Part shown: piece after piece, positions 1-64,000 of the stretch
Layout of the letters: every line of letters starts with the position of its first letter
How positions within the stretch are numbered: the stretch's first letter is position 1
Position numbers and translations under genes: made by a program
Assembly: GCF_029893235.1 (NCBI RefSeq)
Contig: NZ_JARXWE010000015.1
Span: forward strand, 1 to 64,000
Direction: 5' to 3'
DNA: 64,000 bases
DNA from: Dysgonomonas sp. PH5-45
Lineage (GTDB): Bacteria > Bacteroidota > Bacteroidia > Bacteroidales > Dysgonomonadaceae
The notes under the pieces: model-generated
Seen by the model: only the letters and a program-made list of their open reading frames with translations
What the model was told of the DNA's origin: nothing
Databases searched by the model: none

Positions 1-110
1 TTAGTTATCGCTTTTTAATCGACTTATAGTCGACACTCACACGAATTTTATTCGTAATCTAACCTATGGATTTCCAATCCATAGTCGTTAAGTTTAATAA
101 TGTCCAACAT
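1..110. repeat. Three consecutive short palindromes at the window edge
   Basis: On the minus strand three perfect inverted repeats follow one another: CTATGGATT-GGA-AATCCATAG (about 64-84), ACGAAT-AAA-ATTCGT (about 40-54) and CGACT-ATA-AGTCG (about 22-34). The first lies inside the last codons of the ArsG-like ORF. The spacing is regular, about 10 bases between palindromes. They look like dispersed palindromic repeats or a boundary, not a terminator, because no T-run follows. The array may continue to the left of the window. Confidence 0.6.
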
Positions 111-428
111 GAATATCCCGATAATGACTAATGCTATCCCAAGCCACATTCCCCCAACATTCTGCAAAAGTTTAGCTACCTGAAACTGACTTGCTCCAAA
201 ATAGAAAATCAAACCAAGTGCCGTATAGGTAAACATTCTGCCGAGTGTATAGAATACGCCATTAAACATTACTCTTCGCTTATCGCCTATATCTTTACTA
301 AGATAAGCGGTAGCTGTAATGTTGGTTGCCAATGGGCAAGGACTGATTGCAGTCATTAAGCCCAAAAGAAACGCCGTTAGTAATGGAAAGTTAGAGCCAT
401 CCACAAGATTCTGTAAAAACTCCATCAT
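48..428 (-). CDS. ArsG-like (CcdA-related) membrane permease, C-terminally shortened
   Basis: A 126-residue inner-membrane protein with three predicted membrane segments (about residues 15-35, 58-80 and 90-110). The SPCPLA motif at residues 29-34 is typical of CcdA/DsbD-like transporters and of the ArsG family proposed to export aromatic arsenicals. Family members are usually about 200 residues or more with six segments, so only the first half is present. The last residues (after IIKLN) are encoded by a palindromic repeat, suggesting the gene was cut there. Its ATG overlaps the stop of the ArsF-like gene (ATGA), so it is translationally coupled as last gene of the ars operon. M2 is an equally good start. 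It may not be functional. Confidence 0.7.
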   Translation of the reverse strand: MMEFLQNLVDGSNFPLLTAFLLGLMTAISPCPLATNITATAYLSKDIGDKRRVMFNGVFYTLGRMFTYTALGLIFYFGASQFQVAKLLQNVGGMWLGIALVIIGIFMLDIIKLNDYGLEIHRLDYE

Positions 429-853
429 AATCTTTTATTGACTTCGGTTTTGATCAGGTCAGTGAGGTTTTCGGGAGTATTCAAAGCGTTGGCAAATGCC
501 TTGTCGGTAATATCTATGGAATTATCCCCTTTGGCAATAATAAGGGCATTCCATGTTACTTCATATTTTTCTACGAGTGAAGCATTTTGTTTTTCATCGG
601 TTTTTACTTCAATGAATTTCACGTGTGGATTGTCTGCATAAAGTTCTTTTATTGTCTTCTCTGTTACATCGCCTACCGCAATACAGGTTTTACAGCGTTG
701 TTTACCGTGGAAATAGTAAACGTTCACCACAGAAGCATCCGCTACTTGCTCTTTAGCTTGCGTTTCAGTGGCTTGTCCGTTGTTTTTTTGTGCATTACCA
801 CCACAGGCTACCAGCAATATGGCAAAAAGCCCGATTAAAATACTTTTTTTCAT
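425..853 (-). CDS. ArsF-like thioredoxin-fold lipoprotein
   Basis: A 142-residue protein with a lipoprotein signal peptide (lipobox LVAC, Cys17), a short polar linker and a thioredoxin-like domain. The domain carries a CxxC pair (C54-K-T-C57) after a VYYFHGKQR segment. This matches small proteins called ArsF in arsenic clusters, where ArsE/ArsF have been linked to reduction of nitro-aromatic arsenicals and ArsG to their export. The neighbours (ACR3 pump upstream, ArsG-like permease overlapping downstream) support a role in arsenic handling at the periplasmic face of the inner membrane. A general disulfide or redox role cannot be excluded. No separate ArsE gene is visible. Confidence 0.72.
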   Translation of the reverse strand: MKKSILIGLFAILLVACGGNAQKNNGQATETQAKEQVADASVVNVYYFHGKQRCKTCIAVGDVTEKTIKELYADNPHVKFIEVKTDEKQNASLVEKYEVTWNALIIAKGDNSIDITDKAFANALNTPENLTDLIKTEVNKRL

Positions 854-883
854 ACAATGTGTTTTTATTAGTTTGTACTATGT

Positions 884-1918
884 TTATTTATAATATTTCT
901 TCCGAAGCCAAAAAGCCAAGTTCACTAACAGGATTAATACCGGGACTTCGACCAATGGCCCGACTACTCCGGCAAAGGCTTGTCCGCTATGTAATCCGAA
1001 TACGCCGATTGCCACTGCGATAGCCAGTTCAAAGTTGTTTCCGGTTGCAGTGAAAGCAATAGAAGCATTTTTATCATAAGAAGCCCCCATAAACTTACCT
1101 GCGAAGAAACTAAGCAGGAACATCACGACAAAGTAGATAAGCAACGGTATGGCTATCCGAACCACATCCATTGGTATTTGTACAATCAATTCACCTTTCA
1201 GGCTGAACATAAGAACGATTGTAAATAACAGTGCAATTAAGGTTATCGGGGATATTTTCGGGATAAACTTTTCCTTATACCATTGTTCTCCTTTCAATTT
1301 CACTAATATAAGTCGGCTCAATATTCCCATTAAGAAAGGAATACCTAAATATATAGCAACCGTTTCGGCAATCGTACCGATGGAAATATCAACGATAGCC
1401 CCTTCAAACCCGAAAAGGGGAGGAAGTTTCGTAATAAACAACCAAGCATAGAAACTGTAAAAGAATACCTGAAAGATACTGTTCAGGGCTACTAAACCTG
1501 CACCGTATTCCGTATTTCCTTCCGCAAGGTCATTCCACACAAGCACCATTGCTATACATCTCGCTAATCCGATAAGGATTACACCTACCATGTATTCAGG
1601 GTAATCGTGTAAGAAGATGATGGCAAGTACAAACATTAATATCGGCCCGATAATCCAATTCAGGATTAACGAAACTGATAATATTTTTACGTCCTTAAAA
1701 ACCTTCGGTAATTGTTTATAATCGACTTTTGCCAATGGCGGATACATCATTAAGATTAAACCGATGGCTAAAGGGATGTTTGTAGTTCCACTGGATAATG
1801 AATCTATTGTAGTGCTGAAAGATGGGAAAAAGTAACCCAGCCCAACCCCGATAGCCATTGCCAGGAATATCCAAAGAGTGAGATTCTTATCTAAAAAACT
1901 CATTTTCTTCTTACTCAT
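884..1918 (-). CDS. acr3: ACR3-family arsenite efflux permease
   Basis: A 344-residue polytopic protein with about ten hydrophobic segments, full length for the ACR3 (BASS superfamily) arsenite exporters. The conserved cysteine of transmembrane segment 4 is present in GLARCIAMV (C121), followed by the family signature VWNDLAEGN. It exports As(OH)3 across the inner membrane using the proton-motive force. The gene starts eight bases inside the end of arsC (ATGAGTAA overlap), so reductase and pump are translated together: arsenate is reduced and the product expelled. It is sometimes annotated arsB, but it is not the ArsB antiporter family. Confidence 0.95.
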
Positions 1919-2345
1919 TGCCTTTTATTTTTTCTATGTATAATTTATAAAATGCTTCTTTTATTTCATCCCGTACCCGGATATATTCCGAATGGATAAA
2001 TTCTGGTGACCCTTTTGCTTCTGACGGATCTTCAAATCCTATGTGCAAACGGTTTTTCACTTTACCGAAAAAAGTAGGACAGTTTTCATTTGCCCCACCA
2101 CAAACCGTAATGACATAATCCCATTCTTCATTCAGATACTTATCTACACTATCGGAAGTATGGCTGGATATATCTACTCCGGCTTCTTTCATTACTTCTA
2201 TGGCTTTGGGATTAACCTTTCCGCTTGCATTTGTCCCTGCAGAGAATACTTTTAATGCAGGGTCGAAAGATTGCAGGAAGCCATGTGCCATTTGGCTACG
2301 GCAACTATTGCCTGTACAAAGAATTAAAACTTTTTGTGCATTCAT
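1911..2345 (-). CDS. arsC: Thioredoxin-coupled arsenate reductase
   Basis: A 144-residue low-molecular-weight phosphatase-fold enzyme. The P-loop is C10-TGNS-C15-R-S, and the resolving cysteines of the S. aureus pI258-type enzyme are both present (C82 and C89 in VCGGANENC). These three residues, C10, C82 and C89, form the disulfide cascade that is reset by thioredoxin. It reduces cytoplasmic arsenate to arsenite for export by the overlapping ACR3 gene. It is not the glutaredoxin-type (E. coli R773) ArsC. It lies 12 bases downstream of arsM and overlaps acr3 by eight bases in the operon. Confidence 0.95.
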
Positions 2346-2357
2346 ATCAAAACATTA

Positions 2358-3191
2358 TTAACAGCATCCGGAACTACAATCGCAAGCACTTTCAGGTTTT
2401 ACACCTGTTACTGTAATAGAGAATATCTTTGAATTATTCTCCTTGTATTCATGGAATGATTTTTCATCAAGATGCTCTTTTAGGATATCATCAGGGACAA
2501 CGATAGGTTTTTCCCTTTGTATTTTCACCTGTAAAAAACCTGCACTGAAAATCTTAACCATATATTGTTCTTTAGGAATTGCTCCTGCAATGCATCCGGC
2601 GTATAATTCTGCTACTTGTTTGATGGATTCAGGTAATTCACCTTCTAAAACCACATCCGAGATGCAGAAATGCCCACCGGGTTTTAAAACCCTGAAAATT
2701 TCATGGAAGATTTTATCTTTGGTTGGTAATAGGTTTAATACGCAGTTACTTATTACAACGTCAACGGAATTACCACCAATAGGCATATCTTCTATTTCAC
2801 CTTTGCGGAAAGTGACATTTGTAAAACCTCTCTTTTGTGCGTTATTTCTTGCCTTTTCTATCATAGCATCTGTAAAATCAATACCGATGATTTTCCCTGT
2901 TTCTCCGACTTCAGCGCGGGCTACAAAACAATCATTTCCTGCCCCGGAACCTAAATCCACAACAAAATCGCCTTTTTTTAATCCGGCAAAAGCTGTAGGA
3001 AGTCCACATCCCAGACCTAAATCAGCATCTGCTTCATAGCCGTCAAGCTGACTGTAATCCTCATTCATAATGTTATACACATTATCAGAGGAACAGCATC
3101 CAGAGCCACAACAAGACGACTGGTTATCATTTTGTAAAGCAAGTGCGCTGTATTTTTGCTTTACCATTTCTTTAATTTCTTTATTTTCCAT
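2358..3191 (-). CDS. arsM: Arsenite S-adenosylmethionine methyltransferase
   Basis: A 277-residue cytosolic methyltransferase. The SAM-binding motif DLGSGAGND is at residues 79-87. Candidate As(III)-binding cysteines are C62 (GCGLPT), C150 (SNCVLN) and C200 (YAGCIAG). Extra cysteine clusters occur at the N-terminus (SSCCGSGCC) and the C-terminus (CDCSSGCC), as in many ArsM proteins. It converts arsenite to mono-, di- and trimethyl arsenicals. I chose the ATG at 3191 (MENKEIKEM) over an upstream ATG at 3254, because the upstream ATG lies within the promoter/operator before the expected transcription start. It is the first gene of the ars operon, with an ArsR box upstream. Confidence 0.93.
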   Translation of the reverse strand: MENKEIKEMVKQKYSALALQNDNQSSCCGSGCCSSDNVYNIMNEDYSQLDGYEADADLGLGCGLPTAFAGLKKGDFVVDLGSGAGNDCFVARAEVGETGKIIGIDFTDAMIEKARNNAQKRGFTNVTFRKGEIEDMPIGGNSVDVVISNCVLNLLPTKDKIFHEIFRVLKPGGHFCISDVVLEGELPESIKQVAELYAGCIAGAIPKEQYMVKIFSAGFLQVKIQREKPIVVPDDILKEHLDEKSFHEYKENNSKIFSITVTGVKPESACDCSSGCC

Positions 3192-3218
3192 ATATAATAA
3201 TAAGTTTATCAAAAATTC

Positions 3219-3238
3219 AATTCGCTTTAAAGCGAATT
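3219..3238. promoter_or_regulatory. 20-bp perfect palindrome in the arsM leader
   Basis: AATTCGCTTTAAAGCGAATT is a perfect palindrome lying between the predicted arsM transcription start (about 3245) and its ATG at 3191. Its half site TTCGC...GCGAA resembles the ArsR box. It could be an additional operator or a leader hairpin. Confidence 0.55.
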
Positions 3239-3246
3239 GTCTGTAG

Positions 3247-3264
3247 GTTCGCAAACATACGAAC
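3247..3264 (-). promoter_or_regulatory. ArsR operator over the arsM promoter -7 box
   Basis: The box GTTCGCAAACATACGAAC is one of three copies of a near-identical 18-bp site. On the minus strand it contains TATGTTTG, which fits the Bacteroidota -7 consensus TAnnTTTG (3252-3259). Repressor bound here would cover the -7 element of the arsM-arsC-acr3 operon. The site lies between arsR and arsM. Confidence 0.75.
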
Positions 3265-3279
3265 TTTAAAGATAAAAAA

Positions 3280-3621
3280 TTATGTATTACAACAATTGTC
3301 TGATATTTCTACTTCAGTCAATAAAGCTTCAAATAATCTTTTCGCTAAAGACCAGTTTTTCTGATTAATGCAATACTTAACAGATGGCAATGTAATTTCA
3401 CCTTGTATCAAACCGGCATCTTTTAATTCATTCAAATGTTGCGATAAAGTGCTTTTCGCTACTGGTAACACTTCAGACATATCTCCATGATAACAACATT
3501 CTTGACTTGCTAACAATTGCAGAATAGCAATCCGTACAGGATGCGAAAGGGCTTTGGCGAAACGTGCCATTTGCACCTGCTCAACCGTATATCTTTTCTT
3601 CACTTTTTCCATCTTCTTCAT
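3280..3621 (-). CDS. arsR: ArsR/SmtB-family arsenite-responsive repressor
   Basis: A 113-residue winged-helix repressor. Residues 20-85 form the HTH (ALSHPVRIAILQLL, then the recognition helix around AKSTLSQHLNEL). Two vicinal cysteine pairs are candidate As(III) ligands: C42-C43 in ECCYHGD and C110-C111 at the extreme C-terminus. It would repress its own promoter and the arsM operon and release on binding As(III), consistent with identical boxes in front of both. M4 is an alternative start. The gene is separated from arsM by the arsM promoter, so the two can be transcribed separately. Confidence 0.92.
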   Translation of the reverse strand: MKKMEKVKKRYTVEQVQMARFAKALSHPVRIAILQLLASQECCYHGDMSEVLPVAKSTLSQHLNELKDAGLIQGEITLPSVKYCINQKNWSLAKRLFEALLTEVEISDNCCNT

Positions 3622-3627
3622 TTTATA

Positions 3628-3672
3628 GTTCGCAAATATACGAATAGTTTTTTAATTCGCAAATATACGAAC
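3628..3672 (-). promoter_or_regulatory. Tandem ArsR operators and promoters of arsR
   Basis: Two copies of the 18-bp box lie here: GTTCGCAAATATACGAAT (3628-3645) and ATTCGCAAATATACGAAC (3655-3672). Each contains TATATTTG on the minus strand, a perfect TAnnTTTG -7 box. The TTTG of the distal box sits 19 bases upstream of the proximal -7 box and could serve as its -33 element. For the distal -7 box a TTTG occurs 20 bases upstream, inside the IS110 gene (3688-3691). Confidence 0.72.
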
Positions 3673-3679
3673 AGTTTTT

Positions 3680-4693
3680 TCAGACAACAAACTGATTAGT
3701 ATAATTTGAGTTGTATAGTTCATTATTCTTTATTACGGCAAACATGCGGGCTACGAGTTTGGCTCTGATAGCATTTAGTACTGACATTTTATTTTTGCCC
3801 TCAGCAACTTTTCTATCGTAATATACCCTTAATCCACTATTCTTATTTTGAATAGCAGATAAGGCTGCTAAATGGAGTAAAGATTTTATACTTTTATTTG
3901 CTCTATGGGAAACCCGATTTTTAGAATGCTGACTACTTCCTGATGAATAACTGAATGGAGCAACACCCGCATGGCAACAGAATTTACGACTATCTGTAAA
4001 TCGTGTAAAGCCTTGTGTTTCCAGTATCATTTTTAAAGAAGTTTTTTTACCTATTCCTTCAATGCTCAATAATAATTTCATCTGATGAGATAATAAAGCA
4101 TCCTTTGCTACAATATCCTCAATCTCCGCTTCAATATTAGCTATTGCTTTATCTAATTCTTTAATAAGCAGAGATAATCTCTTTGACTTCAATTTATAGA
4201 CTCTATCAGGCATATATTCTTTTTGATCTGATAATTGAGCTTGGTATTTAGCTCTATCAACACATAGCATATTTAATTCTGTTGTTAATAGCTTTATTGA
4301 TTCAACACTTATAGTTGGGTGGTTATATATTTTAAGTTTATCTATATAACGATAGGCATATAAAGCAATACGCTTTGCATCTACGGGATCATTTTTTCCT
4401 CGTTGCAACCCTGAACTGTATTTTATTTGAGTAGGATCTTCTAACCAAAGTTTATAGTTTCCGGCTTGACAAGAGATTGTTAAAGGATAAATATATAATC
4501 CTGTAAATTCAGCACATACTACTATTTGTTCTGCATCTATATTTTGTTCTGCACAAATTACAGATAAGTAGTCCTCGATACTCTTTTGATGATTTGAAAT
4601 AACATCTTGTTTCACCACCACACCATTACTCAGGAGGCAACAATCCAAGTTCTTTTTACTCACATCAATTCCAATAAAATAATAGTTTCCCAT
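3680..4693 (-). CDS. IS110-family transposase
   Basis: A 337-residue recombinase with the two-domain layout of IS110 enzymes. The N-terminal RuvC-like DEDD domain shows D10 (GIDVSKKN), E62 (CAEFTG) and D102/D105 (NDPVDAKR). A central coiled segment follows (about 130-195). The C-terminal Tnp domain carries the IEGIGKKTS helix-hairpin-helix and the serine-rich motif SYSSGSS (about 248-254), whose serine is the nucleophile in this family. Length is normal and there is no frameshift, so it is likely active. Related elements use a bridge/seek RNA from the non-coding flank to choose target and donor. Confidence 0.95.
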   Translation of the reverse strand: MGNYYFIGIDVSKKNLDCCLLSNGVVVKQDVISNHQKSIEDYLSVICAEQNIDAEQIVVCAEFTGLYIYPLTISCQAGNYKLWLEDPTQIKYSSGLQRGKNDPVDAKRIALYAYRYIDKLKIYNHPTISVESIKLLTTELNMLCVDRAKYQAQLSDQKEYMPDRVYKLKSKRLSLLIKELDKAIANIEAEIEDIVAKDALLSHQMKLLLSIEGIGKKTSLKMILETQGFTRFTDSRKFCCHAGVAPFSYSSGSSQHSKNRVSHRANKSIKSLLHLAALSAIQNKNSGLRVYYDRKVAEGKNKMSVLNAIRAKLVARMFAVIKNNELYNSNYTNQFVV

Positions 4694-5070
4694 AATAAAG
4701 TGATTTAATGATTTATAATTTGGAAAGGCATTTGAATATATCCTAAAAACCTTAAATATCTTTCAGATAAAATTCTTATATAGGTCTAATCCAAGACAAA
4801 TAACAAGTTCGTTATAGTAACATAAGTTATTCCTATTTTCCATGCTGATTTACTTGTTATTTTCCTTTCTTCTTAATTCATAACGTAAATCATTAAATAT
4901 TCTTGAAATTAAATGAATAAAATGAGTCCCAAATAGTAACATAGACTTTACATTTCTCTTTTTCCATACGGTTCACTCATTATAGTTTATAAAATAATTA
5001 CAATGCAAACCTAAGGTTTTCCATGAGTAAAAGTAATCTAACGGAAGAAAAAGTAACAAAAAGCCTTTTA
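4694..5070 (-). other. Non-coding flank of IS110, candidate guide (bridge) RNA region
   Basis: There is no credible gene here. The stretch is AT-rich and lies upstream of the transposase, where IS110-group elements encode their guide RNA. An 11-base direct repeat ATAGTAACATA occurs at 4814-4824 and 4933-4943. Such a repeat is what would be expected if two loops share donor/target sequence. The RNA itself is inferred, not demonstrated. Confidence 0.4.
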
Positions 5071-5071
5071 A

Positions 5072-5105
5072 ACCTATTTGTTTTCATACATTTGAACAAA
5101 TAGGT
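5072..5105. promoter_or_regulatory. Inverted repeat upstream of the 5131 gene
   Basis: ACCTATTTG (5072-5080) and CAAATAGGT (5097-5105) form a perfect 9-bp stem with a 16-base loop, 26 bases before the ATG at 5131. A T-run (ATTTTTGT) follows. It may be an operator, an attenuator or the terminator of something to the left. Confidence 0.45.
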
Positions 5106-5130
5106 ATTTTTGTCTTGAAATCTCAATAAT

Positions 5131-5463
5131 ATGCCTGTAAAAATAGAAAAATGGGTAGTTGCCCAAAAAAAACATAAATTGTCAGATAAGCACGTCCAGA
5201 TGGCTCGTGAGTTGGGACTAAATCCCGATAAATTAGGTAAAATAGATAACCATAAACAGGAAACATGGAAAGTTCCGTTACCCCAGTTTATCGAAGATAT
5301 ATATATCAAACGGTTTAAACGGGAAGAACCTGTTACTGTTCGCTCTCTGAATGACATTATCGCAGATGACAAAGCAAAAAAAGAAAAGAAGAAAAAAGAG
5401 AAAGCTAAAAAGCGTGCTTTACGAGAACAAACCGATAGTAGCGAAAATAAATACATAGAATAA
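5131..5463 (+). CDS. Small conserved hypothetical protein, basic C-terminus
   Basis: A 110-residue soluble protein. The N-terminal part (residues 1-60: KIEKWVVAQKKHKLSDKH, then MARELGLNPDKLGKI) resembles a small uncharacterised family I recall from several phyla, ending in a QETWKVPLPQFIEDIY segment. The C-terminus is a lysine/glutamate-rich helix (KAKKEKKKKEKAKKRA) that could bind nucleic acid. I chose the plus strand because the opposite-strand ORF lacks family features and has poor composition. It is a single gene with a hairpin on each side. Function unknown. Confidence 0.65.
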   Translation: MPVKIEKWVVAQKKHKLSDKHVQMARELGLNPDKLGKIDNHKQETWKVPLPQFIEDIYIKRFKREEPVTVRSLNDIIADDKAKKEKKKKEKAKKRALREQTDSSENKYIE

Positions 5464-5499
5464 TCTACAAATTCCACTATGGAAAGTAAATTGTAGATT
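5462..5499 (+). terminator. Hairpin after the 5131 gene
   Basis: AATCTACAA (5462-5470) pairs with TTGTAGATT (5491-5499), with an inner TTCC/GGAA stem (5472-5475/5481-5484). It starts at the stop codon. No strong T-run follows, so it is a weak terminator candidate. Confidence 0.5.
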
Positions 5500-5551
5500 A
5501 ACAGATATTTAAAAAGTTAAATGAAATCATCTATGATATATATAAATTCTC

Positions 5552-5559
5552 TACTTTTG
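5552..5559 (+). promoter_or_regulatory. Probable -7 promoter box for the 5577 gene
   Basis: TACTTTTG fits TAnnTTTG and lies 17 bases before the ATG. No clear TTTG is seen at -33, so this is a partial match. Confidence 0.4.
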
Positions 5560-5576
5560 CATAAAAAGCGATAAGC

Positions 5577-6572
5577 ATGAAGGTTGAACATATAACATAT
5601 AAAGGCTCTACACTTGTTAGAGATACTGATGATATTACAGAGGAAACAATAAATTTACTCAAACCCTTTGAGGACATTAATAAGGAAAAGAGCAAATTGA
5701 AATTTCCTTTAACTAATTTGGAAGTCGTTACTACCATAGCCAGCAACGTTGCTATTTTTAACTTTGAAAAAAATAATATCCCTTTGTATATGAACTTTTG
5801 CTGTTTTGAAGCAAAAGACGCATCTATGGTATTGGAACTGGTTGATAATTTTATAGAGAAAAGAGGATTTGAGAAATTGACTACTACCCCCAAAGAAAGC
5901 TCTTTTATATATACAGTTCCTTGCTATCCTTCCGCTTCGCTTACAAGCGGAGAAGAAGAAATGATAATGGGCGAAGTGGAACTATACATATATTATTCCT
6001 TATATCTCAACGATTACCGAAAAAAAACAAATAACACACATTCTGCTGACACTACATCAAAAGAAAAAATAAAATACGAGGTGGGTAAGAGATTCCCTGA
6101 TGAAAGATATTTGAATCAAATAGAAACAACTGCTGCTATTATTAATACAGCATTTTTTGATGTTTTTTGCAGTTTCCATGAACCAACGACAGAAGAAATA
6201 AGACTATTCCGAAAGGGGAAATTAGATGTTTACTTATATGAAAACTCTAACATTCCATTTCTGATTTTTGACATGGGTTTTTCTTTTGAAGTGAGTATTG
6301 ATGTAACTAAAATTCCAGAGGAAAAACAAGACGATTGGTTAAATTCAGAAGCAAATATAATAACAATGTTTCTTGTGGATGCCGGAACCGGAATCATGCA
6401 GGGAATAAGAACAATAAGTATTCCCCCCAATTTTGCAGAAAAAATTAGGGATATATCGGAAAAGCAGTTACAGGAGGACATAAATGTAGAACAAGCAATA
6501 GATCAGATAACGGAACAACTTTCAACAGAGCAAATGATGAAGAAATCAACTCTAAAATATACCGTGAAATAA
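5577..6572 (+). CDS. Hypothetical protein, 331 residues
   Basis: I do not recognise this protein. It is soluble and acidic, with no signal peptide or membrane segment. The sequence has alternating short strands and helices and a central charged linker (about residues 145-165, rich in T, N, K, S). Two aromatic-rich halves follow the pattern YLYENSNIPFLIFDMGFSFEV (quoted only in part), suggesting an alpha/beta fold. A likely -7 box and a strong shared terminator show it is a single-gene unit, separate from the leftward genes beyond 6617. It sits between the IS110 element and the end of the transfer region, so it is accessory. Confidence 0.6.
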   Translation: MKVEHITYKGSTLVRDTDDITEETINLLKPFEDINKEKSKLKFPLTNLEVVTTIASNVAIFNFEKNNIPLYMNFCCFEAKDASMVLELVDNFIEKRGFEKLTTTPKESSFIYTVPCYPSASLTSGEEEMIMGEVELYIYYSLYLNDYRKKTNNTHSADTTSKEKIKYEVGKRFPDERYLNQIETTAAIINTAFFDVFCSFHEPTTEEIRLFRKGKLDVYLYENSNIPFLIFDMGFSFEVSIDVTKIPEEKQDDWLNSEANIITMFLVDAGTGIMQGIRTISIPPNFAEKIRDISEKQLQEDINVEQAIDQITEQLSTEQMMKKSTLKYTVK

Positions 6573-6618
6573 AAAACAAAAGAAGCATTAAAGTTAAATT
6601 TAATGCTTCTTTTGTTTT
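6573..6618. terminator. Strong bidirectional terminator
   Basis: A perfect 20-bp stem (6573-6592 with 6599-6618, loop GTTAAA) carries A-runs on one side and T-runs on the other. It lies between the convergent genes at 5577 (+) and 6617 (-) and can end both. The stem enters the stop region of the 6617 gene. Confidence 0.9.
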
Positions 6619-6961
6619 ATCGAGGTCTGTCAAAATCATTTTCCATTTCCCACCTGATCCAATCCTCCAGAGAATCAAATTCGTGAGGCATCTTGTCCAA
6701 TGAATGCCTGTCAATCTTCAGTTCCTTTTGTTTCTCTCTGTAATGTCTGTCTAATTCCTGCACCTTCCTTTGGTATTCCTTTTCCATTTGCCGACTATCA
6801 ATTATCCACCAAGTTGTAAAGCCTACCACGAACAGGATAAATACAGAAACGAAAAGTATCTCCCCTTTTGAAATGTAGCCCATAGCCCGCAAATCCTCAA
6901 ACACAAATTTCTTATACTCAATATAGTCTTTTACTTTAGTATAGATTGTCTTTATTTCCAT
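6617..6961 (-). CDS. Single-pass membrane protein, unknown function
   Basis: A 114-residue protein with one hydrophobic segment (about residues 33-54, EILFVSVFILFVVGFTTWW). It is followed by a charged coiled-coil-like stretch (RQMEKEYQRKVQELDRHY) and a C-terminal tail rich in W, D and E. It looks like a bitopic inner-membrane protein with a long extracytoplasmic or cytoplasmic helix. Its start overlaps the end of the 6952 gene by 10 bases, so the two are co-translated. They are the last two genes of the leftward block and may be a tail of the transfer operon, although a 350-base gap separates them from it. Confidence 0.6.
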   Translation of the reverse strand: MEIKTIYTKVKDYIEYKKFVFEDLRAMGYISKGEILFVSVFILFVVGFTTWWIIDSRQMEKEYQRKVQELDRHYREKQKELKIDRHSLDKMPHEFDSLEDWIRWEMENDFDRPR

Positions 6962-7314
6962 AAACGGGGTTTATTATGGGTAACTGAAAACATATTAAAA
7001 TAGGTTCTCTCCGGCTTTTCCTTAGATAACAAATGAACAAAGCCCGTGCGGGTTACAATCTCCACATAAACCTCTGTTTCGTCCAGATGTACTATGTCTT
7101 CAAATCGAATACAATCCCGTGTACTGACTAATTCTTTTTTCCCTTTCATTGCTTCATAGACATACTCATAGTCAGGAAAAATAAATAGTGATTCTTTAAT
7201 CGAAATTCTGTGTAATACCAGTATAGGACGGATTTTATCACAAACAGTAAACTTATTTACAGGTGATTGCCTTTTAAGGTAAAGTTTAGAAATGGCTTTT
7301 TGTGCAAAATTCAT
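6952..7314 (-). CDS. Hypothetical protein upstream of the membrane protein gene
   Basis: A 120-residue basic protein without a signal peptide or membrane segment. It has an N-terminal helix (FAQKAISKLYLKR) followed by short beta-rich stretches (IRPILVLHRISI, ETEVYVEIVTRTGFVHLL). I recognise no family. The 10-base overlap with the downstream membrane protein gene suggests they work together. Confidence 0.55.
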   Translation of the reverse strand: MNFAQKAISKLYLKRQSPVNKFTVCDKIRPILVLHRISIKESLFIFPDYEYVYEAMKGKKELVSTRDCIRFEDIVHLDETEVYVEIVTRTGFVHLLSKEKPERTYFNMFSVTHNKPRLWK

Positions 7315-7383
7315 GATCTCTCTGTAATATTATGTTAGTACCAAAAAACAGGCGCAAGAATTACTAAATATCGGCTTTGAGGT

Positions 7384-7514
7384 ACCGCCAAGCACCCACT
7401 CACTCAATAGATAATAACCTCACGCCCTTGCCGGTATATGCGAGTAACATATATACAGACTGACGGAAGCTAACATCCATTACCATGTGAGTGAGTTCTA
7501 AAATATTTGGCGGT
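7384..7514. ncRNA. Candidate structured RNA in a 350-base gene-free gap
   Basis: The gap 7315-7664 has no convincing ORF but shows nested pairing. ACCGCCAA (7384-7391) pairs with TTGGCGGT (7507-7514), and inside it ACTCACTCA (7398-7406) pairs with TGAGTGAGT (7488-7496). About 80 bases remain between the inner arms. This gives 17 perfect base pairs in two co-axial helices. It could be a transcribed RNA, a leader of the 6952/6617 genes on the minus strand, or a DNA cruciform. Strand is undecided. Confidence 0.45.
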
Positions 7515-7664
7515 TTTCAAAACCTCACTATAATGCTGCTATTTCCTATGTAAGAACCATCCGATGACTGGCATCGTTATAAATGATCCTGTGTGCAAAA
7601 ATACACAAAAACAATGGAATATTACTGATTTTGAAAACATAAATCAATAGCACGCCACTGTAAA

Positions 7665-8108
7665 CTATCCTATTTGCTTGTTGATTTCTCGCTTGAATGT
7701 AAACGGACGAGCGATAAAAGGATAGCTACTGATAGCACCGCCAGTCGTTACTGTAATAGTTCCAAAATTAAATATACGTCCCAACACGTTCTGGCTTACA
7801 TGCAATCCTTCGCATTTAGCCAGGACAAGTTCGACCGTTCTGCGGCTTATTACACCCGTTTTCAAAATTACTCGTTTATTAGTAACGGCATAAATCGAAC
7901 CAACCTTTATCAAAACACGCTGTACAAGGGAAACCAACCCCAAGAACAGCAATGTTACACCTAAATAGCGTGTCATCCGGGCATCATCAAGATAACACAT
8001 ATAGCCAATACCCAACAATATAGCGGGTTGGAGAAAAAGAAATATATGTATTTTTGCCCTGTATTTTATTTCTTCTCCGGGCTGTAAATATGTAGATAAA
8101 AAGTTCAT
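7665..8108 (-). CDS. PH-domain membrane protein (bPH2/YdbT-like)
   Basis: A 147-residue protein with two adjacent hydrophobic segments (about residues 22-60). They are followed by a bacterial pleckstrin-homology-like domain with the typical YAVTNKRVILKTGVISR strand pair and a GRIFNFGTITVTTGG ending. Such proteins are membrane-anchored, and their roles are mostly unknown (stress or envelope). It lies 11 bases downstream of the DUF4116 gene at the end of the leftward transfer transcription unit. It is probably accessory to conjugation or to host envelope adaptation. Confidence 0.75.
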   Translation of the reverse strand: MNFLSTYLQPGEEIKYRAKIHIFLFLQPAILLGIGYMCYLDDARMTRYLGVTLLFLGLVSLVQRVLIKVGSIYAVTNKRVILKTGVISRRTVELVLAKCEGLHVSQNVLGRIFNFGTITVTTGGAISSYPFIARPFTFKREINKQIG

Positions 8109-8119
8109 ATTTTTGTTTT

Positions 8120-9991
8120 TTAGATTTTCCGCCCTTTCCCTTTTCGGTCTGGCTTTTTATTGATTTGGATAGAGTTTTTTTGTTTTTCTGCGGTAGTTTG
8201 TTCCACAGATTTGACATTTAGGTTTTTGCTCTTTGCATCATACCTTAATTCTCCAATTTTCACAAAACCATTAGATGTTTGTATATCCTTAACTCTAATA
8301 GATTCTCCATTATATAGCTGCTTATGCTGATCGTATGATAAGGGCTTATTTATTATATTTTCCACTCTTTTGTGGAATGTATAAATGTTATCGCCCTTGC
8401 TAATCTCTTCTGGAATATTGATGTTATATCCCTCAATAGCTTTTTTAGTAAATAAAATCATATCAGCAGTCCTCATATTAGAAGGAACCCAACCTAATGA
8501 ACTGGGATCACTCTTAACGGCTGTTTCAGCAACTTCGGGTGTCCAAGCCTTTTGCGGTATAACGTGAAAACTTCTACCGCTCTTTTGTAAAGCATCTTTT
8601 GCTATTTCCGGTGTGATTAAATCATGACTAACAATATGTAACAACAAATCCACTTTTTCGGGATTAGTATGAGCTTTAAATACTTCCAGCAACATTTGAG
8701 ATGATGTAACAGAATTAACAACAGAGAAATCGTTTTTATCTTTCCCGAAAGTATTGTCCAAAGCAATCCGACACAATTCATCGGTTCGGTCTTCATAAGG
8801 AATACCTATTAAGTTTTTCGGATTATCTTTTACCATTTTTCGATATTGTTCTTCCCCTTTCATTTCATCCAAAATATACGGAATGGCATAAGGACTGCTT
8901 TTTATAGCTAACTCACATAATTCTTTTGTTTTTTGGCTTTCTGGAATATGTGCCAAGTATGATCCGTCACGTTTTACAGCAGCTTCGCATAATTGTTTAT
9001 CCTTAAATTGGATGGGGATATTGTAAAACAACTCTGGTTGTTTCTCAAAAATTTTATATGCCAAATCCTGTTTTATATAATCAGGCTTCATATTCTCCAA
9101 AAATTCTTTCGTAGTGGAGTAATCTTTGCATTGTTCATTGAAAACCTTTAGATGAATATCCTCAAACGGTATAAATGACAATATACGGGGATGACTGGCT
9201 GTATTTACCGCTTCCAGACAAACTTCATGTGTTAGTTTATCCGCAGGGAAATACTGTATTGCAAAAGCGTCTTTCTTTAAAGCCTGATTACATAGTTCCG
9301 TAGTTTTCATTTCATCGGGAACATATCTCAGGCTATGAAAGGTCGAATTAATTGCAGCCTCGCATAATTCCATCGTTTTATCTTTGTCAGGAATATTATA
9401 TAGCCGCATACCATCACCTTTAACAGCCTCCATTCTTAACTCATAAGAATGAAGATGTTCCGGAATAAAGCCTAATACTCCCGGTTCATCCTTAACACCA
9501 TACATGGCCATCTCCGCAGTCATAATTTGCGGATTGATGAAGCCGTATATATCCATCATATTAACCATAGAATTTTCATATAGCTTTATCCCATGCATAC
9601 AAACGTCTGGATAAGGGATGAAAGCTAACACTTCGATACCCTCTCCCGTAATATCATAAGCGGAATGAAGGGCTCTTCGGCACATTTGTTCTGTTTTCAT
9701 TTCTTCAGGAACAAACTGTAATGCCCAGCCGCTATTCTCCACAGCAACATTACATAGATCGGATGTTTTCATATTATCAGGTATGTACTCCAATGTTAAA
9801 CCATCACCTTGAAGTGCCTTTTTCATAAGTTTTTCATTCAGAATATTTTCAGGCACATACCTTATATTATCGGGATCAACTTCAATGGCAGCCAGAGAAA
9901 CACTTTCAGTTCGTCTATCTCCGGGTAGTGTCATAAATCTGTCTTTATCCTTACTGACAAATTCAGCATCTTGTTTTTCTTGTGGATTCAT
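8120..9991 (-). CDS. DUF4116 repeat protein with a DUF3945-like C-terminal module
   Basis: A 623-residue cytosolic protein. Residues about 30-510 consist of roughly a dozen imperfect 22-25 residue repeats of the DUF4116 type (pattern LCxxAVxxxxxALxYIPxxMKT), which form helical pairs like leucine-rich-variant or Sel1 solenoids. The C-terminal 80 residues (PLSYDQHKQLYNGESIRV onward) resemble the DUF3945 unit also seen in the 29275 gene of this element, ending in a basic KKPDRKGKGRKI tail. The repeats suggest a protein-binding scaffold. The gene is three bases from the M23 peptidase gene, so it belongs to the same operon. Function unknown. Confidence 0.75.
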   Translation of the reverse strand: MNPQEKQDAEFVSKDKDRFMTLPGDRRTESVSLAAIEVDPDNIRYVPENILNEKLMKKALQGDGLTLEYIPDNMKTSDLCNVAVENSGWALQFVPEEMKTEQMCRRALHSAYDITGEGIEVLAFIPYPDVCMHGIKLYENSMVNMMDIYGFINPQIMTAEMAMYGVKDEPGVLGFIPEHLHSYELRMEAVKGDGMRLYNIPDKDKTMELCEAAINSTFHSLRYVPDEMKTTELCNQALKKDAFAIQYFPADKLTHEVCLEAVNTASHPRILSFIPFEDIHLKVFNEQCKDYSTTKEFLENMKPDYIKQDLAYKIFEKQPELFYNIPIQFKDKQLCEAAVKRDGSYLAHIPESQKTKELCELAIKSSPYAIPYILDEMKGEEQYRKMVKDNPKNLIGIPYEDRTDELCRIALDNTFGKDKNDFSVVNSVTSSQMLLEVFKAHTNPEKVDLLLHIVSHDLITPEIAKDALQKSGRSFHVIPQKAWTPEVAETAVKSDPSSLGWVPSNMRTADMILFTKKAIEGYNINIPEEISKGDNIYTFHKRVENIINKPLSYDQHKQLYNGESIRVKDIQTSNGFVKIGELRYDAKSKNLNVKSVEQTTAEKQKNSIQINKKPDRKGKGRKI

Positions 9992-9993
9992 TT

Positions 9994-10593
9994 TTATTTA
10001 TTTTTCGTTGTTATAATTTCAAAAAGGCAATAACACCATTTTTGGGGATTCAGATAGCGCTTACCTTTTCTTACTTCGTAATGCAGATGGCTACCTGTCG
10101 ATACTCCTGTATTGCCTACACAGGCAATCTGTTGGGTTATACTTACCGAATCCCCTGCATTTACCATCGTCTTACTCAAATGGGCATAAAATGAATGGAA
10201 ACCGCCTGCGTGTTCAATCTCAATGTAGTTCCCATATCCCGAACAAAAACCCTTGCGAACTACTATCCCGTTACCAGTGGCATAGACTGGGGTACCTTTG
10301 ATTTTAGGAATATCAATCCCGGTATGAAATTTTTGTATTTTATAAACAGGATGATAACGCCTACCAAAGCCCGATGAAATATATAGCGGTTTTTTTATTG
10401 GAAAAATCACAGGATAGTCGGATAACTCATCAATAGACATTTGCAAAGAATCCGCTATCTGTTGGAACTCATTTATAGAATAGGCAGATTTCGTACAGTC
10501 TTCTATTTCCGATTTTCTGTTTAGAGAATCAAACGGCTGCCCCCATAAAGGCAAATGCAGCAAAACGGTGACGAATATTAGTAGGTATTTCAT
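9994..10593 (-). CDS. Secreted M23-family peptidoglycan endopeptidase
   Basis: A 199-residue protein with a signal peptide (KYLLIFVTVLLHLPLWGQ) and a LytM/M23 domain in its second half. The zinc ligands are recognisable: H and D in FHTGIDIP, and the HxH motif SHLHYEVRKG. G-rich strands such as GFGRRYHP lie before them. It would cut peptide cross-links so the mating channel can pass the cell wall. In CTnDOT-like operons a lysozyme-like gene takes this place after traQ, so this is a functional replacement. The track start is a TTG; I prefer the ATG six bases downstream (10593). Confidence 0.85.
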   Translation of the reverse strand: MKYLLIFVTVLLHLPLWGQPFDSLNRKSEIEDCTKSAYSINEFQQIADSLQMSIDELSDYPVIFPIKKPLYISSGFGRRYHPVYKIQKFHTGIDIPKIKGTPVYATGNGIVVRKGFCSGYGNYIEIEHAGGFHSFYAHLSKTMVNAGDSVSITQQIACVGNTGVSTGSHLHYEVRKGKRYLNPQKWCYCLFEIITTKNK

Positions 10594-10613
10594 AATCAAT
10601 CTGTAAAAACAGT

Positions 10614-10639
10614 AAGTACCCGAAATAATCCGGGTACTT
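10614..10639 (-). terminator. Hairpin between traQ and the M23 gene
   Basis: AAGTACCCG (10614-10622) pairs with CGGGTACTT (10631-10639) and is followed on the minus strand by CTGTTTTTAC. It may partly end transcription after traQ, 20 bases before the M23 gene. Confidence 0.6.
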
Positions 10640-10685
10640 TACTTATTCAACTTCCTCACCCCACAGATCTACGTCTGTCGGTGCA

Positions 10686-11207
10686 TTATTCAACGAATGG
10701 GCTATCCATAGCCAGCAGAGGACGTTTAACACGATATAGCTGCATATAATCATGGACTGATACTTTTAGTAAATCATCATCTTCTTCATCATCCCCCTTG
10801 TCATTCTGCCAACTAAATGTTTTTTGCACGACCTGACCGAATGAATCTTCGATATATACGTCGATAACCTGCTGATCCGTACTGTGTGATGTATAATAGA
10901 GCCGGAATGTCGTTTTATTCAACGGATATAGGTCATTCGGTAGAAATACCGTTCCGTCATCCATCCGCAGTTCTCCTTTTCCATCACTTTGAAAATACCT
11001 GATAAAGAACCGGGCGTTATCATAGTCACCTTCCTTTACCAGTTGGCATCGAATCTCCGCACTCTCGCCCTGAACGATTTTTTTCTGGACGGGCATAGTA
11101 ACAAGATCAAATGAATAAGCCTGCTGAATATCCAAATCGTCACTACAGGCACAGACTATTGCCGATAGCAATAGCGTGTATAAAAAATATGCTAAAAACT
11201 TTTTCAT
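10686..11207 (-). CDS. traQ: Conjugative transposon protein TraQ (DUF3872)
   Basis: A 173-residue lipoprotein (signal peptide with AIVCAC, Cys about 21) with the DUF3872 domain: DIQQAYSFDLVTMP, then EIRCQLVKEG, RYFQSDGKGELRMDDGT, LPNDLYPL and YYTSHSTDQQ. An acidic linker (DDEEDDD) and a basic tail follow. TraQ is a periplasm-facing part of the Bacteroides mating apparatus with no solved role. Compared with the family, the last about 25 residues are extra. Just downstream in another frame an open stretch ending in LWGEEVE is visible (to 10643), possibly a remnant. Confidence 0.85.
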   Translation of the reverse strand: MKKFLAYFLYTLLLSAIVCACSDDLDIQQAYSFDLVTMPVQKKIVQGESAEIRCQLVKEGDYDNARFFIRYFQSDGKGELRMDDGTVFLPNDLYPLNKTTFRLYYTSHSTDQQVIDVYIEDSFGQVVQKTFSWQNDKGDDEEDDDLLKVSVHDYMQLYRVKRPLLAMDSPFVE

Positions 11208-11227
11208 GTTTTTTTATTTTAAAATAT

Positions 11228-11566
11228 TTATTGTTTTGTCATTTTATCAAAGACAGCATCAATACCTCTAACCTCTTCCTTGAAATCAGCAATAATATTA
11301 TACTTGTCTATTTCCAGTTCTATTCTATCTTCTCCAATATTAAGGAGCATACGAGTTTTATCACTGTCATTAAAAACGTAGTTTACTTCCTTCGCTATTT
11401 TTTCAAAATCGTCTTTTGAAATAAACCATTTTAATGTGAAACCAACCCCCGCTGACAAAGCAGACATATTATACATATTCACAGGGACAGTATCATCCTG
11501 CGATAAATGTTCATTATTCCAGAATCTTAAAAATTCTAAGAGGTTATCTGATGTTGTTGCTATCAT
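11228..11566 (-). CDS. Hypothetical protein between traO and traQ
   Basis: A 112-residue soluble, acidic protein with no signal peptide. Its sequence alternates helices and strands (FTLKWFISKDDFEKIAKE, TRMLLNIGEDRIELEI). I recognise no family. It occupies the position of traP (a primase-like/zinc-finger gene) in CTnDOT-type operons, but no cysteine or toprim motif is present, so it is not TraP. The 13-base spacing to traO and 20 bases to traQ keep it in the operon. Confidence 0.6.
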   Translation of the reverse strand: MIATTSDNLLEFLRFWNNEHLSQDDTVPVNMYNMSALSAGVGFTLKWFISKDDFEKIAKEVNYVFNDSDKTRMLLNIGEDRIELEIDKYNIIADFKEEVRGIDAVFDKMTKQ

Positions 11567-11579
11567 TTCTTCTCAAAGT

Positions 11580-12164
11580 TTAGTTTATTATAAATTTTAA
11601 CCCTAATCCGTACTGGAAATGAAAATGCCCTGTTGATGTTCCCCACAATATCCGTTCACGGGCAGTCAGGAGCAATACAACACGGTCTGATAAATAGGTT
11701 TCCATTTCCAACGTAATAGCACCCCCATAAATGAACCGGTCTTTATTCCGGAGTGTGGAACCGTCAAAAAGTGTTTTTTCTCCCCAGTTGCTTGTTTCAT
11801 ATCCGGCAAGAGCAGATCCGCCCAAAGAAAAAAGGACTACTTTATTATGGTCGGAAAGAAATTTCAGGTAATAACCACCCTCTCCAGTGAACTGGCTGAC
11901 AGGTATTCTGTCATCTTTATAAGGGTAATATTTATTCAGGAACTCGGCACCGAATACCCACTTATTTGCATGTTTGGTATAGGTGGCCATCGACAACCCG
12001 AAATAATAGCCCAGTTCATTCTTTTTGTCTGACAAATGGAATCCATCTACCATTCCACCAGTTACCTGTATGCCTTGCATACCGGGCAAACAACGCTGTG
12101 CGTGTGCTTGGTCTGCAAAGACCAGGCACAGCACAAACGTTAGTATAAGTAATAGCCGTTTCAT
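11580..12164 (-). CDS. traO: Conjugative transposon protein TraO
   Basis: A 194-residue exported protein (signal peptide ending AHAQ, about residue 22). The mature part is rich in alternating aromatic/polar residues and ends in GLGLKFIIN, typical of a small outer-membrane beta-barrel. This matches the TraO family of Bacteroides conjugative transposons, part of the outer-membrane portion of the mating apparatus. It lies two bases after traN. Confidence 0.9.
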   Translation of the reverse strand: MKRLLLILTFVLCLVFADQAHAQRCLPGMQGIQVTGGMVDGFHLSDKKNELGYYFGLSMATYTKHANKWVFGAEFLNKYYPYKDDRIPVSQFTGEGGYYLKFLSDHNKVVLFSLGGSALAGYETSNWGEKTLFDGSTLRNKDRFIYGGAITLEMETYLSDRVVLLLTARERILWGTSTGHFHFQYGLGLKFIIN

Positions 12165-12166
12165 GG

Positions 12167-13129
12167 TTATTTAACTTTCAATTCGTTGATAACTTTCGCC
12201 CTTATCAGGTCGGCATTTTCGACAACAAAACTTTGATGCCGTCCGCCCTCTTTTTCGTTCAGTTCGATGATAAGGTGCTTATCATCCGGTATCGTAAACT
12301 TCGGCAAAGTGAAAATCACACGTTCTGTCCGTTTTCCACCTATCAATGTCAGGTTATTATGCGCCCGGAGTGGTACAATTACCTGTTCCTGAATGGCTGT
12401 ACGTTTCGCCAGTTTTTTATCTACAATCTTGAAAGTGATAAAATCTACATCAAACGGCACATTGGATGAGTTTTTGAGTTGCATGTGGAAATAAAGCAAT
12501 CCGTTATGCGTGTAAATTCCTTTGAGTGTGTACTGAATACCGAAACGTTTGGAACCGATGTGCTTTATTTCCCTGTCATCATTTTTATAGATAGATTTCA
12601 TTATCAGTTTAACCAGTAACGGCGATTCGCTACCCAATTCCCTCATGTAAATCTCCATAGCGTTATTTGGTCTGTTCACGGCTTCTCCATCATGGATAAA
12701 GTCGGTCATTTCGACACTCAATTTCACCGGTTCATCGGCATATTTAACATTAAAGGTATAGTATGCGCCATCGTCGGTAATGACCGCCAAATTGCTTTCA
12801 CGAGAGAAGTCCCGGAGAGCAGCTTTTACACGCAATACGTTTTCCGCTCCAGCAGCTTTGGCTGCCAACAGGTCGGCAGAACCCAAATCGACATATCTTA
12901 TAGCAGACGGGAAAATGATATGCACTGTCTTTGAGAATGTAACCTCCAGTGCGTACGGTGGTATCATCCGGTTAAAGGTTAGCGGTCTGGTCAGACCGTC
13001 AAAATAATCTCCGGTAGAGGGAGAAATATTTGCTGTTTGCTGTTTTTCTACGCTCTGTTTTTCAACATCCTGAGCGTTCGCTGTGAATACGCACCCGATA
13101 ATAGCGAGTGCAAAAAGAATTTGTTTCAT
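12167..13129 (-). CDS. traN: Conjugative transposon protein TraN (VirB9-like)
   Basis: A 320-residue exported protein (signal peptide with cleavage after TANAQ). It has the TraN signature: RPLTFNRMIPPYALEVTF near the N-terminus, then FPSAIRYVDLGS and a second beta-rich domain (RFGIQYTLKGIYTHNGLLY). The organisation resembles VirB9/TrbG proteins that form the outer-membrane core ring with TraM (VirB10-like) and TraO. A copy of the CCACTAAAAAATYCAATAGT leader motif lies in the 71-base gap upstream. Confidence 0.92.
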   Translation of the reverse strand: MKQILFALAIIGCVFTANAQDVEKQSVEKQQTANISPSTGDYFDGLTRPLTFNRMIPPYALEVTFSKTVHIIFPSAIRYVDLGSADLLAAKAAGAENVLRVKAALRDFSRESNLAVITDDGAYYTFNVKYADEPVKLSVEMTDFIHDGEAVNRPNNAMEIYMRELGSESPLLVKLIMKSIYKNDDREIKHIGSKRFGIQYTLKGIYTHNGLLYFHMQLKNSSNVPFDVDFITFKIVDKKLAKRTAIQEQVIVPLRAHNNLTLIGGKRTERVIFTLPKFTIPDDKHLIIELNEKEGGRHQSFVVENADLIRAKVINELKVK

Positions 13130-13161
13130 ACGAAAAATTGTTTTAATTGTTAATTACTAAA

Positions 13162-13185
13162 TACTATTGGATTTTTTTAGTGGTA
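13162..13185 (-). promoter_or_regulatory. Leader motif upstream of traN
   Basis: On the minus strand this reads CCACTAAAAAAATCCAATAG plus TA. It has one A more than the other copies (20667, 30765, 33271, 33346, partial at 23900). It lies between traM and traN, about 33 bases before the traN ATG. Confidence 0.6.
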
Positions 13186-13200
13186 GGCTTACGCCCTGTT

Positions 13201-14556
13201 TTATACCTTTGGAAGAAGTAATACCTGATGATTAGCTTTCAATGTTACTTCCACTTTACGCATTTTTTTACTGACGTATTGCGACAATCCCTGAATGGCG
13301 CTTCGCCCCAAATCGGCGGCAAGCTGTGAACCTGCGTCGTCTGTTATGGTAATGCTACTGCCCATCGACGTACCCATGTTGGCTGCAATTTCTTTAGCTG
13401 CGTTCATTTCATCCGAACCCGGAGCCGAAAATCCCCGCAATCCGTCTAAATCGTAAACATCCATTTCAACAGGTATCACATTATCTGCATACTGTATAGA
13501 AATGATTGTTACCTGAAGCCGCTCCCCGCTAATCTTCGCACTTCCTGTCAGAATAGTATTAGCAGGAATCAGAATATTTCCGGCTCTCATAGGCTCCAGT
13601 AAACGCAGTTGCATTTCTTTCCCATCGGAAAGTTTTATAGTCTGGCACACACAAGCCTTGATACCGTTTTTCTCCCTTACGCCTTCCTGTCCGGCAGCCG
13701 TGATAAATCCCATGTTACGGGGCTTGCTGTATTGCTCCAGAAACTCGTCATTATCCATTGGAGCTGCCAAAAGCGAAACAACACTGTGATGTACCTGTGA
13801 CACAGGCTTCGGGGTTACTTTCTCACGCAGGTTGATTGTGTTATCCCCATTTTGTTGCTGCTGTCCGTCAGGCGTTACCTGTCCCTGTGCATTGGGCGTG
13901 TATTTGGCTGCAATCTGATAAGATTTTTCTATCAGTTCCAGTTGTTTATCCTCCGCACTTTTCGCAGCTTCGGCTTCTTCCAGTTTACGCTCCAATTCCT
14001 GCATACGCCGATCCAAAGCAAGCTGCTGTTCATCGGCTCCGCTTGCGGGTTGTTCATACCAACTGTTTAACTGGCGGTTTACATCCTGATAAGCATGGGC
14101 TGAAGATTGGATAGGAGAAGCCGCACTACGGGAGTTATCGGGAGAATCGGGAGTAACAGGAGCCGTGCGCACCTGTTTTTCGTAATCTTCCTGCGTTTTG
14201 CGGTCTTCATCTTCACCGAGCGAAAATGCAAAGTCTTGTAAACTACGCCTTTTATTTTCTTCTTTGTTACGCATGGCTTCCTGTTCGTAAGCTGTCCGCT
14301 TATCCCCTACAATACCTTCGTCTTTAGGGATGGGTAGTTCAGGGTTAAACCCGTCGGGTTGCTTTTCATCCTTTCCGCCGGAGGGCGCAAAGATGAGCCA
14401 CATAGCCCCGATGAACAGCAAGACAAACAAGGGATAGACAAGCATCTTTTTCCGCTTCTGAATCTCCTGCGGCGTAAGCTCTTTTTTAGGCTTACTCTCT
14501 TTCTTTTTTTCAGTAACTTCCGGTTTCGGTTCGTTACCTTCGTTTTCCTTACTCAT
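13201..14556 (-). CDS. traM: Conjugative transposon protein TraM (VirB10-like)
   Basis: A 451-residue bitopic inner-membrane protein. It has a charged cytoplasmic N-terminus, one membrane segment (about residues 38-56, MLVYPLFVLLFIGAMWLIF), a long Gln/Glu-rich coiled-coil periplasmic region (about 120-220), and a C-terminal beta domain with RLLEPMRAGNILIPANTIL and GSSITITDDAG. This architecture is that of VirB10/TrbI proteins, which span the envelope and gate the channel. I chose the ATG at 14556 (MSKENEGN) over a TTG at 14562. It overlaps traL by eight bases. Confidence 0.92.
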   Translation of the reverse strand: MSKENEGNEPKPEVTEKKKESKPKKELTPQEIQKRKKMLVYPLFVLLFIGAMWLIFAPSGGKDEKQPDGFNPELPIPKDEGIVGDKRTAYEQEAMRNKEENKRRSLQDFAFSLGEDEDRKTQEDYEKQVRTAPVTPDSPDNSRSAASPIQSSAHAYQDVNRQLNSWYEQPASGADEQQLALDRRMQELERKLEEAEAAKSAEDKQLELIEKSYQIAAKYTPNAQGQVTPDGQQQQNGDNTINLREKVTPKPVSQVHHSVVSLLAAPMDNDEFLEQYSKPRNMGFITAAGQEGVREKNGIKACVCQTIKLSDGKEMQLRLLEPMRAGNILIPANTILTGSAKISGERLQVTIISIQYADNVIPVEMDVYDLDGLRGFSAPGSDEMNAAKEIAANMGTSMGSSITITDDAGSQLAADLGRSAIQGLSQYVSKKMRKVEVTLKANHQVLLLPKV

Positions 14557-14824
14557 AATCAAATCTGTTTATTTGGTTGATACTATCTGCTTTCTGCTGA
14601 TACTCCAGTTCCAGTTGCTTGATATGGTCTATCTGCATTTCCTGACCGCTTTTCTTTCCCATATTATATATGGAAGAAACCGTCATGTAGATGGAACCTG
14701 CGCCAAACACGAAAAGCATTACAAGGATTATAATAATCCGTCCGTCGGGCGTTATCTGCCCTAACAATGACCGCAGACCGTCTTCCATCCAGTCCCTTAC
14801 GGCTGTAAGTTTTTTCTTTATCAT
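14549..14824 (-). CDS. traL: Conjugative transposon protein TraL (DUF3989)
   Basis: A 91-residue protein with an N-terminal amphipathic helix (KLTAVRDWMEDGLRSLLG), the IT-PDGR turn, one membrane segment (about 30-52) and a coiled C-terminal helix. It is the small DUF3989 protein always found between traK and traM. It probably sits in the inner-membrane complex. Its end overlaps the start of traM and its start lies three bases after traK. Confidence 0.88.
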   Translation of the reverse strand: MIKKKLTAVRDWMEDGLRSLLGQITPDGRIIIILVMLFVFGAGSIYMTVSSIYNMGKKSGQEMQIDHIKQLELEYQQKADSINQINRFDYE

Positions 14825-14827
14825 GGC

Positions 14828-15451
14828 TTATCGGTCTATTGTTCTTAAATCCCTGTTTTCTATTATCTCAAAGCGTTCCATAGTGAACCCATGAGGATTA
14901 TTGTCGCTTCTGACAGAGTTTATCAGGTCGCAGCGTGTAACAAGGCTTCGCTCCGTTACATTACTTGCCCTGATAATCATTTGCCGGGCGTAGGTCATTA
15001 CCTTATAGGGATAAACATCGAGATTACATGCCACAGAATCAATCTGAATAATCTGATTGATATTACCCGACACAATGCGGTTGTAGTAACCTTTTTCCGA
15101 CATATCCTGATAATAGCGGAAAGCACTTTTGTCCACCAGAAAGAGTGCCCTGTTGATGTTTGATTCAATGGCGCTTTTATCCGGTGATAAGGTAAAGAAC
15201 AGTTCGTGAAATCGCTTGATATGCTCCCTTGCTTCAACAGGACGGTTTTGAGATAAGTCCTGTGAAAGAGCCAACATAAGCGATTTTCCTTCATCCAATA
15301 CATAGATTTTCTGCCGTTGTGCTTCCGCAAAGCTGAATGAGTTCCAGACTGCATATCCGGTAATTCCTGCACACAGCACCACAAACACAATGGCGATAAT
15401 CCTTATTTGCTTGAAACTTGTTTCAATATTTTTTAAACTTTTGAACTCCAT
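14828..15451 (-). CDS. traK: Conjugative transposon protein TraK (VirB8-like)
   Basis: A 207-residue bitopic protein. It has a short cytoplasmic N-terminus (LKNIETSFKQIR), one membrane segment (about 18-38, IIAIVFVVLCAGITGYAVW) and a periplasmic domain with the TraK signatures FHELFFTLSPDK and SAFRYYQDMSEKGYYN. The layout is that of VirB8/TrbF assembly factors. It is 21 bases after traJ and three bases before traL. Confidence 0.92.
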   Translation of the reverse strand: MEFKSLKNIETSFKQIRIIAIVFVVLCAGITGYAVWNSFSFAEAQRQKIYVLDEGKSLMLALSQDLSQNRPVEAREHIKRFHELFFTLSPDKSAIESNINRALFLVDKSAFRYYQDMSEKGYYNRIVSGNINQIIQIDSVACNLDVYPYKVMTYARQMIIRASNVTERSLVTRCDLINSVRSDNNPHGFTMERFEIIENRDLRTIDR

Positions 15452-15472
15452 GTTTTTAATTACATTTATTGG

Positions 15473-16459
15473 TTATTTACCAAGCAAACGACCGCCAACG
15501 TTTCCGGCTACTGATCCCGCAACGCCTCCGGCAATTCCACCTGCTTTACTTGCTGTTTTGTTTACTGCGCTTCCGTATGCACCCGCTCCACCTGATTGAA
15601 TAATCCATCCGGCTACGGTCGGGATAGTGAAGTATCCGATAATTCCGATAATCAAGAATACGATATACACACCATTCGAGCCGTCGGGAATATAGTTCGG
15701 ATCTTGCAACAAGGCTATATCCTGTTCAAGCATCAAAGTCTGTATGCGTGCCAGTACGGAAGAAAAAATGTCAGAAATAGGAAGCCACAGATATACGCTT
15801 ATATAGCGTGTAAGCCACTGGGTGAGCGTTGCCTGAAACCCGTCATAAATGGAAAAGGCAAACGCAATAGGCCCCAGTATGGCTAACACGACAAGGAAAA
15901 ATGTGCGTATCGTATCAATGACCAATGCGGAAGCATTGAACAGCAGTTCAAAGAAATCCCTGATTACCTGCCGGAACCATGCCTTGATATCATACCAAAG
16001 GCGTTCTCCCCACATACTGATAATTTCAGGCGTATCGGTAATACCGAGGTCTTTCATTTTTTGATCGTACACTTTATCATCGACAAGCCACGCTTTACCC
16101 TCACGGACACGGGCTTCGTACTCCAGATTATCTTTCTGTTGCTGATAGGCTTTCATATCCATTGTCTGCGATTCCAAAATGCTATGAGTACCTGTAACAA
16201 TGGGACTCATAACCGCATTGATAGTTCCCAAAACCAGTGTAGGGAAAAACATTATACAAAGCCCTATCGCAAAAGGACGGAGAAGCGGAAACACATCAAT
16301 AGGCTCCGCACGGCTTAACGCCTGCCATACCCTGTATGCTACATAAAAGAGTGCGCCCAATCCTGCCAACCCCTTTGCAACCCCAATCATGTTGCTGCAA
16401 AGAGGTATCATGTCTTGGTACAGATTCGCAAGAATCTGATGTAAGTTGTCAAAATTCAT
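15473..16459 (-). CDS. traJ: Conjugative transposon protein TraJ (VirB6-like)
   Basis: A 328-residue polytopic inner-membrane protein. It has about six hydrophobic segments with the characteristic FPLLRPFAIGLCIMFFP, a large charged loop (about 105-155), a second cluster of segments (VVLAILGPIAFAFSI) and a Gly/Ala-rich tail (GGIAGGVAGSVAGN). This resembles VirB6/TrbL proteins forming the inner-membrane part of the DNA path. It lies 20 bases after traI. Confidence 0.92.
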   Translation of the reverse strand: MNFDNLHQILANLYQDMIPLCSNMIGVAKGLAGLGALFYVAYRVWQALSRAEPIDVFPLLRPFAIGLCIMFFPTLVLGTINAVMSPIVTGTHSILESQTMDMKAYQQQKDNLEYEARVREGKAWLVDDKVYDQKMKDLGITDTPEIISMWGERLWYDIKAWFRQVIRDFFELLFNASALVIDTIRTFFLVVLAILGPIAFAFSIYDGFQATLTQWLTRYISVYLWLPISDIFSSVLARIQTLMLEQDIALLQDPNYIPDGSNGVYIVFLIIGIIGYFTIPTVAGWIIQSGGAGAYGSAVNKTASKAGGIAGGVAGSVAGNVGGRLLGK

Positions 16460-16479
16460 AACTGACTACATTTGTTTGA

Positions 16480-17100
16480 TTACCAATATCTTTCGGCAGG
16501 ACTACCGTAAAGAGATAATACCCTGTCCGTATCGCCTTTTTCTTTGGCACGGATATACGAAACCGATATACTCTTTTGGGTATAATACTTAGTCAGGTTA
16601 CGATAGTCCAACATCTTAGTATAAATGTCATCTATCGCATCCATCCGTTCTTTATCGGACAGGGAAAGCCCGTTGCTTCCGGTAACTACGTTTTTCAAAT
16701 CCGTTACCAACGCTCCCCCTTCCTCCAGTAGTTTGGCATAGCCTGTTGAGATTGCCGCCAGTTCATTCGGGGTAAAATTGGGATCACCCACCATTTTATT
16801 AAATCCGTTCACGTAGATGTCCGTAATTTCGCTGACCATTGAAATCGTCTTTTGTACCTTACGGGCATCTTTAATCAGATTGTGGACAGACTTCAAAGCG
16901 TCGTAGTATTCCTTTCCCTGATTGTAGATTTTGATACTTTCTTGCAGGTTTTTTATCATATTACCTGCCGTGGATGTACCTTGTATCGCACTTGTGATAT
17001 TTTGCACAAGATTGGTCGGATCGGTTACAACCCACTGCGCTTTCGCCTGAAATGAGAACATAGAAAGTGCCACTATCAGGCACATAAATATTCGTTTCAT
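16480..17100 (-). CDS. traI: Conjugative transposon protein TraI (DUF4141, VirB5-like position)
   Basis: A 206-residue secreted protein (signal peptide MKRIFMCLIVALSMFSFQAKA) with a mostly helical mature part. Family signatures are WVVTDPTNLVQNITS and KVQKTISMVSEITDIYVNG. Secreted helical proteins in this position resemble VirB5/TrbJ pilus-tip or channel proteins. It is the gene before traJ, with a 20-base gap. Confidence 0.88.
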   Translation of the reverse strand: MKRIFMCLIVALSMFSFQAKAQWVVTDPTNLVQNITSAIQGTSTAGNMIKNLQESIKIYNQGKEYYDALKSVHNLIKDARKVQKTISMVSEITDIYVNGFNKMVGDPNFTPNELAAISTGYAKLLEEGGALVTDLKNVVTGSNGLSLSDKERMDAIDDIYTKMLDYRNLTKYYTQKSISVSYIRAKEKGDTDRVLSLYGSPAERYW

Positions 17101-17137
17101 ACTTTTTATTTTTTAATGATTATTGATTTTGTGTACC

Positions 17138-17440
17138 TTAATCGTACACCCTTTTGTATTCGCCTTCGGTAGTAAGCAGAAGCATATCCCGCTCATCATC
17201 GTAGGCAATGCGAATCATACCGTAGAAATAGAAAAAGGTAATCCCCCAGCTCTGGCACAAAGGGACGGTAAACGCCGTGTTTTGTTTGTAAATAAACTTC
17301 AACCGGAACCGACTACCGTCATGGAATATTTTAAGTCCGGGGGAACCGCAAAGGCTTTCCCATGTCCCGCATATCTCTCTCATCGGGAAATGGGTATGAA
17401 GTTGCGGTGCCGCAAACGGCTTACTGTTTTTTCTTTTCAT
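17138..17440 (-). CDS. DUF3876-like small transfer-operon protein (TraH position)
   Basis: A 100-residue soluble protein with strand-rich sequence. It contains the segments CGTWESLCGSPGLKIFHDGS and IAYDDERDMLLLTTEGEY, typical of the DUF3876 proteins found between traG and traI in Bacteroides conjugative transposons. It lies five bases after traG and 37 bases before traI. Role unknown; the conserved position suggests a part in the transfer machine or its control. Confidence 0.75.
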   Translation of the reverse strand: MKRKNSKPFAAPQLHTHFPMREICGTWESLCGSPGLKIFHDGSRFRLKFIYKQNTAFTVPLCQSWGITFFYFYGMIRIAYDDERDMLLLTTEGEYKRVYD

Positions 17441-17445
17441 GGCAT

Positions 17446-19950
17446 CTATCCTCCGTACTCCTGTCGCTTGCTTTCAGCAATCTGCTTAATCGCCAGTTCC
17501 ATATTTCCATCCAGTTTTTCAGCCAGTTGCATCACTTCCATTTTCTCCGATTCTTCGGTTGTATAGGTGTAATATTCTTCCAGACTTACTTCTGTGGCAT
17601 ATACGGCACTTTGTACACCTCCTAACCCAAACCAGACTTCCTTGTATTTACGACTGGGTACATTGGACATATTGATAGAGAGTACCTGCGATTTTTCCTT
17701 TTCGGTCAATCCCAACAACGCCTGAATACTGTCAAATTTGTTCATGTATTTTCTTTGGTCGAGCAAAATTTTACAGTCGCTATTGTTGATAATACTCTCT
17801 TTCACAATAGGAGAAGCGATAATATCATCGACCTCCTGTGTAACGACAATCGCCTCTCCGAAGAATTTCCTCACAGTCTTAAAAAGATACTTAATGTACT
17901 CTGCCATACCCTCTTTAGCGATTGCCTTCCATGCTTCTTCAATCAATATCATCTTACGGATGCCCTGCAAACGGCGCATTTTGTTGATGAACACTTCCAT
18001 GATTATGATCGTTACGACGGGAAATAGGATTTTATGGTCTTTTATCGCATCTATCTCAAAGACAATGAAGCGTTTAGATAATAAATCCAGTTGCTTATCC
18101 GAGTTCAACAGGAAGTCGTATTCACCCCCGCGATAGTACGGCTCCAGTACATTCAGGAAATTCGCTATATCGAAGTCCTTTTCACGTACTTTCTTTTCTT
18201 CCAGTACCTTTTTGTAGTCATCACGGACAAACTCATAGAATGTGTTGAAAGACGGTATCAGTTTTTTATCGGTTTTCAACTTTTCTATATACTGGCTGAC
18301 TGCATTGGAGAGGGCAACTTCTTCCGCCCGTGAAGGCGGCTCATTATCCCTTTTCCACAGGGTAAGGATCAGCGTTTTTATACTCTCACGCTTTTCAATA
18401 TCGAAAACATTATCATCCGTGTAAAAAGGATTGAAAGCAATCGGATTTTGTTCCGTGTAAGTAAAATATACTCCATCCTGACCACCTGTGCGCTTGTTGA
18501 TTAGGTTGCATAATCCCTGATAAGAGTTTCCTGTGTCCACCAAAACGATATGCGTACCCTGTTCGTAGTATTGGCGCACCATGTGATTTGTAAAGAAAGA
18601 TTTGCCACTTCCCGACGGCCCAAGAATGAATTTATTCCTATTTGTAATAATTCCTTTTTTCATGGGCAAGTCGGAAATATCCACATGGAGTGGCTTACCT
18701 GAAACCCTGTCCGCCATTTTGATACCGAACGGACTGGGTGAACTCCGGTAGTTTGTTTCTTCCGTGAAAAAGCACAAGGCAGGTTCGATAAATGTATAGA
18801 ACGCTTCTTCCGCAGGAAAATCCCCACTATTACCCGGCATTCCTGCCCAGTACAAAGTAGCGGCATCCACAGTATTGTGTCTGGGCTTACATTCCATAAG
18901 AGCCAACTGGCTACCTACGTCATTGCGGATATGTTTTAGTTCTTCCACATCATCACTCCACGCTATCACGTTGAAATGCGCCCTGATGGAAGTCAGCCCG
19001 AAGCTATGCGCTTCGTTTAGATACTGGTCGATCCACTCCTTATTTATTTGATTTCCACGACTGTACTTTGAAAGCGACTGCATATTCCTTGCACTCTTTT
19101 CAAACTTCCGAAGATTCTCCGCACTATCCTCAATAAATAAATACTGGTTGTAGATATGGTCGCATGAGAGAAGTAATCCTACCGGAGAAGCGAACGACAA
19201 ACGGCAATCACTTCTATCGGTCGATAGTTTTTCATACCGCATATCCGTTCCAATACGTCCGGGCAGATCTTCTGCATCCGAAAGCGTATGCAGGCAAATA
19301 TGTTTACTACCTACCCGAAGTCCGTCGGCACCCAGTTCCATATCCTGCAAGCAGGTGGTATCATCGAGCGACAAGGCGAAATACTTTTCAATAAGCCCTG
19401 CCTTTTCATCCGTTCCTGTAATCTCATCCGAACTGATACGGGTAAGCGTAATAAATCCGCTATCATTCATTATCCGTTCAAATTGCCCGACAGCTTCCAG
19501 AAACTTCACACTCGTATCCTTATTGACTTCTTTAGGAATAATGTTCCCACGACAAAGCGATGAGAAGTTGCTTTGCATTCTCATTCGCTCTTTCGTTGTT
19601 TTAGTCAGGAACAGGAAACATGAGTGATTCAGGAAAGGACGTTCGTTGAAGTGCTTTTCAAAACTGCGGGATAAGAAACTCATATCATCCTTATCAGTCT
19701 GTGGTTTGTAGGTTTCACGCACAAACCAATCTTGTTTATGCACCACACTGTATTCAGGAAGGACTTTTACTGCTTTCGTCCAGGACGAGTGTATCGCTTC
19801 ATATTCCGTATTGGTTACTGTAAACAATTCCGGCAGCTCCACATAATAAGCGACCGTAATATCCGCATCCTTTGAAATGATGCAGTCATGTTCGACAGCC
19901 AGTAACGGGAACTTGTTTTCAATGGTAGATGCCTTCATTATATTACGCAT
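17446..19950 (-). CDS. traG: Conjugative transposon ATPase TraG (VirB4-like)
   Basis: An 834-residue ATPase. The N-terminal half is the VirB4/CagE regulatory domain. The C-terminal half is the motor, with Walker A GPSGSGKS at about residues 442-449 and Walker B ILIEEAWKA near 665, followed by VTQEVDDI. It energises assembly of the mating channel at the inner membrane. Length is normal. Its first codons overlap the end of traF by eight bases. M5 is an alternative start. In this nomenclature TraG is VirB4, not the coupling protein. Confidence 0.96.
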   Translation of the reverse strand: MRNIMKASTIENKFPLLAVEHDCIISKDADITVAYYVELPELFTVTNTEYEAIHSSWTKAVKVLPEYSVVHKQDWFVRETYKPQTDKDDMSFLSRSFEKHFNERPFLNHSCFLFLTKTTKERMRMQSNFSSLCRGNIIPKEVNKDTSVKFLEAVGQFERIMNDSGFITLTRISSDEITGTDEKAGLIEKYFALSLDDTTCLQDMELGADGLRVGSKHICLHTLSDAEDLPGRIGTDMRYEKLSTDRSDCRLSFASPVGLLLSCDHIYNQYLFIEDSAENLRKFEKSARNMQSLSKYSRGNQINKEWIDQYLNEAHSFGLTSIRAHFNVIAWSDDVEELKHIRNDVGSQLALMECKPRHNTVDAATLYWAGMPGNSGDFPAEEAFYTFIEPALCFFTEETNYRSSPSPFGIKMADRVSGKPLHVDISDLPMKKGIITNRNKFILGPSGSGKSFFTNHMVRQYYEQGTHIVLVDTGNSYQGLCNLINKRTGGQDGVYFTYTEQNPIAFNPFYTDDNVFDIEKRESIKTLILTLWKRDNEPPSRAEEVALSNAVSQYIEKLKTDKKLIPSFNTFYEFVRDDYKKVLEEKKVREKDFDIANFLNVLEPYYRGGEYDFLLNSDKQLDLLSKRFIVFEIDAIKDHKILFPVVTIIIMEVFINKMRRLQGIRKMILIEEAWKAIAKEGMAEYIKYLFKTVRKFFGEAIVVTQEVDDIIASPIVKESIINNSDCKILLDQRKYMNKFDSIQALLGLTEKEKSQVLSINMSNVPSRKYKEVWFGLGGVQSAVYATEVSLEEYYTYTTEESEKMEVMQLAEKLDGNMELAIKQIAESKRQEYGG

Positions 19951-20275
19951 ATCCTACCTCCTTTCTTTTCCGTTTGAACAGGCGGTGCGGAGTTTTCCTG
20001 TTTATCAAATAGCGGGGATGCTGTTTTACAGCCATGACTTTCATTAAGCCATGTTCCCCGTATTTTGTATTCAGGTTAAAGGTCATCCATACCAATACCG
20101 ATGCAGCGATTACACCGAAGCCGATACACACCCACTGATCCACGCCTGCCATATACATAATGACAAAGACAATGAATACGGCAAGCAAGCCTGCGGCAAA
20201 TATGAAAAGGTATTGTGATTTTAAACCTTTGAACTCCACGCTTTTGCCTATCCCTTTGTTAATATTAAACTCCAT
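19943..20275 (-). CDS. traF: Conjugative transposon protein TraF (DUF4133, VirB3-like)
   Basis: A 110-residue inner-membrane protein with two adjacent hydrophobic segments (about residues 20-60) and a basic tail (PRYLINRKTPHRLFKRKRKE). This is the DUF4133 family, comparable with VirB3. I chose the ATG at 20275 (MEFNINKGIG), because the upstream extension to 20362 overlaps traE and is not family-like. It overlaps traG, as VirB3 and VirB4 genes commonly do. Confidence 0.9.
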   Translation of the reverse strand: MEFNINKGIGKSVEFKGLKSQYLFIFAAGLLAVFIVFVIMYMAGVDQWVCIGFGVIAASVLVWMTFNLNTKYGEHGLMKVMAVKQHPRYLINRKTPHRLFKRKRKEVGYA

Positions 20276-20298
20276 AACTCTTATCTGTATGAAGCTGA

Positions 20299-20601
20299 TT
20301 AAAGGAAGAAGGAGCGCAGGATGGTAGCGGCAACTATAAGAAATATACAGGCACCGAACCACGACGCGGCCGTTTTCGATGTATCGGGATCGCCGGAACT
20401 GAATTTTCCGTACACCTTTACACCCCCAATCAAACCGACGACCGCACCTATGGCGTATATCAATTTTGTCCCCGGATCGAAATAGCTCGTTACCATGTTC
20501 GTGGCCTCGGTAATGCCGCCAATTCCGTTACCTTGTGCGAATGCACTTGAAACAGCAGCCAGAATAAAAGCTGCCGACATTAGAAATTTTTTCTTTGTCA
20601 T
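20299..20601 (-). CDS. traE: Conjugative transposon protein TraE (DUF4134, VirB2-like)
   Basis: A 100-residue protein with a cleavable signal peptide (to about residue 22, SSAFAQ) and two hydrophobic segments (about 44-62 and 80-98) around a short polar loop (KFSSGDPDTSK). This is the pattern of VirB2-type pilins and of the DUF4134 family. It is probably the major mating-pilus or channel subunit. Its leader contains a terminator-like hairpin and a copy of the element's leader motif, so expression may be adjusted separately from traA-D. Confidence 0.9.
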   Translation of the reverse strand: MTKKKFLMSAAFILAAVSSAFAQGNGIGGITEATNMVTSYFDPGTKLIYAIGAVVGLIGGVKVYGKFSSGDPDTSKTAASWFGACIFLIVAATILRSFFL

Positions 20602-20616
20602 AATGAGAAATTGTTT

Positions 20617-20650
20617 AAAAAATGGTATCGGGGTGGATAGTCCCGATACC
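20617..20650 (-). terminator. Terminator-like hairpin in the traE leader
   Basis: On the minus strand GGTATCGGG (20650-20642) pairs with CCCGATACC (20632-20624), and six T residues follow directly (20622-20617). The run ends 16 bases before the traE ATG. A 9-bp GC-rich stem plus T-run in front of a needed gene suggests partial termination or attenuation. Confidence 0.7.
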
Positions 20651-20666
20651 GGGTTGATAAATCTTG

Positions 20667-20690
20667 TTACTATTGAATTTTTTAGTGGTT
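20667..20690 (-). promoter_or_regulatory. Leader motif upstream of traE
   Basis: The minus strand reads CCACTAAAAAATTCAATAGT plus flanks, identical over 20 bases to the inverted copy at 33271 apart from one base. It contains the small dyad ACTA-N10-TAGT and precedes the terminator-like hairpin. Confidence 0.6.
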
Positions 20691-20764
20691 GATAGCGCGA
20701 AAGCTATCCGTAATCTCTTTCTTTCATCTTTCTTTGTTTTACATTATTATTAATACTTTTCGCA

Positions 20765-21520
20765 CTATGCGAAATCTCTGATATTAAAATTGTCGGGAGC
20801 CTTTTTGCCGTTTCCGGCAGTTCCGGCTTCCTTGTCTTTCCGCTCATAAAAAGCCGAAAGGCTTTCAGCCATAAGGTCGGTAACGATTCGCTTTGCATCG
20901 GGCTTACCAGAAACCACCTGTTCAAACATATCAGTCTGCCGTATCTCCAGTAAAGTATCGCCCGCTTTTCGTTTTTGCTCCGGCGTTGCTTCATTCGTCC
21001 GGTTTACAGTGCGGACTGCATTACCCAGATCATCGAACTGAATACCTGAAGCGAGTACGGCTTGTGCCGTTCCTTCCACTTCTTCCGTTTCTTCTTCGTC
21101 TTCCGGCGCATCTTCGTTTTCGTCCGTCATTTCATATTCGAGCGGATAATCTATATCCATAGGCTCGTTTTCTTCATCCGGTGGAGTGTCGGAAAACGCT
21201 TCTTCCAATTCCTCCGGCGGCACTTCCGCTGATGGCTTTACCTCGTTAGGCGAAGCAAATATATCGGGATTTTCAGCCTGATTTTCAGATTTTAGCGAGG
21301 TGGCAGTGAGTGGCTCCGATTTGGCAGCGAGTGGCGTCGATGCGCTTAAATCAAATGTGCTTTTCCCGACAATATTTTCCTTCAAACGACCTGCTTCATG
21401 AATGGAGCTACCCTGACCGATAATGTTCTTTTTTCGTCTTTTTCCTGCTCTTGCCCACAAGAAATAAATTCCGACAAAAAGGGCATACAGGATAACTACG
21501 GTTATAAATATCTTTTCCAT
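20765..21520 (-). CDS. traD: Conjugative transposon protein TraD (DUF4122-like)
   Basis: A 251-residue protein anchored by one N-terminal membrane segment (residues 4-22, IFITVVILYALFVGIYFLW). A basic stretch (KRRKKNI), a long low-complexity acidic linker (about 75-150, rich in E, D and P) and a C-terminal helical domain (QVVSGKPDAKRIVTDLMAES) follow. It sits between the DUF3408 genes and traE, as TraD does. Residues about 60-75 hold a duplicated seven-residue unit (TPLAAKS/EPLTATS) encoded by a copy of the element's 43-nt repeat, so the linker appears to have absorbed a repeat. Confidence 0.75.
   Translation of the reverse strand: MEKIFITVVILYALFVGIYFLWARAGKRRKKNIIGQGSSIHEAGRLKENIVGKSTFDLSASTPLAAKSEPLTATSLKSENQAENPDIFASPNEVKPSAEVPPEELEEAFSDTPPDEENEPMDIDYPLEYEMTDENEDAPEDEEETEEVEGTAQAVLASGIQFDDLGNAVRTVNRTNEATPEQKRKAGDTLLEIRQTDMFEQVVSGKPDAKRIVTDLMAESLSAFYERKDKEAGTAGNGKKAPDNFNIRDFA
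21297..21339 (-). repeat. Dispersed transfer-gene repeat, copy inside traD
   Basis: This 43-base copy differs from the one at 23565 at three positions. It consists of two 21-base units of the form TTGGCAGYGAGTGGCKYCGAT on the plus strand, read in traD as a seven-residue repeat. The mRNA-sense form begins GCCACTCGCTGCCAAATCG. Confidence 0.8.
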
Positions 21521-21522
21521 CC

Positions 21523-21969
21523 TTACTTTTTAGGGTTTAGGTAATCATCATTGTTATTCTTCTTATACTGTTCTGAAATCTCATCCTGAAAGGTTTCAAA
21601 ATGATGCTTCAGGACATTGTCTATGTAACTGAATATGGTTACTTCATTTTTTCCTATAACCCCTACAATCTTTGAAATCCGGTTATGGTATTCCTTACGG
21701 ATACTTACTAATTTTCCGTTTCTTGTCGGGATACCTGCATTGACAAGAAACTGTTTCTTATAGCCGGAAGATTCGGGTTTCGTTTTATCACCCGGAACGA
21801 CTATCATTTCTATTTCAGGAGCCGTTTTTTCTTCGTATTCTTTCCGCATACGTTTCTTATAGCGAATAGCTTTCGGCAGAATAATTGCCGCCAGTATCAC
21901 CAATCCCCAGAGGACAATTCCTATTATTGCCTTATCTCCGCTATCTATTAAAAATGGACTGACTATCAT
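21523..21969 (-). CDS. Membrane-anchored DUF3408 protein (TraC position)
   Basis: A 148-residue protein. An N-terminal membrane segment (about residues 13-32, AIIGIVLWGLVILAAIILP) is followed by a basic linker and a DUF3408 domain (SIRKEYHNRISKIVGVIG, then EVTIFSYIDNVLKHHF). DUF3408 has a ribbon-helix-helix-like pattern and may bind DNA or the ParA partner. The domain is clearly paralogous to the next gene upstream, but here it is tethered to the membrane. It lies two bases from traD and 18 bases from its paralogue. Confidence 0.75.
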   Translation of the reverse strand: MIVSPFLIDSGDKAIIGIVLWGLVILAAIILPKAIRYKKRMRKEYEEKTAPEIEMIVVPGDKTKPESSGYKKQFLVNAGIPTRNGKLVSIRKEYHNRISKIVGVIGKNEVTIFSYIDNVLKHHFETFQDEISEQYKKNNNDDYLNPKK

Positions 21970-21987
21970 AATTTGATTGTTTTATTG

Positions 21988-22449
21988 TTAGAAAATTCCT
22001 TCGTTGTTTTTATTGTACAATTCCGTTATCTCATCCTGATAAGCAGCAAAATGTTGGGACAGTACATTATCTATATAGCTGAATAAAGACACCTGATTTT
22101 TACCGATGACCTGAACGATCTTCATAATCTTTTCATGGTGGTCTTTGCGTATGTAAACAGATTTTCCGGTACGTGCCGTAATGCCGACTTCCTGAATAAA
22201 CAGGCTTTCGTAATCAGGAGATTTACTGCGTTTCCGTTTGGTTTCCTCACGGGGGGATTCTTCCTGAATAACTTCCGTTTTTTCAGGTTCCACGCTTTCC
22301 GCTTCCTGTTCCTGTTTCTTTTCGTGTTCAGGAACTAATGCTCTGGGTATGGAACTCGGATTATTCCGGCGTTCCTTATTCTTGAATGAGGATATGACAA
22401 AACTGGCATCAATCTCATTCAGGTTTACTTCTTCTTTCTTTTTCGCCAT
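21988..22449 (-). CDS. Soluble DUF3408 protein (TraB position)
   Basis: A 153-residue protein. The N-terminal half is low-complexity, rich in K and E (PEHEKKQEQEAESVEPEK). The C-terminal half is a DUF3408 domain (YIRKDHHEKIMKIVQVIG, then QVSLFSYIDNVLSQHF). It directly follows the ParA-like gene (six bases), an arrangement like parA-parB, so it may be the DNA-binding partner of that ATPase. It lacks the membrane anchor of its downstream paralogue. Confidence 0.78.
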   Translation of the reverse strand: MAKKKEEVNLNEIDASFVISSFKNKERRNNPSSIPRALVPEHEKKQEQEAESVEPEKTEVIQEESPREETKRKRSKSPDYESLFIQEVGITARTGKSVYIRKDHHEKIMKIVQVIGKNQVSLFSYIDNVLSQHFAAYQDEITELYNKNNEGIF

Positions 22450-22455
22450 AATCGG

Positions 22456-23208
22456 TTATTTTAAAGTTTCCAACATTTCATCTATCAGGGCATCGAGGTT
22501 ACTGCCTCTTACCAATGCTTTGTCCGCAGGGAACAGTGTAGAGCGGAACAGGGCTTTGTGGTTTACCGACTGCTCCCGGCGGAACCGCTTACTGTCGGGC
22601 AGGAATGTTTTGAAAAGCGGGAAACCCAGTTTATCAATCACATCTTCATACACTTCGTAGAGTTCGGTTTTCTCCCGACCATCAACGAGATTCCAAAGCA
22701 GGTACAGCCCTTTGATTTTTGCTTTGCCGGGCGTAATCAGGGCATCATTGACCGTAATCACATATTGCAGGGTGCTTTCCAGTACCAACCTGTCAGCACT
22801 GATCGGAGCAATAATGTAATCCATGAGTGAAAGCGTGTGTACAACTGCCGGATTGTTGATTGTTCCGGGCAGGTCGAAAAATACGAAGTCAGGCTGCAAT
22901 ACTTCAATAACTTCCTGTGCATCTTCCATAGCATTTTCTGGGCTGCTTTCGATAACTTCATAAGCCTTTTTACCCAATGCAGAAAACTGTTCGTAAGCCA
23001 TGAGCTTGTAATGGTCATCATCCATCGACATTTTTATATCACGCTCACGCATTTCCGCAATCGAGTGTTGTGGAAAGTCGCAATCAATCACGGCTACGTT
23101 ATAGCCTTTCACATAGTGCAAGTAAGAAGCAACCAACACCGTAAGAGTTGTTTTTCCGGCTCCCCCCTTTTGGGTACTGAAAGCCACGTTCAAAGTTTTC
23201 TTTTCCAT
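22456..23208 (-). CDS. traA: ParA-family ATPase TraA
   Basis: A 250-residue ParA/MinD-type ATPase. The deviant Walker A motif is QKGGAGKTT (residues 13-21), the switch region contains DCDFPQHS, and Walker B is FVFFDLPGT. Cytosolic; first gene of the leftward transfer operon. ParA-like TraA proteins may position the element or the transfer machine, working with the adjacent DUF3408 protein. The leader upstream is unusually long and repeat-rich (23209-23600). Confidence 0.9.
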   Translation of the reverse strand: MEKKTLNVAFSTQKGGAGKTTLTVLVASYLHYVKGYNVAVIDCDFPQHSIAEMRERDIKMSMDDDHYKLMAYEQFSALGKKAYEVIESSPENAMEDAQEVIEVLQPDFVFFDLPGTINNPAVVHTLSLMDYIIAPISADRLVLESTLQYVITVNDALITPGKAKIKGLYLLWNLVDGREKTELYEVYEDVIDKLGFPLFKTFLPDSKRFRREQSVNHKALFRSTLFPADKALVRGSNLDALIDEMLETLK

Positions 23209-23229
23209 TGTCTGAAATTTTTAATTATT

Positions 23230-23510
23230 ATACATCGTTTGTATCTCTGTCCGGTTGAACAACCGTCTGTCTGTTCAGCCATACGTTTGATTAGTTATCC
23301 GTTCATCTGTCCGTCCGTTTGACCGTTTAGCCATTTGGCTGTTTGTCTGTCCGTCTGTTTAGCCGTTGGAACGTTTAGCCGTTTAGCCAGTCATTTGTTT
23401 GTTCAGCCATTTGTTTAGCTATTAATCCGGCTGTATCTCCATATAGCCGACTGTATGTTTTTATATCCGTACAGCTATTCATTTAGCTATCCGGCTGTCT
23501 GTTCATACAG
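23230..23510. repeat. Degenerate short-unit repeats between traA and mobA
   Basis: About 280 bases without a gene consist of shuffled copies of short units such as CCGTTTAGCC, TCTGTCCG and GTTCAGCCAT. The plus strand is rich in C, T and G. The minus strand (traA-sense) is purine- and A-rich, and GGCTAAACGG recurs. The period is irregular (8-10 bases), and there are no equal spacers. It would form an unstructured traA leader or a cluster of protein-binding sites. Confidence 0.7.
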
Positions 23511-23564
23511 TCATTTTCTCTGCAAATAAAAACCTATTTATTAGCAGAATCATCACTTTTTCAC

Positions 23565-23607
23565 GAGGTGGCAGTGAGTGGCGTCGATTTGGCAGCGAGT
23601 GGCTTCG
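23565..23607 (-). repeat. Dispersed transfer-gene repeat, copy upstream of traA
   Basis: A 43-base copy, 40 of 43 positions identical to that inside traD, again two 21-base units. The mRNA-sense form (GCCACTCGCTGCCAAATCGA) is on the minus strand, in the direction of traA, about 360 bases before its ATG. Confidence 0.8.
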
Positions 23608-23639
23608 CTGCTTGGAATACAGCACGTTACTTTAGCCTA

Positions 23640-23899
23640 TAACTTTGCTGCATGAAATGTCGGGAGATATCCGACCGCCATTTTCGCTCGTTTACTCGCA
23701 TTCATATCTGTCCCTGTTCAGGACAGATTTTATTTGCGTCATGGCAAATAGCAAGCTGTGTTTTTTGCTGCACGAAACAAGTTCTGCTGCAAAAAACGCT
23801 TGCCCCTCCGGGGGGGCGCAACCTCCGAAGTCGGTTGCTTATAATGAATCATTCGGGCGATGATTGTTAAGGCGGCAAGGGTGCCTAACGACGGATTAT
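23640..23899. other. Probable origin of transfer (oriT) region
   Basis: This gene-free stretch directly upstream of mobA/mobB is dense in inverted repeats: GTCGG/CCGAC (about 23659-23675), ATCTGTCC/GGACAGAT (about 23705-23728), TTTGC/GCAAA (about 23733-23748), TTTTTTGC/GCAAAAAA (about 23761-23797) and a C/G-rich block CCCCTCCGGGGGGGC (about 23803-23817). Relaxase genes normally sit next to oriT, and hairpins beside a nick site are typical. The nick site itself cannot be placed. Confidence 0.55.
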
Positions 23900-23919
23900 A
23901 CCACTAAAAAATCCGACGT
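23900..23919 (+). promoter_or_regulatory. Partial leader motif directly before mobA
   Basis: ACCACTAAAAAATCCGACGT ends at the mobA ATG. The left 14 bases match the motif at topB exactly; the right half (CAATAGT) is not conserved. Confidence 0.5.
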
Positions 23920-24357
23920 ATGAATGAAAAAGCAAAGAATCTCCCCAAAAGGGGAAAAGGGGGTAGAAACCCCAAGAATGATCCGGCGAATTACCGTTAT
24001 TCGGTAAACTTCACCGCAGTAGAACATGCCCGGTTCCTCACCATGTTTGAGCAATCAGGGCTACAATCGAAGGCTCGTTTTATCGCTGCCCGTGTTTTCG
24101 GGGACGAGTTTCGAGTGGTAAAAATCGACCGTTCCGCTATGGAATACGTTACTAAACTCACATCTTTTTACGCACAATTCCGTTCCGTTGGGACGAATTA
24201 CAATCAGGTTGTAAAGGAATTGCATACCAATTTTTCAGAAAAGAAAGCACTTGCTTTGCTCTATAAATTGGAAAAGGCAACGGTAGAACTGGCAGAAACG
24301 GGGAAAAAAATTCTGGAATTATCGGAAGAATTTAAGGAACAATGGTTGCAAAAATAA
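23920..24357 (+). CDS. mobA: Mobilization accessory protein MobA (relaxosome component)
   Basis: A 145-residue basic protein. Its N-terminus (LPKRGKGGRNPKNDPANY) is followed by a ribbon-helix-helix-like segment (YRYSVNFTAVEHARFLTMF), as in MobC/MobA accessory proteins, then a helical region (QFRSVGTNYNQVVKELH) typical of this family. It would bind oriT and help the relaxase nick. Its end overlaps mobB by 16 bases, so the two are coupled. It is the first gene of the rightward mobilization block. Confidence 0.88.
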   Translation: MNEKAKNLPKRGKGGRNPKNDPANYRYSVNFTAVEHARFLTMFEQSGLQSKARFIAARVFGDEFRVVKIDRSAMEYVTKLTSFYAQFRSVGTNYNQVVKELHTNFSEKKALALLYKLEKATVELAETGKKILELSEEFKEQWLQK

Positions 24358-25601
24358 ACATCGGTAGTAACCTGTACGGTGCATTGACGTACAATCAGGA
24401 AAAGGTTGATAAAGGTCTGGGAAAGATATTAGGTGCGAATCTTGTGTTTGAACCTGCCGATGGACACTTCAACGTTATTGATTGTATTGAGGACTTCATG
24501 CAGTTTATCCCGTCGCACTTCCGTACCGAACAACACGTTTTCCATGTATCCCTGAATCCACATGAGGATGATGTTTTGACAGATGACCAACTGGTAGATA
24601 TCGGAAGGGAATACATGAAACGATTGGGGTATGGCGATCAACCTTATCTGATATTCAAGCATGAGGACATTGAGCGGGAGCATATGCACATTGTATCGCT
24701 TCGGGTAAAAAGCGACGGAAAAAAGGTTTATGATGGAAAAGAACATGAACGAAGTAAGGCTATAACAGAAGATTTGGAACGGGAATATAACTTGCATCCG
24801 GCAGAAGGACAAAAGCAGGGTGAACAATGGGAACTAACCCCTGTCGATTTTTCAAAGGGAAACCTTAAAAAGCAGATTGCATCCGTTATCAAACCGCTGG
24901 CTTCTATGTATCACTTTCAAAGCATGGGAGAATATAAAGCCGTCCTTTCCTTATATAATATAAATGTTGAGGAACTGAAAGGCGAGGCAAAAGGAAAGCC
25001 TTATCGGGGATTGCTTTATTCCGCTTTGGATAGTGAGGGCAACAAGGTCGGCAATCCGCTAAAGTCTTCCATATTCGGGAAGTCAGTCGGTTACGATGGA
25101 CTGGAAAAGCGTATGGAGAAATCTGCCGAACGCATCAAAACTAAAAACCTGAAGACACATACATTAAAAGCGGTATCGGAAGCCAAGCAGGGCAGCCAAA
25201 GTGAGAGCGAGTTCCGAGCGAAGCTAAGGCAGCAGGGTATTGATGTTCTGTTTAGGCGGAATGATGAAGGACGGATATATGGCGCTACATTCATAGACCA
25301 TACTACCCGCACCATACTGAACGGTTCCCGATTGGGTAAAGAGTATTCCGCTAATGTTTTCAATGACCTGTACGGTGGAAAACAGGAACAAGCACAAGAG
25401 CCAGTCAAAGACACACGCCTTTCTGATGTTTACAATAATATTCAGCCAGGCACGCACCATGATAACAGTTACACTTCGGATAGTGTAACCGGTGGGCTTT
25501 TCTCAATTCTTAATCCGGAGCCGGAGAACCATCCTAAAGAAGAAATGCCATTACCACGTCGTAAGAAAAAAAAGAAGCGCAGGTATGGCAGGCAGATGTA
25601 A
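24342..25601 (+). CDS. mobB: Relaxase MobB (PF03432 family)
   Basis: A 419-residue relaxase. The N-terminal domain has the metal-binding HxDxxxxHxH-type motif in FKHEDIEREHMHIVSLRV (around residues 104-121), and an earlier conserved segment EQHVFHVSLNPHEDD. The catalytic tyrosine is expected in the N-terminal part (Y13 or Y17 in LYGALTYNQEK). The C-terminal half is charged and ends in a very basic tail (RRKKKKKRRY). It nicks oriT and leads the strand into the recipient. In CTnDOT-like elements mobC follows directly; here two metal genes intervene. Confidence 0.92.
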   Translation: MVAKINIGSNLYGALTYNQEKVDKGLGKILGANLVFEPADGHFNVIDCIEDFMQFIPSHFRTEQHVFHVSLNPHEDDVLTDDQLVDIGREYMKRLGYGDQPYLIFKHEDIEREHMHIVSLRVKSDGKKVYDGKEHERSKAITEDLEREYNLHPAEGQKQGEQWELTPVDFSKGNLKKQIASVIKPLASMYHFQSMGEYKAVLSLYNINVEELKGEAKGKPYRGLLYSALDSEGNKVGNPLKSSIFGKSVGYDGLEKRMEKSAERIKTKNLKTHTLKAVSEAKQGSQSESEFRAKLRQQGIDVLFRRNDEGRIYGATFIDHTTRTILNGSRLGKEYSANVFNDLYGGKQEQAQEPVKDTRLSDVYNNIQPGTHHDNSYTSDSVTGGLFSILNPEPENHPKEEMPLPRRKKKKKRRYGRQM

Positions 25602-25638
25602 TAAAATATAGGTTTTGTTTGTCATTTCACCTATACGA

Positions 25639-25674
25639 TAAAAGACGGAATCAGGTTATTGATTTCGTCTTTTA
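25639..25674. terminator. Terminator after mobB
   Basis: TAAAAGACG (25639-25647) pairs with CGTCTTTTA (25666-25674), with a further inner AATC/GATT pairing. A-rich and T-rich sides allow use in both directions, between mobB (+) and the CDF gene (-). Confidence 0.8.
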
Positions 25675-25737
25675 TAATTAATAACTTGCCCATTAGGATG
25701 TTGAATCAACAAAGTTATTGTCTGTAATTAACTATAT

Positions 25738-26433
25738 TTATTCTGGATCTGCCGTGTGTTGCTTTTTTTTATAGTCAATTAAATCTTTACCCGAACCTTT
25801 CATCAGATCAATAGCCCATTTTGTTATTACTACCGAGCTTATTATACCACTCAAACAATCTAACCAATATATCTGCCAAAACATTCCGATAGTTAGGGCA
25901 ATAATAGCGGTTATACTTGTTAATCCGTCAGCCAATACATGTAGGTATGCCGAGTGGATATTATGGTCACGATGCTCATGATCGTGATGCAGGAATACTG
26001 CACTTAGAGCATTTACAATCAATCCAACAATGGCAACGATAATAGCTTCCTTGAAAAATATATCTACTGGATTCATTAACCTTTGTACGGATTCAACTGC
26101 CATCAATACAGCTACAATCAGCAATGCTACGGCACTCGTATAGCCGGATAAAGCCAATAGTTTCCCTTTATTGAATGAGTGATTTTCTGTTTGTGAATAC
26201 TTACGGGCTGCATAGTAAGCAACCCATGTCAGACCTAAAGCAAGTACATGGGAAGCCATGTGCCAGCCGTCAGCTAATAATGCCATTGAGTTAGTCCAGT
26301 ACCCGAAGCTAATTTCTACTACCATTGTTGCGGCTGTCAGCAAAACAACCCATTTGGTTTTCTGTTCGTTGGTATGTGTATGATTTTTAGTATGCGGATG
26401 ATTATTCTCCGCATGATTATGTTTATCTCCCAT
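25738..26433 (-). CDS. CDF-family divalent metal efflux transporter lacking the C-terminal domain
   Basis: A 231-residue inner-membrane cation diffusion facilitator, closest in pattern to DmeF/CzcD. It has a His-rich N-terminus (HNHAENNHPHTKNHTHT) and six membrane segments. Metal-site residues are recognisable in LLADGWHMASH (segment 2) and HVLADGLTS (segment 5). The His-rich loop HHDHEHRDHNIH lies between segments 4 and 5. The protein stops shortly after segment 6, so the usual cytoplasmic C-terminal domain (about 80 residues) is missing. It would export Zn, Co or Ni. It is paired with the 26487 gene and inserted between mobB and mobC. Confidence 0.9.
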   Translation of the reverse strand: MGDKHNHAENNHPHTKNHTHTNEQKTKWVVLLTAATMVVEISFGYWTNSMALLADGWHMASHVLALGLTWVAYYAARKYSQTENHSFNKGKLLALSGYTSAVALLIVAVLMAVESVQRLMNPVDIFFKEAIIVAIVGLIVNALSAVFLHHDHEHRDHNIHSAYLHVLADGLTSITAIIALTIGMFWQIYWLDCLSGIISSVVITKWAIDLMKGSGKDLIDYKKKQHTADPE

Positions 26434-26486
26434 GATGATTAATATTTTATTTGGATAATCGTCTTATTATTTAGCTAAGAAGTTAT

Positions 26487-26888
26487 TTATAAAATATTAT
26501 TCTTGGGTGGATGCCAGATTGAGTTAATAAGATTTTGAGGAATATAATATGTGTGATCCGGTATTTTAATATCGGATTTTATGGCAAATGGTTTTTCAGG
26601 ATTGTCGAAAGAATGTTCCGCAAATATAAAAGGATTAATATGTACTGTATTAAGTGAGTTATGAAAAGGCAAAGATGCGTGATTGTGATTTGCCTTTTTT
26701 TTCGTTTTATGCTCATTTTCGGAATAATGCAGTTTAAAAAAATCTTTTAAGTCAATGGATGTTTCTTCAGTGTGTTCGCAATAATGTTGGATTAAAAAAG
26801 GCAAGCGATATATTTCCTGCAAAACAGTATTAGTGAATCCTATTTGCAGGGACAGTAAAGTAACGACTATGATGGTCAAAAATTTCAC
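26487..26888 (-). CDS. Small exported His-containing protein next to the CDF gene
   Basis: A 133-residue protein with a GTG start (no ATG upstream), a hydrophobic signal segment (residues 3-20) and a mature part with scattered histidines (FKLHYSENEHKTKKKANHNH). Similar short proteins are often found next to metal efflux genes in Bacteroidota. I do not recognise a domain. It lies 53 bases before the CDF gene and after a perfect 12-bp dyad, so the two genes are probably a metal-regulated operon. Confidence 0.6.
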   Translation of the reverse strand: MKFLTIIVVTLLSLQIGFTNTVLQEIYRLPFLIQHYCEHTEETSIDLKDFFKLHYSENEHKTKKKANHNHASLPFHNSLNTVHINPFIFAEHSFDNPEKPFAIKSDIKIPDHTYYIPQNLINSIWHPPKNNIL

Positions 26889-26908
26889 GCCTCAAATTTA
26901 GCAATATT

Positions 26909-26937
26909 CCTTAAAATAGTAAATCACTATTTTAAGG
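26909..26937 (-). promoter_or_regulatory. Perfect 12-bp dyad upstream of the CDF operon
   Basis: CCTTAAAATAGT (26909-26920) and ACTATTTTAAGG (26926-26937) are separated by five bases. An overlapping second dyad GTAAAT/ATTTAC spans 26919-26944. It lies 21 bases before the GTG start, a typical operator position. No matching regulator gene is adjacent. Confidence 0.65.
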
Positions 26938-26972
26938 TATTTACTTATAAGGTACCTCTTATTCCATTTTAG

Positions 26973-27009
26973 CGCCACTCGCTGCCAAATCGAAGCCACA
27001 AGCGACCAC
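26973..27009 (+). repeat. Dispersed transfer-gene repeat, copy in the mobC leader
   Basis: A 37-base segment starting CGCCACTCGCTGCCAAATCG, with one mismatch to the copy at 29152. The similarity continues more weakly for another 15 bases. It lies 73 bases before the mobC ATG in sense orientation. Confidence 0.8.
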
Positions 27010-27082
27010 ATGACAGAAAATCAATCATTTACAAGAACAACCTCTCTAATTTCGCTTCTCAAACTTTTAATTTTTAAAGATT

Positions 27083-29092
27083 ATGCAACAAGAAGATGAT
27101 TTAAGAGGACTTGCCAAAGTGATGGAGTTCATGAGGGCAATCAGTATTATTTTTGTAGTGATAAACATTTATTGGTTTTGCTATTACGCTTTGCGTGAAT
27201 GGGGAATCAATATTTCGGTAGTTGATAAGATACTACTGAACTTTGACCGGACTGCCGGACTATTCGGTAGTATTCTTTATACCAAATTATTTGCCGTTGT
27301 TTTCCTTGCCCTTTCGTGTCTGGGAACTAAGGGAGTTAAAGAGGAAAAAATCACTTGGCCGAAAATCTATGTTTTTCTGACAATAGGTTTTATCCTGTTC
27401 TTTATGAATTGGTGGATACTTGAATTGCCATTACCTGCATCGGCTACAACAGGTTTTTACATCCTGACAATGGCAGCAGGTTATCTGTTCCTTTTGGTCG
27501 GTGGATTATGGATGAGCCGTTTACTCAAAAACAATATGTTCGACGACGTATTCAACACGGAGAACGAGAGTTTTATGCAGGAAACACGGCTATTACAGAG
27601 TGAATATTCCGTGAACCTGCCTACGAAATTCTGGTATAAGAAAAAAGAATGGCGGGGTTGGATAAACGTTGTAAATCCTTTTCGTGCAAGTATTGTGTTA
27701 GGAACTCCGGGCAGTGGGAAGTCATACGCTGTTGTTAATCAATACATTAAGCAACAAATTGAGAAAGGATTTTCAATGTACGTGTATGATTTTAAGTTTC
27801 CTGACCTTTCTACAATCGCTTATAATCATTTACTGAACAATCAATTAGGCTACAAAAAAGTCCCCACGTTTTACGTGATAAACTTCGACGATCCGAGCCG
27901 TTCACACCGATGTAATCCAATCAACCCTTCTTTCATGGAAGATATTAGCGATGCTTACGAATCGAGTTATACAATTATGCTTAACCTTAATAAAACATGG
28001 GTGCAAAAACAAGGCGACTTCTTTGTGGAATCTCCGATAATTCTGTTTGCTGCTATTATATGGTATCTCCGAATTTATAAAGACGGAAAATATTGCACAT
28101 TCCCTCATGCGATAGAGTTCCTGAATAAAAGGTATGAAGATATTTTCCCTATTTTGACAAGTTATCCCGAACTGGAAAACTACCTAAGTCCCTTTATGGA
28201 CGCGTGGCTTGGGGGCGCAATGGAACAGTTGCAGGGACAGATAGCAAGTGCTAAAATACCGCTTTCAAGAATGATTAGCCCGCAATTATACTGGGTAATG
28301 AGCGGTGATGAGTTCACGCTTGATATAAACAACCCTGATGATCCGAAGGTATTAGTCGTAGGCAATAACCCCGATAGGCAAAATATATACGGCGCAGCTT
28401 TGGGACTTTACAATTCCAGAATAGTTAAATTGATAAACAAAAAAGGGCAATTAAAGAGTTCGGTCGTAATCGACGAATTACCGACAATTTATTTCAAAGG
28501 TCTTGACAATTTGATCGCAACAGCCCGTAGTAATAAGGTTGCTGTGCTTTTGGGCTTTCAGGATTTTTCGCAGCTAATAAGGGACTACGGGGATAAGGAA
28601 GCAAAAGTTGTGATGAACACCGTAGGAAATGTTTTTAGCGGTCAGGTTGTGGGAGAAACTGCAAAAACATTATCCGATAGATTTGGTAAAGTCTTACAGA
28701 AACGCCAGTCTATGACTATTAACCGCAATGATAAATCGACCTCTATAAGTACCCAGATGGATAGCTTGATACCACCGTCCAAAATCAGTAACTTGACACA
28801 AGGGATGTTTGTCGGAGCGATTGCCGACAACTTTGATGAACGTATCGAGCAGAAAATTTTCCATTGTGAAATAGTTGTAGATAATGCAAAGGTAGCTGCC
28901 GAAACTAAGGCTTATCAATCTATTCCTATTATTACCGACTTTAAAGACGAAAACGGAGTAGATAAGATGAAAGAGCAGATACAGCTCAACTATAACCGTA
29001 TCAAAGAGGAAACCAAACAAATTGTTGCAGAAGAACTACAACGCATTAAGGATGATCCTTCATTGGCTCATTTATTACAGCAACAAGAATAA
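27083..29092 (+). CDS. mobC: Type IV coupling protein MobC (VirD4-like ATPase)
   Basis: A 669-residue membrane ATPase. The N-terminal YWFCY-type region has four membrane segments (about residues 15-155, with INIYWFCYYALREW). It is followed by the TraG/VirD4 motor with Walker A LGTPGSGKS at about 206-214, Walker B VVIDELPTI near 461 and the LLGFQDFSQL helix. It brings the relaxase-DNA complex to the mating channel. The C-terminus is a charged helix. It is transcribed alone after the inserted CDF genes, with its own leader carrying the dispersed repeat, and ended by a strong terminator. Confidence 0.95.
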   Translation: MQQEDDLRGLAKVMEFMRAISIIFVVINIYWFCYYALREWGINISVVDKILLNFDRTAGLFGSILYTKLFAVVFLALSCLGTKGVKEEKITWPKIYVFLTIGFILFFMNWWILELPLPASATTGFYILTMAAGYLFLLVGGLWMSRLLKNNMFDDVFNTENESFMQETRLLQSEYSVNLPTKFWYKKKEWRGWINVVNPFRASIVLGTPGSGKSYAVVNQYIKQQIEKGFSMYVYDFKFPDLSTIAYNHLLNNQLGYKKVPTFYVINFDDPSRSHRCNPINPSFMEDISDAYESSYTIMLNLNKTWVQKQGDFFVESPIILFAAIIWYLRIYKDGKYCTFPHAIEFLNKRYEDIFPILTSYPELENYLSPFMDAWLGGAMEQLQGQIASAKIPLSRMISPQLYWVMSGDEFTLDINNPDDPKVLVVGNNPDRQNIYGAALGLYNSRIVKLINKKGQLKSSVVIDELPTIYFKGLDNLIATARSNKVAVLLGFQDFSQLIRDYGDKEAKVVMNTVGNVFSGQVVGETAKTLSDRFGKVLQKRQSMTINRNDKSTSISTQMDSLIPPSKISNLTQGMFVGAIADNFDERIEQKIFHCEIVVDNAKVAAETKAYQSIPIITDFKDENGVDKMKEQIQLNYNRIKEETKQIVAEELQRIKDDPSLAHLLQQQE

Positions 29093-29116
29093 ATATACAT
29101 ATATATATAATGTAGG

Positions 29117-29145
29117 AGAGCCGGATTTCCGGCTCTTTGTTTTTC
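29117..29145 (+). terminator. Intrinsic terminator after mobC
   Basis: AGAGCCGGA (29117-29125) pairs with TCCGGCTCT (29128-29136) across a two-base gap, followed by TTTGTTTTT. The hairpin starts 25 bases after the mobC stop codon. Confidence 0.92.
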
Positions 29146-29151
29146 CTATAA

Positions 29152-29188
29152 CGCCACTCACTGCCAAATCGAAGCCACAAGCGACCAC
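29152..29188 (+). repeat. Dispersed transfer-gene repeat, copy in the 29275 leader
   Basis: A 37-base copy starting CGCCACTCACTGCCAAATCG, in sense orientation 86 bases before the next gene. Between it and the ATG a further perfect hairpin occurs: TTCTGCAT (29234-29241) with ATGCAGAA (29250-29257). Confidence 0.8.
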
Positions 29189-29274
29189 CTGCCGAAAAAT
29201 CAACAGCTAACCTCTTGATTACCGCTACTTTTATTCTGCATTAATAGTGATGCAGAACAAAAACAGTTTTTATT

Positions 29275-30759
29275 ATGGATGAAAAATTAAATCCGAAAGA
29301 CAAAGTTCTCCTGATGCGAGATGAAGGAGAAGGCAACAAACTCAAAGTCGTGAAAGGCATCGACAAAAAAGGTAAAATTGATGCCATTGATCCCATGAAG
29401 GCGAAGCAAACCGATTTTATCAAAATTGACAAACACGCCGATCCCCTTGAAAACTTTTTCAAAAACTTCTTTAATCAAGCTAAAAACCCGTCGCATACAG
29501 GATTCTATGCGGTTACCGTCGATATGCTTGATAAAGTATTAAAACTAAGTGATGAAGATTTGGAGAAGTATCGTATCAATCCGAAAGATTATATGAATCA
29601 GCAGGAACAATCCACCAAAGAGAGTGAAAAGCAAGTTCAAACCGAAAAAAAAGAAGAAAAAATGGAAGCAACACCAGCAACCGAACAGAAGACCGAATTT
29701 AAGCAATTCGACACAAGCCGTATCCCTGAAAGTGAATATCAGAAATACGGTATCAAGCCCGAAAATCTGGAGGGCGAACTCAAAGCCATGAGTTACGGGT
29801 ATAAATCTCCGCACCTTGTAGATATCAACCCCAAAATAGAGGGAGTAGAATATCCCATGAAAGCCCGTCTTTCACTGGAGGAACAGCCGGATGGCAGCCT
29901 GAAATTTACCCCGCATCCATACCAACAGCAGGTTGATTTGGAAAAACCGTTTCAGGGCATTATGCTCCCCAATGACGTAAAAGAAAACCTGTTAGCAACG
30001 GGTAACAGTGGTAGGGTGGTAGAACTGGAGCCAAGACCGGGCGAAAAAGTACCGTCGCTTATTTCTATCGACAAGCAGACTAACCGTTTGGAAGCCGTAC
30101 CCCTTGATAAGCTCACAGTATCTCAAAACCTGAAAGGTGTTGAGTTATCTCCTGAACAACAACAGGCATTAAAAGAAGGGAAAAAGGTACTCGTAGAGGG
30201 TATGACCTCCAAAAAGACAATAGGTACCGATAATCCTAAAAAATTCGATGCTTATGTTCAGTTTAATGCAGCCAAAGGCGGTTACGATTTCAATTATGAC
30301 GGATTAGACCGCAATAAGTATCAGCAGAACAATAGACAGGAACAAAGCCAGAACGGAGAACAGCAGAACCAAGTCCGTATTCCTAAAAAACTTTTAGGCG
30401 TTGATTTGGACGATAAACAACAAAGTTCTCTCCGGGAAGGAAAAGCCGTCTATGTTCAGGGTATGATGAAAGACGGAAAGGGCGAGCCTTTCAATGCCTA
30501 TGTAAAGGTCAATCAGGAAAAAGGCAAACTGGATTTCTTTAAGTGGAACCCGGACAGAGCCAAAAAGCAAGGTGCGGATGTGAAAGTTGCCGAAGGCAAT
30601 AAGACACAGGTAGCAGTCAATTCACAGGGTAAAACCAATGAAGCAACCAAACATTCAAATGAACCCCTGAAACAAGGTCAGCAAAACCCGACCGAAAAGC
30701 AGCAAGAGCAGAAGCAGATTAGGAAACCTGTGAAAAAGTCCACAGGACATAAAATGTAA
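29275..30759 (+). CDS. DUF4099/DUF3945 domain protein of conjugative transposons
   Basis: A 494-residue charged, soluble protein. The N-terminal part (residues 1-100) includes the acidic/basic MRDEGEGNKLKVVKGIDK segment. A DUF4099-like region (about 140-220, RIPESEYQKYGIKPENLEG) and repeated DUF3945-like units follow: LKGVELSPEQQQALKEGK, then KKLLGVDLDDKQQSSLREG. The tail is Gln- and Lys-rich. Such proteins always accompany topB and the methylase-helicase gene in these elements; their function is unknown. The DUF3945 unit is also at the end of the 8120 gene. It is separated from topB by 28 bases containing the leader motif. Confidence 0.8.
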   Translation: MDEKLNPKDKVLLMRDEGEGNKLKVVKGIDKKGKIDAIDPMKAKQTDFIKIDKHADPLENFFKNFFNQAKNPSHTGFYAVTVDMLDKVLKLSDEDLEKYRINPKDYMNQQEQSTKESEKQVQTEKKEEKMEATPATEQKTEFKQFDTSRIPESEYQKYGIKPENLEGELKAMSYGYKSPHLVDINPKIEGVEYPMKARLSLEEQPDGSLKFTPHPYQQQVDLEKPFQGIMLPNDVKENLLATGNSGRVVELEPRPGEKVPSLISIDKQTNRLEAVPLDKLTVSQNLKGVELSPEQQQALKEGKKVLVEGMTSKKTIGTDNPKKFDAYVQFNAAKGGYDFNYDGLDRNKYQQNNRQEQSQNGEQQNQVRIPKKLLGVDLDDKQQSSLREGKAVYVQGMMKDGKGEPFNAYVKVNQEKGKLDFFKWNPDRAKKQGADVKVAEGNKTQVAVNSQGKTNEATKHSNEPLKQGQQNPTEKQQEQKQIRKPVKKSTGHKM

Positions 30760-30764
30760 TACCA

Positions 30765-30787
30765 ACCACTAAAAAATCCAATAGTAA
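30765..30787 (+). promoter_or_regulatory. Leader motif immediately before topB
   Basis: CCACTAAAAAATCCAATAGT followed by AA and the ATG. This is a full-length copy of the motif. Because it ends at the start codon, it would form the ribosome-binding region. Confidence 0.6.
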
Positions 30788-32878
30788 ATGAAAGTAATAA
30801 TTGCAGAAAAGCCAAGCGTAGCCCGTGATATAGCGGCTATCGTTGGTGCGGATAACCGCAAGGACGGTTATTTAGAAGGGAACGGATATTGTGTAACGTG
30901 GGCATTTGGCCACCTCATAGGACTGGCAATGCCGCAGGACTATGGTATTACAGGATTTCAGGCTGAAAACCTACCGATACTTCCTGCCGAATTTAAGTTA
31001 TTGCCCCGTCAGGTAAAGGACGGTAAAGAATACAAACCTGATCCGGGCACAATGAAACAACTTAAAGTTATCAAAGAGTTATTTAATAAATGTGAGTGTA
31101 TAGTGGTTGCGACCGATGCCGGAAGAGAAGGGGAGTTAATTTTCAGATATATATATAATTATCTGGAGTGTTCCCGCCCTTTCGACCGTCTTTGGATAAG
31201 CTCTCTCACGGATCAGGCTATCCGCAAAGGATTGGAGAACCTACGTCCGGGAAAAGAGTACGACAACCTGTATCGTTCGGCAAAAGCCCGGAGCCAAGCC
31301 GATTGGGTTGTCGGGATAAACGCTTCACAAGCCCTGTCAATATCAGCCGGGCACGGCGTATGGTCATTGGGAAGGGTGCAAACACCTACACTCGCCATGA
31401 TATGCAGCCGTTATCTGGAAAACAAAGATTTCAAACCGCAAACCTATTTTCAGGTAAAATTGCACACAGTAAAAGATGCAACCCAGTTCGCCGCTATTTC
31501 CACAGAACGGTTTGGCACAAAGCAGGAGGCAGACGACATCTTAAACCGTGTCCGATCCGCCGAATCCGTAAACGTGATAAGCGTCGAAAAGAAAGAAGCC
31601 AATCAGGAACCTCCATTGCTGTACGATTTGACTACTTTGCAGAAAGAAGCGAACAGCCGCCATAGTTTTTCAGCAGATAAAACCCTGTCGGTAGGCCAGT
31701 CGCTTTACGAAGCGAAACTTATTTCCTATCCAAGAACGGGAAGCCGTTATATTTCCGATGATGTTTTTGCCGAGATACCCACCCTTATCGGTCAGTTATC
31801 CGGTTACGCTCCATTCGGCAACTATGCAAAAACAATGTCAGGGGCAAGCCTGAACAGGCGTTCTGTAAACGATAAGAAAGTAACAGACCACCATGCCCTG
31901 ATTATCACTGAAAATATGCCGAAAGATATTTCAGCCGACCAACGTATCATATATGATATGATTGCTGCCCGTATGTTGGAAGCCTTTTCCGGCAAATGTA
32001 CCAAAGAAAACACAAGCGTTTCTTTGGATGCTTCGGGCATTGCTTTTTCAGTCAAAGGTAGCATTATCCTTATTCCCGGTTGGCGTGCCGTATTGAACGC
32101 ACCTGATGAAGAAAAAGGCGAAGACGATGCTCCGGCACTCCCGTCCCTGTCCGATGGCGATATACTTCCCATTAACGGAACGGATTTACTGAAGAAACAA
32201 ACCAAGCCCCGCCCATTACATACGGAAAGTAGTTTATTATCTTCTATGGAAACCTGCGGTAAAGACCTTACGGACGAAACGGAACGGGAAGCGCTCAAAG
32301 AATCGGGTATCGGAACACCTGCCACCCGTGCCGCTATTATCGAAACGCTTTTCTCCCGTGAATATATTCAGCGTGAAAAGAAATCCCTTGTTCCTACCAA
32401 TAAAGGATTGGTTGTCTATCTGGCTATCCGTGATAAAAAAATAGCGGACGTAGCTATGACCGGAGCATGGGAAAGCGCATTGAATAAAATAGCAACGGGA
32501 GAAATGGATGCCGATACCTTTCATCGAAGTATCGAAGTATATGCCGCACAGATTACCACCGAATTACTGGAGAAGAAAATCGAAGGCGGCAATACAAGAG
32601 AGAGCTGTCCATGTCCGAAATGTAAAAACGGTCAGGTAGTAATATTCCAAAAGGTTGCAAAATGTAACAATGAGGCTTGCGGACTGACAGTATTCCGGAA
32701 TAAATCAGGAAAAGACCTGACGGACGGACAACTGAAAGACCTGCTAACCAAAGGCAAGACAGGTACTATCAAAGGCTTTAAGAGTAAAGAAAATAAGCCT
32801 TTTGATGCTGCCGTAGCTTTTGATGCAGAGTATAAAGCGATATTCCAATTTGATAATTCCAAAAAGAGGAAAAAGTAA
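30788..32878 (+). CDS. topB: DNA topoisomerase III
   Basis: A 696-residue type IA topoisomerase. The N-terminal toprim domain has IIAEKPSVARDIA and the acidic TDAGREGELIFR triad. The active-site tyrosine is Y314 in ISYPRTGSRYIS. The C-terminus has a zinc-ribbon-like CPCPKCKNG...CNNEACGL segment (about 600-630) and a basic tail. Plasmid- and transposon-borne TopB relaxes or decatenates DNA during transfer or replication. The stop codon overlaps the next start (TAATG). Confidence 0.96.
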   Translation: MKVIIAEKPSVARDIAAIVGADNRKDGYLEGNGYCVTWAFGHLIGLAMPQDYGITGFQAENLPILPAEFKLLPRQVKDGKEYKPDPGTMKQLKVIKELFNKCECIVVATDAGREGELIFRYIYNYLECSRPFDRLWISSLTDQAIRKGLENLRPGKEYDNLYRSAKARSQADWVVGINASQALSISAGHGVWSLGRVQTPTLAMICSRYLENKDFKPQTYFQVKLHTVKDATQFAAISTERFGTKQEADDILNRVRSAESVNVISVEKKEANQEPPLLYDLTTLQKEANSRHSFSADKTLSVGQSLYEAKLISYPRTGSRYISDDVFAEIPTLIGQLSGYAPFGNYAKTMSGASLNRRSVNDKKVTDHHALIITENMPKDISADQRIIYDMIAARMLEAFSGKCTKENTSVSLDASGIAFSVKGSIILIPGWRAVLNAPDEEKGEDDAPALPSLSDGDILPINGTDLLKKQTKPRPLHTESSLLSSMETCGKDLTDETEREALKESGIGTPATRAAIIETLFSREYIQREKKSLVPTNKGLVVYLAIRDKKIADVAMTGAWESALNKIATGEMDADTFHRSIEVYAAQITTELLEKKIEGGNTRESCPCPKCKNGQVVIFQKVAKCNNEACGLTVFRNKSGKDLTDGQLKDLLTKGKTGTIKGFKSKENKPFDAAVAFDAEYKAIFQFDNSKKRKK

Positions 32879-33204
32879 TGAAAATAAGTTTGTTATTAAA
32901 TTTAGGACAGGCATTGACGAGAAATGCAAATCTGGATAAGCCGACTAAAATGCTATATTCTTTTATTGATTATTGTAAAAGTCATGATTTTCCATATCCT
33001 ACTACTCCAAGAATCGGAGAATTTATTTCATTGGAAGAGTTCTTTATAGAATGGGCGAAATCACTTGATGACTGCGAATTAAATATGCTTGAAAATATTA
33101 ATTCGCTAACCACGTGTATCGGTAAGGAAATTAAGGTTATCAATGTTATTCACAATGTAAATCGCTCAGTCCTGTACTGTTCTGACTTGTATAAATTGGA
33201 ATAA
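32878..33204 (+). CDS. Small hypothetical protein after topB
   Basis: A 108-residue protein whose ATG overlaps the topB stop (TAATG). It has no signal peptide or membrane segment and appears mainly helical (MLYSFIDYCKSHDFPYP, EFFIEWAKSLDDCELNML) with four cysteines. I recognise no family. Base composition is more AT-rich than topB, so it may be a later addition. Translational coupling suggests it is expressed with topB. Confidence 0.6.
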   Translation: MKISLLLNLGQALTRNANLDKPTKMLYSFIDYCKSHDFPYPTTPRIGEFISLEEFFIEWAKSLDDCELNMLENINSLTTCIGKEIKVINVIHNVNRSVLYCSDLYKLE

Positions 33205-33210
33205 AACAGC

Positions 33211-33218
33211 TATCTTTG
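33211..33218 (+). promoter_or_regulatory. Promoter -7 box for the DUF1896/methylase-helicase unit
   Basis: TATCTTTG matches TAnnTTTG, and a CTTG lies 21 bases upstream as a weak -33 element. Transcription would start near 33225, giving a leader of about 140 bases with the inverted motif pair and hairpin. Confidence 0.55.
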
Positions 33219-33270
33219 CCACTAAGAAGTTCATATGTCACAGGTTTTAATGAGAAATTATTAAATCAGG

Positions 33271-33365
33271 TGCTATTGAATTTTTTAGTGGTGGCACTGG
33301 GGAGGGATACCCCGGTGCCTTTTGCTTATCCATACCAAAAGTTTTCCACTAAAAAATTCATAGTT
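33271..33365 (+). promoter_or_regulatory. Structured leader: inverted motif pair around a terminator-like hairpin
   Basis: The leader motif occurs in reverse at 33271-33292 and forward at 33346-33365, ending at the ATG. TGAATTTTTTAGTGG and CCACTAAAAAATTCA can pair perfectly over 15 bases. Between them a GC-rich hairpin (GGCACTGGGG 33293-33302 with CCCCGGTGCC 33310-33319, one G-T pair) is followed by TTTTGC. A degenerate third copy (CCACTAAGAAGTTCA) at 33219-33233 could compete for the same pairing. Confidence 0.6.
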
Positions 33366-33812
33366 ATGAAATACAATTCAAATTTAGAGCCTGCGGAAAT
33401 GTCGTACTTCCGGCTCAATCTACTTTCTTATTTACGTGATTCCCACCCCGACAAAGCAAATGACCTTTCATTTATTGCCGGACGTGGGGATATGGCAGCC
33501 GAAGCGTACAGCGAAGCAGTAAAAAGCGGTTTAGACCATATTCAAGCTGCCGAAATTGCAAACGAAGCCTTATTCAAAGGCTTACACTTTTCTCCTTATA
33601 ATATAGTAGTTGAAATACTCTGGAATGAGTTTTTCGACGAAGTTTCTCCGGGTGATGCCCAGGCAAAGGCAAAGGAACTAATGCCCGAATGTCAGGCGGT
33701 ATTTGCTAAATACAACCTTAGTGATGATTATGCCGAAACGACAGAGTACCAGTCGCTTTATACAGAGCTTGTCGGCACAATCCTGATACTGCTCGAAAAT
33801 GAGTTACAATAA
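33366..33812 (+). CDS. DUF1896 family protein
   Basis: A 148-residue soluble, acidic protein matching the DUF1896 family of Bacteroides conjugative transposons ([18 protein letters not shown], then [19 protein letters not shown] and [13 protein letters not shown]). I chose the ATG at 33366 over upstream starts, because the family begins there and the upstream part is the structured leader. It overlaps the methylase-helicase gene by 14 bases and probably forms a unit with it. Function unknown. Confidence 0.85.
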
Positions 33813-36800
33813 GCGAACTCATTTGCGTCAGAATATTGACGCAATAAAGTTAGCGTTAAGGCTCGACAAGGAACAAAAAAAGGCAACACCCGAAGAACGG
33901 GAAATACTCGCAAAATATTCAGGCTTCGGAGGGATTAAGGCAATCCTTAACCCTGCCGACAAACCCGAAGATATTGAGCGGTGGTCTAAATCCGAAGTCG
34001 AGCTTTTTCCGTTGGTGCAGGAACTCCACGAGGTACTCCGTGAAAGTTCTCCCACACCGGAAGTTTACAAACGCTATGTCAGCTCCCTGAAAAGTTCTAT
34101 CCTTACGGCATTTTATACGCCGAAGCCTGTTATTGATGCGTTAGCGGATGCACTAAAGGATAACGGGATAACACCGACACGCTTTTTAGAACCCAGTGCC
34201 GGAACAGGTGCGTTTATTTCTTCTTTCAAAGATATTGCACCTGAAGCTAAAGTAACCAGTTTTGAAAAAGACCTGCTGACAGGTAAAATTCTATCGCACC
34301 TTTATCCTGATGATAAGGTACGGATTGAAGGTTACGAAAAAATGGAAGGACGCTATTCACAGCATTTTGATGTGATTGCATCCAATATCCCTTTTGGCGA
34401 TGTTTCAGTATTCGATCCGCTACTTTCCAATCATGAAATACCCGCCGTCAAACAATCGACACAGGCGATACACAACTACTTTTTTGTAAAAAGTGTTATG
34501 TCGGCCAGAGAGGGCGGGTTAATCGCCTTTATTACCAGTCAGGGCGTACTTAATTCGGAACAGAACAAGCCGATACGGGAATACCTGATGAACACCTGCG
34601 ATGTTGTTTCCGCTATCCGTTTGCCGAACAACCTCTTTTCCGACCATGCCGGAACTGATGTCGGCAGCGACCTGATTGTATTACAACGGAATAATAAAAA
34701 TATAGTTCCAAGCCAACGACAGCAGGATTTTATCGAATCCCGCAAATTATCTAACGGCATATCTATTAATAACCTGTTCCGTGATTTCAACAGAGTAGTA
34801 CAAACCCGTTCCAAAATCGACACCGATCCATACGGCAAACCTGCTATTGTTTTTACCCATGAAGGCGGTATTGAGGGAATAGCCACAGATTTGCGGCAAA
34901 TGCTGAAAGATGATTTTTCAAAACATTTGGATTTGCAGCGTTACCAAAACTATGCACAGGAAAACCCGGCACAGTCGGTAACACAACAATCTCAATCTGC
35001 AAAATTGGATAACAGCAATCAGATAACCGAACAGGATATTCAGGAATTAAGTGATTACGCTTCTGAAATGGACAGAAAACTGTATGCCGAACGTCCGCCA
35101 CAACCCGAAGATTTTGGAATTAAAGAAAAAAAGCAGAATGAAACAGAAGAAAGACAACCGGCTGCTCCAAATACTTTTAGAGGTACTCTTTTCGATATGG
35201 ATGATCCTGCCATTAAAAAAGCGCCGACTACGGAGGCGAAACCCCAGTCCGTAACGCAAGAACCATTAATAACGCTCTATGACCTTTTCGGCTTTACCCA
35301 AGAGGAACGCAGTCAGGTAAACAAACCCAAAAAGAGAGGTAGAAAATCCAAATTACAGGCAAGCAAGTCAAAGGAACTGCCGTTTATGGACTGGCGGGAA
35401 GAAATGGCGCATAATGCAGCGCAGCAACGGGAAAAGCTACAACAGGAAAGCGTCGAGGCCTACCCCGTATTCGATGCCCGTCGGGAAGAACAGTTGGAAC
35501 GGCTGAAAGAGGAAGCCGAACGGGAACAGCAGGAACGCATGAAACCTGTTCCTTTCCTATTGGAAGATATACCGTCCCATTACCGTGATGGCTCACTTGT
35601 TACCGACGAAAATAATCGTATCGGTTATTTGCGTGATTTGAATGGATTTCAGCCGATGTTCCATCCGCTTCAGCTCACCGGAACACAGCAGGCGAAAGCA
35701 TCCCTTTATATTGAAATACGGGACACTTATCACCACCTGTACAGCAACGAAGCAACAAGGTTGGAAGCCAATCCTGCATTAAGGGAAATGCTTAACCGGC
35801 TGTATGATGATTTTACCCGCCGTTTCGGAAATATAAACGACGCAAAAAATCTTAGCCTTATAAAAATGGATGCCGGAGGAACGGAAATTCTTTCTCTGGA
35901 AAGGTATATCGATGGTAAAGCCGTCAAAGCAGATATATTTCAACAACCGGTTGCCTTTAATCCCAATGAGATTACCCATGCCGATAATGCACGGGAAGCC
36001 CTGACCGCTTCGCTCAATAAACATGCAACGGTAAACCTTGAATATATGGCAGGGCTTACAGGGGGGACTTCGGATGAAATACTGGAGGAACTCAAAGAGC
36101 AGGTATTTTTCAATCCAATGATAGGCTCTTATGAAATTAAAGACAAGTTCATAAGTGGTAATGTTATCTCCAAAGCGGAACACGTAGAGCGGTATATAGA
36201 AAACCACCCCGACAATGAAGCGGCAAAAGAATCATTAAAGGCTCTGAAAGAAGCAATACCCCGTCCGATAGCATTCGAAGATTTGGATTTTAATTTCGGA
36301 GAACGGTGGATACCGTCGGGCATTTACAGCAAATACGCTTCACATTTGTTTGATACGAATGTATCGGTGCATTATGCTCAAAGCCGTGATGAATACACGC
36401 TCAAAGCCGACAGCAAAAATATCAAGATATGGGATCAGTACGCTGTTAAGGCAACAAGCCGGACTTTCGACGGTATCGCCCTGATGAAACACGCCTTGCA
36501 TAATACCTCTCCTGATATAACAAAGAAAGTCAATAAGTTGATTGACGGGGAAATAAAAGAGGTCAAGGTACGTGATTCCGAATCTATTCAACTCGCCAAT
36601 TCCAAGATTGACGAGATACGGAACGGTTTCGTTGAATGGCTTAACGAACAATCACCGGAGTTCAAAGACCGACTGGCAGATAAATACAACCGTACATTTA
36701 ATTGTTTCGTCCGTCCGGAGTATGACGGAAGCCACCAAGAGTTTCCGGGACTGGATCTGAAAGGCTTGGGTATTCCCGACCTATACAATAGCCAAAAGGA

Positions 36801-39516
36801 TGCAATTTGGATGGATAAACTCAATGGCGGGGGTATTATCGACCACGAAGTCGGGGGCGGTAAAACCCTGATAATGTGTGTAAGCGCCTACGAGAAAAAA
36901 CGTTTGGGATTGGTAAATAAACCGCTCATTATGGCGCTCAAAGCCAATGTTCATGAAATAGCCCAAACTTTCTGTACGGCTTACCCCAATGCAAAAGTGT
37001 TGTATCCGGGTAAAGAAGATTTCACCCCTGCTAAACGGGCGAAGATTTTCAACGAAATGAAGAATAACAACTGGGATGCAATCATTTTAACACACGAACA
37101 GTTTGGTATGATACCCCAGTCACCCGAAATTCAGCAACGGATATTACAGGCGGAACTCGATAGCGTAGAAGAAAATCTGGAAGTGTTACGGGCACAAGGA
37201 AAGGAGATTTCCCGTGCTATGGAAAAAGGTTTAGTTAAAAGACAATTAAACCTTGAAGCCAAATTGGAAAATATAACCTACCAGATTGAGAACCGCAAGG
37301 ATGACACCGTAGATTTCCGTCTTATGGGTATCGACCACTTGTATGTTGATGAGAGCCACCGATTCAAGAACCTGACCTTTACAACCCGACACGACAGGGT
37401 TGCAGGTCTGGGTAATGCCGAAGGCTCACAACGTGCCTTGAATATGCTTTTTGCCCTGCGTACCATTCAGGACAGGACGGGAAAAGATTTGGGAGCCACT
37501 TTTCTTTCAGGCACAACCATTTCCAACAGTTTGACAGAGTTATACTTGCTTTTCAAGTATCTCCGGCCGAACGAACTGGAACGACAGGGTATTAATACAT
37601 TCGATGCGTGGGCGGCAATCTTCGCCAAAAAGTCGATAGACTACGAATTTTCGGTAACGAATGAAATTGTGCAAAAAGAACGCTTTCGGTATTTTATCAA
37701 AGTACCCGAATTGGCAGCTTTTTATGCCGAAATAACAGACTATCGTTCTGCGGAGGATATTGGTATCGACCGCCCTGTAAAGAATGAAATTCTGCATAAT
37801 ATTCCACCAACACCCGACCAACAGGAGTTTATACAAAAGTTGGTAGAGTTCGCCAAAACAGGTAAAGGTGAAATATTAGGACGTGCGCCATTATCGGAAA
37901 GCGAAGAAAAAGCAAAAATGCTTATCGCTACCGATTACGCGCGAAAGATGTCCCTCGATATGCGACTGATTGATCCAGTTAAATATGGCGACCATGTGGA
38001 CAACAAGGCTTCCCATGTGGCTAAAATGGTATCAGACTACTACACAAAATTCAAAGACCACAAAGCAACCCAGTTCGTTTTCTCCGATTTAGGCACTTAC
38101 AAACCCGGAGAATGGAACCCATGCTCCGAGATAAAGCGTAAACTGGTGGATGACTATGGAATCCCGGCTCACGAAATACGCTTTATTCAGGAAGCCAAAA
38201 CGGATAAGGCTCGTAAAACCATGATTAAGGATATGAACGAGGGTAAAATCCGTGTATTGTTCGGCTCTACCGAAATGTTGGGAACCGGAGTAAACGCCCA
38301 GAAACGATGCGTTGCAATCCACCATTTAGATGCGCCTTGGCGACCGTCAGACTTGGAACAGCGGGACGGTCGGGGCATTCGCAAGGGCAATGAAATTGCG
38401 AAGCTATATGCGGATAATAAAGTAGATGTACTTATCTATGCTGTGGAAAAATCGTTAGATGCGTACAAGTTCGGTTTACTTCACAACAAGCAGCTTTTCA
38501 TTCGCCAGTTGAAAAATAATTCACTGGGTAGCCGTACTATCGACGAGGGAAGTATGGACGAAAAAGGCGGTATGAACTTCTCTGAATATGTGGCAATTCT
38601 TTCCGGCAATACCGAATTACTGGAGAAAGCACGATTGGAAAAGAAAATCGCTTCTTTGGAATCCGAACGACAGGCATTCATGCGTGGCAAGTCATCATCA
38701 CGTTACAAATTGGAGGATATTATATCCAATGTAGAGCAAAACAACGGGTTTATTAGCCGTATATCCAAAGATATTGAAGCGTTTAACACCCGTGTTCAGC
38801 ATCAGCCGGACGGTATTACCCGCCTGAATCCTGTTCAGTTAGACGGATTACAGGGCAGTAACCCAAAAGAAGTCGGGCTGAAGCTAAATGAAATAGCCGA
38901 CAAAGCCCGCACACATGGAGCGCATGAGAAAATTGGTACACTTTACGGTTTTGATTTAATGGTAAAATCTGAAACCACTAATAAAGATGGCTTCGATGTT
39001 ATACAAAATCGTTTCTTTATTAAGGGAGAGGGCAATATTCTCTACAATTATAATCACGGGGTAATGGCTACTGATCCGAAGACCGCAGCACAAAATTTCC
39101 TGAATGCACTCGATACCATGCCTAAACTTTTGGAGAAGTATCAAGCGGATAATGAGAAGTTGCAAAAGGATATACCTGTACTGAAAGAAGTAGTCGAAGG
39201 TACTTGGCGTAAGGAACCGGAACTGAAAACCCTGAAAGACGAGTTAATAAAGTTGGATAGGGAAATTCAGCTCTCACTTACTCCAATCAGTGAAACTGAA
39301 GGACAAGCGGAAACTGTACCTGATAAGACTGTTTCTACTACCAATCAGAACCAGTCGCAAGGCAAGACCGAAACATCGACTGTTCGGGATGCACCATTGC
39401 CAAATACTTTGCAGGGAGTTAAAGAAATAATGGGCGATAGGCTTGTTATTGCATCGGTGGGTGGTAGTCCGCCGAAAGTGGATAAAAAGGATTCTTCTAA
39501 AAATTTCAAACTGTAA
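33799..39516 (+). CDS. N6-DNA-methylase-like/SNF2-type helicase fusion (DarB-like)
   Basis: A 1905-residue fusion. The N-terminal methyltransferase domain has the SAM motif [11 protein letters not shown] (about 129-139) and a NIPF motif (N196) in place of the catalytic NPPF/Y. The middle (about 460-600) is a charged, Gln-rich linker. The C-terminal superfamily 2 helicase has Walker A EVGGGKTL (about 1017-1024), a DESH box (about 1184) and motif [13 protein letters not shown] (about 1520). A coiled-coil tail follows. The architecture resembles phage P1 DarB and similar proteins that accompany mobile DNA and protect it from restriction. It lies in the same operon as DUF1896. Confidence 0.9.
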
Positions 39517-39520
39517 AAAT

Positions 39521-39556
39521 AAAGCCCGTGCCTGTCATCACGACGGTACGGGCTTT
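39521..39556 (+). terminator. Intrinsic terminator after the methylase-helicase
   Basis: AAAGCCCGT (39521-39529) pairs with ACGGGCTTT (39548-39556), with additional inner pairs, followed by T residues. It starts five bases after the stop codon. It faces the convergent gene at 39603. Confidence 0.9.
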
Positions 39557-39602
39557 TGAATATAAATTCATAAAAACTATAAATATGGAAATAGTAATGC
39601 CC

Positions 39603-39911
39603 TCACGGGTTTTTCTTATTGTTGCCCCTTTTCTTGTTAAAGTTTTCCCTGATGAAAATATGAACATCACTTTCTTTGTAGTATGTCTTATGATAAACTG
39701 TCTGAAAAGGCAGTTCTCCGGTACTACGATAGCGTTGCAGGGTGCGTTTACTTACATTAAGCAACATGCACAAATCCTGATTATCAAGCAAAATTTCTCC
39801 ATCTAACATATTCCTACGTTTACTCATTTTATCAAGTATTTTATCTATTTTGTCGAAGCGATCCATGATACGCTCCATCCATGCTTCAAAATTTTCTCTA
39901 TCTATATACAT
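39603..39911 (-). CDS. Helix-turn-helix (excisionase-type) DNA-binding protein
   Basis: A 102-residue protein. The N-terminal helix (RENFEAWMERIMDRFDKID) is followed by a MerR/excisionase-like winged helix (LDNQDLCMLLNVSKRTLQRY), then RSTGELPFQTVYHKTYYKESD and a basic tail. Small proteins of this type regulate or assist excision in Bacteroides elements. It follows the primase gene by 12 bases, and the same HTH type recurs at 41926. Whether it is an excisionase or a regulator cannot be told. Confidence 0.8.
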   Translation of the reverse strand: MYIDRENFEAWMERIMDRFDKIDKILDKMSKRRNMLDGEILLDNQDLCMLLNVSKRTLQRYRSTGELPFQTVYHKTYYKESDVHIFIRENFNKKRGNNKKNP

Positions 39912-39923
39912 AGTATTTCGTTT

Positions 39924-41963
39924 TTAGATGATATGCCCTATCATAAAGTAGTTTTGATTGGACGGATCTTTTATAATTATATCTTTCTCTCGCATATATT
40001 TAATATAGCTTTTGGCGGTACGTTCCTTTACATCCATTATCTGCTGTATGCGGTCGCATAGGTCTATATAGGTCAGATGCCTTTGTGAATCGAATATCTC
40101 ACGGGCAACTGTCGCCAGTTCTTTCTCTTTCCTTTTTTCTTTTTCCTCTCGTGGTTTTTCTCCGATATATATGTGCATACCTAATTCTTTATCCCACGAA
40201 AACTGCATTAAAGGAACGTCGAGAGGACTGCCGTCCCTTACTTTGAGCGCCTTCACCACTGATATTGACGGATCGCTGTCAAGTTCTATACTAAGGATTG
40301 CAGCAGCTTTGCGTTGTAATTCCGAACCAAGATGCCCACGCAATTTCAAGCCATTGGGTACATAATGAAGCACACATATAATACAGGTACGGTATATTCC
40401 TGCCAACCTGTATAGTTCATCCATAATCCTGATGCTTTCAACTTCGTCATTTGCCGATGACACTAAATCTGCTATCCCGTCAATGACAACTAAGCGAATG
40501 CCCTCATATTCGTAATGGTACTTATCCATACTCTGAACAATAGCTTGTAACCGTTCTTTTCGGGACATTCCCGTAAGAGAAAAAGCCCGTAGTTCTTCCG
40601 GTTTTTCTTCCAGTTTAGCACGCTTTAAAAGATTTGATACATTTTTGAAAAGCTGTACTTCCGATTGTTCCGTATCATAGAGCAAAACCGCTTTATGGTC
40701 GGAATTATCCCGTACATCAACGCCTAACGTATCAATGGGACGATTGTCGTTTCTTATCGAACCTGCAATCAGGGCAGCAACATAGTTGCTTTTTCCTGTG
40801 CCTTCACCGCCAGTAATACAAAGTATGTTACCCTGTGTGCCCAGTGGTACGTCGCCGGCAGATATAACTTCTTCTGCTTTTGCCGGAGGATTGTTAAAAT
40901 CAATTTCGCATGATTTCAGCATGGTCATTGTTTCATTATATAGGTTATCAAGAAAATCGAGAAATAATTGTCGGAACTCTTTCCGGCTATTACCCTTACT
41001 GAAATAGTCGGTAATATCTTTGTCCTTTTTTTCTCCCGAAAGTGGGAGTACAAGACGTTTAACACCATATTCGGACAATGCCTTTTCATGCTTCACCGCA
41101 CTATCTGTTCCTGTTTTATCTGCATCATAGAGCAGTACAATATGTTTAAACCGGAATGTCAGTTTGTAGATGATCCCTGTCGGGATTATAGAGGTTTCAC
41201 TATTAAAGCAGATAGCGTGGAATCCATGAGCGGCAAGTGTCATCACGTCTTTTTCTCCGCCGGTGATAAACAGCGTATCTCCTTTGGCGGGTAATTGCTC
41301 CAGTCCGAAACAGTAATTCTCCCCGATATTACCACCATATAAAAAACGGACTTCCGAAAACGGACGGTAAATCTTCACATACCGTTTACTCATATATCCG
41401 AAAATAGGCTCATTTTCTGATGAAGTATAGTAGAATGGTTTATTGTCTTTATTTTCGCTTCTAAATTCTTTCAGGGAAACTGTTTTGTAGTATTTCAATA
41501 TTTCGGGCGTAATACCTGATTGCTTCCAAAAATCCAGTTCTTTTTGAGTGAATTTTTGTTGAATGATATTATACGGTTTGTTTTTGGGTAGTTCAGGCGT
41601 AGGCTGTTGTTTGTTCGATGTGATTGGCTGCGGAGTATGAGAGTAATCGGAATCACCCAGTCCTAATGCCATATCCCTGTTTATTGTCTTTAATATTTCG
41701 ACAAAATCAGCTCCATTGCTACAATCCAAACCGTTCAATCTTCCAACGAAGAAAAAGCAATCGCCACTGTAATCGTCATTGCCGAAATCCTTAATTTTAT
41801 AAACGCCATTACGACGGTCAAAATATACATTGCACGATGCTTTACGGTCTTCATACAAAGGATTAAGGAAATTACGTCCTGTTTTCCATTGGACTGGGAT
41901 ATAGTGTTTGAATACGTCCAAACCGTTATTCGTCCGTCTTAATAATTCGTCTTTGTTGAGCAT
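39924..41963 (-). CDS. Toprim/primase-like and AAA ATPase (replication-type) protein
   Basis: A 679-residue cytosolic protein. The N-terminal region resembles the DNA-primase zinc/CHC2-less part (FKHYIPVQWKTGRNFLNPLY, NVYFDRRNGVYKIKDFG). A toprim segment follows near residue 230 (LFITGGEKDVMTLAAHG, then LLYDADKTGTDS). The RecA/RepA-like AAA_25 ATPase has Walker A ITGGEGTGKSN (about 381-391) and Walker B IRLVVIDGIADLV. A C-terminal winged-helix-like tail ends it. It could support replication of the excised circle or the transferred strand. Its start overlaps the upstream HTH gene by 38 bases. Confidence 0.85.
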   Translation of the reverse strand: MLNKDELLRRTNNGLDVFKHYIPVQWKTGRNFLNPLYEDRKASCNVYFDRRNGVYKIKDFGNDDYSGDCFFFVGRLNGLDCSNGADFVEILKTINRDMALGLGDSDYSHTPQPITSNKQQPTPELPKNKPYNIIQQKFTQKELDFWKQSGITPEILKYYKTVSLKEFRSENKDNKPFYYTSSENEPIFGYMSKRYVKIYRPFSEVRFLYGGNIGENYCFGLEQLPAKGDTLFITGGEKDVMTLAAHGFHAICFNSETSIIPTGIIYKLTFRFKHIVLLYDADKTGTDSAVKHEKALSEYGVKRLVLPLSGEKKDKDITDYFSKGNSRKEFRQLFLDFLDNLYNETMTMLKSCEIDFNNPPAKAEEVISAGDVPLGTQGNILCITGGEGTGKSNYVAALIAGSIRNDNRPIDTLGVDVRDNSDHKAVLLYDTEQSEVQLFKNVSNLLKRAKLEEKPEELRAFSLTGMSRKERLQAIVQSMDKYHYEYEGIRLVVIDGIADLVSSANDEVESIRIMDELYRLAGIYRTCIICVLHYVPNGLKLRGHLGSELQRKAAAILSIELDSDPSISVVKALKVRDGSPLDVPLMQFSWDKELGMHIYIGEKPREEKEKRKEKELATVAREIFDSQRHLTYIDLCDRIQQIMDVKERTAKSYIKYMREKDIIIKDPSNQNYFMIGHII

Positions 41964-42285
41964 GGAGTTTATGATTATTTATAAGGTCATTCATACATTC
42001 ATCGGTGCTGCGGATTCTTTTCTCAGTAAGCATCCGTTTTATTTCAGCAATGGTATAATATGATTTGCCGGAGATAATGGAATAAGAAATCATCCGGTTA
42101 CTTCGCAAACGTTGAAGTGTTCGTTCGCTGATTTTGAGAAAGGTGCAAACTTCGTAACTGTCCACCCACATTTCGTCCGGGTTGGTAGTATCATCATCCT
42201 GATGATCTATCACGAATTTCGCTATGGCATTAATTTTGGAAACTAATTCTTTGTATGCCTGTGATTCTATTGTAATGACATCCAT
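41926..42285 (-). CDS. Helix-turn-helix DNA-binding protein upstream of the primase gene
   Basis: A 119-residue protein with a helical N-terminus (YKELVSKINAIAKFVIDH), an excisionase/MerR-type HTH (DSYEVCTFLKISERTLQRL) and the SYSIISGKSYYTIAEIKRML wing. It belongs to the same type as the 39603 protein (RTLQRYRSTGELPF against RTLQRLRSNRMISY). The stop lies 38 bases inside the primase/ATPase gene, so both are coupled. Likely a regulator of replication or excision genes. Confidence 0.8.
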   Translation of the reverse strand: MDVITIESQAYKELVSKINAIAKFVIDHQDDDTTNPDEMWVDSYEVCTFLKISERTLQRLRSNRMISYSIISGKSYYTIAEIKRMLTEKRIRSTDECMNDLINNHKLHAQQRRIIKTDE

Positions 42286-42624
42286 AATTGCTACTTATTG
42301 AATTGATGCAAAGTTCGGAAGTTGCAAAAACGTAGAATGACAAGTTGCTATAACTATTTTTGAAATTTCATTCTAAATATCTAATAATCAGAATGTTTTA
42401 GTTTTGTTTTTTTAGGAATGTAAAGTGAGAATCTTTACATTGGGTATTTTTGGAAGAAAAAGACGTAAAAAAGCCCTGAAAATGATAGTTTTTCAGGGCT
42501 AAAAGAGGGAAAATCCGTTAAGATAAACTTTATATCATCTTTATATTGATTTTCTCATAACTTATTGATAATGAATTGATTTTTATAATTACTTCTGCTG
42601 TTTTTTTATTGACCACCTGACATT
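42286..42624. other. Gene-free region between the HTH/primase operon and rteC
   Basis: This stretch holds the upstream region of the HTH gene, a hairpin AATGTAAAG/CTTTACATT (42417-42425/42433-42441), a CATTCT/AGAATG pair (about 42369-42394) and the rteC terminator at 42472-42500. No credible ORF is seen. No clear TAnnTTTG box precedes the HTH gene; the nearest (GAACTTTG on the minus strand, about 42313) deviates at the first base. Confidence 0.5.
42472..42500 (-). terminator. Terminator at the end of the metal-pump/rteC operon
   Basis: AGCCCTGAAAA (42472-42482) pairs with TTTTCAGGGCT (42490-42500), and on the minus strand TTTTT follows. It lies downstream of rteC. Confidence 0.9.
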
Positions 42625-43473
42625 TTACCTGTTATCGTCATCATCCATTTTTTTGTTAAGGCTATCTCGCAATGAATCAAGATATAAAGTCCGGCTTTCT
42701 TTCCGGTTTCTGATATTCAAATAGATGCGGTAAAACTCTCCGGCATCGGTATTGAAAACATTACAGAAATAATCTATCAACTCTTTAATATCAATGTTTC
42801 CATAATTTATGCTTCCTTTTGCATATATAGCATAAATCAGTTCGACAAGTTCTGTTTTAGTTCCTGTCCAAGTATGTTTTATACGGGGAAATTTAGAGTT
42901 ATCCATTTCGTTTTCAGGATGTTTTTCCAGTTTATTTAATTCAGCATTGAGATAAATACGGAGCATCTCATTGGCTAATATTTTAGAAACTTTGTAATCA
43001 AAACTGGTAGAAAAATTATTATCCCTTTCAAAGTAGAAGCAATCTACATTAAGTTCAATATTCGGCTCTACCCGAAGAAAATAATAACGGTCAAGATGAG
43101 TCTTCTCTGTCCTGTAATACTGGTAGAAATCTAAGTTTTTATCAAAATAATCTTTTATCCTGTCTAATTCCCTTATTATATAATTTTTCTGTGCCGTATC
43201 ACTTCCAGTCGGTCGATTAGTTTCTATCTTATAAATCTCCGAGTAATAGATTAATTTGCTGAAAAGTTGGGGTTTGTACTCTTTAAAAAAACATATTTCT
43301 TCATCATCACTTTTGAACTTATAATCGTTCAGTTTCATCTTTAGCTGTTGCATAATTCCTTTTAGCAACAAAACTGCTTTTTTAGCTTTTCTTAAAGAGG
43401 CTTCTTCTTCCAGTTCAATAGCTTCAAGCTGATCATTCACTTTTTCGATTATAGTATTGACGTGTTTATTCAT
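42625..43473 (-). CDS. RteC-family protein
   Basis: A 282-residue soluble protein with an N-terminal coiled-coil (KVNDQLEAIELEEEASL) and the RteC domain pattern: FFKEYKPQLFSKLIYYSEIYK, FDKNLDFYQYYRTE, LRVEPNIELN and WTGTKTELVELIYAIYAKG (each quoted in part). RteC activates excision genes in CTnDOT in response to tetracycline. Here no rteA/rteB pair is seen, and the gene is the last of a heavy-metal operon, 38 bases after the P-type ATPase. I chose the ATG at 43473 (MNKHVNTI). It could couple metal exposure to element excision. Confidence 0.85.
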   Translation of the reverse strand: MNKHVNTIIEKVNDQLEAIELEEEASLRKAKKAVLLLKGIMQQLKMKLNDYKFKSDDEEICFFKEYKPQLFSKLIYYSEIYKIETNRPTGSDTAQKNYIIRELDRIKDYFDKNLDFYQYYRTEKTHLDRYYFLRVEPNIELNVDCFYFERDNNFSTSFDYKVSKILANEMLRIYLNAELNKLEKHPENEMDNSKFPRIKHTWTGTKTELVELIYAIYAKGSINYGNIDIKELIDYFCNVFNTDAGEFYRIYLNIRNRKESRTLYLDSLRDSLNKKMDDDDNR

Positions 43474-43511
43474 AAGGCTATATTTTAGGTACAAACCCCA
43501 ACAGGGCATAA

Positions 43512-45455
43512 TTAAAATTTCATTTTCAAAATCCTAATAGCGTTCAATATCGCCAATAACGATACCCCAACATCAGCAAATACCGCTTCCCATAAGGTTG
43601 CAACACCTCCTGCACCCAAAATCAACACAATGAGCTTTACACCAAAAGCCAGACTTATATTCTGTATAACAATTCGGCGTGTAGCTTTGCCTATTGTTAT
43701 AGCCGTTGCTATCCGGCTCGGTTGGTCTGTCTGAATAATAACGTCTGCCGTTTCTATGGCAACGTCGCTACCCAGTCCACCCATTGCAATGCCTACGTCG
43801 CTCATGGCAAGAACAGGCGCATCGTTTATCCCATCGCCTACAAAAGCAATGTTATTACCCGGATCGGACTTCAACTGCTCTACATACTCAACCTTTCCTT
43901 CGGGCAGCAGATCGCCATGCGCTTGCGTAACGTTCAACTCTGTGGCAAGCTGCGAAACGATGGCCTGTTTATCTCCTGACAGCATTACAATATTCTTAAT
44001 TCCTAACTCACGCAAAGCGTTCACGGCTGTAGCTGCATCCTCTTTCGGAGCATCGGCTACCAGAATATATCCGGAATAGATGCCATTGATAGCGCAAACA
44101 ACAATCGTTTCGGGTATAGTCGCTATTTCCGGCGGGAACTCTACATTGTTTTTTATCAATAATTTAGGATTACCCACAAGAACTATTTTACCATTGATAG
44201 AAGCCTGTAAGCCGTGCCCTGCGATTTCATTCACAATCTCCGGCTTAATTACTTCGATATTCTGCTCTTTTGCATATTCCACAATAGCTTTCGCTATGGG
44301 ATGCGTACTTTGCGTTTCAACCGAAGCCACTAAATTCACAAGGTCTGTTTCGAGCAGAAAATCTGCCGGAACAATCTTTTGTACCTTGAAAACTCCCTGT
44401 GTCAGTGTTCCGGTTTTATCCATCACCACCGTATTTACTTTGGTAATGGCTTCCAAATAGTTGCTTCCTTTAAATAGTATTCCTTTACGGCTTGCCGCCC
44501 CGATACCACCAAAGTAGCCCAACGGTATGCTGATAACCAAAGCACACGGGCAGGAAATAACGAGGAATACCAATCCACGATAAACCCAGTCGTACAACAC
44601 AAAATTGAATGCCGGATTAATAGCAGAGTATGCCAGTGGTAATAACACTATAAGCGCAGCCAGTGCCACCACTATCGGAGTATAGATGCGGGCAAATTTG
44701 CGTATGAACTGTTCTGCGGGTGCCTTTTTTTCTGTGGCGTTCTGAACAAGGTCAAGAATACGAGCCAAAGCACTCATACCAAATGGTTTCGTTACTTCAA
44801 TTCTTGAAACATTGTCGGTAAGTATCATACCTGCAAATACGTCCTCATTTTTCCGTATCGTTCTGGGAACACTCTCTCCAGTTAATGCCGAAGTATTAAA
44901 AGATGCCGATTCATTCAGTAAAATTCCGTCAAGAGGCACTCTTTCGCCTACCTTGACTTCCACAATATCACCTACATTTACATTCTCCGGCGACATTATT
45001 TCAGTTTTATCCATCTTAATAACTGTCGCTGTTTCTGGTCGGACATCAAGTAATGCACTAATGCTCCTTTTTGCACGGTTTACCGCTGCATCCTGAAAGA
45101 GTTCGCCTACGGCATAGAACAGCATTACTGCAACGCCTTCGGGGTATTCTCCGATAAAGAACGCCCCGATGGTAGCTATACTCATCAATGTAAACTCGCT
45201 GAATACGTCTTTCTGGCGAATGGCTTCCCATGCTTCTTTTATCACCGGTAAGCCTACCGGAATATAAGCGATGATATACCATGCGAGTTGTACCCACTTA
45301 TCGGCAAAGAACGAAAGCCCGACAGCGGAAAAGATGATGCCTGCAATCAGCATCACAAAGGAGATAGCCGCCCGGATGTAACCTCTTTTCTGTGAGGTAT
45401 CCATTTCCTGTTTGGTCTTGTCTATAACACAAGCCCCATCATTGCAATTTCCCAT
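43512..45455 (-). CDS. Zn/Cd/Pb-type P-type ATPase (ZntA/CadA-like)
   Basis: A 647-residue inner-membrane P1B ATPase. It has a short N-terminus with CNDGAC in place of a full metal-binding domain, the metal-site motif SCPCALVIS (about 297-305), the phosphorylation site DKTGTLT (about 344), the hinge GDGINDAP, and the conserved acidic residue of the last segment in FADVGVSLLAILNA, which marks Zn/Cd/Pb specificity. It would pump divalent metal from cytoplasm to periplasm, where the RND pump encoded upstream expels it. It is 12 bases from the 45468 gene. Confidence 0.93.
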   Translation of the reverse strand: MGNCNDGACVIDKTKQEMDTSQKRGYIRAAISFVMLIAGIIFSAVGLSFFADKWVQLAWYIIAYIPVGLPVIKEAWEAIRQKDVFSEFTLMSIATIGAFFIGEYPEGVAVMLFYAVGELFQDAAVNRAKRSISALLDVRPETATVIKMDKTEIMSPENVNVGDIVEVKVGERVPLDGILLNESASFNTSALTGESVPRTIRKNEDVFAGMILTDNVSRIEVTKPFGMSALARILDLVQNATEKKAPAEQFIRKFARIYTPIVVALAALIVLLPLAYSAINPAFNFVLYDWVYRGLVFLVISCPCALVISIPLGYFGGIGAASRKGILFKGSNYLEAITKVNTVVMDKTGTLTQGVFKVQKIVPADFLLETDLVNLVASVETQSTHPIAKAIVEYAKEQNIEVIKPEIVNEIAGHGLQASINGKIVLVGNPKLLIKNNVEFPPEIATIPETIVVCAINGIYSGYILVADAPKEDAATAVNALRELGIKNIVMLSGDKQAIVSQLATELNVTQAHGDLLPEGKVEYVEQLKSDPGNNIAFVGDGINDAPVLAMSDVGIAMGGLGSDVAIETADVIIQTDQPSRIATAITIGKATRRIVIQNISLAFGVKLIVLILGAGGVATLWEAVFADVGVSLLAILNAIRILKMKF

Positions 45456-45467
45456 AATTATTTTAAT

Positions 45468-45740
45468 TTATCGTTTATACTTCTTTTTATACAATTCCTC
45501 ATTCAAAAACACAAATGGTAATAGTGTAAACAAAGTCCCAAAGAATAAGACTTCCTTTAACGGCCATCTATGAAAGAAACAATGATGATGGGGACATCTG
45601 GTTACATAATACCATAACAAAAAACCTAATGTAATCCCAATGGTTATACTTAACGCTACAATCCATTTTTTTGCTCTTGAACTAATCATTTTTTTCTTTG
45701 CAATGACCTTACTCTTTTTTTTCTTTTGCTGTCTTTTCAT
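45468..45740 (-). CDS. Small membrane protein with a CPHHHC motif
   Basis: A 90-residue protein with a very basic N-terminus (KKKKSKVIAKKKM) and two membrane segments (about 28-47 and 63-80). Between them is a short extracytoplasmic loop with CPHHHCFFHRW. The Cys/His loop suggests metal binding. It lies between tolC-type and P-type ATPase genes (12 bases on each side), so it may pass metal between the two pumps. It resembles small DUF6132-like proteins in layout, but the assignment is unsure. Confidence 0.7.
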   Translation of the reverse strand: MKRQQKKKKSKVIAKKKMISSRAKKWIVALSITIGITLGFLLWYYVTRCPHHHCFFHRWPLKEVLFFGTLFTLLPFVFLNEELYKKKYKR

Positions 45741-45751
45741 GACATCATTTT

Positions 45752-46930
45752 TTAGAGTTCTACGGCTGCAAGTTCGGCAAATGCCAGTTGATAATCCCTT
45801 TCGGCTGCAAGCGTCTGGTTTACGTTGTCGTAGTACAATCCCATTTCAACCATGTAATCAAGCAAGGATATTTCACCCGCATCAAGTGCTTTTTTCAACA
45901 GGATGGTATTATTTACGTTTGCCAGCGATTTACGATATTTGTCGGCAGTAGTTTTCAGTCCCATTGCTTTGGAATACTGTATTTGCAGTTGGCTGAAAAA
46001 CTGTTGCTTGGTATCGGCTTCGCGGCTTTGGGCAGCAGCAACAGATGCCTTTGCCTGTTTCACCTGATTTTTATTCGACCATAGCGGTATGGATATACCA
46101 AGCGACACACCCTGATACCGTTGTCCGACTACTTTTTCACTCATGTATCCGGCGGTAAACTTAGGCAGGTTCATCGCTTTGCTTAGTGATACCTGTTTCT
46201 GGCTTACTTCGATTTCGTTACGCACGTATGCCAACACCGGGTTTTTATCTTCGGCTTGTACATACCAGTCGTTAAAGTTCAACGGAAGCTCACGGCTGCC
46301 GTAGTCTGCATCATTAAAGACTACGTCGATACCGCCGTTCAGCCTTTTCAACTGGGCAAGGAGTGCATCACGTTCTACTTCCATGCGCGATATTTCTCCT
46401 TGTATGGTAGAAAGGTTCAGGTTTACTTTGTTGTACTCCAAGATACTTACGTCGCCCCTGTCCATACGGTCTTTATAACCTTTGGCAATGGTTTCTGCAT
46501 GTTCCAGACGCAAATAAAGTTCTTTAAGCAGGGAATTGTAATATATCAGTTCAATGCAGTATTGTTTTGCTTCGAGCAATATATTCATACGGTCGGCTTT
46601 GTACTGCCATTCCACAAGGTTGTTTCTACCGTTTGCTAACCGACTTTTCATTCCCGTAATGGTGGGAATGTCGAATGTCTGCGATACGCTAAAATCGGTA
46701 CGATTACCTATATTTGAAGGGTTACCCCAGAGATAATTGAAGCCCACTTCCGGATCATCAAGGAAGATGCCCGTTTTGTTTTGCAGCTTATCCGCTTCAA
46801 CTTGTTCGCGGAGGGCTTTCAGGGTTGTATTGTTCTCTTCTATCGAAGACAATACAGGGTTGATATTATTCTGCGCATTGAGCGTTATGCCTGCGAAGAG
46901 TACCAACATGGTTATTATGATTGTTCTCAT
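45752..46930 (-). CDS. TolC-family outer-membrane efflux protein
   Basis: A 392-residue protein with a signal peptide (to about residue 19, TLNAQ) and two helical OEP repeats with long alpha segments (about 30-190 and 220-390) and the short connecting strands of the barrel. It is the outer-membrane duct of the tripartite metal pump formed with the overlapping RND gene (4-base overlap) and the adaptor. It is shorter than E. coli TolC/CusC, as is common in this phylum. Confidence 0.92.
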   Translation of the reverse strand: MRTIIITMLVLFAGITLNAQNNINPVLSSIEENNTTLKALREQVEADKLQNKTGIFLDDPEVGFNYLWGNPSNIGNRTDFSVSQTFDIPTITGMKSRLANGRNNLVEWQYKADRMNILLEAKQYCIELIYYNSLLKELYLRLEHAETIAKGYKDRMDRGDVSILEYNKVNLNLSTIQGEISRMEVERDALLAQLKRLNGGIDVVFNDADYGSRELPLNFNDWYVQAEDKNPVLAYVRNEIEVSQKQVSLSKAMNLPKFTAGYMSEKVVGQRYQGVSLGISIPLWSNKNQVKQAKASVAAAQSREADTKQQFFSQLQIQYSKAMGLKTTADKYRKSLANVNNTILLKKALDAGEISLLDYMVEMGLYYDNVNQTLAAERDYQLAFAELAAVEL

Positions 46931-49900
46931 TCTAATTCTAATTTAGTGTTGTTTACTTCAGGTTCCTCGTTGTCCAGAATTTCGGTTTCAACTACTTTCC
47001 TGTTTGTAATTAAGTACATGATAGGAATAATAAAGCCGTTGAGCAAAGTCGATGTGAGCAATCCGCCCAGGATAACCTTTGCCATCGGACTTTGTATTTC
47101 GTTACCCGGCAAATCACCACCCAATGCAAGCGGTATCAGTGCAAGACCGGAGGTTAATGCGGTCATCAAGATGGGGTTTAGACGGTCTAACGAGCCGGTC
47201 ATTACCGCATCAAGTTTGCTATACCCCTCTGCCACAAGGTCGTTGTATCGTGAGATAAGCAACATACCGTTACGTGTAGCGATACCGAACAGGGAGATAA
47301 ACCCGATAATAGCCGGTATGCTCAGAACGCCGTTAGTAAAGAAAATGGCAAACACTCCGCCGATAAGGGCAAGCGGCAGGTTAAGCAGGATAACAACGGA
47401 CTGGTTTATGCTCTTAAACTGCGCAAACAGAAGCATGAAAATAGCAAGAATGGAGAAGATTGAGGTAATAAGCAGGGTGCGTGATGCTGCCTGTTCGCTC
47501 TCAAACTGTCCGCCGTACTCAATATGATAACCTTCGGGCAGTTCTATCTTTTCGTTTACGATGTCCTGAATGTCATTTACTACTCCGCGCAGGTCACGTC
47601 CGGCAACGTTAGCCGATATTACAATCTTACGGGCAACGTTTTCCCTATTGATGGTGTTGGGGCCTGTGGACGATGTTATTTCGGCTATATTACTCAATGG
47701 AATTTTACGTCCGTTGGCATCAACAATAAGGTTCTTTATCCTTTCGGCTGTTTCACGGCTATCGTCGTTTACTTTTAGGGTAAGGTCGAACGAGCGGTTT
47801 TCTTCGTACACCTGTGAAACGACTTCACCTGCGAGCATGACGTTTACAATCTTCGCAAAGTCGGGTAAGGTTATGCCGTATTTCGCCATTACTTCCCTTT
47901 TGGGTTCTATCTTCAACTGCGGACGTTCCACTTGTTGTTCTACGTTCAGATCGGCAATACCTTCAATGTCCTGAATGTTTGCTTTTATTTGGTTACCGAT
48001 GGAGAACATTTTATTGAGGTCTGTTCCGAACAACTTGATAGCGATGTTGGCACGTGTACCGGATAACATAGCGTCGATACGGTGCGAAATGGGTGCGCCT
48101 ATTTCTATATTCACTCCCGGCAACACTTTTATCTTTTCGCGTATTTCGGCAAGCACTTCATCTTTGGAACGTTTATCGAGGATGAACGGTGCTTCGATTT
48201 CCGATACGTTTACACCGAGTGCGTGTTCATCGAGTTCGGCACGTCCTGTTTTCCGTCCTACGGTTTGAACTTCGGGTATGGAAAGCAAGATATCTTCTGC
48301 TATACGCCCCATCTTGTCGGATTCTTCAAGCGATATACCGGGCATACTACTGATGCTTACGGTAAATGAACCCTCATTGAATGGCGGCAGGAAGCTACGA
48401 CCTAATGAGAAGAAAATGATAACGGCAATCACTAAAACAACACCTGTTCCGCCAAGTACCCATTTCTTGTATTTGAGTGTCCATTTAAGGGCTACCTCGT
48501 AAACGATTTTCAGTTTCCTTACTATATACGGTTCACGTTCCGGTTTATCATCTTTTCGTGGTTTACCCAACAGGTAGCTACACAATACTGGAGTAAGGGT
48601 TAAGGCTACTACGGTAGAAGCTATCAATGCCATAATAAAGGCTACTCCTAACGGTGCAAGCATACGACCTTCCATTCCAGAAAGGAAGAACAAGGGAACG
48701 AAGCTGGCGATGATGATAAATGTGGAGTATAGAATTGGCATACGCACTTCTTTGGAAGCATCGAACACGACGTTGAGTACGGTTTTTTGCAGTTCCTTTG
48801 GTTTCTGCCTGTTCTCCCGCAATCGCTTGAACACATTTTCTACATCGACAATGGCATCATCCACAAGCGAGCCAATAGCAATAGCCATACCTCCGAGGCT
48901 CATGGTATTAATAGTAAGCCCCATGAATTTTAAGGAGAGTATTGCAAAGACTAATGACAACGGTATCGTTACAAGTGATATAATGGTTGTACGTGCGTTC
49001 ATCAGGAAGATAACGAAAACGATAACCACGAAGATACCCCCTTCGTACAATGATTTCTGTACGTTATTGATGGAGTTGTCTATAAAACGTGCCTGACGAA
49101 AGATGTCGGTTGTTATCTTCACATCTGCCGGAAGCTGTTTCTGTAAATCGGCAAGCGAAGCGTCAAGTTTGTCTGTCAATTCGAGCGTACTTGTAGCCGG
49201 TTGCTTGGTAACAGTTATCAATACGGCAGCTTTGCCGTCGTTGGATGCCATACCCAGTTTAGGTGCTTTATCTCCTATTTTTACTTCAGCAATGTTTTCT
49301 ATCAGGATAGGAACATTGTTTACTGTTTTGATAACAGCTTTTCCCAATGATGGTATTTTATTTGTTGAAAGCACGCCACGGATGATAAATTCGTTTCCGT
49401 ATTCATACAATACACCACCTGCGGCGTTCTGGTTCATTTCGGTAACGACGTCGATTACTTCATTGAGTCCGATGTTGTAATGTTTCATCTTTCCGGGATC
49501 GAGCAATATCTGGTATTCCTTGATTTCACCACCGAGAACGGTTACCTGTGCCACTCCACCTGTTGATAATAAACGGGGGCGGATAGTCCAGTCAGATAAT
49601 GTCCGCAAATCCTGTAATGAGGTTGAATCGGCGGTTACTCCGATAATCATAAGCTCACCCAGTATGGACGATTGCGGCCCCAACGTCGGATTACCAACGT
49701 TAGACGGCAACTGGTCATTGACAACGGCTAACTTTTCGGATACAATCTGACGGGCACGGTAGATGTCCGTTCCCCAGTTAAATTCTACCCATACGATAGA
49801 AAAGCCTGTGGTAGAGGATGAACGCACACGGCGTACATCAGTAGCACCGTTCAGGGCGGTTTCGACAGGGAAAGTAACGAGCCGTTCGACTTCTTCGGGA

Positions 49901-50070
49901 GCCATACCTCGTGCCTCTGTCATCACCACAACGGTGGGTGCATTGAGGTCGGGAAATACATCGACTTCCATATTGACGGCTGTATAGGTTCCTGCCAGCA
50001 TAAGCAGCAGGGATGCCACTAAAACAACGACACGGTTGTTCAGCGAGAATTTTATTATCTTGTTCAACAT
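46927..50070 (-). CDS. CusA/CzcA-type heavy-metal RND pump
   Basis: A 1047-residue inner-membrane RND transporter. Twelve membrane segments are arranged in two halves (first at about 12-30, clusters at 335-500 and 870-1020). HME-family motifs include GGMAIAIGSLVDDAIVDVEN and the porter-domain segments NLPSNVGNPTLGPQS-like and FPVETALNGA. It uses the proton gradient to expel divalent (Zn, Co, Cd, Ni) or monovalent (Cu, Ag) cations. The exact metal cannot be read, but the downstream Zn/Cd ATPase favours divalent ions. Its gene is 20 bases after the adaptor gene and overlaps tolC. Confidence 0.95.
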   Translation of the reverse strand: MLNKIIKFSLNNRVVVLVASLLLMLAGTYTAVNMEVDVFPDLNAPTVVVMTEARGMAPEEVERLVTFPVETALNGATDVRRVRSSSTTGFSIVWVEFNWGTDIYRARQIVSEKLAVVNDQLPSNVGNPTLGPQSSILGELMIIGVTADSTSLQDLRTLSDWTIRPRLLSTGGVAQVTVLGGEIKEYQILLDPGKMKHYNIGLNEVIDVVTEMNQNAAGGVLYEYGNEFIIRGVLSTNKIPSLGKAVIKTVNNVPILIENIAEVKIGDKAPKLGMASNDGKAAVLITVTKQPATSTLELTDKLDASLADLQKQLPADVKITTDIFRQARFIDNSINNVQKSLYEGGIFVVIVFVIFLMNARTTIISLVTIPLSLVFAILSLKFMGLTINTMSLGGMAIAIGSLVDDAIVDVENVFKRLRENRQKPKELQKTVLNVVFDASKEVRMPILYSTFIIIASFVPLFFLSGMEGRMLAPLGVAFIMALIASTVVALTLTPVLCSYLLGKPRKDDKPEREPYIVRKLKIVYEVALKWTLKYKKWVLGGTGVVLVIAVIIFFSLGRSFLPPFNEGSFTVSISSMPGISLEESDKMGRIAEDILLSIPEVQTVGRKTGRAELDEHALGVNVSEIEAPFILDKRSKDEVLAEIREKIKVLPGVNIEIGAPISHRIDAMLSGTRANIAIKLFGTDLNKMFSIGNQIKANIQDIEGIADLNVEQQVERPQLKIEPKREVMAKYGITLPDFAKIVNVMLAGEVVSQVYEENRSFDLTLKVNDDSRETAERIKNLIVDANGRKIPLSNIAEITSSTGPNTINRENVARKIVISANVAGRDLRGVVNDIQDIVNEKIELPEGYHIEYGGQFESEQAASRTLLITSIFSILAIFMLLFAQFKSINQSVVILLNLPLALIGGVFAIFFTNGVLSIPAIIGFISLFGIATRNGMLLISRYNDLVAEGYSKLDAVMTGSLDRLNPILMTALTSGLALIPLALGGDLPGNEIQSPMAKVILGGLLTSTLLNGFIIPIMYLITNRKVVETEILDNEEPEVNNTKLELE

Positions 50071-50090
50071 ACTGATTCGTGTTTTAATGG

Positions 50091-51416
50091 TTAGTGACTA
50101 TGTCCTTCGGGCATTACTGAAGAAGTTGCTGCCAGTTTCACCTGATATACTCCTTTGGTAACTACTTTGGCTCCGCGTTGAAGACCTGAAAGGATCTGCA
50201 CTCTTTCGCCGTTATTCTGTCCGAGGGTTACTTCCTGTTTCTTATATTCTTCGTCGCCTATTTGCAGATACACGAAGTTAAGTCCCTGTTCTTCGGTAAT
50301 AGCAGAAACGGGAACGGATATTACATTATCCTGTAAGGTCGAAAGCAGATATACTTCGGTATATGCTCCGGGAATAATATCGCCCACGTTATCAAACTCG
50401 AATGTAACAGGAATATAGAAAGATTGGTCAGTGGATGCTTTACCGAAAGATAAAAGCCGGCCGTTAAGTTCCGAAAGTTTATATACCTGATTGTCATAGG
50501 CAGGCTTAAAGTTAGCACTACTGATGCTTTTAAGTATCTTGAAATTGTTCTCTGATACTTCGGCTCGTAGCTGCAAACGCCTATTCTGCGATACAGTTGC
50601 AATGGGCTGACCTACTGAAACGTATTCCCCCTGTGCAACAAGCCTGTTCTTAATATATCCGGCAATGGGAGCTGTAACGCTTACCCCGGTGGCTGTCATA
50701 TTGCCTGCCTGTGCCTGATATACTGTTTTCGCTGTTTCATAACGCAAACGAGCCTGTTCAAAGTCCTTAGCGGAAATAATCTGGTCTTTTACCAATGATT
50801 CGGCACGTTGGAACTCTTTCTGTGCAGTTTCGTATTCAATCCGCGCTTTTACGGACGGATCGCCTTCCAACAGTTTCTTTGCTGAAATAGTTACAATGGA
50901 TTGTCCGGCTTGTACGGCTGTACCGTCTGTTATGGACGGATTGGTGAAAGATACAATACCGTTGGAAGTAGCTGCAATAACAGCTTCATCACCCTGCGAG
51001 GCTTGTATCTGTCCACTGGTTTTAATGGAATTGTAGAAACTACCAAGAGCAACGGTTTCTGTCTTCAATCCAACAAGTTGCGCTTGCTGTTTGGTGAAAA
51101 GTATTTCATCCGAATGGCTGTCTTCCATTGCTTCTGCTCCGTGGTCATGTCCGTCGCCCTCGGAGTGCTTATGATCTTTCTCGTTAGCGTGGTCATGCCC
51201 ATCGCCGTCAGTATGTTTATGTTCTTTATCGTTTGAATGGTCATGTCCATCACCTTCGGAGTGTTCATGCTCTTTCTCATTAGAATGGTCATGTCCATCA
51301 CCATCAACATGCTCATGTTTATCACTTGATTTTTGATTGTTTTTTCCCTGACCGGAATTGCATCCGGTTAATAATATTGCGATAACAACGAATAATCCTA
51401 TTATGTACGTTTTCAT
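50091..51416 (-). CDS. RND periplasmic adaptor with His-rich repeats (CusB/CzcB-like)
   Basis: A 441-residue membrane-fusion lipoprotein (lipobox LLTGC, Cys19). Residues about 32-105 are an imperfect tandem of 15-residue units rich in His, Asp and Gly (GDGHDHSNEKEHEH), four to five copies encoded by 45-base repeats. Then come the barrel-sandwich, the hairpin (about 215-260) and beta-barrel domains (LSELNGRLLSFGKAS). The His repeats would trap metal and feed it to the RND pump. It is the first gene of the operon 51416-42625. Confidence 0.93.
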   Translation of the reverse strand: MKTYIIGLFVVIAILLTGCNSGQGKNNQKSSDKHEHVDGDGHDHSNEKEHEHSEGDGHDHSNDKEHKHTDGDGHDHANEKDHKHSEGDGHDHGAEAMEDSHSDEILFTKQQAQLVGLKTETVALGSFYNSIKTSGQIQASQGDEAVIAATSNGIVSFTNPSITDGTAVQAGQSIVTISAKKLLEGDPSVKARIEYETAQKEFQRAESLVKDQIISAKDFEQARLRYETAKTVYQAQAGNMTATGVSVTAPIAGYIKNRLVAQGEYVSVGQPIATVSQNRRLQLRAEVSENNFKILKSISSANFKPAYDNQVYKLSELNGRLLSFGKASTDQSFYIPVTFEFDNVGDIIPGAYTEVYLLSTLQDNVISVPVSAITEEQGLNFVYLQIGDEEYKKQEVTLGQNNGERVQILSGLQRGAKVVTKGVYQVKLAATSSVMPEGHSH

Positions 51417-51556
51417 TTTATTTTTTAATTATTGGGGGAAGTAAAGCATATCCTGATATTTGCTTTGCTTCTCGTGAGAAATATTGATTTTTATGGGTTG
51501 ATATGTATATACCAATACCCTATGCCTTGAACATATCCAAATGCACAAAGCAGCAT

Positions 51557-51575
51557 GACTTACAGCCTGTAAGTC
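51557..51575. promoter_or_regulatory. Perfect dyad upstream of the adaptor gene
   Basis: GACTTACAG-C-CTGTAAGTC (51557-51575) lies between the adaptor start (51416) and the end of the DUF6769-like gene (51582). It may be an operator or a terminator stem without a T-run. About 140 bases separate it from the adaptor ATG. Confidence 0.5.
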
Positions 51576-51581
51576 AAAACA

Positions 51582-52019
51582 TCAGGAAATTATGGAAGGA
51601 GGGGCGCGTAAACCGTGAAATTGGTTTGCTTCTGCGGATTTATAGAATGAAATAAATTCTCCGTACTCAAAGTCGGAGGTTGATTCTCCCGAATCGTAGA
51701 TTAAGAAATCCGCAGCTAAAAAGAATATCGGGAATAAATGTGTAAGATCATGGTTTTGACAAGAAGAAACCTTGCACTTAGTTTCATTTGTCGTTTTGGG
51801 TGAAGTATATTTAGATTCAGCAATACAAGATTGTTCATGGTCACTGTCATTAGGTAACTCACGATGGTCTGTATGTTCATCGTTTACCTGATTATCCTGT
51901 TCGCATATCTCCATAACAATACACACCAATCCCTCATGATGATGATGTGGTACTATTGCAAGTATCAGTAATACTAAACTTGACAATGCAACAAACGATA
52001 TGGAAATAATTCGTTTCAC
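51582..52019 (-). CDS. DUF6769-like protein with an HHHH motif, copy 1
   Basis: A 145-residue protein. It has an N-terminal membrane segment (about 6-22), an extracytoplasmic VPHHHHEG motif, an acidic His-containing loop (VNDEHTDHRELPNDSDHEQ), a second hydrophobic segment (LTHLFPIFFLAADFLIYD) and the C-terminus ANQFHGLRAPP. It is a clear paralogue of the protein at 58233. The start is uncertain: alignment with the paralogue supports GTG at 52019 (VKRIISISF), and a TATCTTTG -7 box lies just upstream (about 52048). It probably binds metal; function unknown. Confidence 0.7.
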   Translation of the reverse strand: MKRIISISFVALSSLVLLILAIVPHHHHEGLVCIVMEICEQDNQVNDEHTDHRELPNDSDHEQSCIAESKYTSPKTTNETKCKVSSCQNHDLTHLFPIFFLAADFLIYDSGESTSDFEYGEFISFYKSAEANQFHGLRAPPSIIS

Positions 52020-52060
52020 TAAATCTTTTTTTACCTGTGCAAAGATAAAATAAAAAGTCA

Positions 52061-52075
52061 TGCAACTAAGTTGCA
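52061..52075. promoter_or_regulatory. 7-1-7 dyad, candidate Fur-family operator
   Basis: TGCAACT-A-AGTTGCA is a perfect inverted repeat with the 7-1-7 geometry typical of Fur/Zur/PerR boxes. It overlaps the stop codon of the Fur-family gene and lies about 10-20 bases upstream of the -7 box of the DUF6769-like gene. Confidence 0.5.
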
Positions 52076-52497
52076 ATCTTATCACATTTTCCGCAATAGC
52101 CTTTAATTACGAAATTAACGCTCTCCAATTCCATATTTCCCGGTAGTTCTATTTGAGGAACAGGCACGTTTTCCAAACAAAATGCCTTTTTACAGTAGTT
52201 ACAGTAAAAGTGTAAATGATAATCACCTTCACTACAACCGCAATCCTCCTGACAAACCGAATATTTAACCGAACCTGATCCGTCGTCAAATTTATGAATC
52301 AGCCCATTATCATTAAAGAGGTGAATTATACGAGAAATAGTCGATTTATCAATGCTCAATAATTTTTTCTCTAAGTCCCCTAAACTGAATGCTTCGGTGA
52401 ACTTTAGCATTGTATCCCATACTAAAATCCGTGTAGATGTGGGCTTTATGCCTTTTCCTTCTAATAATTTTATGATAAAATCGTCCACGTATTTCAA
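52066..52497 (-). CDS. Fur-family transcriptional repressor
   Basis: A 143-residue winged-helix regulator. The N-terminal DNA-binding domain (LLEGKGIKPTSTRILVWD, then LSIDKSTISRIIHLFNDNG) is followed by a dimerization/metal domain with CGCSEGDYHLHFYCNYCKK (HxH plus CxxC) and C-terminal GYCGKCDK (second CxxC). The two CxxC pairs form the structural zinc site usual in Fur/Zur. Start is TTG (52497) or GTG (52488); no ATG is available. It lies head to tail with the DUF6769-like gene and may act on it and on the metal operons. Zn or another divalent metal is likely the signal. Confidence 0.85.
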   Translation of the reverse strand: MKYVDDFIIKLLEGKGIKPTSTRILVWDTMLKFTEAFSLGDLEKKLLSIDKSTISRIIHLFNDNGLIHKFDDGSGSVKYSVCQEDCGCSEGDYHLHFYCNYCKKAFCLENVPVPQIELPGNMELESVNFVIKGYCGKCDKIAT

Positions 52498-52525
52498 AGA
52501 TTATTTATGTTATTTATTCTATAAC

Positions 52526-52577
52526 AAAAAGGATGTGTCAAATGATGCTGATTTTAAAATCACTGCACATCCTTTTT
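52526..52577 (-). terminator. Terminator after the His-rich lipoprotein gene
   Basis: AAAAAGGATGTG (52526-52537) pairs with CACATCCTTTTT (52566-52577), with an inner palindrome GATTTTAAAATC. It lies just downstream of the 52590 gene on the minus strand. Confidence 0.9.
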
Positions 52578-52589
52578 GCATATAATATC

Positions 52590-53201
52590 TTAATTATGAT
52601 GGTTGCCCTTATTATGAGAGCCATCGGCACTTCCATTGTGATTGTGGCTCTTATCAGTACAGGTATTCACATCATGATTTTGTTCCCCATTGTGATTATG
52701 ACTTGCATCAGTGCAAGTGTTCACATCATGGTTTTGTTCTCCATTGTGATTATGGCTTGTATCTGTACAAGTATTCACATCATGGTTTTGTCCGTTATTG
52801 TGATTATGGTTTGCATCAGTACAAGTATTCACATCGTGGTTTTGTGTGTTGTTATGATTGTGGCTTACATCCATGCAGGTATTGGAATCATGGTTATTTC
52901 CTCCATGTCCTGTGCCTGTGCCATTGTGATGGGTACCGTCATGTTTAATTCCTGAATGTTGGGAATTTGTACAAACCTGATGTGTTCCGTCTGCAAGTAT
53001 ATCGCAGTTTTCGTGATTTCCGGCAGCACACTGATTCAGCACGCTGCTTTTGTAGATATCGCCATTTGAAAAACCGAGTGTAGATGCACGAAGCTCCAAA
53101 CTTTGATCTATATCTCCAAAGTTGCTATCATCATCCTGGCTACAAGAAACGAATGTGATAACCGATGCGAGAACCGCTAATGAATAAAATACTCTTTTCA
53201 T
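52590..53201 (-). CDS. His/Asn-rich repeat lipoprotein, copy 1 (long repeat array)
   Basis: A 203-residue lipoprotein (lipobox VSC, Cys20). The first 90 residues form a domain shared with the protein at 58779: ELRASTLGFSNGDIY, NQCAAGNHENCDIL, HQVCTNSQHSGIKHDGTHH. The C-terminal half is a tandem of four to five 18-residue units (NHDVNTCTDASHNHNGEQ), each with one Cys and three His and encoded by 54-base repeats. It would be a surface metal trap (Cu, Zn or Ni). An ECF-type promoter motif (53235-53262) and a terminator make it a single-gene unit. Confidence 0.8.
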   Translation of the reverse strand: MKRVFYSLAVLASVITFVSCSQDDDSNFGDIDQSLELRASTLGFSNGDIYKSSVLNQCAAGNHENCDILADGTHQVCTNSQHSGIKHDGTHHNGTGTGHGGNNHDSNTCMDVSHNHNNTQNHDVNTCTDANHNHNNGQNHDVNTCTDTSHNHNGEQNHDVNTCTDASHNHNGEQNHDVNTCTDKSHNHNGSADGSHNKGNHHN

Positions 53202-53234
53202 ATTCCTTTATTGTTAAAATGTTATATGTTAATA

Positions 53235-53262
53235 TACCGCATAAGAGTAATTATACCCTACC
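53235..53262 (-). promoter_or_regulatory. ECF-type promoter of the 52590 lipoprotein gene
   Basis: On the minus strand GGTAGGGTA, 11 bases, ATGCGGTA. The same two boxes with the same 11-base spacing occur at 59189-59216 and 62960-62987. It does not contain the housekeeping TAnnTTTG box. Confidence 0.75.
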
Positions 53263-53305
53263 AAAAAATAAAATAATTTTTAACTTGAACGGAGAAAGAC
53301 ACTTC

Positions 53306-54874
53306 TCATAATTTTACCACAAGATTATCTCCTATTTTTGTAGAGGGCTTTTTCTCAATATACTCCCGTAATGAAAAATCTTTTCTCAATGCTCTATCAG
53401 AAATAAAAAGTATTGAACCGCCATAAATATCGGACATAATATCATCCTTTTCAGCTATGATAACACTCTCTCCTAAATATACTTTCATATTCTCTGGACG
53501 GCGGATTCCATAAACAATGTATTGTTTTGAATTTTCTGATAACTCAATCCCACTCTTACACATATTTTCATAACCGACATAGCTGTTCAGAAAAGGCATT
53601 TCAAAGGATACAATAAATATCACGGTTAAAATCCCTATTGATATGCTGTTAATCGAACGAATTATATTCTTTCGGAAAATCAGAAAATATAAAGAAAGGA
53701 ATCCAAATAGAGCAAGTGAAATTAATCCCCATATTATGGAAGTGTGAATTTCATTCAACCAAGAAAATGTAATATCATTTTTACTCAATAAAAACAACGG
53801 CAAAGCCATTATTGCTATGAGAGATAACGCTATCATAAAATATACAATCCATTTCTTATTCTTTAATCTCATCAATATAATAACTGACAGATAAGCCACA
53901 AAAGGAAATACAGGCAACATATAAATTTCAATCTTTGCACTTACAATAGATAAGACAAGAAATGACGTTAAAACAACAGTCAAAAACAATTTATCTATAT
54001 CTGTTTTTATCAGCTCATTTTTAATCCCTAACAGGATAAGGGCAAAGAATAAAATTGACCAAGGAGCGAAGGAATACCAAAATACCTGAAAATAATAATA
54101 GAACGGCTCCTTATGATGGAATGAGCTAACAGCACGGTTGAATGTCTGATTAAAGAGTAAATCGTTCAAATAACTATTTCCCGCTTCAACCCACACTAAG
54201 CTGAACCAAACAGAACAAAGCAATAAGAGTATTCCCCAAGTTCTAAACCCTAAATATTTTCCACTATCCTTAATTTTCCCTTTTATAGTTAGAAATGTCA
54301 GTATAGAGACTACCGGAATAATTATTCCGATTGGCCCTTTACTGAATATTGCGAGGAAAATACAAAGAGGAAGCAAATACTTATCATATTTTCTCTCTCT
54401 GCCTGAATACATTCTATAAAAAACATATAATGCCAATGTTATAAACATAGACATTAACATATCCATTCTTAGAATAATGGCTCCACCCATAAATAGAGCG
54501 CTTGTGAACAATAATAGTTTTGCACTGGATTGATATTCGTTTGGAAGTTCAGCTCGTGTCCACCTGTCCATCGTAAACTGAATGACAAAAGCGGGTAGTA
54601 ATGAGAATAGCGACAAGAACCATATTTGATGACTTCCGAATATCTTTTTTCCGAGCATTATAATCCAGAAATATAAAGGCGGTTTATCGGCATATATTTC
54701 ACCATGATTATAAAATGAGAAAAAATTCCCTGTTTTTAAGGCATCATCAACTATATTCAAATATCTAAGTTCGTTTGCAGGCGTATAATCCCGGAGTAGG
54801 ATTAATGGGAACATTAATGCAAAAACAAGAATATAGTAGATGTGGTCAATCGTAAATAATCGTTTTAATGTCAT
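53306..54874 (-). CDS. ArnT-like (GT39/GT83) lipid-linked glycosyltransferase
   Basis: A 522-residue protein with about 12 membrane segments. A first periplasmic loop carries the catalytic acidic residue (RDYTPANELRYLNI) and the DKPPLYFW motif characteristic of ArnT/PMT-type glycosyltransferases. These transfer a sugar from undecaprenyl phosphate to lipid A or proteins on the outer face of the inner membrane. The rest is hydrophobic with a C-terminal periplasmic domain (FEMPFLNSYVG, RPENMKVYLGES). It is the last gene of the operon 58116-53306, which supplies the epimerase and the Und-P sugar synthase. Confidence 0.9.
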   Translation of the reverse strand: MTLKRLFTIDHIYYILVFALMFPLILLRDYTPANELRYLNIVDDALKTGNFFSFYNHGEIYADKPPLYFWIIMLGKKIFGSHQIWFLSLFSLLPAFVIQFTMDRWTRAELPNEYQSSAKLLLFTSALFMGGAIILRMDMLMSMFITLALYVFYRMYSGRERKYDKYLLPLCIFLAIFSKGPIGIIIPVVSILTFLTIKGKIKDSGKYLGFRTWGILLLLCSVWFSLVWVEAGNSYLNDLLFNQTFNRAVSSFHHKEPFYYYFQVFWYSFAPWSILFFALILLGIKNELIKTDIDKLFLTVVLTSFLVLSIVSAKIEIYMLPVFPFVAYLSVIILMRLKNKKWIVYFMIALSLIAIMALPLFLLSKNDITFSWLNEIHTSIIWGLISLALFGFLSLYFLIFRKNIIRSINSISIGILTVIFIVSFEMPFLNSYVGYENMCKSGIELSENSKQYIVYGIRRPENMKVYLGESVIIAEKDDIMSDIYGGSILFISDRALRKDFSLREYIEKKPSTKIGDNLVVKL

Positions 54875-54897
54875 AGTTAATAATTAAGGATTAACAC

Positions 54898-55920
54898 CTA
54901 TTGATTTTCCATTGAGTTAAACCACTCAATAAATGATTTTATTCCTTCCGGTAATACTGTTTTGGGCTTATAATGAATGTATCTGGTCAATTTGCTTATA
55001 TCAGCATAGGTTTCCTTTACATCACCGGATTGAAAAGGGTACATTTCCAAATGAGCGTCTTTTTGCATTTCATATTCAATCGCTTCTATAAACTGGAGTA
55101 AATTAACTGGCTTTGAATTGCCGATATTAAAAATCTGATAGAAAGCGGAATCTGAATTTTTATCCGGAGTTTTATCCAAGAGTAAGACGATGCTTTTTAT
55201 AACATCATCTATATAGGTGAAATCTCTAAGCATATCCCCATTATTAAAAACCTTGATTGTTCTGCCCTCCCGAATAGATCTTGCGAAAATCATCGGAGCC
55301 ATATCAGGTCTTCCCCATGCTCCATATACAGTAAAAAGTCTTATTCCTGTGGAGGGCAAATTGAACAAATGACTATAAGAATGAGCCATCAGTTCATTAC
55401 TTTTTTTTGTTGCAGCATAAAAACTGGCAGGATTATCAACTGTGGCAGATTCCTTAAAAGGAATTTTATTGTTCAATCCATAAACCGAAGAACTGGAAGC
55501 ATATATAAGATGCTTGATATTATTATGCCTGCAACACTCTAAGATATTTACAAAGCCAAGAATGTTAGAGTTGATATAAGCATGGGGATTTTCTAAAGAA
55601 TACCGAACCCCCGCTTGTGCTGCCAGATTGATAACATAATCAAATTGATACTTCTTAAAAAGAACACCTAATTGTATAAAGTCCGTAAGATCAATCTTTC
55701 CAAAATCATAATTGCAATAAAATGAACTATGGACTACTTCATTTTCTGTTATATCCTCTTTTCCTATTCCACATTCAGACAACCTGCCATATTTTAGGTT
55801 TACATCGTAATAGTCATTTATATTATCTATTCCCACAACGAAATTCTCTTTATTTTCAACCAATGCTTTTACCAAGTGAAATCCGATAAATCCTGCACTG
55901 CCTGTAACTAATATTTTCAT
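54898..55920 (-). CDS. UDP-glucuronate 4-epimerase-like SDR enzyme
   Basis: A 340-residue extended short-chain dehydrogenase. It has the NAD-binding GSAGFIGFHL (residues 7-16), the active-site YAATKKSNE (YxxxK) with upstream SSSVYG, and sequence such as DNINDYYDVNLKYGRL typical of UDP-glucuronate (or UDP-glucose) 4-epimerases. It probably makes UDP-galacturonate as donor for the glycosyltransferases. It overlaps the preceding gene by four bases (ATG at 55920), so it is co-translated. Confidence 0.88.
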   Translation of the reverse strand: MKILVTGSAGFIGFHLVKALVENKENFVVGIDNINDYYDVNLKYGRLSECGIGKEDITENEVVHSSFYCNYDFGKIDLTDFIQLGVLFKKYQFDYVINLAAQAGVRYSLENPHAYINSNILGFVNILECCRHNNIKHLIYASSSSVYGLNNKIPFKESATVDNPASFYAATKKSNELMAHSYSHLFNLPSTGIRLFTVYGAWGRPDMAPMIFARSIREGRTIKVFNNGDMLRDFTYIDDVIKSIVLLLDKTPDKNSDSAFYQIFNIGNSKPVNLLQFIEAIEYEMQKDAHLEMYPFQSGDVKETYADISKLTRYIHYKPKTVLPEGIKSFIEWFNSMENQ

Positions 55921-56564
55921 TTAATCTCTTTTTTAGATTCATCCTCATTACAGTTTTTTATAATCAACCACACATTTCTGGAATATGTGATAAAACCAAA
56001 ACTTTGACCAATAAGCAATACCGGATCTTCTCTGAATATTGCGTATGCAATAGTTATCAGAGAACCTATTATACTCAACAGCCAAAAGTTTAAGGGAAGG
56101 ACAGATTCACCTCTCAATCTTGAATGCCACCATTGATAAACAAAGCGGAAAGTGAAAATTATCTGACCTGCGGAACCAAATAGAAGTAACCATAACGATA
56201 TATTTGAAAATAACCTGTCAATGCTTACTTCATTGTTATATAGCACATAGCAAAGTGCGGCAGCAGGTATTAAGAGAATTACTGTTCTTATAGCTAAATG
56301 GATTTTTTTCCAGTTGTTTTTACTATTCAAATTCCATATATAGATATAATAGGAGAATAGTTGTCCGAGAATTATTACAAAATCTCCCCTTAGCCACCCA
56401 TATATAGAAAATAATATAGAAGCTAATAAACTTAACTGCCAATAGATAGTCGGAGATACAACTTTTTTAGCCTTTTCCGATAAAATCCACTGAATAAGCA
56501 TTCTGGCAGAAAATAACCCCTGTGCTAAAAAACCTAAAACAAAATACCAAATGTCGTTATTCAC
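55917..56564 (-). CDS. Double LAB_N-type membrane protein (lipid A biosynthesis N-terminal domain)
   Basis: A 215-residue membrane protein with two copies of the LAB_N unit: first about residues 5-75 (GFLAQGLFSARMLIQWI, PTIYWQLSLLASILFSIYG) and second about 125-205 (GQIIFTFRFVYQWWHSR, PLNFWLLSIIGSLITIAYA). GTG start. LAB_N proteins often lie beside GT2 genes. It resembles small helper proteins that associate with polyprenyl-phosphate sugar synthases such as RgtF. It is flanked by the GT2 and the epimerase and overlaps the latter. Confidence 0.85.
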   Translation of the reverse strand: MNNDIWYFVLGFLAQGLFSARMLIQWILSEKAKKVVSPTIYWQLSLLASILFSIYGWLRGDFVIILGQLFSYYIYIWNLNSKNNWKKIHLAIRTVILLIPAAALCYVLYNNEVSIDRLFSNISLWLLLFGSAGQIIFTFRFVYQWWHSRLRGESVLPLNFWLLSIIGSLITIAYAIFREDPVLLIGQSFGFITYSRNVWLIIKNCNEDESKKEIK

Positions 56565-56577
56565 TTTTTGCTATGGC

Positions 56578-57309
56578 TTAATTAATACCTTCTTTTTCAA
56601 TAGTATAGTTTATGTACCGTTTCTTCATCCATCGGAAAGCAAAGCAATCCATAAAAGGACTAACCAACCTGTTCCATAAATGAAATTTTGATTGACCTGC
56701 GGTACGTTCAAAATGCCTAACAGGAACCTGCTTTACCCTGCCATGTTGTAACTGAAGGAGAGCAGGTAGGAAACGGTGCATCCCCGTAAACATCGGAATG
56801 CGTTTAGCGTATTCGGTATGAATAATTTTTAGTGGACACCCCGTATCTTCTATGCCGTCATTAGTCATCATGCGGCGAAAACTATTGGCTATTTTCGACG
56901 ATAGTTTTTTTCCTAAACTATCTTTGCGTCCTGTACGGATACCCATTACCATTTCATATTCATTTCTATATGGCAATAAAAGTTCAAAATCTTTAGGCGC
57001 TGTTTGTAAATCAGCATCTATATATCCGACAAATGACGACTGGGCTATATCTATCCCTGCTTTTATAGCTGCGCTTAATCCGCAATTTCGAGCAAAACTT
57101 ATATAAAAAAGATGACGGTTTCGCTGACACACTTCCTGTATCAATGTTTTGCTTTGGTCTTTCGATCCATCATCAACGAATAGTATGCAGGTTTTTACTG
57201 ATGAAGAACATACATATTCAGATAGTTCCTTTTCAAGTTTGTTTATATTTTCTTCTTCATTATAAACAGGAACTATTATGGTTAAATCATAATCTTTTGT
57301 AGAGTTCAT
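56578..57309 (-). CDS. Family 2 glycosyltransferase (DPM1/ArnC-like polyprenyl-phosphate sugar synthase)
   Basis: A 243-residue GT-A enzyme: IIVPVYNEEENINKLEKEL (nucleotide-binding start), FVDDGSKDQS, YIDADLQTAPKDFELLL (DxD), and the acceptor region AVTGMHRFLPALLQLQHG-like and GQSKFHLWNRLVSPFMD. It lacks the C-terminal membrane pair of ArnC, like the shorter DPM1 types. It probably links a sugar (galacturonate from the encoded epimerase) to undecaprenyl phosphate. It lies 13 bases after the PAP2 gene. Confidence 0.9.
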   Translation of the reverse strand: MNSTKDYDLTIIVPVYNEEENINKLEKELSEYVCSSSVKTCILFVDDGSKDQSKTLIQEVCQRNRHLFYISFARNCGLSAAIKAGIDIAQSSFVGYIDADLQTAPKDFELLLPYRNEYEMVMGIRTGRKDSLGKKLSSKIANSFRRMMTNDGIEDTGCPLKIIHTEYAKRIPMFTGMHRFLPALLQLQHGRVKQVPVRHFERTAGQSKFHLWNRLVSPFMDCFAFRWMKKRYINYTIEKEGIN

Positions 57310-57321
57310 ATCATTTATATT

Positions 57322-58116
57322 TTAAAATTGCATTGAAAGCGATAAACCACCCTGCTGACCTGTGTAATAGGGGTAAAAAGCAAGATTTCGTTTGTTCTTT
57401 TTCTCCTGACCACCTTTAAATATTTTCTTTTCAACAGTAGGATAGAGCCAATAGGCAAGTTTTGTACTTAATATGCCAAGCCCGGCACCGAATGCGACGT
57501 CGCCTACCCAGTGCTTATTATTGTATATGCGGAATGCTCCGGTTCCCGCAGCGATAGTATATCCCGCTATTCCATACCAGATTGAAACATCTTTATATTC
57601 TTGCCAAAGAAATTCAGCACCCATAAAAGCGATTGCCGTATGCCCTGACGGAAAAGAATTTTTTGCGGATTTATCTGGTCTTTCAACTCGTGCCGTATAT
57701 TTTAAACCATTCACTGAAGCCGCCGTGAACAGGCTTGCCATTCCTAAAATAATCGTCCTGTCTTTGAAATTGTGTTTGCCTTTTATCCCGACTAAGTTTA
57801 AAGCATATACACTCGCCGCAGGTACATATTGCGTTATATCATCAATCTGAAACTTTTCAGGTTTGTGTGTTATTACTTCATGCCCTATGGCATAGTTTAA
57901 TAGGCGATTTTTGGGCGCTAATGTTGCTTCTATTGTTCCGTACAACATCAGGGATGCAGGTATTATTAATTGTTTATATGAGAATTTATAGTCATTTACC
58001 TGAATACTATCGCTTTCAGAAAGCGTGTTATTATTTGTTTGGGTATAAGCATTTGGGAGTGAAACCGAAAGTAATAACACAATGGTACACAATGCTTTTG
58101 TCAATTTTAAAAACAT
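57322..58116 (-). CDS. PAP2-family lipid phosphatase
   Basis: A 264-residue exported/membrane protein. It has a signal segment (residues 8-25), hydrophobic stretches and the three PAP2 motifs: KYTARVERPD, FPSGHTAIAF and RIYNNKHWVGDV (GDVxxG). It would remove a phosphate from lipid A or from a lipid-linked pyrophosphate at the periplasmic face, preparing the acceptor for the ArnT-like enzyme or recycling the carrier. The C-terminus ends in a beta-strand with final Phe (GLSLSMQF), unusual for PAP2 proteins. First gene of the five-gene operon. Confidence 0.87.
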   Translation of the reverse strand: MFLKLTKALCTIVLLLSVSLPNAYTQTNNNTLSESDSIQVNDYKFSYKQLIIPASLMLYGTIEATLAPKNRLLNYAIGHEVITHKPEKFQIDDITQYVPAASVYALNLVGIKGKHNFKDRTIILGMASLFTAASVNGLKYTARVERPDKSAKNSFPSGHTAIAFMGAEFLWQEYKDVSIWYGIAGYTIAAGTGAFRIYNNKHWVGDVAFGAGLGILSTKLAYWLYPTVEKKIFKGGQEKKNKRNLAFYPYYTGQQGGLSLSMQF

Positions 58117-58232
58117 CTTATTTATATTATTTTTTTGGGATTGTTCGGAAAATTAGATATAGCGGTGGCTTAGTATCTACCGGAAGATAGATTACAAGCA
58201 CAAAGGATAAAGACTATAATTTAGTCTTTCTG

Positions 58233-58664
58233 TTATGAAAAGGTGAAAGGAGGTGCCCGCAAACCATGAAATTGATTTGCTGCTGCGGATTTATAGCTTA
58301 GTATATACTCACCGTAATCAGATTCGATAAATGAACTATCTAAACTATAATTAAATAAATTTCCAACAAGGAAAAAGATAGGAAATAAAACAGTATCATT
58401 TTGATTATCTGATACTTTTAGTTTTGTTTCATCAACAGATGTAGGAATGATGAATTTTGATTTAGCAATACAGGTTTCATCGTGATTTTGCTCACTATCC
58501 GTATCGCTGTGATGTGTATGTTCATCGTTTATTGCATTATCCAACTCACACAACTCGATAACAATGCAGGCTTTCCCACCATGATGATGATGTGGAATAA
58601 CTGCAAAAACCAAAAATAGTATGGTTGAGAGTACAATAGCGGATATGGAACATTTATTTTTCAA
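58233..58664 (-). CDS. DUF6769-like protein with an HHHH motif, copy 2
   Basis: A 143-residue paralogue of the 51582 protein. It shows the same order: N-terminal membrane segment (6-22), VIPHHHHGGKACIVIELCE, His/Asp loop (INDEHTHHSDTDSEQNHDE), second hydrophobic segment (VLFPIFFLVGNLFNY) and ANQFHGLRAPP end. It starts with TTG. A TAAGTTTG -7 box overlaps the start codon, so the message may be nearly leaderless, or the true start is slightly downstream. It lies between the His-rich lipoprotein gene and the PAP2 operon. Function unknown, metal binding likely. Confidence 0.72.
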   Translation of the reverse strand: MKNKCSISAIVLSTILFLVFAVIPHHHHGGKACIVIELCELDNAINDEHTHHSDTDSEQNHDETCIAKSKFIIPTSVDETKLKVSDNQNDTVLFPIFFLVGNLFNYSLDSSFIESDYGEYILSYKSAAANQFHGLRAPPFTFS

Positions 58665-58721
58665 ACTTAATATCTTAACTGTGGTTAGATAATTTTATTA
58701 TAGGCAATGTGTTTTAAAAAA

Positions 58722-58761
58722 GGGATTCAATAAAGAAATTGTTTCCCCTTTATTGAATCCC
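58722..58761 (-). terminator. Terminator after the second His-rich lipoprotein gene
   Basis: A perfect 14-bp stem (GGGATTCAATAAAG 58722-58735 with CTTTATTGAATCCC 58748-58761), followed on the minus strand by six T residues. Confidence 0.93.
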
Positions 58762-58778
58762 ATCGTACATAAAGGTTA

Positions 58779-59129
58779 TTAATGGTGTTTACCATCATGC
58801 GAACCGTGTGAATGACCATCTTTGTCATGTGTTCCATGATCGGTTCCATTGTGATGGGTGCCGTCATGGTTTTTCCCTGAATGGTCGGAATATGCGCAGG
58901 CTTCGTGAGTGCCATCGTTATAAATATCACAATTTTCATGATTTCCCGCTGAACATTGCTCTGCTACACTTGCTTGGTAAGCTGCAACATCATCAAATCC
59001 TAAAGCCGCAGCTCTGGCTTCAATATCTTGTTTTGCTGATGTCCCAAAATCTTCATGGTCGTCATTACTGCAAGCAACGAATGTTACTGCAAATAAAACT
59101 ACTGCCAACGAATAAAATAACTTTTTCAT
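58779..59129 (-). CDS. His-rich lipoprotein, copy 2 (short)
   Basis: A 116-residue lipoprotein (lipobox FVAC, Cys20). It is homologous to the N-terminal domain of the 52590 protein: ARAAALGFDDVAAYQAS, EQCSAGNHENCDIY, HEACAYSDHSGKNHDGTHH. It then ends in a short His/Gly/Asp tail (HDKDGHSHGSHDGKHH) in place of the 18-residue repeat array. I chose the ATG at 59129, because upstream extension to 59225 runs through the promoter. It is a single gene with an ECF-type promoter and strong terminator. Likely a surface or periplasmic metal binder. Confidence 0.8.
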   Translation of the reverse strand: MKKLFYSLAVVLFAVTFVACSNDDHEDFGTSAKQDIEARAAALGFDDVAAYQASVAEQCSAGNHENCDIYNDGTHEACAYSDHSGKNHDGTHHNGTDHGTHDKDGHSHGSHDGKHH

Positions 59130-59188
59130 TTGATCTACTAATTTACGAATTTGTACTTTGTTTTTTTCTGAAGCGCTTTCGTAATAGT

Positions 59189-59216
59189 AACCGCATAAAG
59201 CAGGGTTTACCCTACC
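59189..59216 (-). promoter_or_regulatory. ECF-type promoter of the 58779 lipoprotein gene
   Basis: GGTAGGGTA, 11 bases, ATGCGGTT on the minus strand, matching the sites at 53235 and 62960 in both boxes and spacing. It lies six bases beyond the TonB-receptor stop and about 60 bases before the lipoprotein ATG. Confidence 0.75.
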
Positions 59217-59221
59217 ATAAA

Positions 59222-61651
59222 TCAAAAAATAATTTCAAGAAATACCGTTGGAGTAAATGGAGTTGCTTTTGTGAAGATATTTGTTGCAGTATTTTGACCG
59301 GAAATCTGATAGTTGTATTTTATATTCTTAGTACCAAACACATTCAATAGCGATACGCCTGCTTGCAGCCTTACTTTCTTTATTTGTGCCCTGTATGTAG
59401 CACCTATATCAAAGCGGCTGTATGGCTCATCGGAATAATCCGTATGTTCGTGTTCGGAGCCATGCTGTCCTTCCTCATTGCCTTGTCCATGTCCGTGCCC
59501 TCCAGTGGAAATATAAGAAAAGCCTGTACCATAAACATAACTCAACGAAAAATAGAAAGGATCGAATGCCCCGATACCTCCGACTTTTATTTCATGCGAA
59601 AGTTCGTTTTGCGGTTTACTAAGGCGGTTGATGGAATACGAGCCATATAAAGTATGATTTCTGATTAGCTTTTTGGCAAACAAGTCTGCTCCTAAAATCG
59701 TATTATCTATTTTATAGACTGTATTATCCAAAAAATACTGACTGTTTTTTGTAGTCTTATAATATCCTTCCATACTGACCAAGAAGCCGTTTTTACTGTA
59801 TGCAATACCTGCGGTAGTGTGCATTGCCTTTGTAAAGGTACTGTCTGCCATAGTCCATACGGTTTGAAATCCCGATTCATCATATTGGTATGCGGTACGG
59901 GTAAGAAACTGATTGTATAGTCCCCACGAAGCAGTTGCAGTTAGTTCTTCCGATATTTTATATGTGCCGGATAAACGGGGCTGTACATAGACTTTTTTAT
60001 TCAATGGCATATCCACCCGTACACCTGCACTTAAAGTCAAATTATCCAATAATATATTATCTGTAATATAGACTGTCGGCTTATCCAGTTCTCCGCATAG
60101 CTCGTTCAGACTTACCCTGTATTGTTGCCACTCCCCGCCAACTTGTACTTTGTTACGGCTTCCGATATTAAAGTCATGGTTAAGTCTTACCGAAAACTCC
60201 TGTACCTCATTATCCAGATGACTAACATCGTCTGTTGTCGGCTTTTTATCTCCCAGTATTGTGAGATTATCCAACAAAGAGGTAAGCCGTGAGAATGTAG
60301 CCACAACTTTTGTAGTTGAGCCGTTTTCCCATACCCGTTTATAAGAAGCCGCCCCACCATATTGCCTGTTCTTTTCAGAAGCATTGACATCATACTCGTT
60401 TGGTTGATTTACCGAGTATTTAAAGCGGTCATTAGCTCCATACAGGCTGATGTAATAGGAATCATCCTTAAATGCTTTTCCTGATAGCTTTAAATTGGCA
60501 TCATTGAAATGGTAATCAGGCTTTATATATATGCTTGAATAAATCGTTTGTGGATTATTTTCACTATTGGATAAATCCACATTCTCATTGTTATACAGGT
60601 TATAGAAAGTCTGCCTGTAAGCAGCAGAGATATTCAATTTCTTTGTCAAGGGTACCGAAGCAAAAAGGTTCATTGTATAATTGCTGACAGTTGCTTTTAC
60701 AGACGGAGCATTAAAATTACCGTCTATACCTGTTATCTCCGTAATGGCACCGATACGTCCGCCCTGATTGGAGCCGTACCCGCCTTTCAAGATGCGTATG
60801 TCTTTTACCATATAGGGATTGACCGAACCTATATGGTCGTTATAGTTCTTTATACCGAATAGCGTATATCCGTCGTATGTTATCTTGCTTTCACCCATAT
60901 TACTGCCCCACACAATCAGGTCTTCCGATGGCTCGCCCGATGCTCTTACTCCGGGCATCATCCGCATAAGGTTAAATACGGAATTATCATTGCTTCCGGG
61001 AATATATTTTGAAATTTGATGATTGATGCGGATTTCGCCGGGACTATTGCCGGATTGGATAAGCATTGTGGCGGGAGCAGGACTGACGATTACTTCATCC
61101 ATAGTAAAAACAGCAGATTGTAGCCGGATTTCGTTTAGTCCGGGAGAAAGAATAGTATCTTGTGCCTGATAGCCCAAATACTGCACTTGTACACGCTGAT
61201 TTCCTTTTTTCTCGGTTTTGAAAGAAAAATAACCTGCTTCATCAGTTGAAACGGTCTTTTCGGGAGTAGTGATATAAGCGTAAGGTAAACCTTCTTCGCT
61301 ATCTGCATCCCTTATTGTCCCTGAAAACGTATAGTACCGCTTAACTTCAACAACAGGCGGTTGCTCTATCTTTTCAGTATAGGAAGCGATAACATAAACT
61401 CCGTTTATATTTTCGTGGCGAAACGGTTTATCTTTCAGCAAAAAATCAAGTGCGCTTTGAGGATTATTAAATTTTCGATTGACCGTTACCTTATATTGGG
61501 AAAGGGCATTATCATCAAAAGAAATTTCTACGGGTAATCCCCGCAGAACATCGTTAAGGGGCTTGTCATTAACGACCAAATGCAGCTCTTGTGAAAAAGC
61601 TGCAATTGTGCCTGTAAGGGTTATTATAAGTATAACTATAAATTTCTTCAA
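59222..61651 (-). CDS. TonB-dependent outer-membrane receptor with STN domain
   Basis: An 809-residue receptor. It has a signal peptide (to about 20), an STN/secretin-TonB N-terminal domain (24-75) used for signalling to a FecR protein, a CarboxypepD_reg-like domain (about 105-185, TFSGTIRDADSEEGLPYAY), a plug (about 200-310) and a 22-strand barrel ending in FLEIIF. A His-rich extracellular loop near the end (GGHGHGQGNEEGQHGSEHEH) suggests a metal or metal-chelate substrate. The start is TTG immediately after the fecR stop (TAATTG), so it is coupled. Third gene of the sigma-fecR-receptor operon. Confidence 0.92.
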   Translation of the reverse strand: MKKFIVILIITLTGTIAAFSQELHLVVNDKPLNDVLRGLPVEISFDDNALSQYKVTVNRKFNNPQSALDFLLKDKPFRHENINGVYVIASYTEKIEQPPVVEVKRYYTFSGTIRDADSEEGLPYAYITTPEKTVSTDEAGYFSFKTEKKGNQRVQVQYLGYQAQDTILSPGLNEIRLQSAVFTMDEVIVSPAPATMLIQSGNSPGEIRINHQISKYIPGSNDNSVFNLMRMMPGVRASGEPSEDLIVWGSNMGESKITYDGYTLFGIKNYNDHIGSVNPYMVKDIRILKGGYGSNQGGRIGAITEITGIDGNFNAPSVKATVSNYTMNLFASVPLTKKLNISAAYRQTFYNLYNNENVDLSNSENNPQTIYSSIYIKPDYHFNDANLKLSGKAFKDDSYYISLYGANDRFKYSVNQPNEYDVNASEKNRQYGGAASYKRVWENGSTTKVVATFSRLTSLLDNLTILGDKKPTTDDVSHLDNEVQEFSVRLNHDFNIGSRNKVQVGGEWQQYRVSLNELCGELDKPTVYITDNILLDNLTLSAGVRVDMPLNKKVYVQPRLSGTYKISEELTATASWGLYNQFLTRTAYQYDESGFQTVWTMADSTFTKAMHTTAGIAYSKNGFLVSMEGYYKTTKNSQYFLDNTVYKIDNTILGADLFAKKLIRNHTLYGSYSINRLSKPQNELSHEIKVGGIGAFDPFYFSLSYVYGTGFSYISTGGHGHGQGNEEGQHGSEHEHTDYSDEPYSRFDIGATYRAQIKKVRLQAGVSLLNVFGTKNIKYNYQISGQNTATNIFTKATPFTPTVFLEIIF

Positions 61652-62437
61652 TTACTTTATCTTAAATTCTATTCCGAACGGTTTACCTACTATTTTAAGC
61701 ACATCATTCGGATCTTTAGCTTTCGTAAAATTACCTGAATATGAATAATTCAGATTTGAATTAGGCAATACTTCAATATCATACTGTCTTTCAATCTCCT
61801 GAATTACATCTTGCAAAGGTACGCTAACAAAAACAAATTTACCATGTTTCCAATTAATAGATTCTTTCGCATCTTCGACATCATTAGTGGTAAGTTTGCC
61901 ATTACTTAATAATGCCTGCATATTCGGGGTAAGTATTACTGATTCCGATTTATCCGAAACATTCACCTTTCCGGTAAGACAGGTTACCTTAAAATTTTCG
62001 GCACGGGAAAACACATTAAAACTTGTTCCCAGTACACTTACAGTGTATTGCCCGGAACGTACATCAAATGTGCTTCCTTTTTCAACTTCAAAATATGCTT
62101 CGCCTTTCAGTTCTACATCACGGGAAATAAACCACCAGAGAGGTTTATAGCCGATTTTACTTTCGGCATTCAAATCTACTTTAGAGCCGTCGGGTAAAAC
62201 CACCGCCAGATGTGTACCTCTTTCAGCAACTTCATTTTTTGTATAGAAAAATGCTATGGAGGGTAGAATTATAGCTATTGCAGCAATAGATGCAGCCGCA
62301 TAAAACCACAATGATCTTTTTCGGGGAGCCATTTCAATAACTTTGGGAGTTTCTTCCAATCCTTCAAAGACACTATCCCAAATATCTTCTTTGCTTTTAC
62401 TCCATTTAGGGGTTATTTTAATATCATCCGTTTTCAT
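61652..62437 (-). CDS. FecR-family anti-sigma factor (FecR + DUF4974)
   Basis: A 261-residue bitopic protein. It has a cytoplasmic N-terminal anti-sigma segment (KITPKWSKSKEDIWDSVFEG), one membrane segment (about 44-64), a FecR domain (about 75-165, VVLPDGSKVDLNAESKI, DVRSGQYTVSVLGTSFNV) and a DUF4974 domain (about 180-258). It senses the receptor's STN domain and controls the sigma factor encoded just upstream (11-base gap). Confidence 0.93.
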   Translation of the reverse strand: MKTDDIKITPKWSKSKEDIWDSVFEGLEETPKVIEMAPRKRSLWFYAAASIAAIAIILPSIAFFYTKNEVAERGTHLAVVLPDGSKVDLNAESKIGYKPLWWFISRDVELKGEAYFEVEKGSTFDVRSGQYTVSVLGTSFNVFSRAENFKVTCLTGKVNVSDKSESVILTPNMQALLSNGKLTTNDVEDAKESINWKHGKFVFVSVPLQDVIQEIERQYDIEVLPNSNLNYSYSGNFTKAKDPNDVLKIVGKPFGIEFKIK

Positions 62438-62448
62438 ATCTTCTTTAA

Positions 62449-62949
62449 TTATAATAGTTCTGTCCTAAGAAATTGCAAAGCAGCGCTCATCCGTTTTTCG
62501 ACAGCTTTTACGCTTATATCCAAACATTGGGCTATTTCACTATACTTTAGTTCATCATTCCGGCTCATCAGGAAAACAACCCTTTGTAATTCCGGCATCT
62601 TTTCTAATGCTTTAGCATAAGTAGATGCCAATTCTTCAAAGTTTAATTCATCTTCGGGCGACAAGGGACTATCAATCTGAATACTCATACTCACCTCATA
62701 ATCTAAACGGGTAGAACTTTTTCGATAATTGCTTATAACCATATCGTTTGCTATCTTATAAAGCAATGGTTTTAAATTAAGGTTATCCAGTTGTTCCCGT
62801 TTCTCCCAAATCTTCATAAAGACATCCTGTGCCATATCCGATGCTGCATCCCTATCGCCACAGCGATAGAAGATAAAACTTCGAATCGTATCAAAATACT
62901 TATCGAATAATTGTTTGAACTCTGCTTTGCTTATCATCCAGTTGGACAT
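62449..62949 (-). CDS. ECF RNA polymerase sigma factor
   Basis: A 166-residue sigma-70-family ECF factor. Region 2 is FDKYFDTIRSFIFYRC, DMAQDVFMKIWEKR; region 4 is LPELQRVVFLMSRNDELKYSE then VKAVEKRMSAALQFLR. I moved the start from 62967 to the ATG at 62949, because the upstream ATG lies inside the -10-like box of its own promoter. MISKAEFKQLF at 62937 is also possible and typical of the family. It is first in the operon with fecR and the TonB receptor, and likely transcribes these and the two His-rich lipoproteins. Confidence 0.9.
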   Translation of the reverse strand: MSNWMISKAEFKQLFDKYFDTIRSFIFYRCGDRDAASDMAQDVFMKIWEKREQLDNLNLKPLLYKIANDMVISNYRKSSTRLDYEVSMSIQIDSPLSPEDELNFEELASTYAKALEKMPELQRVVFLMSRNDELKYSEIAQCLDISVKAVEKRMSAALQFLRTELL

Positions 62950-62959
62950 TTTACTATTA

Positions 62960-62987
62960 TACCGCATGAAGATATAAATACCCTACA
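62960..62987 (-). promoter_or_regulatory. ECF-type promoter of the sigma-fecR-receptor operon
   Basis: TGTAGGGTA, 11 bases, ATGCGGTA on the minus strand, followed by the sigma gene start within about 11 bases. It is one of three matching sites in the window, and implies that the sigma factor drives its own operon. Confidence 0.75.
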
Positions 62988-62992
62988 TGAAA

Positions 62993-63523
62993 TTATAAAG
63001 ATTTTTGGTAATCAACTTTCAACACACCCGAATCATATACTTTTGTCTTTATTATTTCCCACTTAGATTCCTTGTTTTGTTCAGGAAATAAAGATATGCC
63101 TTTGCCCAAAATTATGGGGAAGTAGCAAATTTGCATTTCGTCAATCAAATCTGCGGCGAGCAACATTGAAATTAATTCTCCGCCTCCAACTAACCAAATA
63201 TCTTTACCTTCCTGATTGCGAAGTTCAGAAATCGTTTCAATAATATTCTCCGTGATAAAACGTACATTCTCCTTTGTATCCCATTCATGGTGGGATACAA
63301 CATAAGCCATCTGTTCCGAATATGGCCAAATTACATCCATGTTCATAATTTCACGGTAAGTACGACCGCCCATAATAACCGTATCAACCGAAGCTGATAG
63401 ATTTTTGCAACCGTAATCTGTCTTTTCACGATTTGGGCATCCGGTAAGCCATTCCAATCCGCCGCCTGGCTCTGCAATCCGTTGGTCAAGTGATGCAGCG
63501 ATGTAAAGGATAATTTTTTTCAT
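62993..63523 (-). CDS. RibD C-terminal/dihydrofolate reductase-like protein
   Basis: A 176-residue soluble protein of the bacterial bifunctional deaminase-reductase C-terminal (DHFR-fold) family: YIAASLDQRIAEPGGGLEWL, VDTVIMGGRTYREIM, DIWLVGGGELISMLL and FPIILGKGISLF (quoted in part). It probably uses NADPH; the natural substrate of these stand-alone proteins is usually unknown. It is not a recognised trimethoprim-resistance DHFR. The upstream small ORF stops in overlap with its ATG (ATGA). Confidence 0.85.
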   Translation of the reverse strand: MKKIILYIAASLDQRIAEPGGGLEWLTGCPNREKTDYGCKNLSASVDTVIMGGRTYREIMNMDVIWPYSEQMAYVVSHHEWDTKENVRFITENIIETISELRNQEGKDIWLVGGGELISMLLAADLIDEMQICYFPIILGKGISLFPEQNKESKWEIIKTKVYDSGVLKVDYQKSL

Positions 63524-63666
63524 GCTACTGAATTTAATTGTTTATACCATTGCTCGCTGTATCTCAAAAAAGAAGCGTGGAACTCACACTGCTCCGATAC
63601 GAGGTACTGGTATACCTTTGAAAGAAACAGGCAAGCCCACGCCATACTCTCGTATAGCATGAACAT
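63520..63666 (-). CDS. Possible small ORF coupled to the DHFR-like gene
   Basis: A 48-codon ORF (begins MFMLYESMAWACLFLSKV, ends QWYKQLNSVA) whose TGA overlaps the ATG of the DHFR-like gene. The frame stays open upstream to about 63765 without a normal start, giving about 81 codons (including RLDTKTGNFQLKGTDSA). It may be a leader peptide, a small gene, or the end of a truncated one. It overlaps the structured segment 63595-63712, so the open frame could be chance. Confidence 0.35.
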   Translation of the reverse strand: MFMLYESMAWACLFLSKVYQYLVSEQCEFHASFLRYSEQWYKQLNSVA

Positions 63667-63712
63667 TGCGCTATCTGTCCCTTTCAGTTGAAAATTACCA
63701 GTTTTCGTATCG
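63595..63712. ncRNA. Nested hairpin element upstream of the DHFR-like gene
   Basis: CGATACGA (63595-63602) and ACTGGTA (63606-63612) pair with TCGTATCG (63705-63712) and TACCAGT (63696-63702). Inside, TGAAAG (63619-63624) and ACAG (63627-63630) pair with CTTTCA (63681-63686) and CTGT (63675-63678). Further in are GCAA/TTGC (63631-63634/63666-63669) and ATAC-TCTC-GTAT (63644-63655). The nested order over 118 bases is unlikely by chance. It could be a leader RNA or a recombination hairpin. Confidence 0.45.
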
Positions 63713-63779
63713 AGACGTTCAGCGAACGTTATGTTATATATAAACGGAATTAATCCGCTAAAATTCTATTTATCTGGTG

Positions 63780-63810
63780 CAAAGATACCAAATTAGTTTA
63801 AGGTATTAAA
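63780..63810 (-). promoter_or_regulatory. Promoter toward the DHFR-like gene
   Basis: On the minus strand TATCTTTG (63787-63780) matches the TAnnTTTG -7 box. TTTA (63810-63807), one base off TTTG, lies 19 bases upstream. Transcripts would start near 63773 and include the nested hairpin region. Confidence 0.6.
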
Positions 63811-63832
63811 GTCTTTCCAGTTGAGATTGTTG

Positions 63833-63878
63833 GTGCAAGGTGCAAGTATCTATATATAGATAAACTTGCACCTTGCAC
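63833..63878. repeat. 46-base near-perfect inverted repeat
   Basis: GTGCAAGGTGCAAGT (63833-63847) pairs with ACTTGCACCTTGCAC (63864-63878). The centre contains the 14-base palindrome ATCTATATATAGAT (63848-63861), so almost the whole segment is self-complementary. Each arm also carries a tandem GTGCAAG unit. It lies between two divergent promoters, a good position for an operator or, with the T-rich flank, a terminator. Confidence 0.65.
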
Positions 63879-63906
63879 TACGTCTAAAAGATTATTTTTC
63901 AAAACC

Positions 63907-63937
63907 TTTGGTGATTTCAAAAATTGTAGTAACTTTG
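63907..63937 (+). promoter_or_regulatory. Consensus Bacteroidota promoter, rightward
   Basis: TTTG (63907-63910), 19 bases, TAACTTTG (63930-63937): a perfect TTTG/TAnnTTTG match with ideal spacing. It points out of the window. Downstream, an open frame reading ADKLASIAARTAKKIR runs to the window end without a visible ATG in frame; the only ATG (63960) gives a seven-codon ORF. Confidence 0.75.
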
Positions 63938-64000
63938 AACCCAAGTTTTATGCAGACAAATTGGCGTCAATAGCAGCCAGAACTGCCAAGAAAATAAGGC

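Follow-up and report, generated by a model that had tools for sequence, protein, structure and literature searches.

A probable divergent RteR-type small RNA gene in a Dysgonomonas conjugative element, with a single seed matching boxes before five element genes

Few small RNAs are known to control conjugation. RteR of CTnDOT (RF04181; Waters and Salyers 2012, as cited in PMC7366714 and PMC9299015) is one of them, its target being the CTnDOT tra operon according to PMC7366714 and PMC9299015; discoordinate tra expression is also reported for RteR in PMC7366714. Two other RNA systems are close enough to be compared. FinP, the antisense RNA of F-like plasmids, has one target, traJ, opposite which it is encoded (PMC9299015), and the tetQ leader of CTnDOT is a translational attenuator that acts in cis (PMC5418344). 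In the literature that we searched, a scope lying outside the primary RteR papers, we found no description of RteR target boxes or of their covariation.

Here we analyse a stretch of 64,000 nucleotides of Dysgonomonas sp. PH5-45 (the window), in which a locus with an RF04181 match encodes, with a probability that we put at about 85%, a divergent RteR that serves a CTnDOT-like conjugative transposon as an antisense RNA acting in trans. It resembles the CTnDOT RNA in its full-length covariance match, its predicted size of about 90-100 nt, its place downstream of topB/exc, its fold-back 5′ arm, its terminator and its residence in an element with a tra operon. It differs by its score, which lies below the gathering score, by a seed of the AGTGG and not the TGTGG type, and by a longer middle part. 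Like FinP, it would control the transfer genes of its own conjugative element through pairing, but with one seed addressed to several boxes in trans. With the tetQ leader it has in common that pairing in a leader would control genes of such elements; the window element needs no leader mechanism of the tetQ kind.

The RteR-like locus and its element

The window carries minus-strand tra genes, mobA and mobB, a DUF3945 gene and topB, and the RteR-type gene (Table 1) lies downstream of exc/topB in this CTnDOT-like element, a gene order common to many relatives, in several of which it directly follows the topB stop codon. In the window, topB and rteR are separated by a 108-aa ORF (32878-33204, + strand) without a Pfam or NCBIfam match; in the close relative G027C8, rteR comes directly after topB without this ORF.

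Table 1. Features of the window relevant to the RteR-type RNA (duplex energies are predicted, in kcal/mol; leader counts give the unique leaders with an own-seed box)
Feature	Position	Strand	Remarks
traN leader box	13168-13183	-	38 nt upstream of ATG at 13129; duplex -15.5; 11/16 unique leaders
Conserved hairpin in traE leader	20624-20650	-	separates box from start codon; loop ACUAUCCA; in 11 sequences, 6 of its 9 pairs show changes on both sides
traE leader box	20673-20688	-	71 nt upstream of ATG at 20601; full 16-nt seed complement; duplex -22.9; 16/18 unique leaders
Box before mobA	23901-23916	+	ATG 23920; duplex -17.1; 13/23 unique leaders
Box before topB/exc	30766-30781	+	ATG 30788; duplex -18.4; 24/34 unique leaders
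DNA topoisomerase III (topB, Exc-like)	30788-32878	+	
Possible -33 element (TTG)	33188-33190	+	20-21 nt 5′ of -7 box; weak sequence reading; upstream regions vary among relatives
Predicted Bacteroides-type -7 promoter box	33211-33218	+	TATCTTTG; TAnnTTTG type
5′ arm	33219-33233	+	self-complement of seed with G·U pairs; 87% pairing; first bases CCACT may precede transcription start
RteR-type small RNA gene (probable)	33225-33322	+	bounds from RF04181 match
Seed	33276-33291	+	TTGAATTTTTTAGTGG; complementary to boxes 5′ of five genes; varies in step with them from element to element
Intrinsic terminator hairpin (33293-33319) and T run	33293-33323	+	kept in relatives with altered stem sequence
Box before DUF1896	33346-33361	+	ATG 33366; 15 bp with seed; duplex -18.9; 17/22 unique leaders
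DUF1896 protein	33366-33812	+	PF08989, E 2e-50
Methylase/helicase gene	33799-39516		after DUF1896

In a permissive Rfam scan of 251 bases the RF04181 model matched the locus over positions 1-84 of 84 (36.2 bits, E 2.6e-4). The gathering score of 72 bits is not reached, and we therefore treat the window locus as an RteR-like homologue and not as a curated member. With the E cut-off likewise set at 0.05, none of 14 control genomes gave an RF04181 match, and a locus of the same architecture in another genome of the family (G029) scored 83 bits. With our own covariance model R1, for which the window served among the training sequences, the locus scored 88.4 bits; searches with this model detected the RNA in 32 of the 101 genomes examined from the same family, and in 19 of 393 that were sampled from the order. 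A pattern scan added loci in named Bacteroides, Phocaeicola, Parabacteroides, Prevotella, Alistipes and others, with 120 named-genome matches, five of which were left out upon failing a hairpin check; a low-scoring match in G011 was also excluded. The comparison set comprised 42 RteR-like loci with 23 different seeds. Two additional RteR-like loci, G000:C35:18967-19064 (L001) and G000:C34:18399-18484 (L003), are present in the genome from which the window comes. Their seeds differ (TGAATTTTTTTAGTGG and ATTGATCTTTTAGTGG), and each has a box that matches its seed 5′ of its own topB.

Read in the 5′ to 3′ direction, the locus consists of a -7 box, a 5′ arm that would hide the seed, the seed itself and a terminator. 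The -7 box has the form TAnnTTTG in 31 of the 42 loci and TAnnTTTA or close variants in the remainder, a tally that is not independent of the pattern by which the loci were delimited, since this already contained a related box. From its position, transcription probably starts near 33222-33226; a start downstream of 33292, which a previous sequence-only reading had named as incompatible with its proposal, is not indicated. The RNA presumably exists as a separate transcript that probably ends near 33322, at its own terminator, a hairpin of 10 bp followed by TTTTGCTTAT. A sigma-70-type promoter scan was of no use for Bacteroidota. The predicted fold of the stretch (-54.1 kcal/mol, z = -4.43) was equalled by none of 200 shuffles.

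Seed-complementary boxes and their covariation

The trans-acting reading is based on sequence, on synteny, on the positions of the seed and its boxes, and on the covariation between them. In the window element the seed complement recurs 5′ of traE, traN, mobA, topB and DUF1896, the first four being copies absent from the sequence-only reading. The 2.65-Mb genome has five exact copies of the box CCACTAAAAAATYC, all within the element; four stand at the starts of these genes and the fifth is the seed itself. The reversed control pattern does not occur in the genome, and the traN box is a one-mismatch form. With up to three mismatches allowed, the window holds six copies of the motif against 1.2 expected. 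Predicted duplexes with the seed range from -15.5 to -22.9 kcal/mol at the five boxes, compared with -5.6 to -11.6 at the leaders of seven other element genes. At mobA, topB and DUF1896 the box stands a few nucleotides 5′ of the ATG in most elements (4-6 nt for DUF1896 in the window), at traE it lies 61-83 nt upstream across elements, and at traN 5-38 nt.

Across the 42 loci and 23 seeds, the boxes match the seed of their own element. In a strict scan of the 42 elements, 84 of the 90 own-seed sites stood before the five genes and the remaining six 5′ of other ORFs. This density, 2.14 sites per element, compares with 0.02 when the boxes are shuffled. The strict scan replaced one with unlimited G·U credit, which was uninformative, with 23.9 sites per element for the own box and 19.5 after shuffling. 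Among the unique leaders of control genes, own-seed boxes preceded none of 65 for traG, traJ, traK and traM, 2 of 36 for DUF3945, 1 of 25 for mobC and 4 of 21 for traA; some elements show a weak own-seed signal at TraA, MobC and TraM.

When the seeds were permuted among the 23 classes, the observed score was never reached in 5000 trials for any of the five genes, a test which leaves common descent partly in, as related elements are not independent. Columns outside the site selection pair at 86%, compared with 45% after permutation (0 of 5000 permutations), and TA, GC, AT, CG and G·U pairs interchange at one of these columns; columns 9 and 10 keep 58 of 60 pairs. With the seeds collapsed to four groups, the observed value was reached by the identity arrangement only, that is about 1 in 24. 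Named genomes with other seeds have the same boxes at topB and DUF1896. Some seed classes have degenerate boxes, and the Prevotella-type elements of class CTGCGGATTTTAGTGG have only these; no mobA box was found in the G027C4, G067a, G158 and G355-type elements. In the G264 and G483C22 elements, own-seed boxes on the minus strand also precede another ORF, with an MMNENN start, a possible sixth target in that lineage.

Cis leader or DNA operator

The sequence-only reading had taken the stretch for a switch-like leader of the DUF1896 operon. Its pairings hold: the arms 33277-33291 (TGAATTTTTTAGTGG) and 33346-33360 (CCACTAAAAAATTCA) are 100% complementary over 15 nt and flank the terminator hairpin, and the third, degenerate copy, our 5′ arm, pairs with the same seed through two G·U. 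A box does precede the DUF1896 start, but the stretch is probably for the most part a separate RteR gene with a full-length RF04181 match and its own terminator. A ligand-sensing riboswitch has no support from Rfam, which gave no match at gathering score. The comparison with relatives, proposed at the time as a check, did reveal covariation, but this extends beyond a single leader and links the seed in trans to the boxes of many genes.

A cis attenuator of the DUF1896 operon would act on read-through RNA, where the seed would pair with the downstream box and hide the start while the 5′ arm competes and the hairpin terminates. We regard this as unlikely as the main function, even though the cis pairing is perfect over 15 bp, the stretch folds strongly, no clear TAnnTTTG box lies between the terminator and DUF1896 in the window, and in 20 of the 42 loci the seed and the DUF1896 start are no more than about 160 nt apart. 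In four other loci the DUF1896 start is 0.7-1.4 kb away and in 18 none was found, yet the RNA, the seed and the boxes of the other genes are kept there, so that the cis pairing is not the conserved core. Moreover, the element has boxes at four other genes, at distances of up to 20 kb and in two cases on the opposite strand, the gene downstream varies in relatives, and the Rfam scan yielded neither a sensor part nor a ligand class. On read-through RNA, the stem of seed and DUF1896 box may keep DUF1896 off as a side effect.

Another explanation would make the box the DNA operator of an element-encoded regulator, the small RNA merely containing a copy. A repeated box, exclusive to the element and co-evolving within each element, is what such an operator would also produce. 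We nevertheless hold it to be very improbable, as every box has one orientation relative to its gene and lies shortly before the start codon, and as the small RNA carries the box complement directly 5′ of a terminator. The pattern of substitutions also argues against an operator: of the changes at A or C positions of the boxes, 7 are A>G, 14 are C>T and 8 are of other kinds, and the 5′ arm diverges from the target mainly by A>G, which preserves RNA pairing. In the window its two A>G changes relative to the seed complement give the G·U pairs, and a comparison of 25 distinct arm/seed sets shows A within its first 11 bases replaced by G 34 times, by T 13 times and never by C. Silencing at many gene starts by a trans-acting antisense RNA is thus the best reading, with control of DUF1896 in cis as secondary.

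Proposed silencing by one seed at several boxes

In the trans-acting reading, we infer repression as the outcome, by the following steps. The 5′ arm would fold onto the seed, leaving a conserved GUGG beside the terminator open as a toehold. Since the arm copies the target in a form weakened by wobble pairs, it could give way to a true target. The predicted arm/seed pairing without CCACT is -7.5 kcal/mol, versus -15.5 to -22.9 for the targets, but with a transcription start at 33219 it would be -18.9, equal to several targets, so that the start site matters for this step. The freed seed would pair with the box CCACTAAAAAATTC, which in the transfer operon precedes traE and traN and which also stands 5′ of the mobilisation gene mobA, the excision gene topB/exc and DUF1896 of the methylase/helicase operon. 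For mobA, topB and DUF1896, this duplex would span the A-rich ribosome entry region just before the ATG and block translation; in Bacteroides an A-rich region 5′ of the start is important for translation (PMC7366714). The duplexes of traE and traN would form further upstream, in leaders within the operon, so that those genes would be lowered and traA-D left untouched. Such internal boxes would give discoordinate expression, matching what PMC7366714 relates of RteR.

More tentatively, and with a little less than even odds in our judgement, RteR-type RNAs may in general be single-seed, multi-target silencers whose seed and boxes drift together. Each element family would then have a private address, and co-resident elements, such as those of the three rteR loci with three seeds in this genome, would be insulated or would silence one another according to seed match. 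If true, this would amount to an RNA-based incompatibility between conjugative transposons. The boxes, their positions and their covariation provide exact base-pair predictions for how transfer, mobilisation and excision are kept silent in a large family of gut-bacterial conjugative transposons, and thereby an explanation, open to direct test, of the way in which RteR-family RNAs block DNA transfer.

The hairpin in the traE leader has a near-invariant GGACUAUCCACC and a covarying stem. Kissing of its loop (ACUAUCC) with the RteR terminator loop (AGGGAUA) was considered and rejected, as it fits the window type and is lost in G016-type elements. A loop resembling that of the traE-leader hairpin is also present in the traN leader of CTnDOT-like elements.
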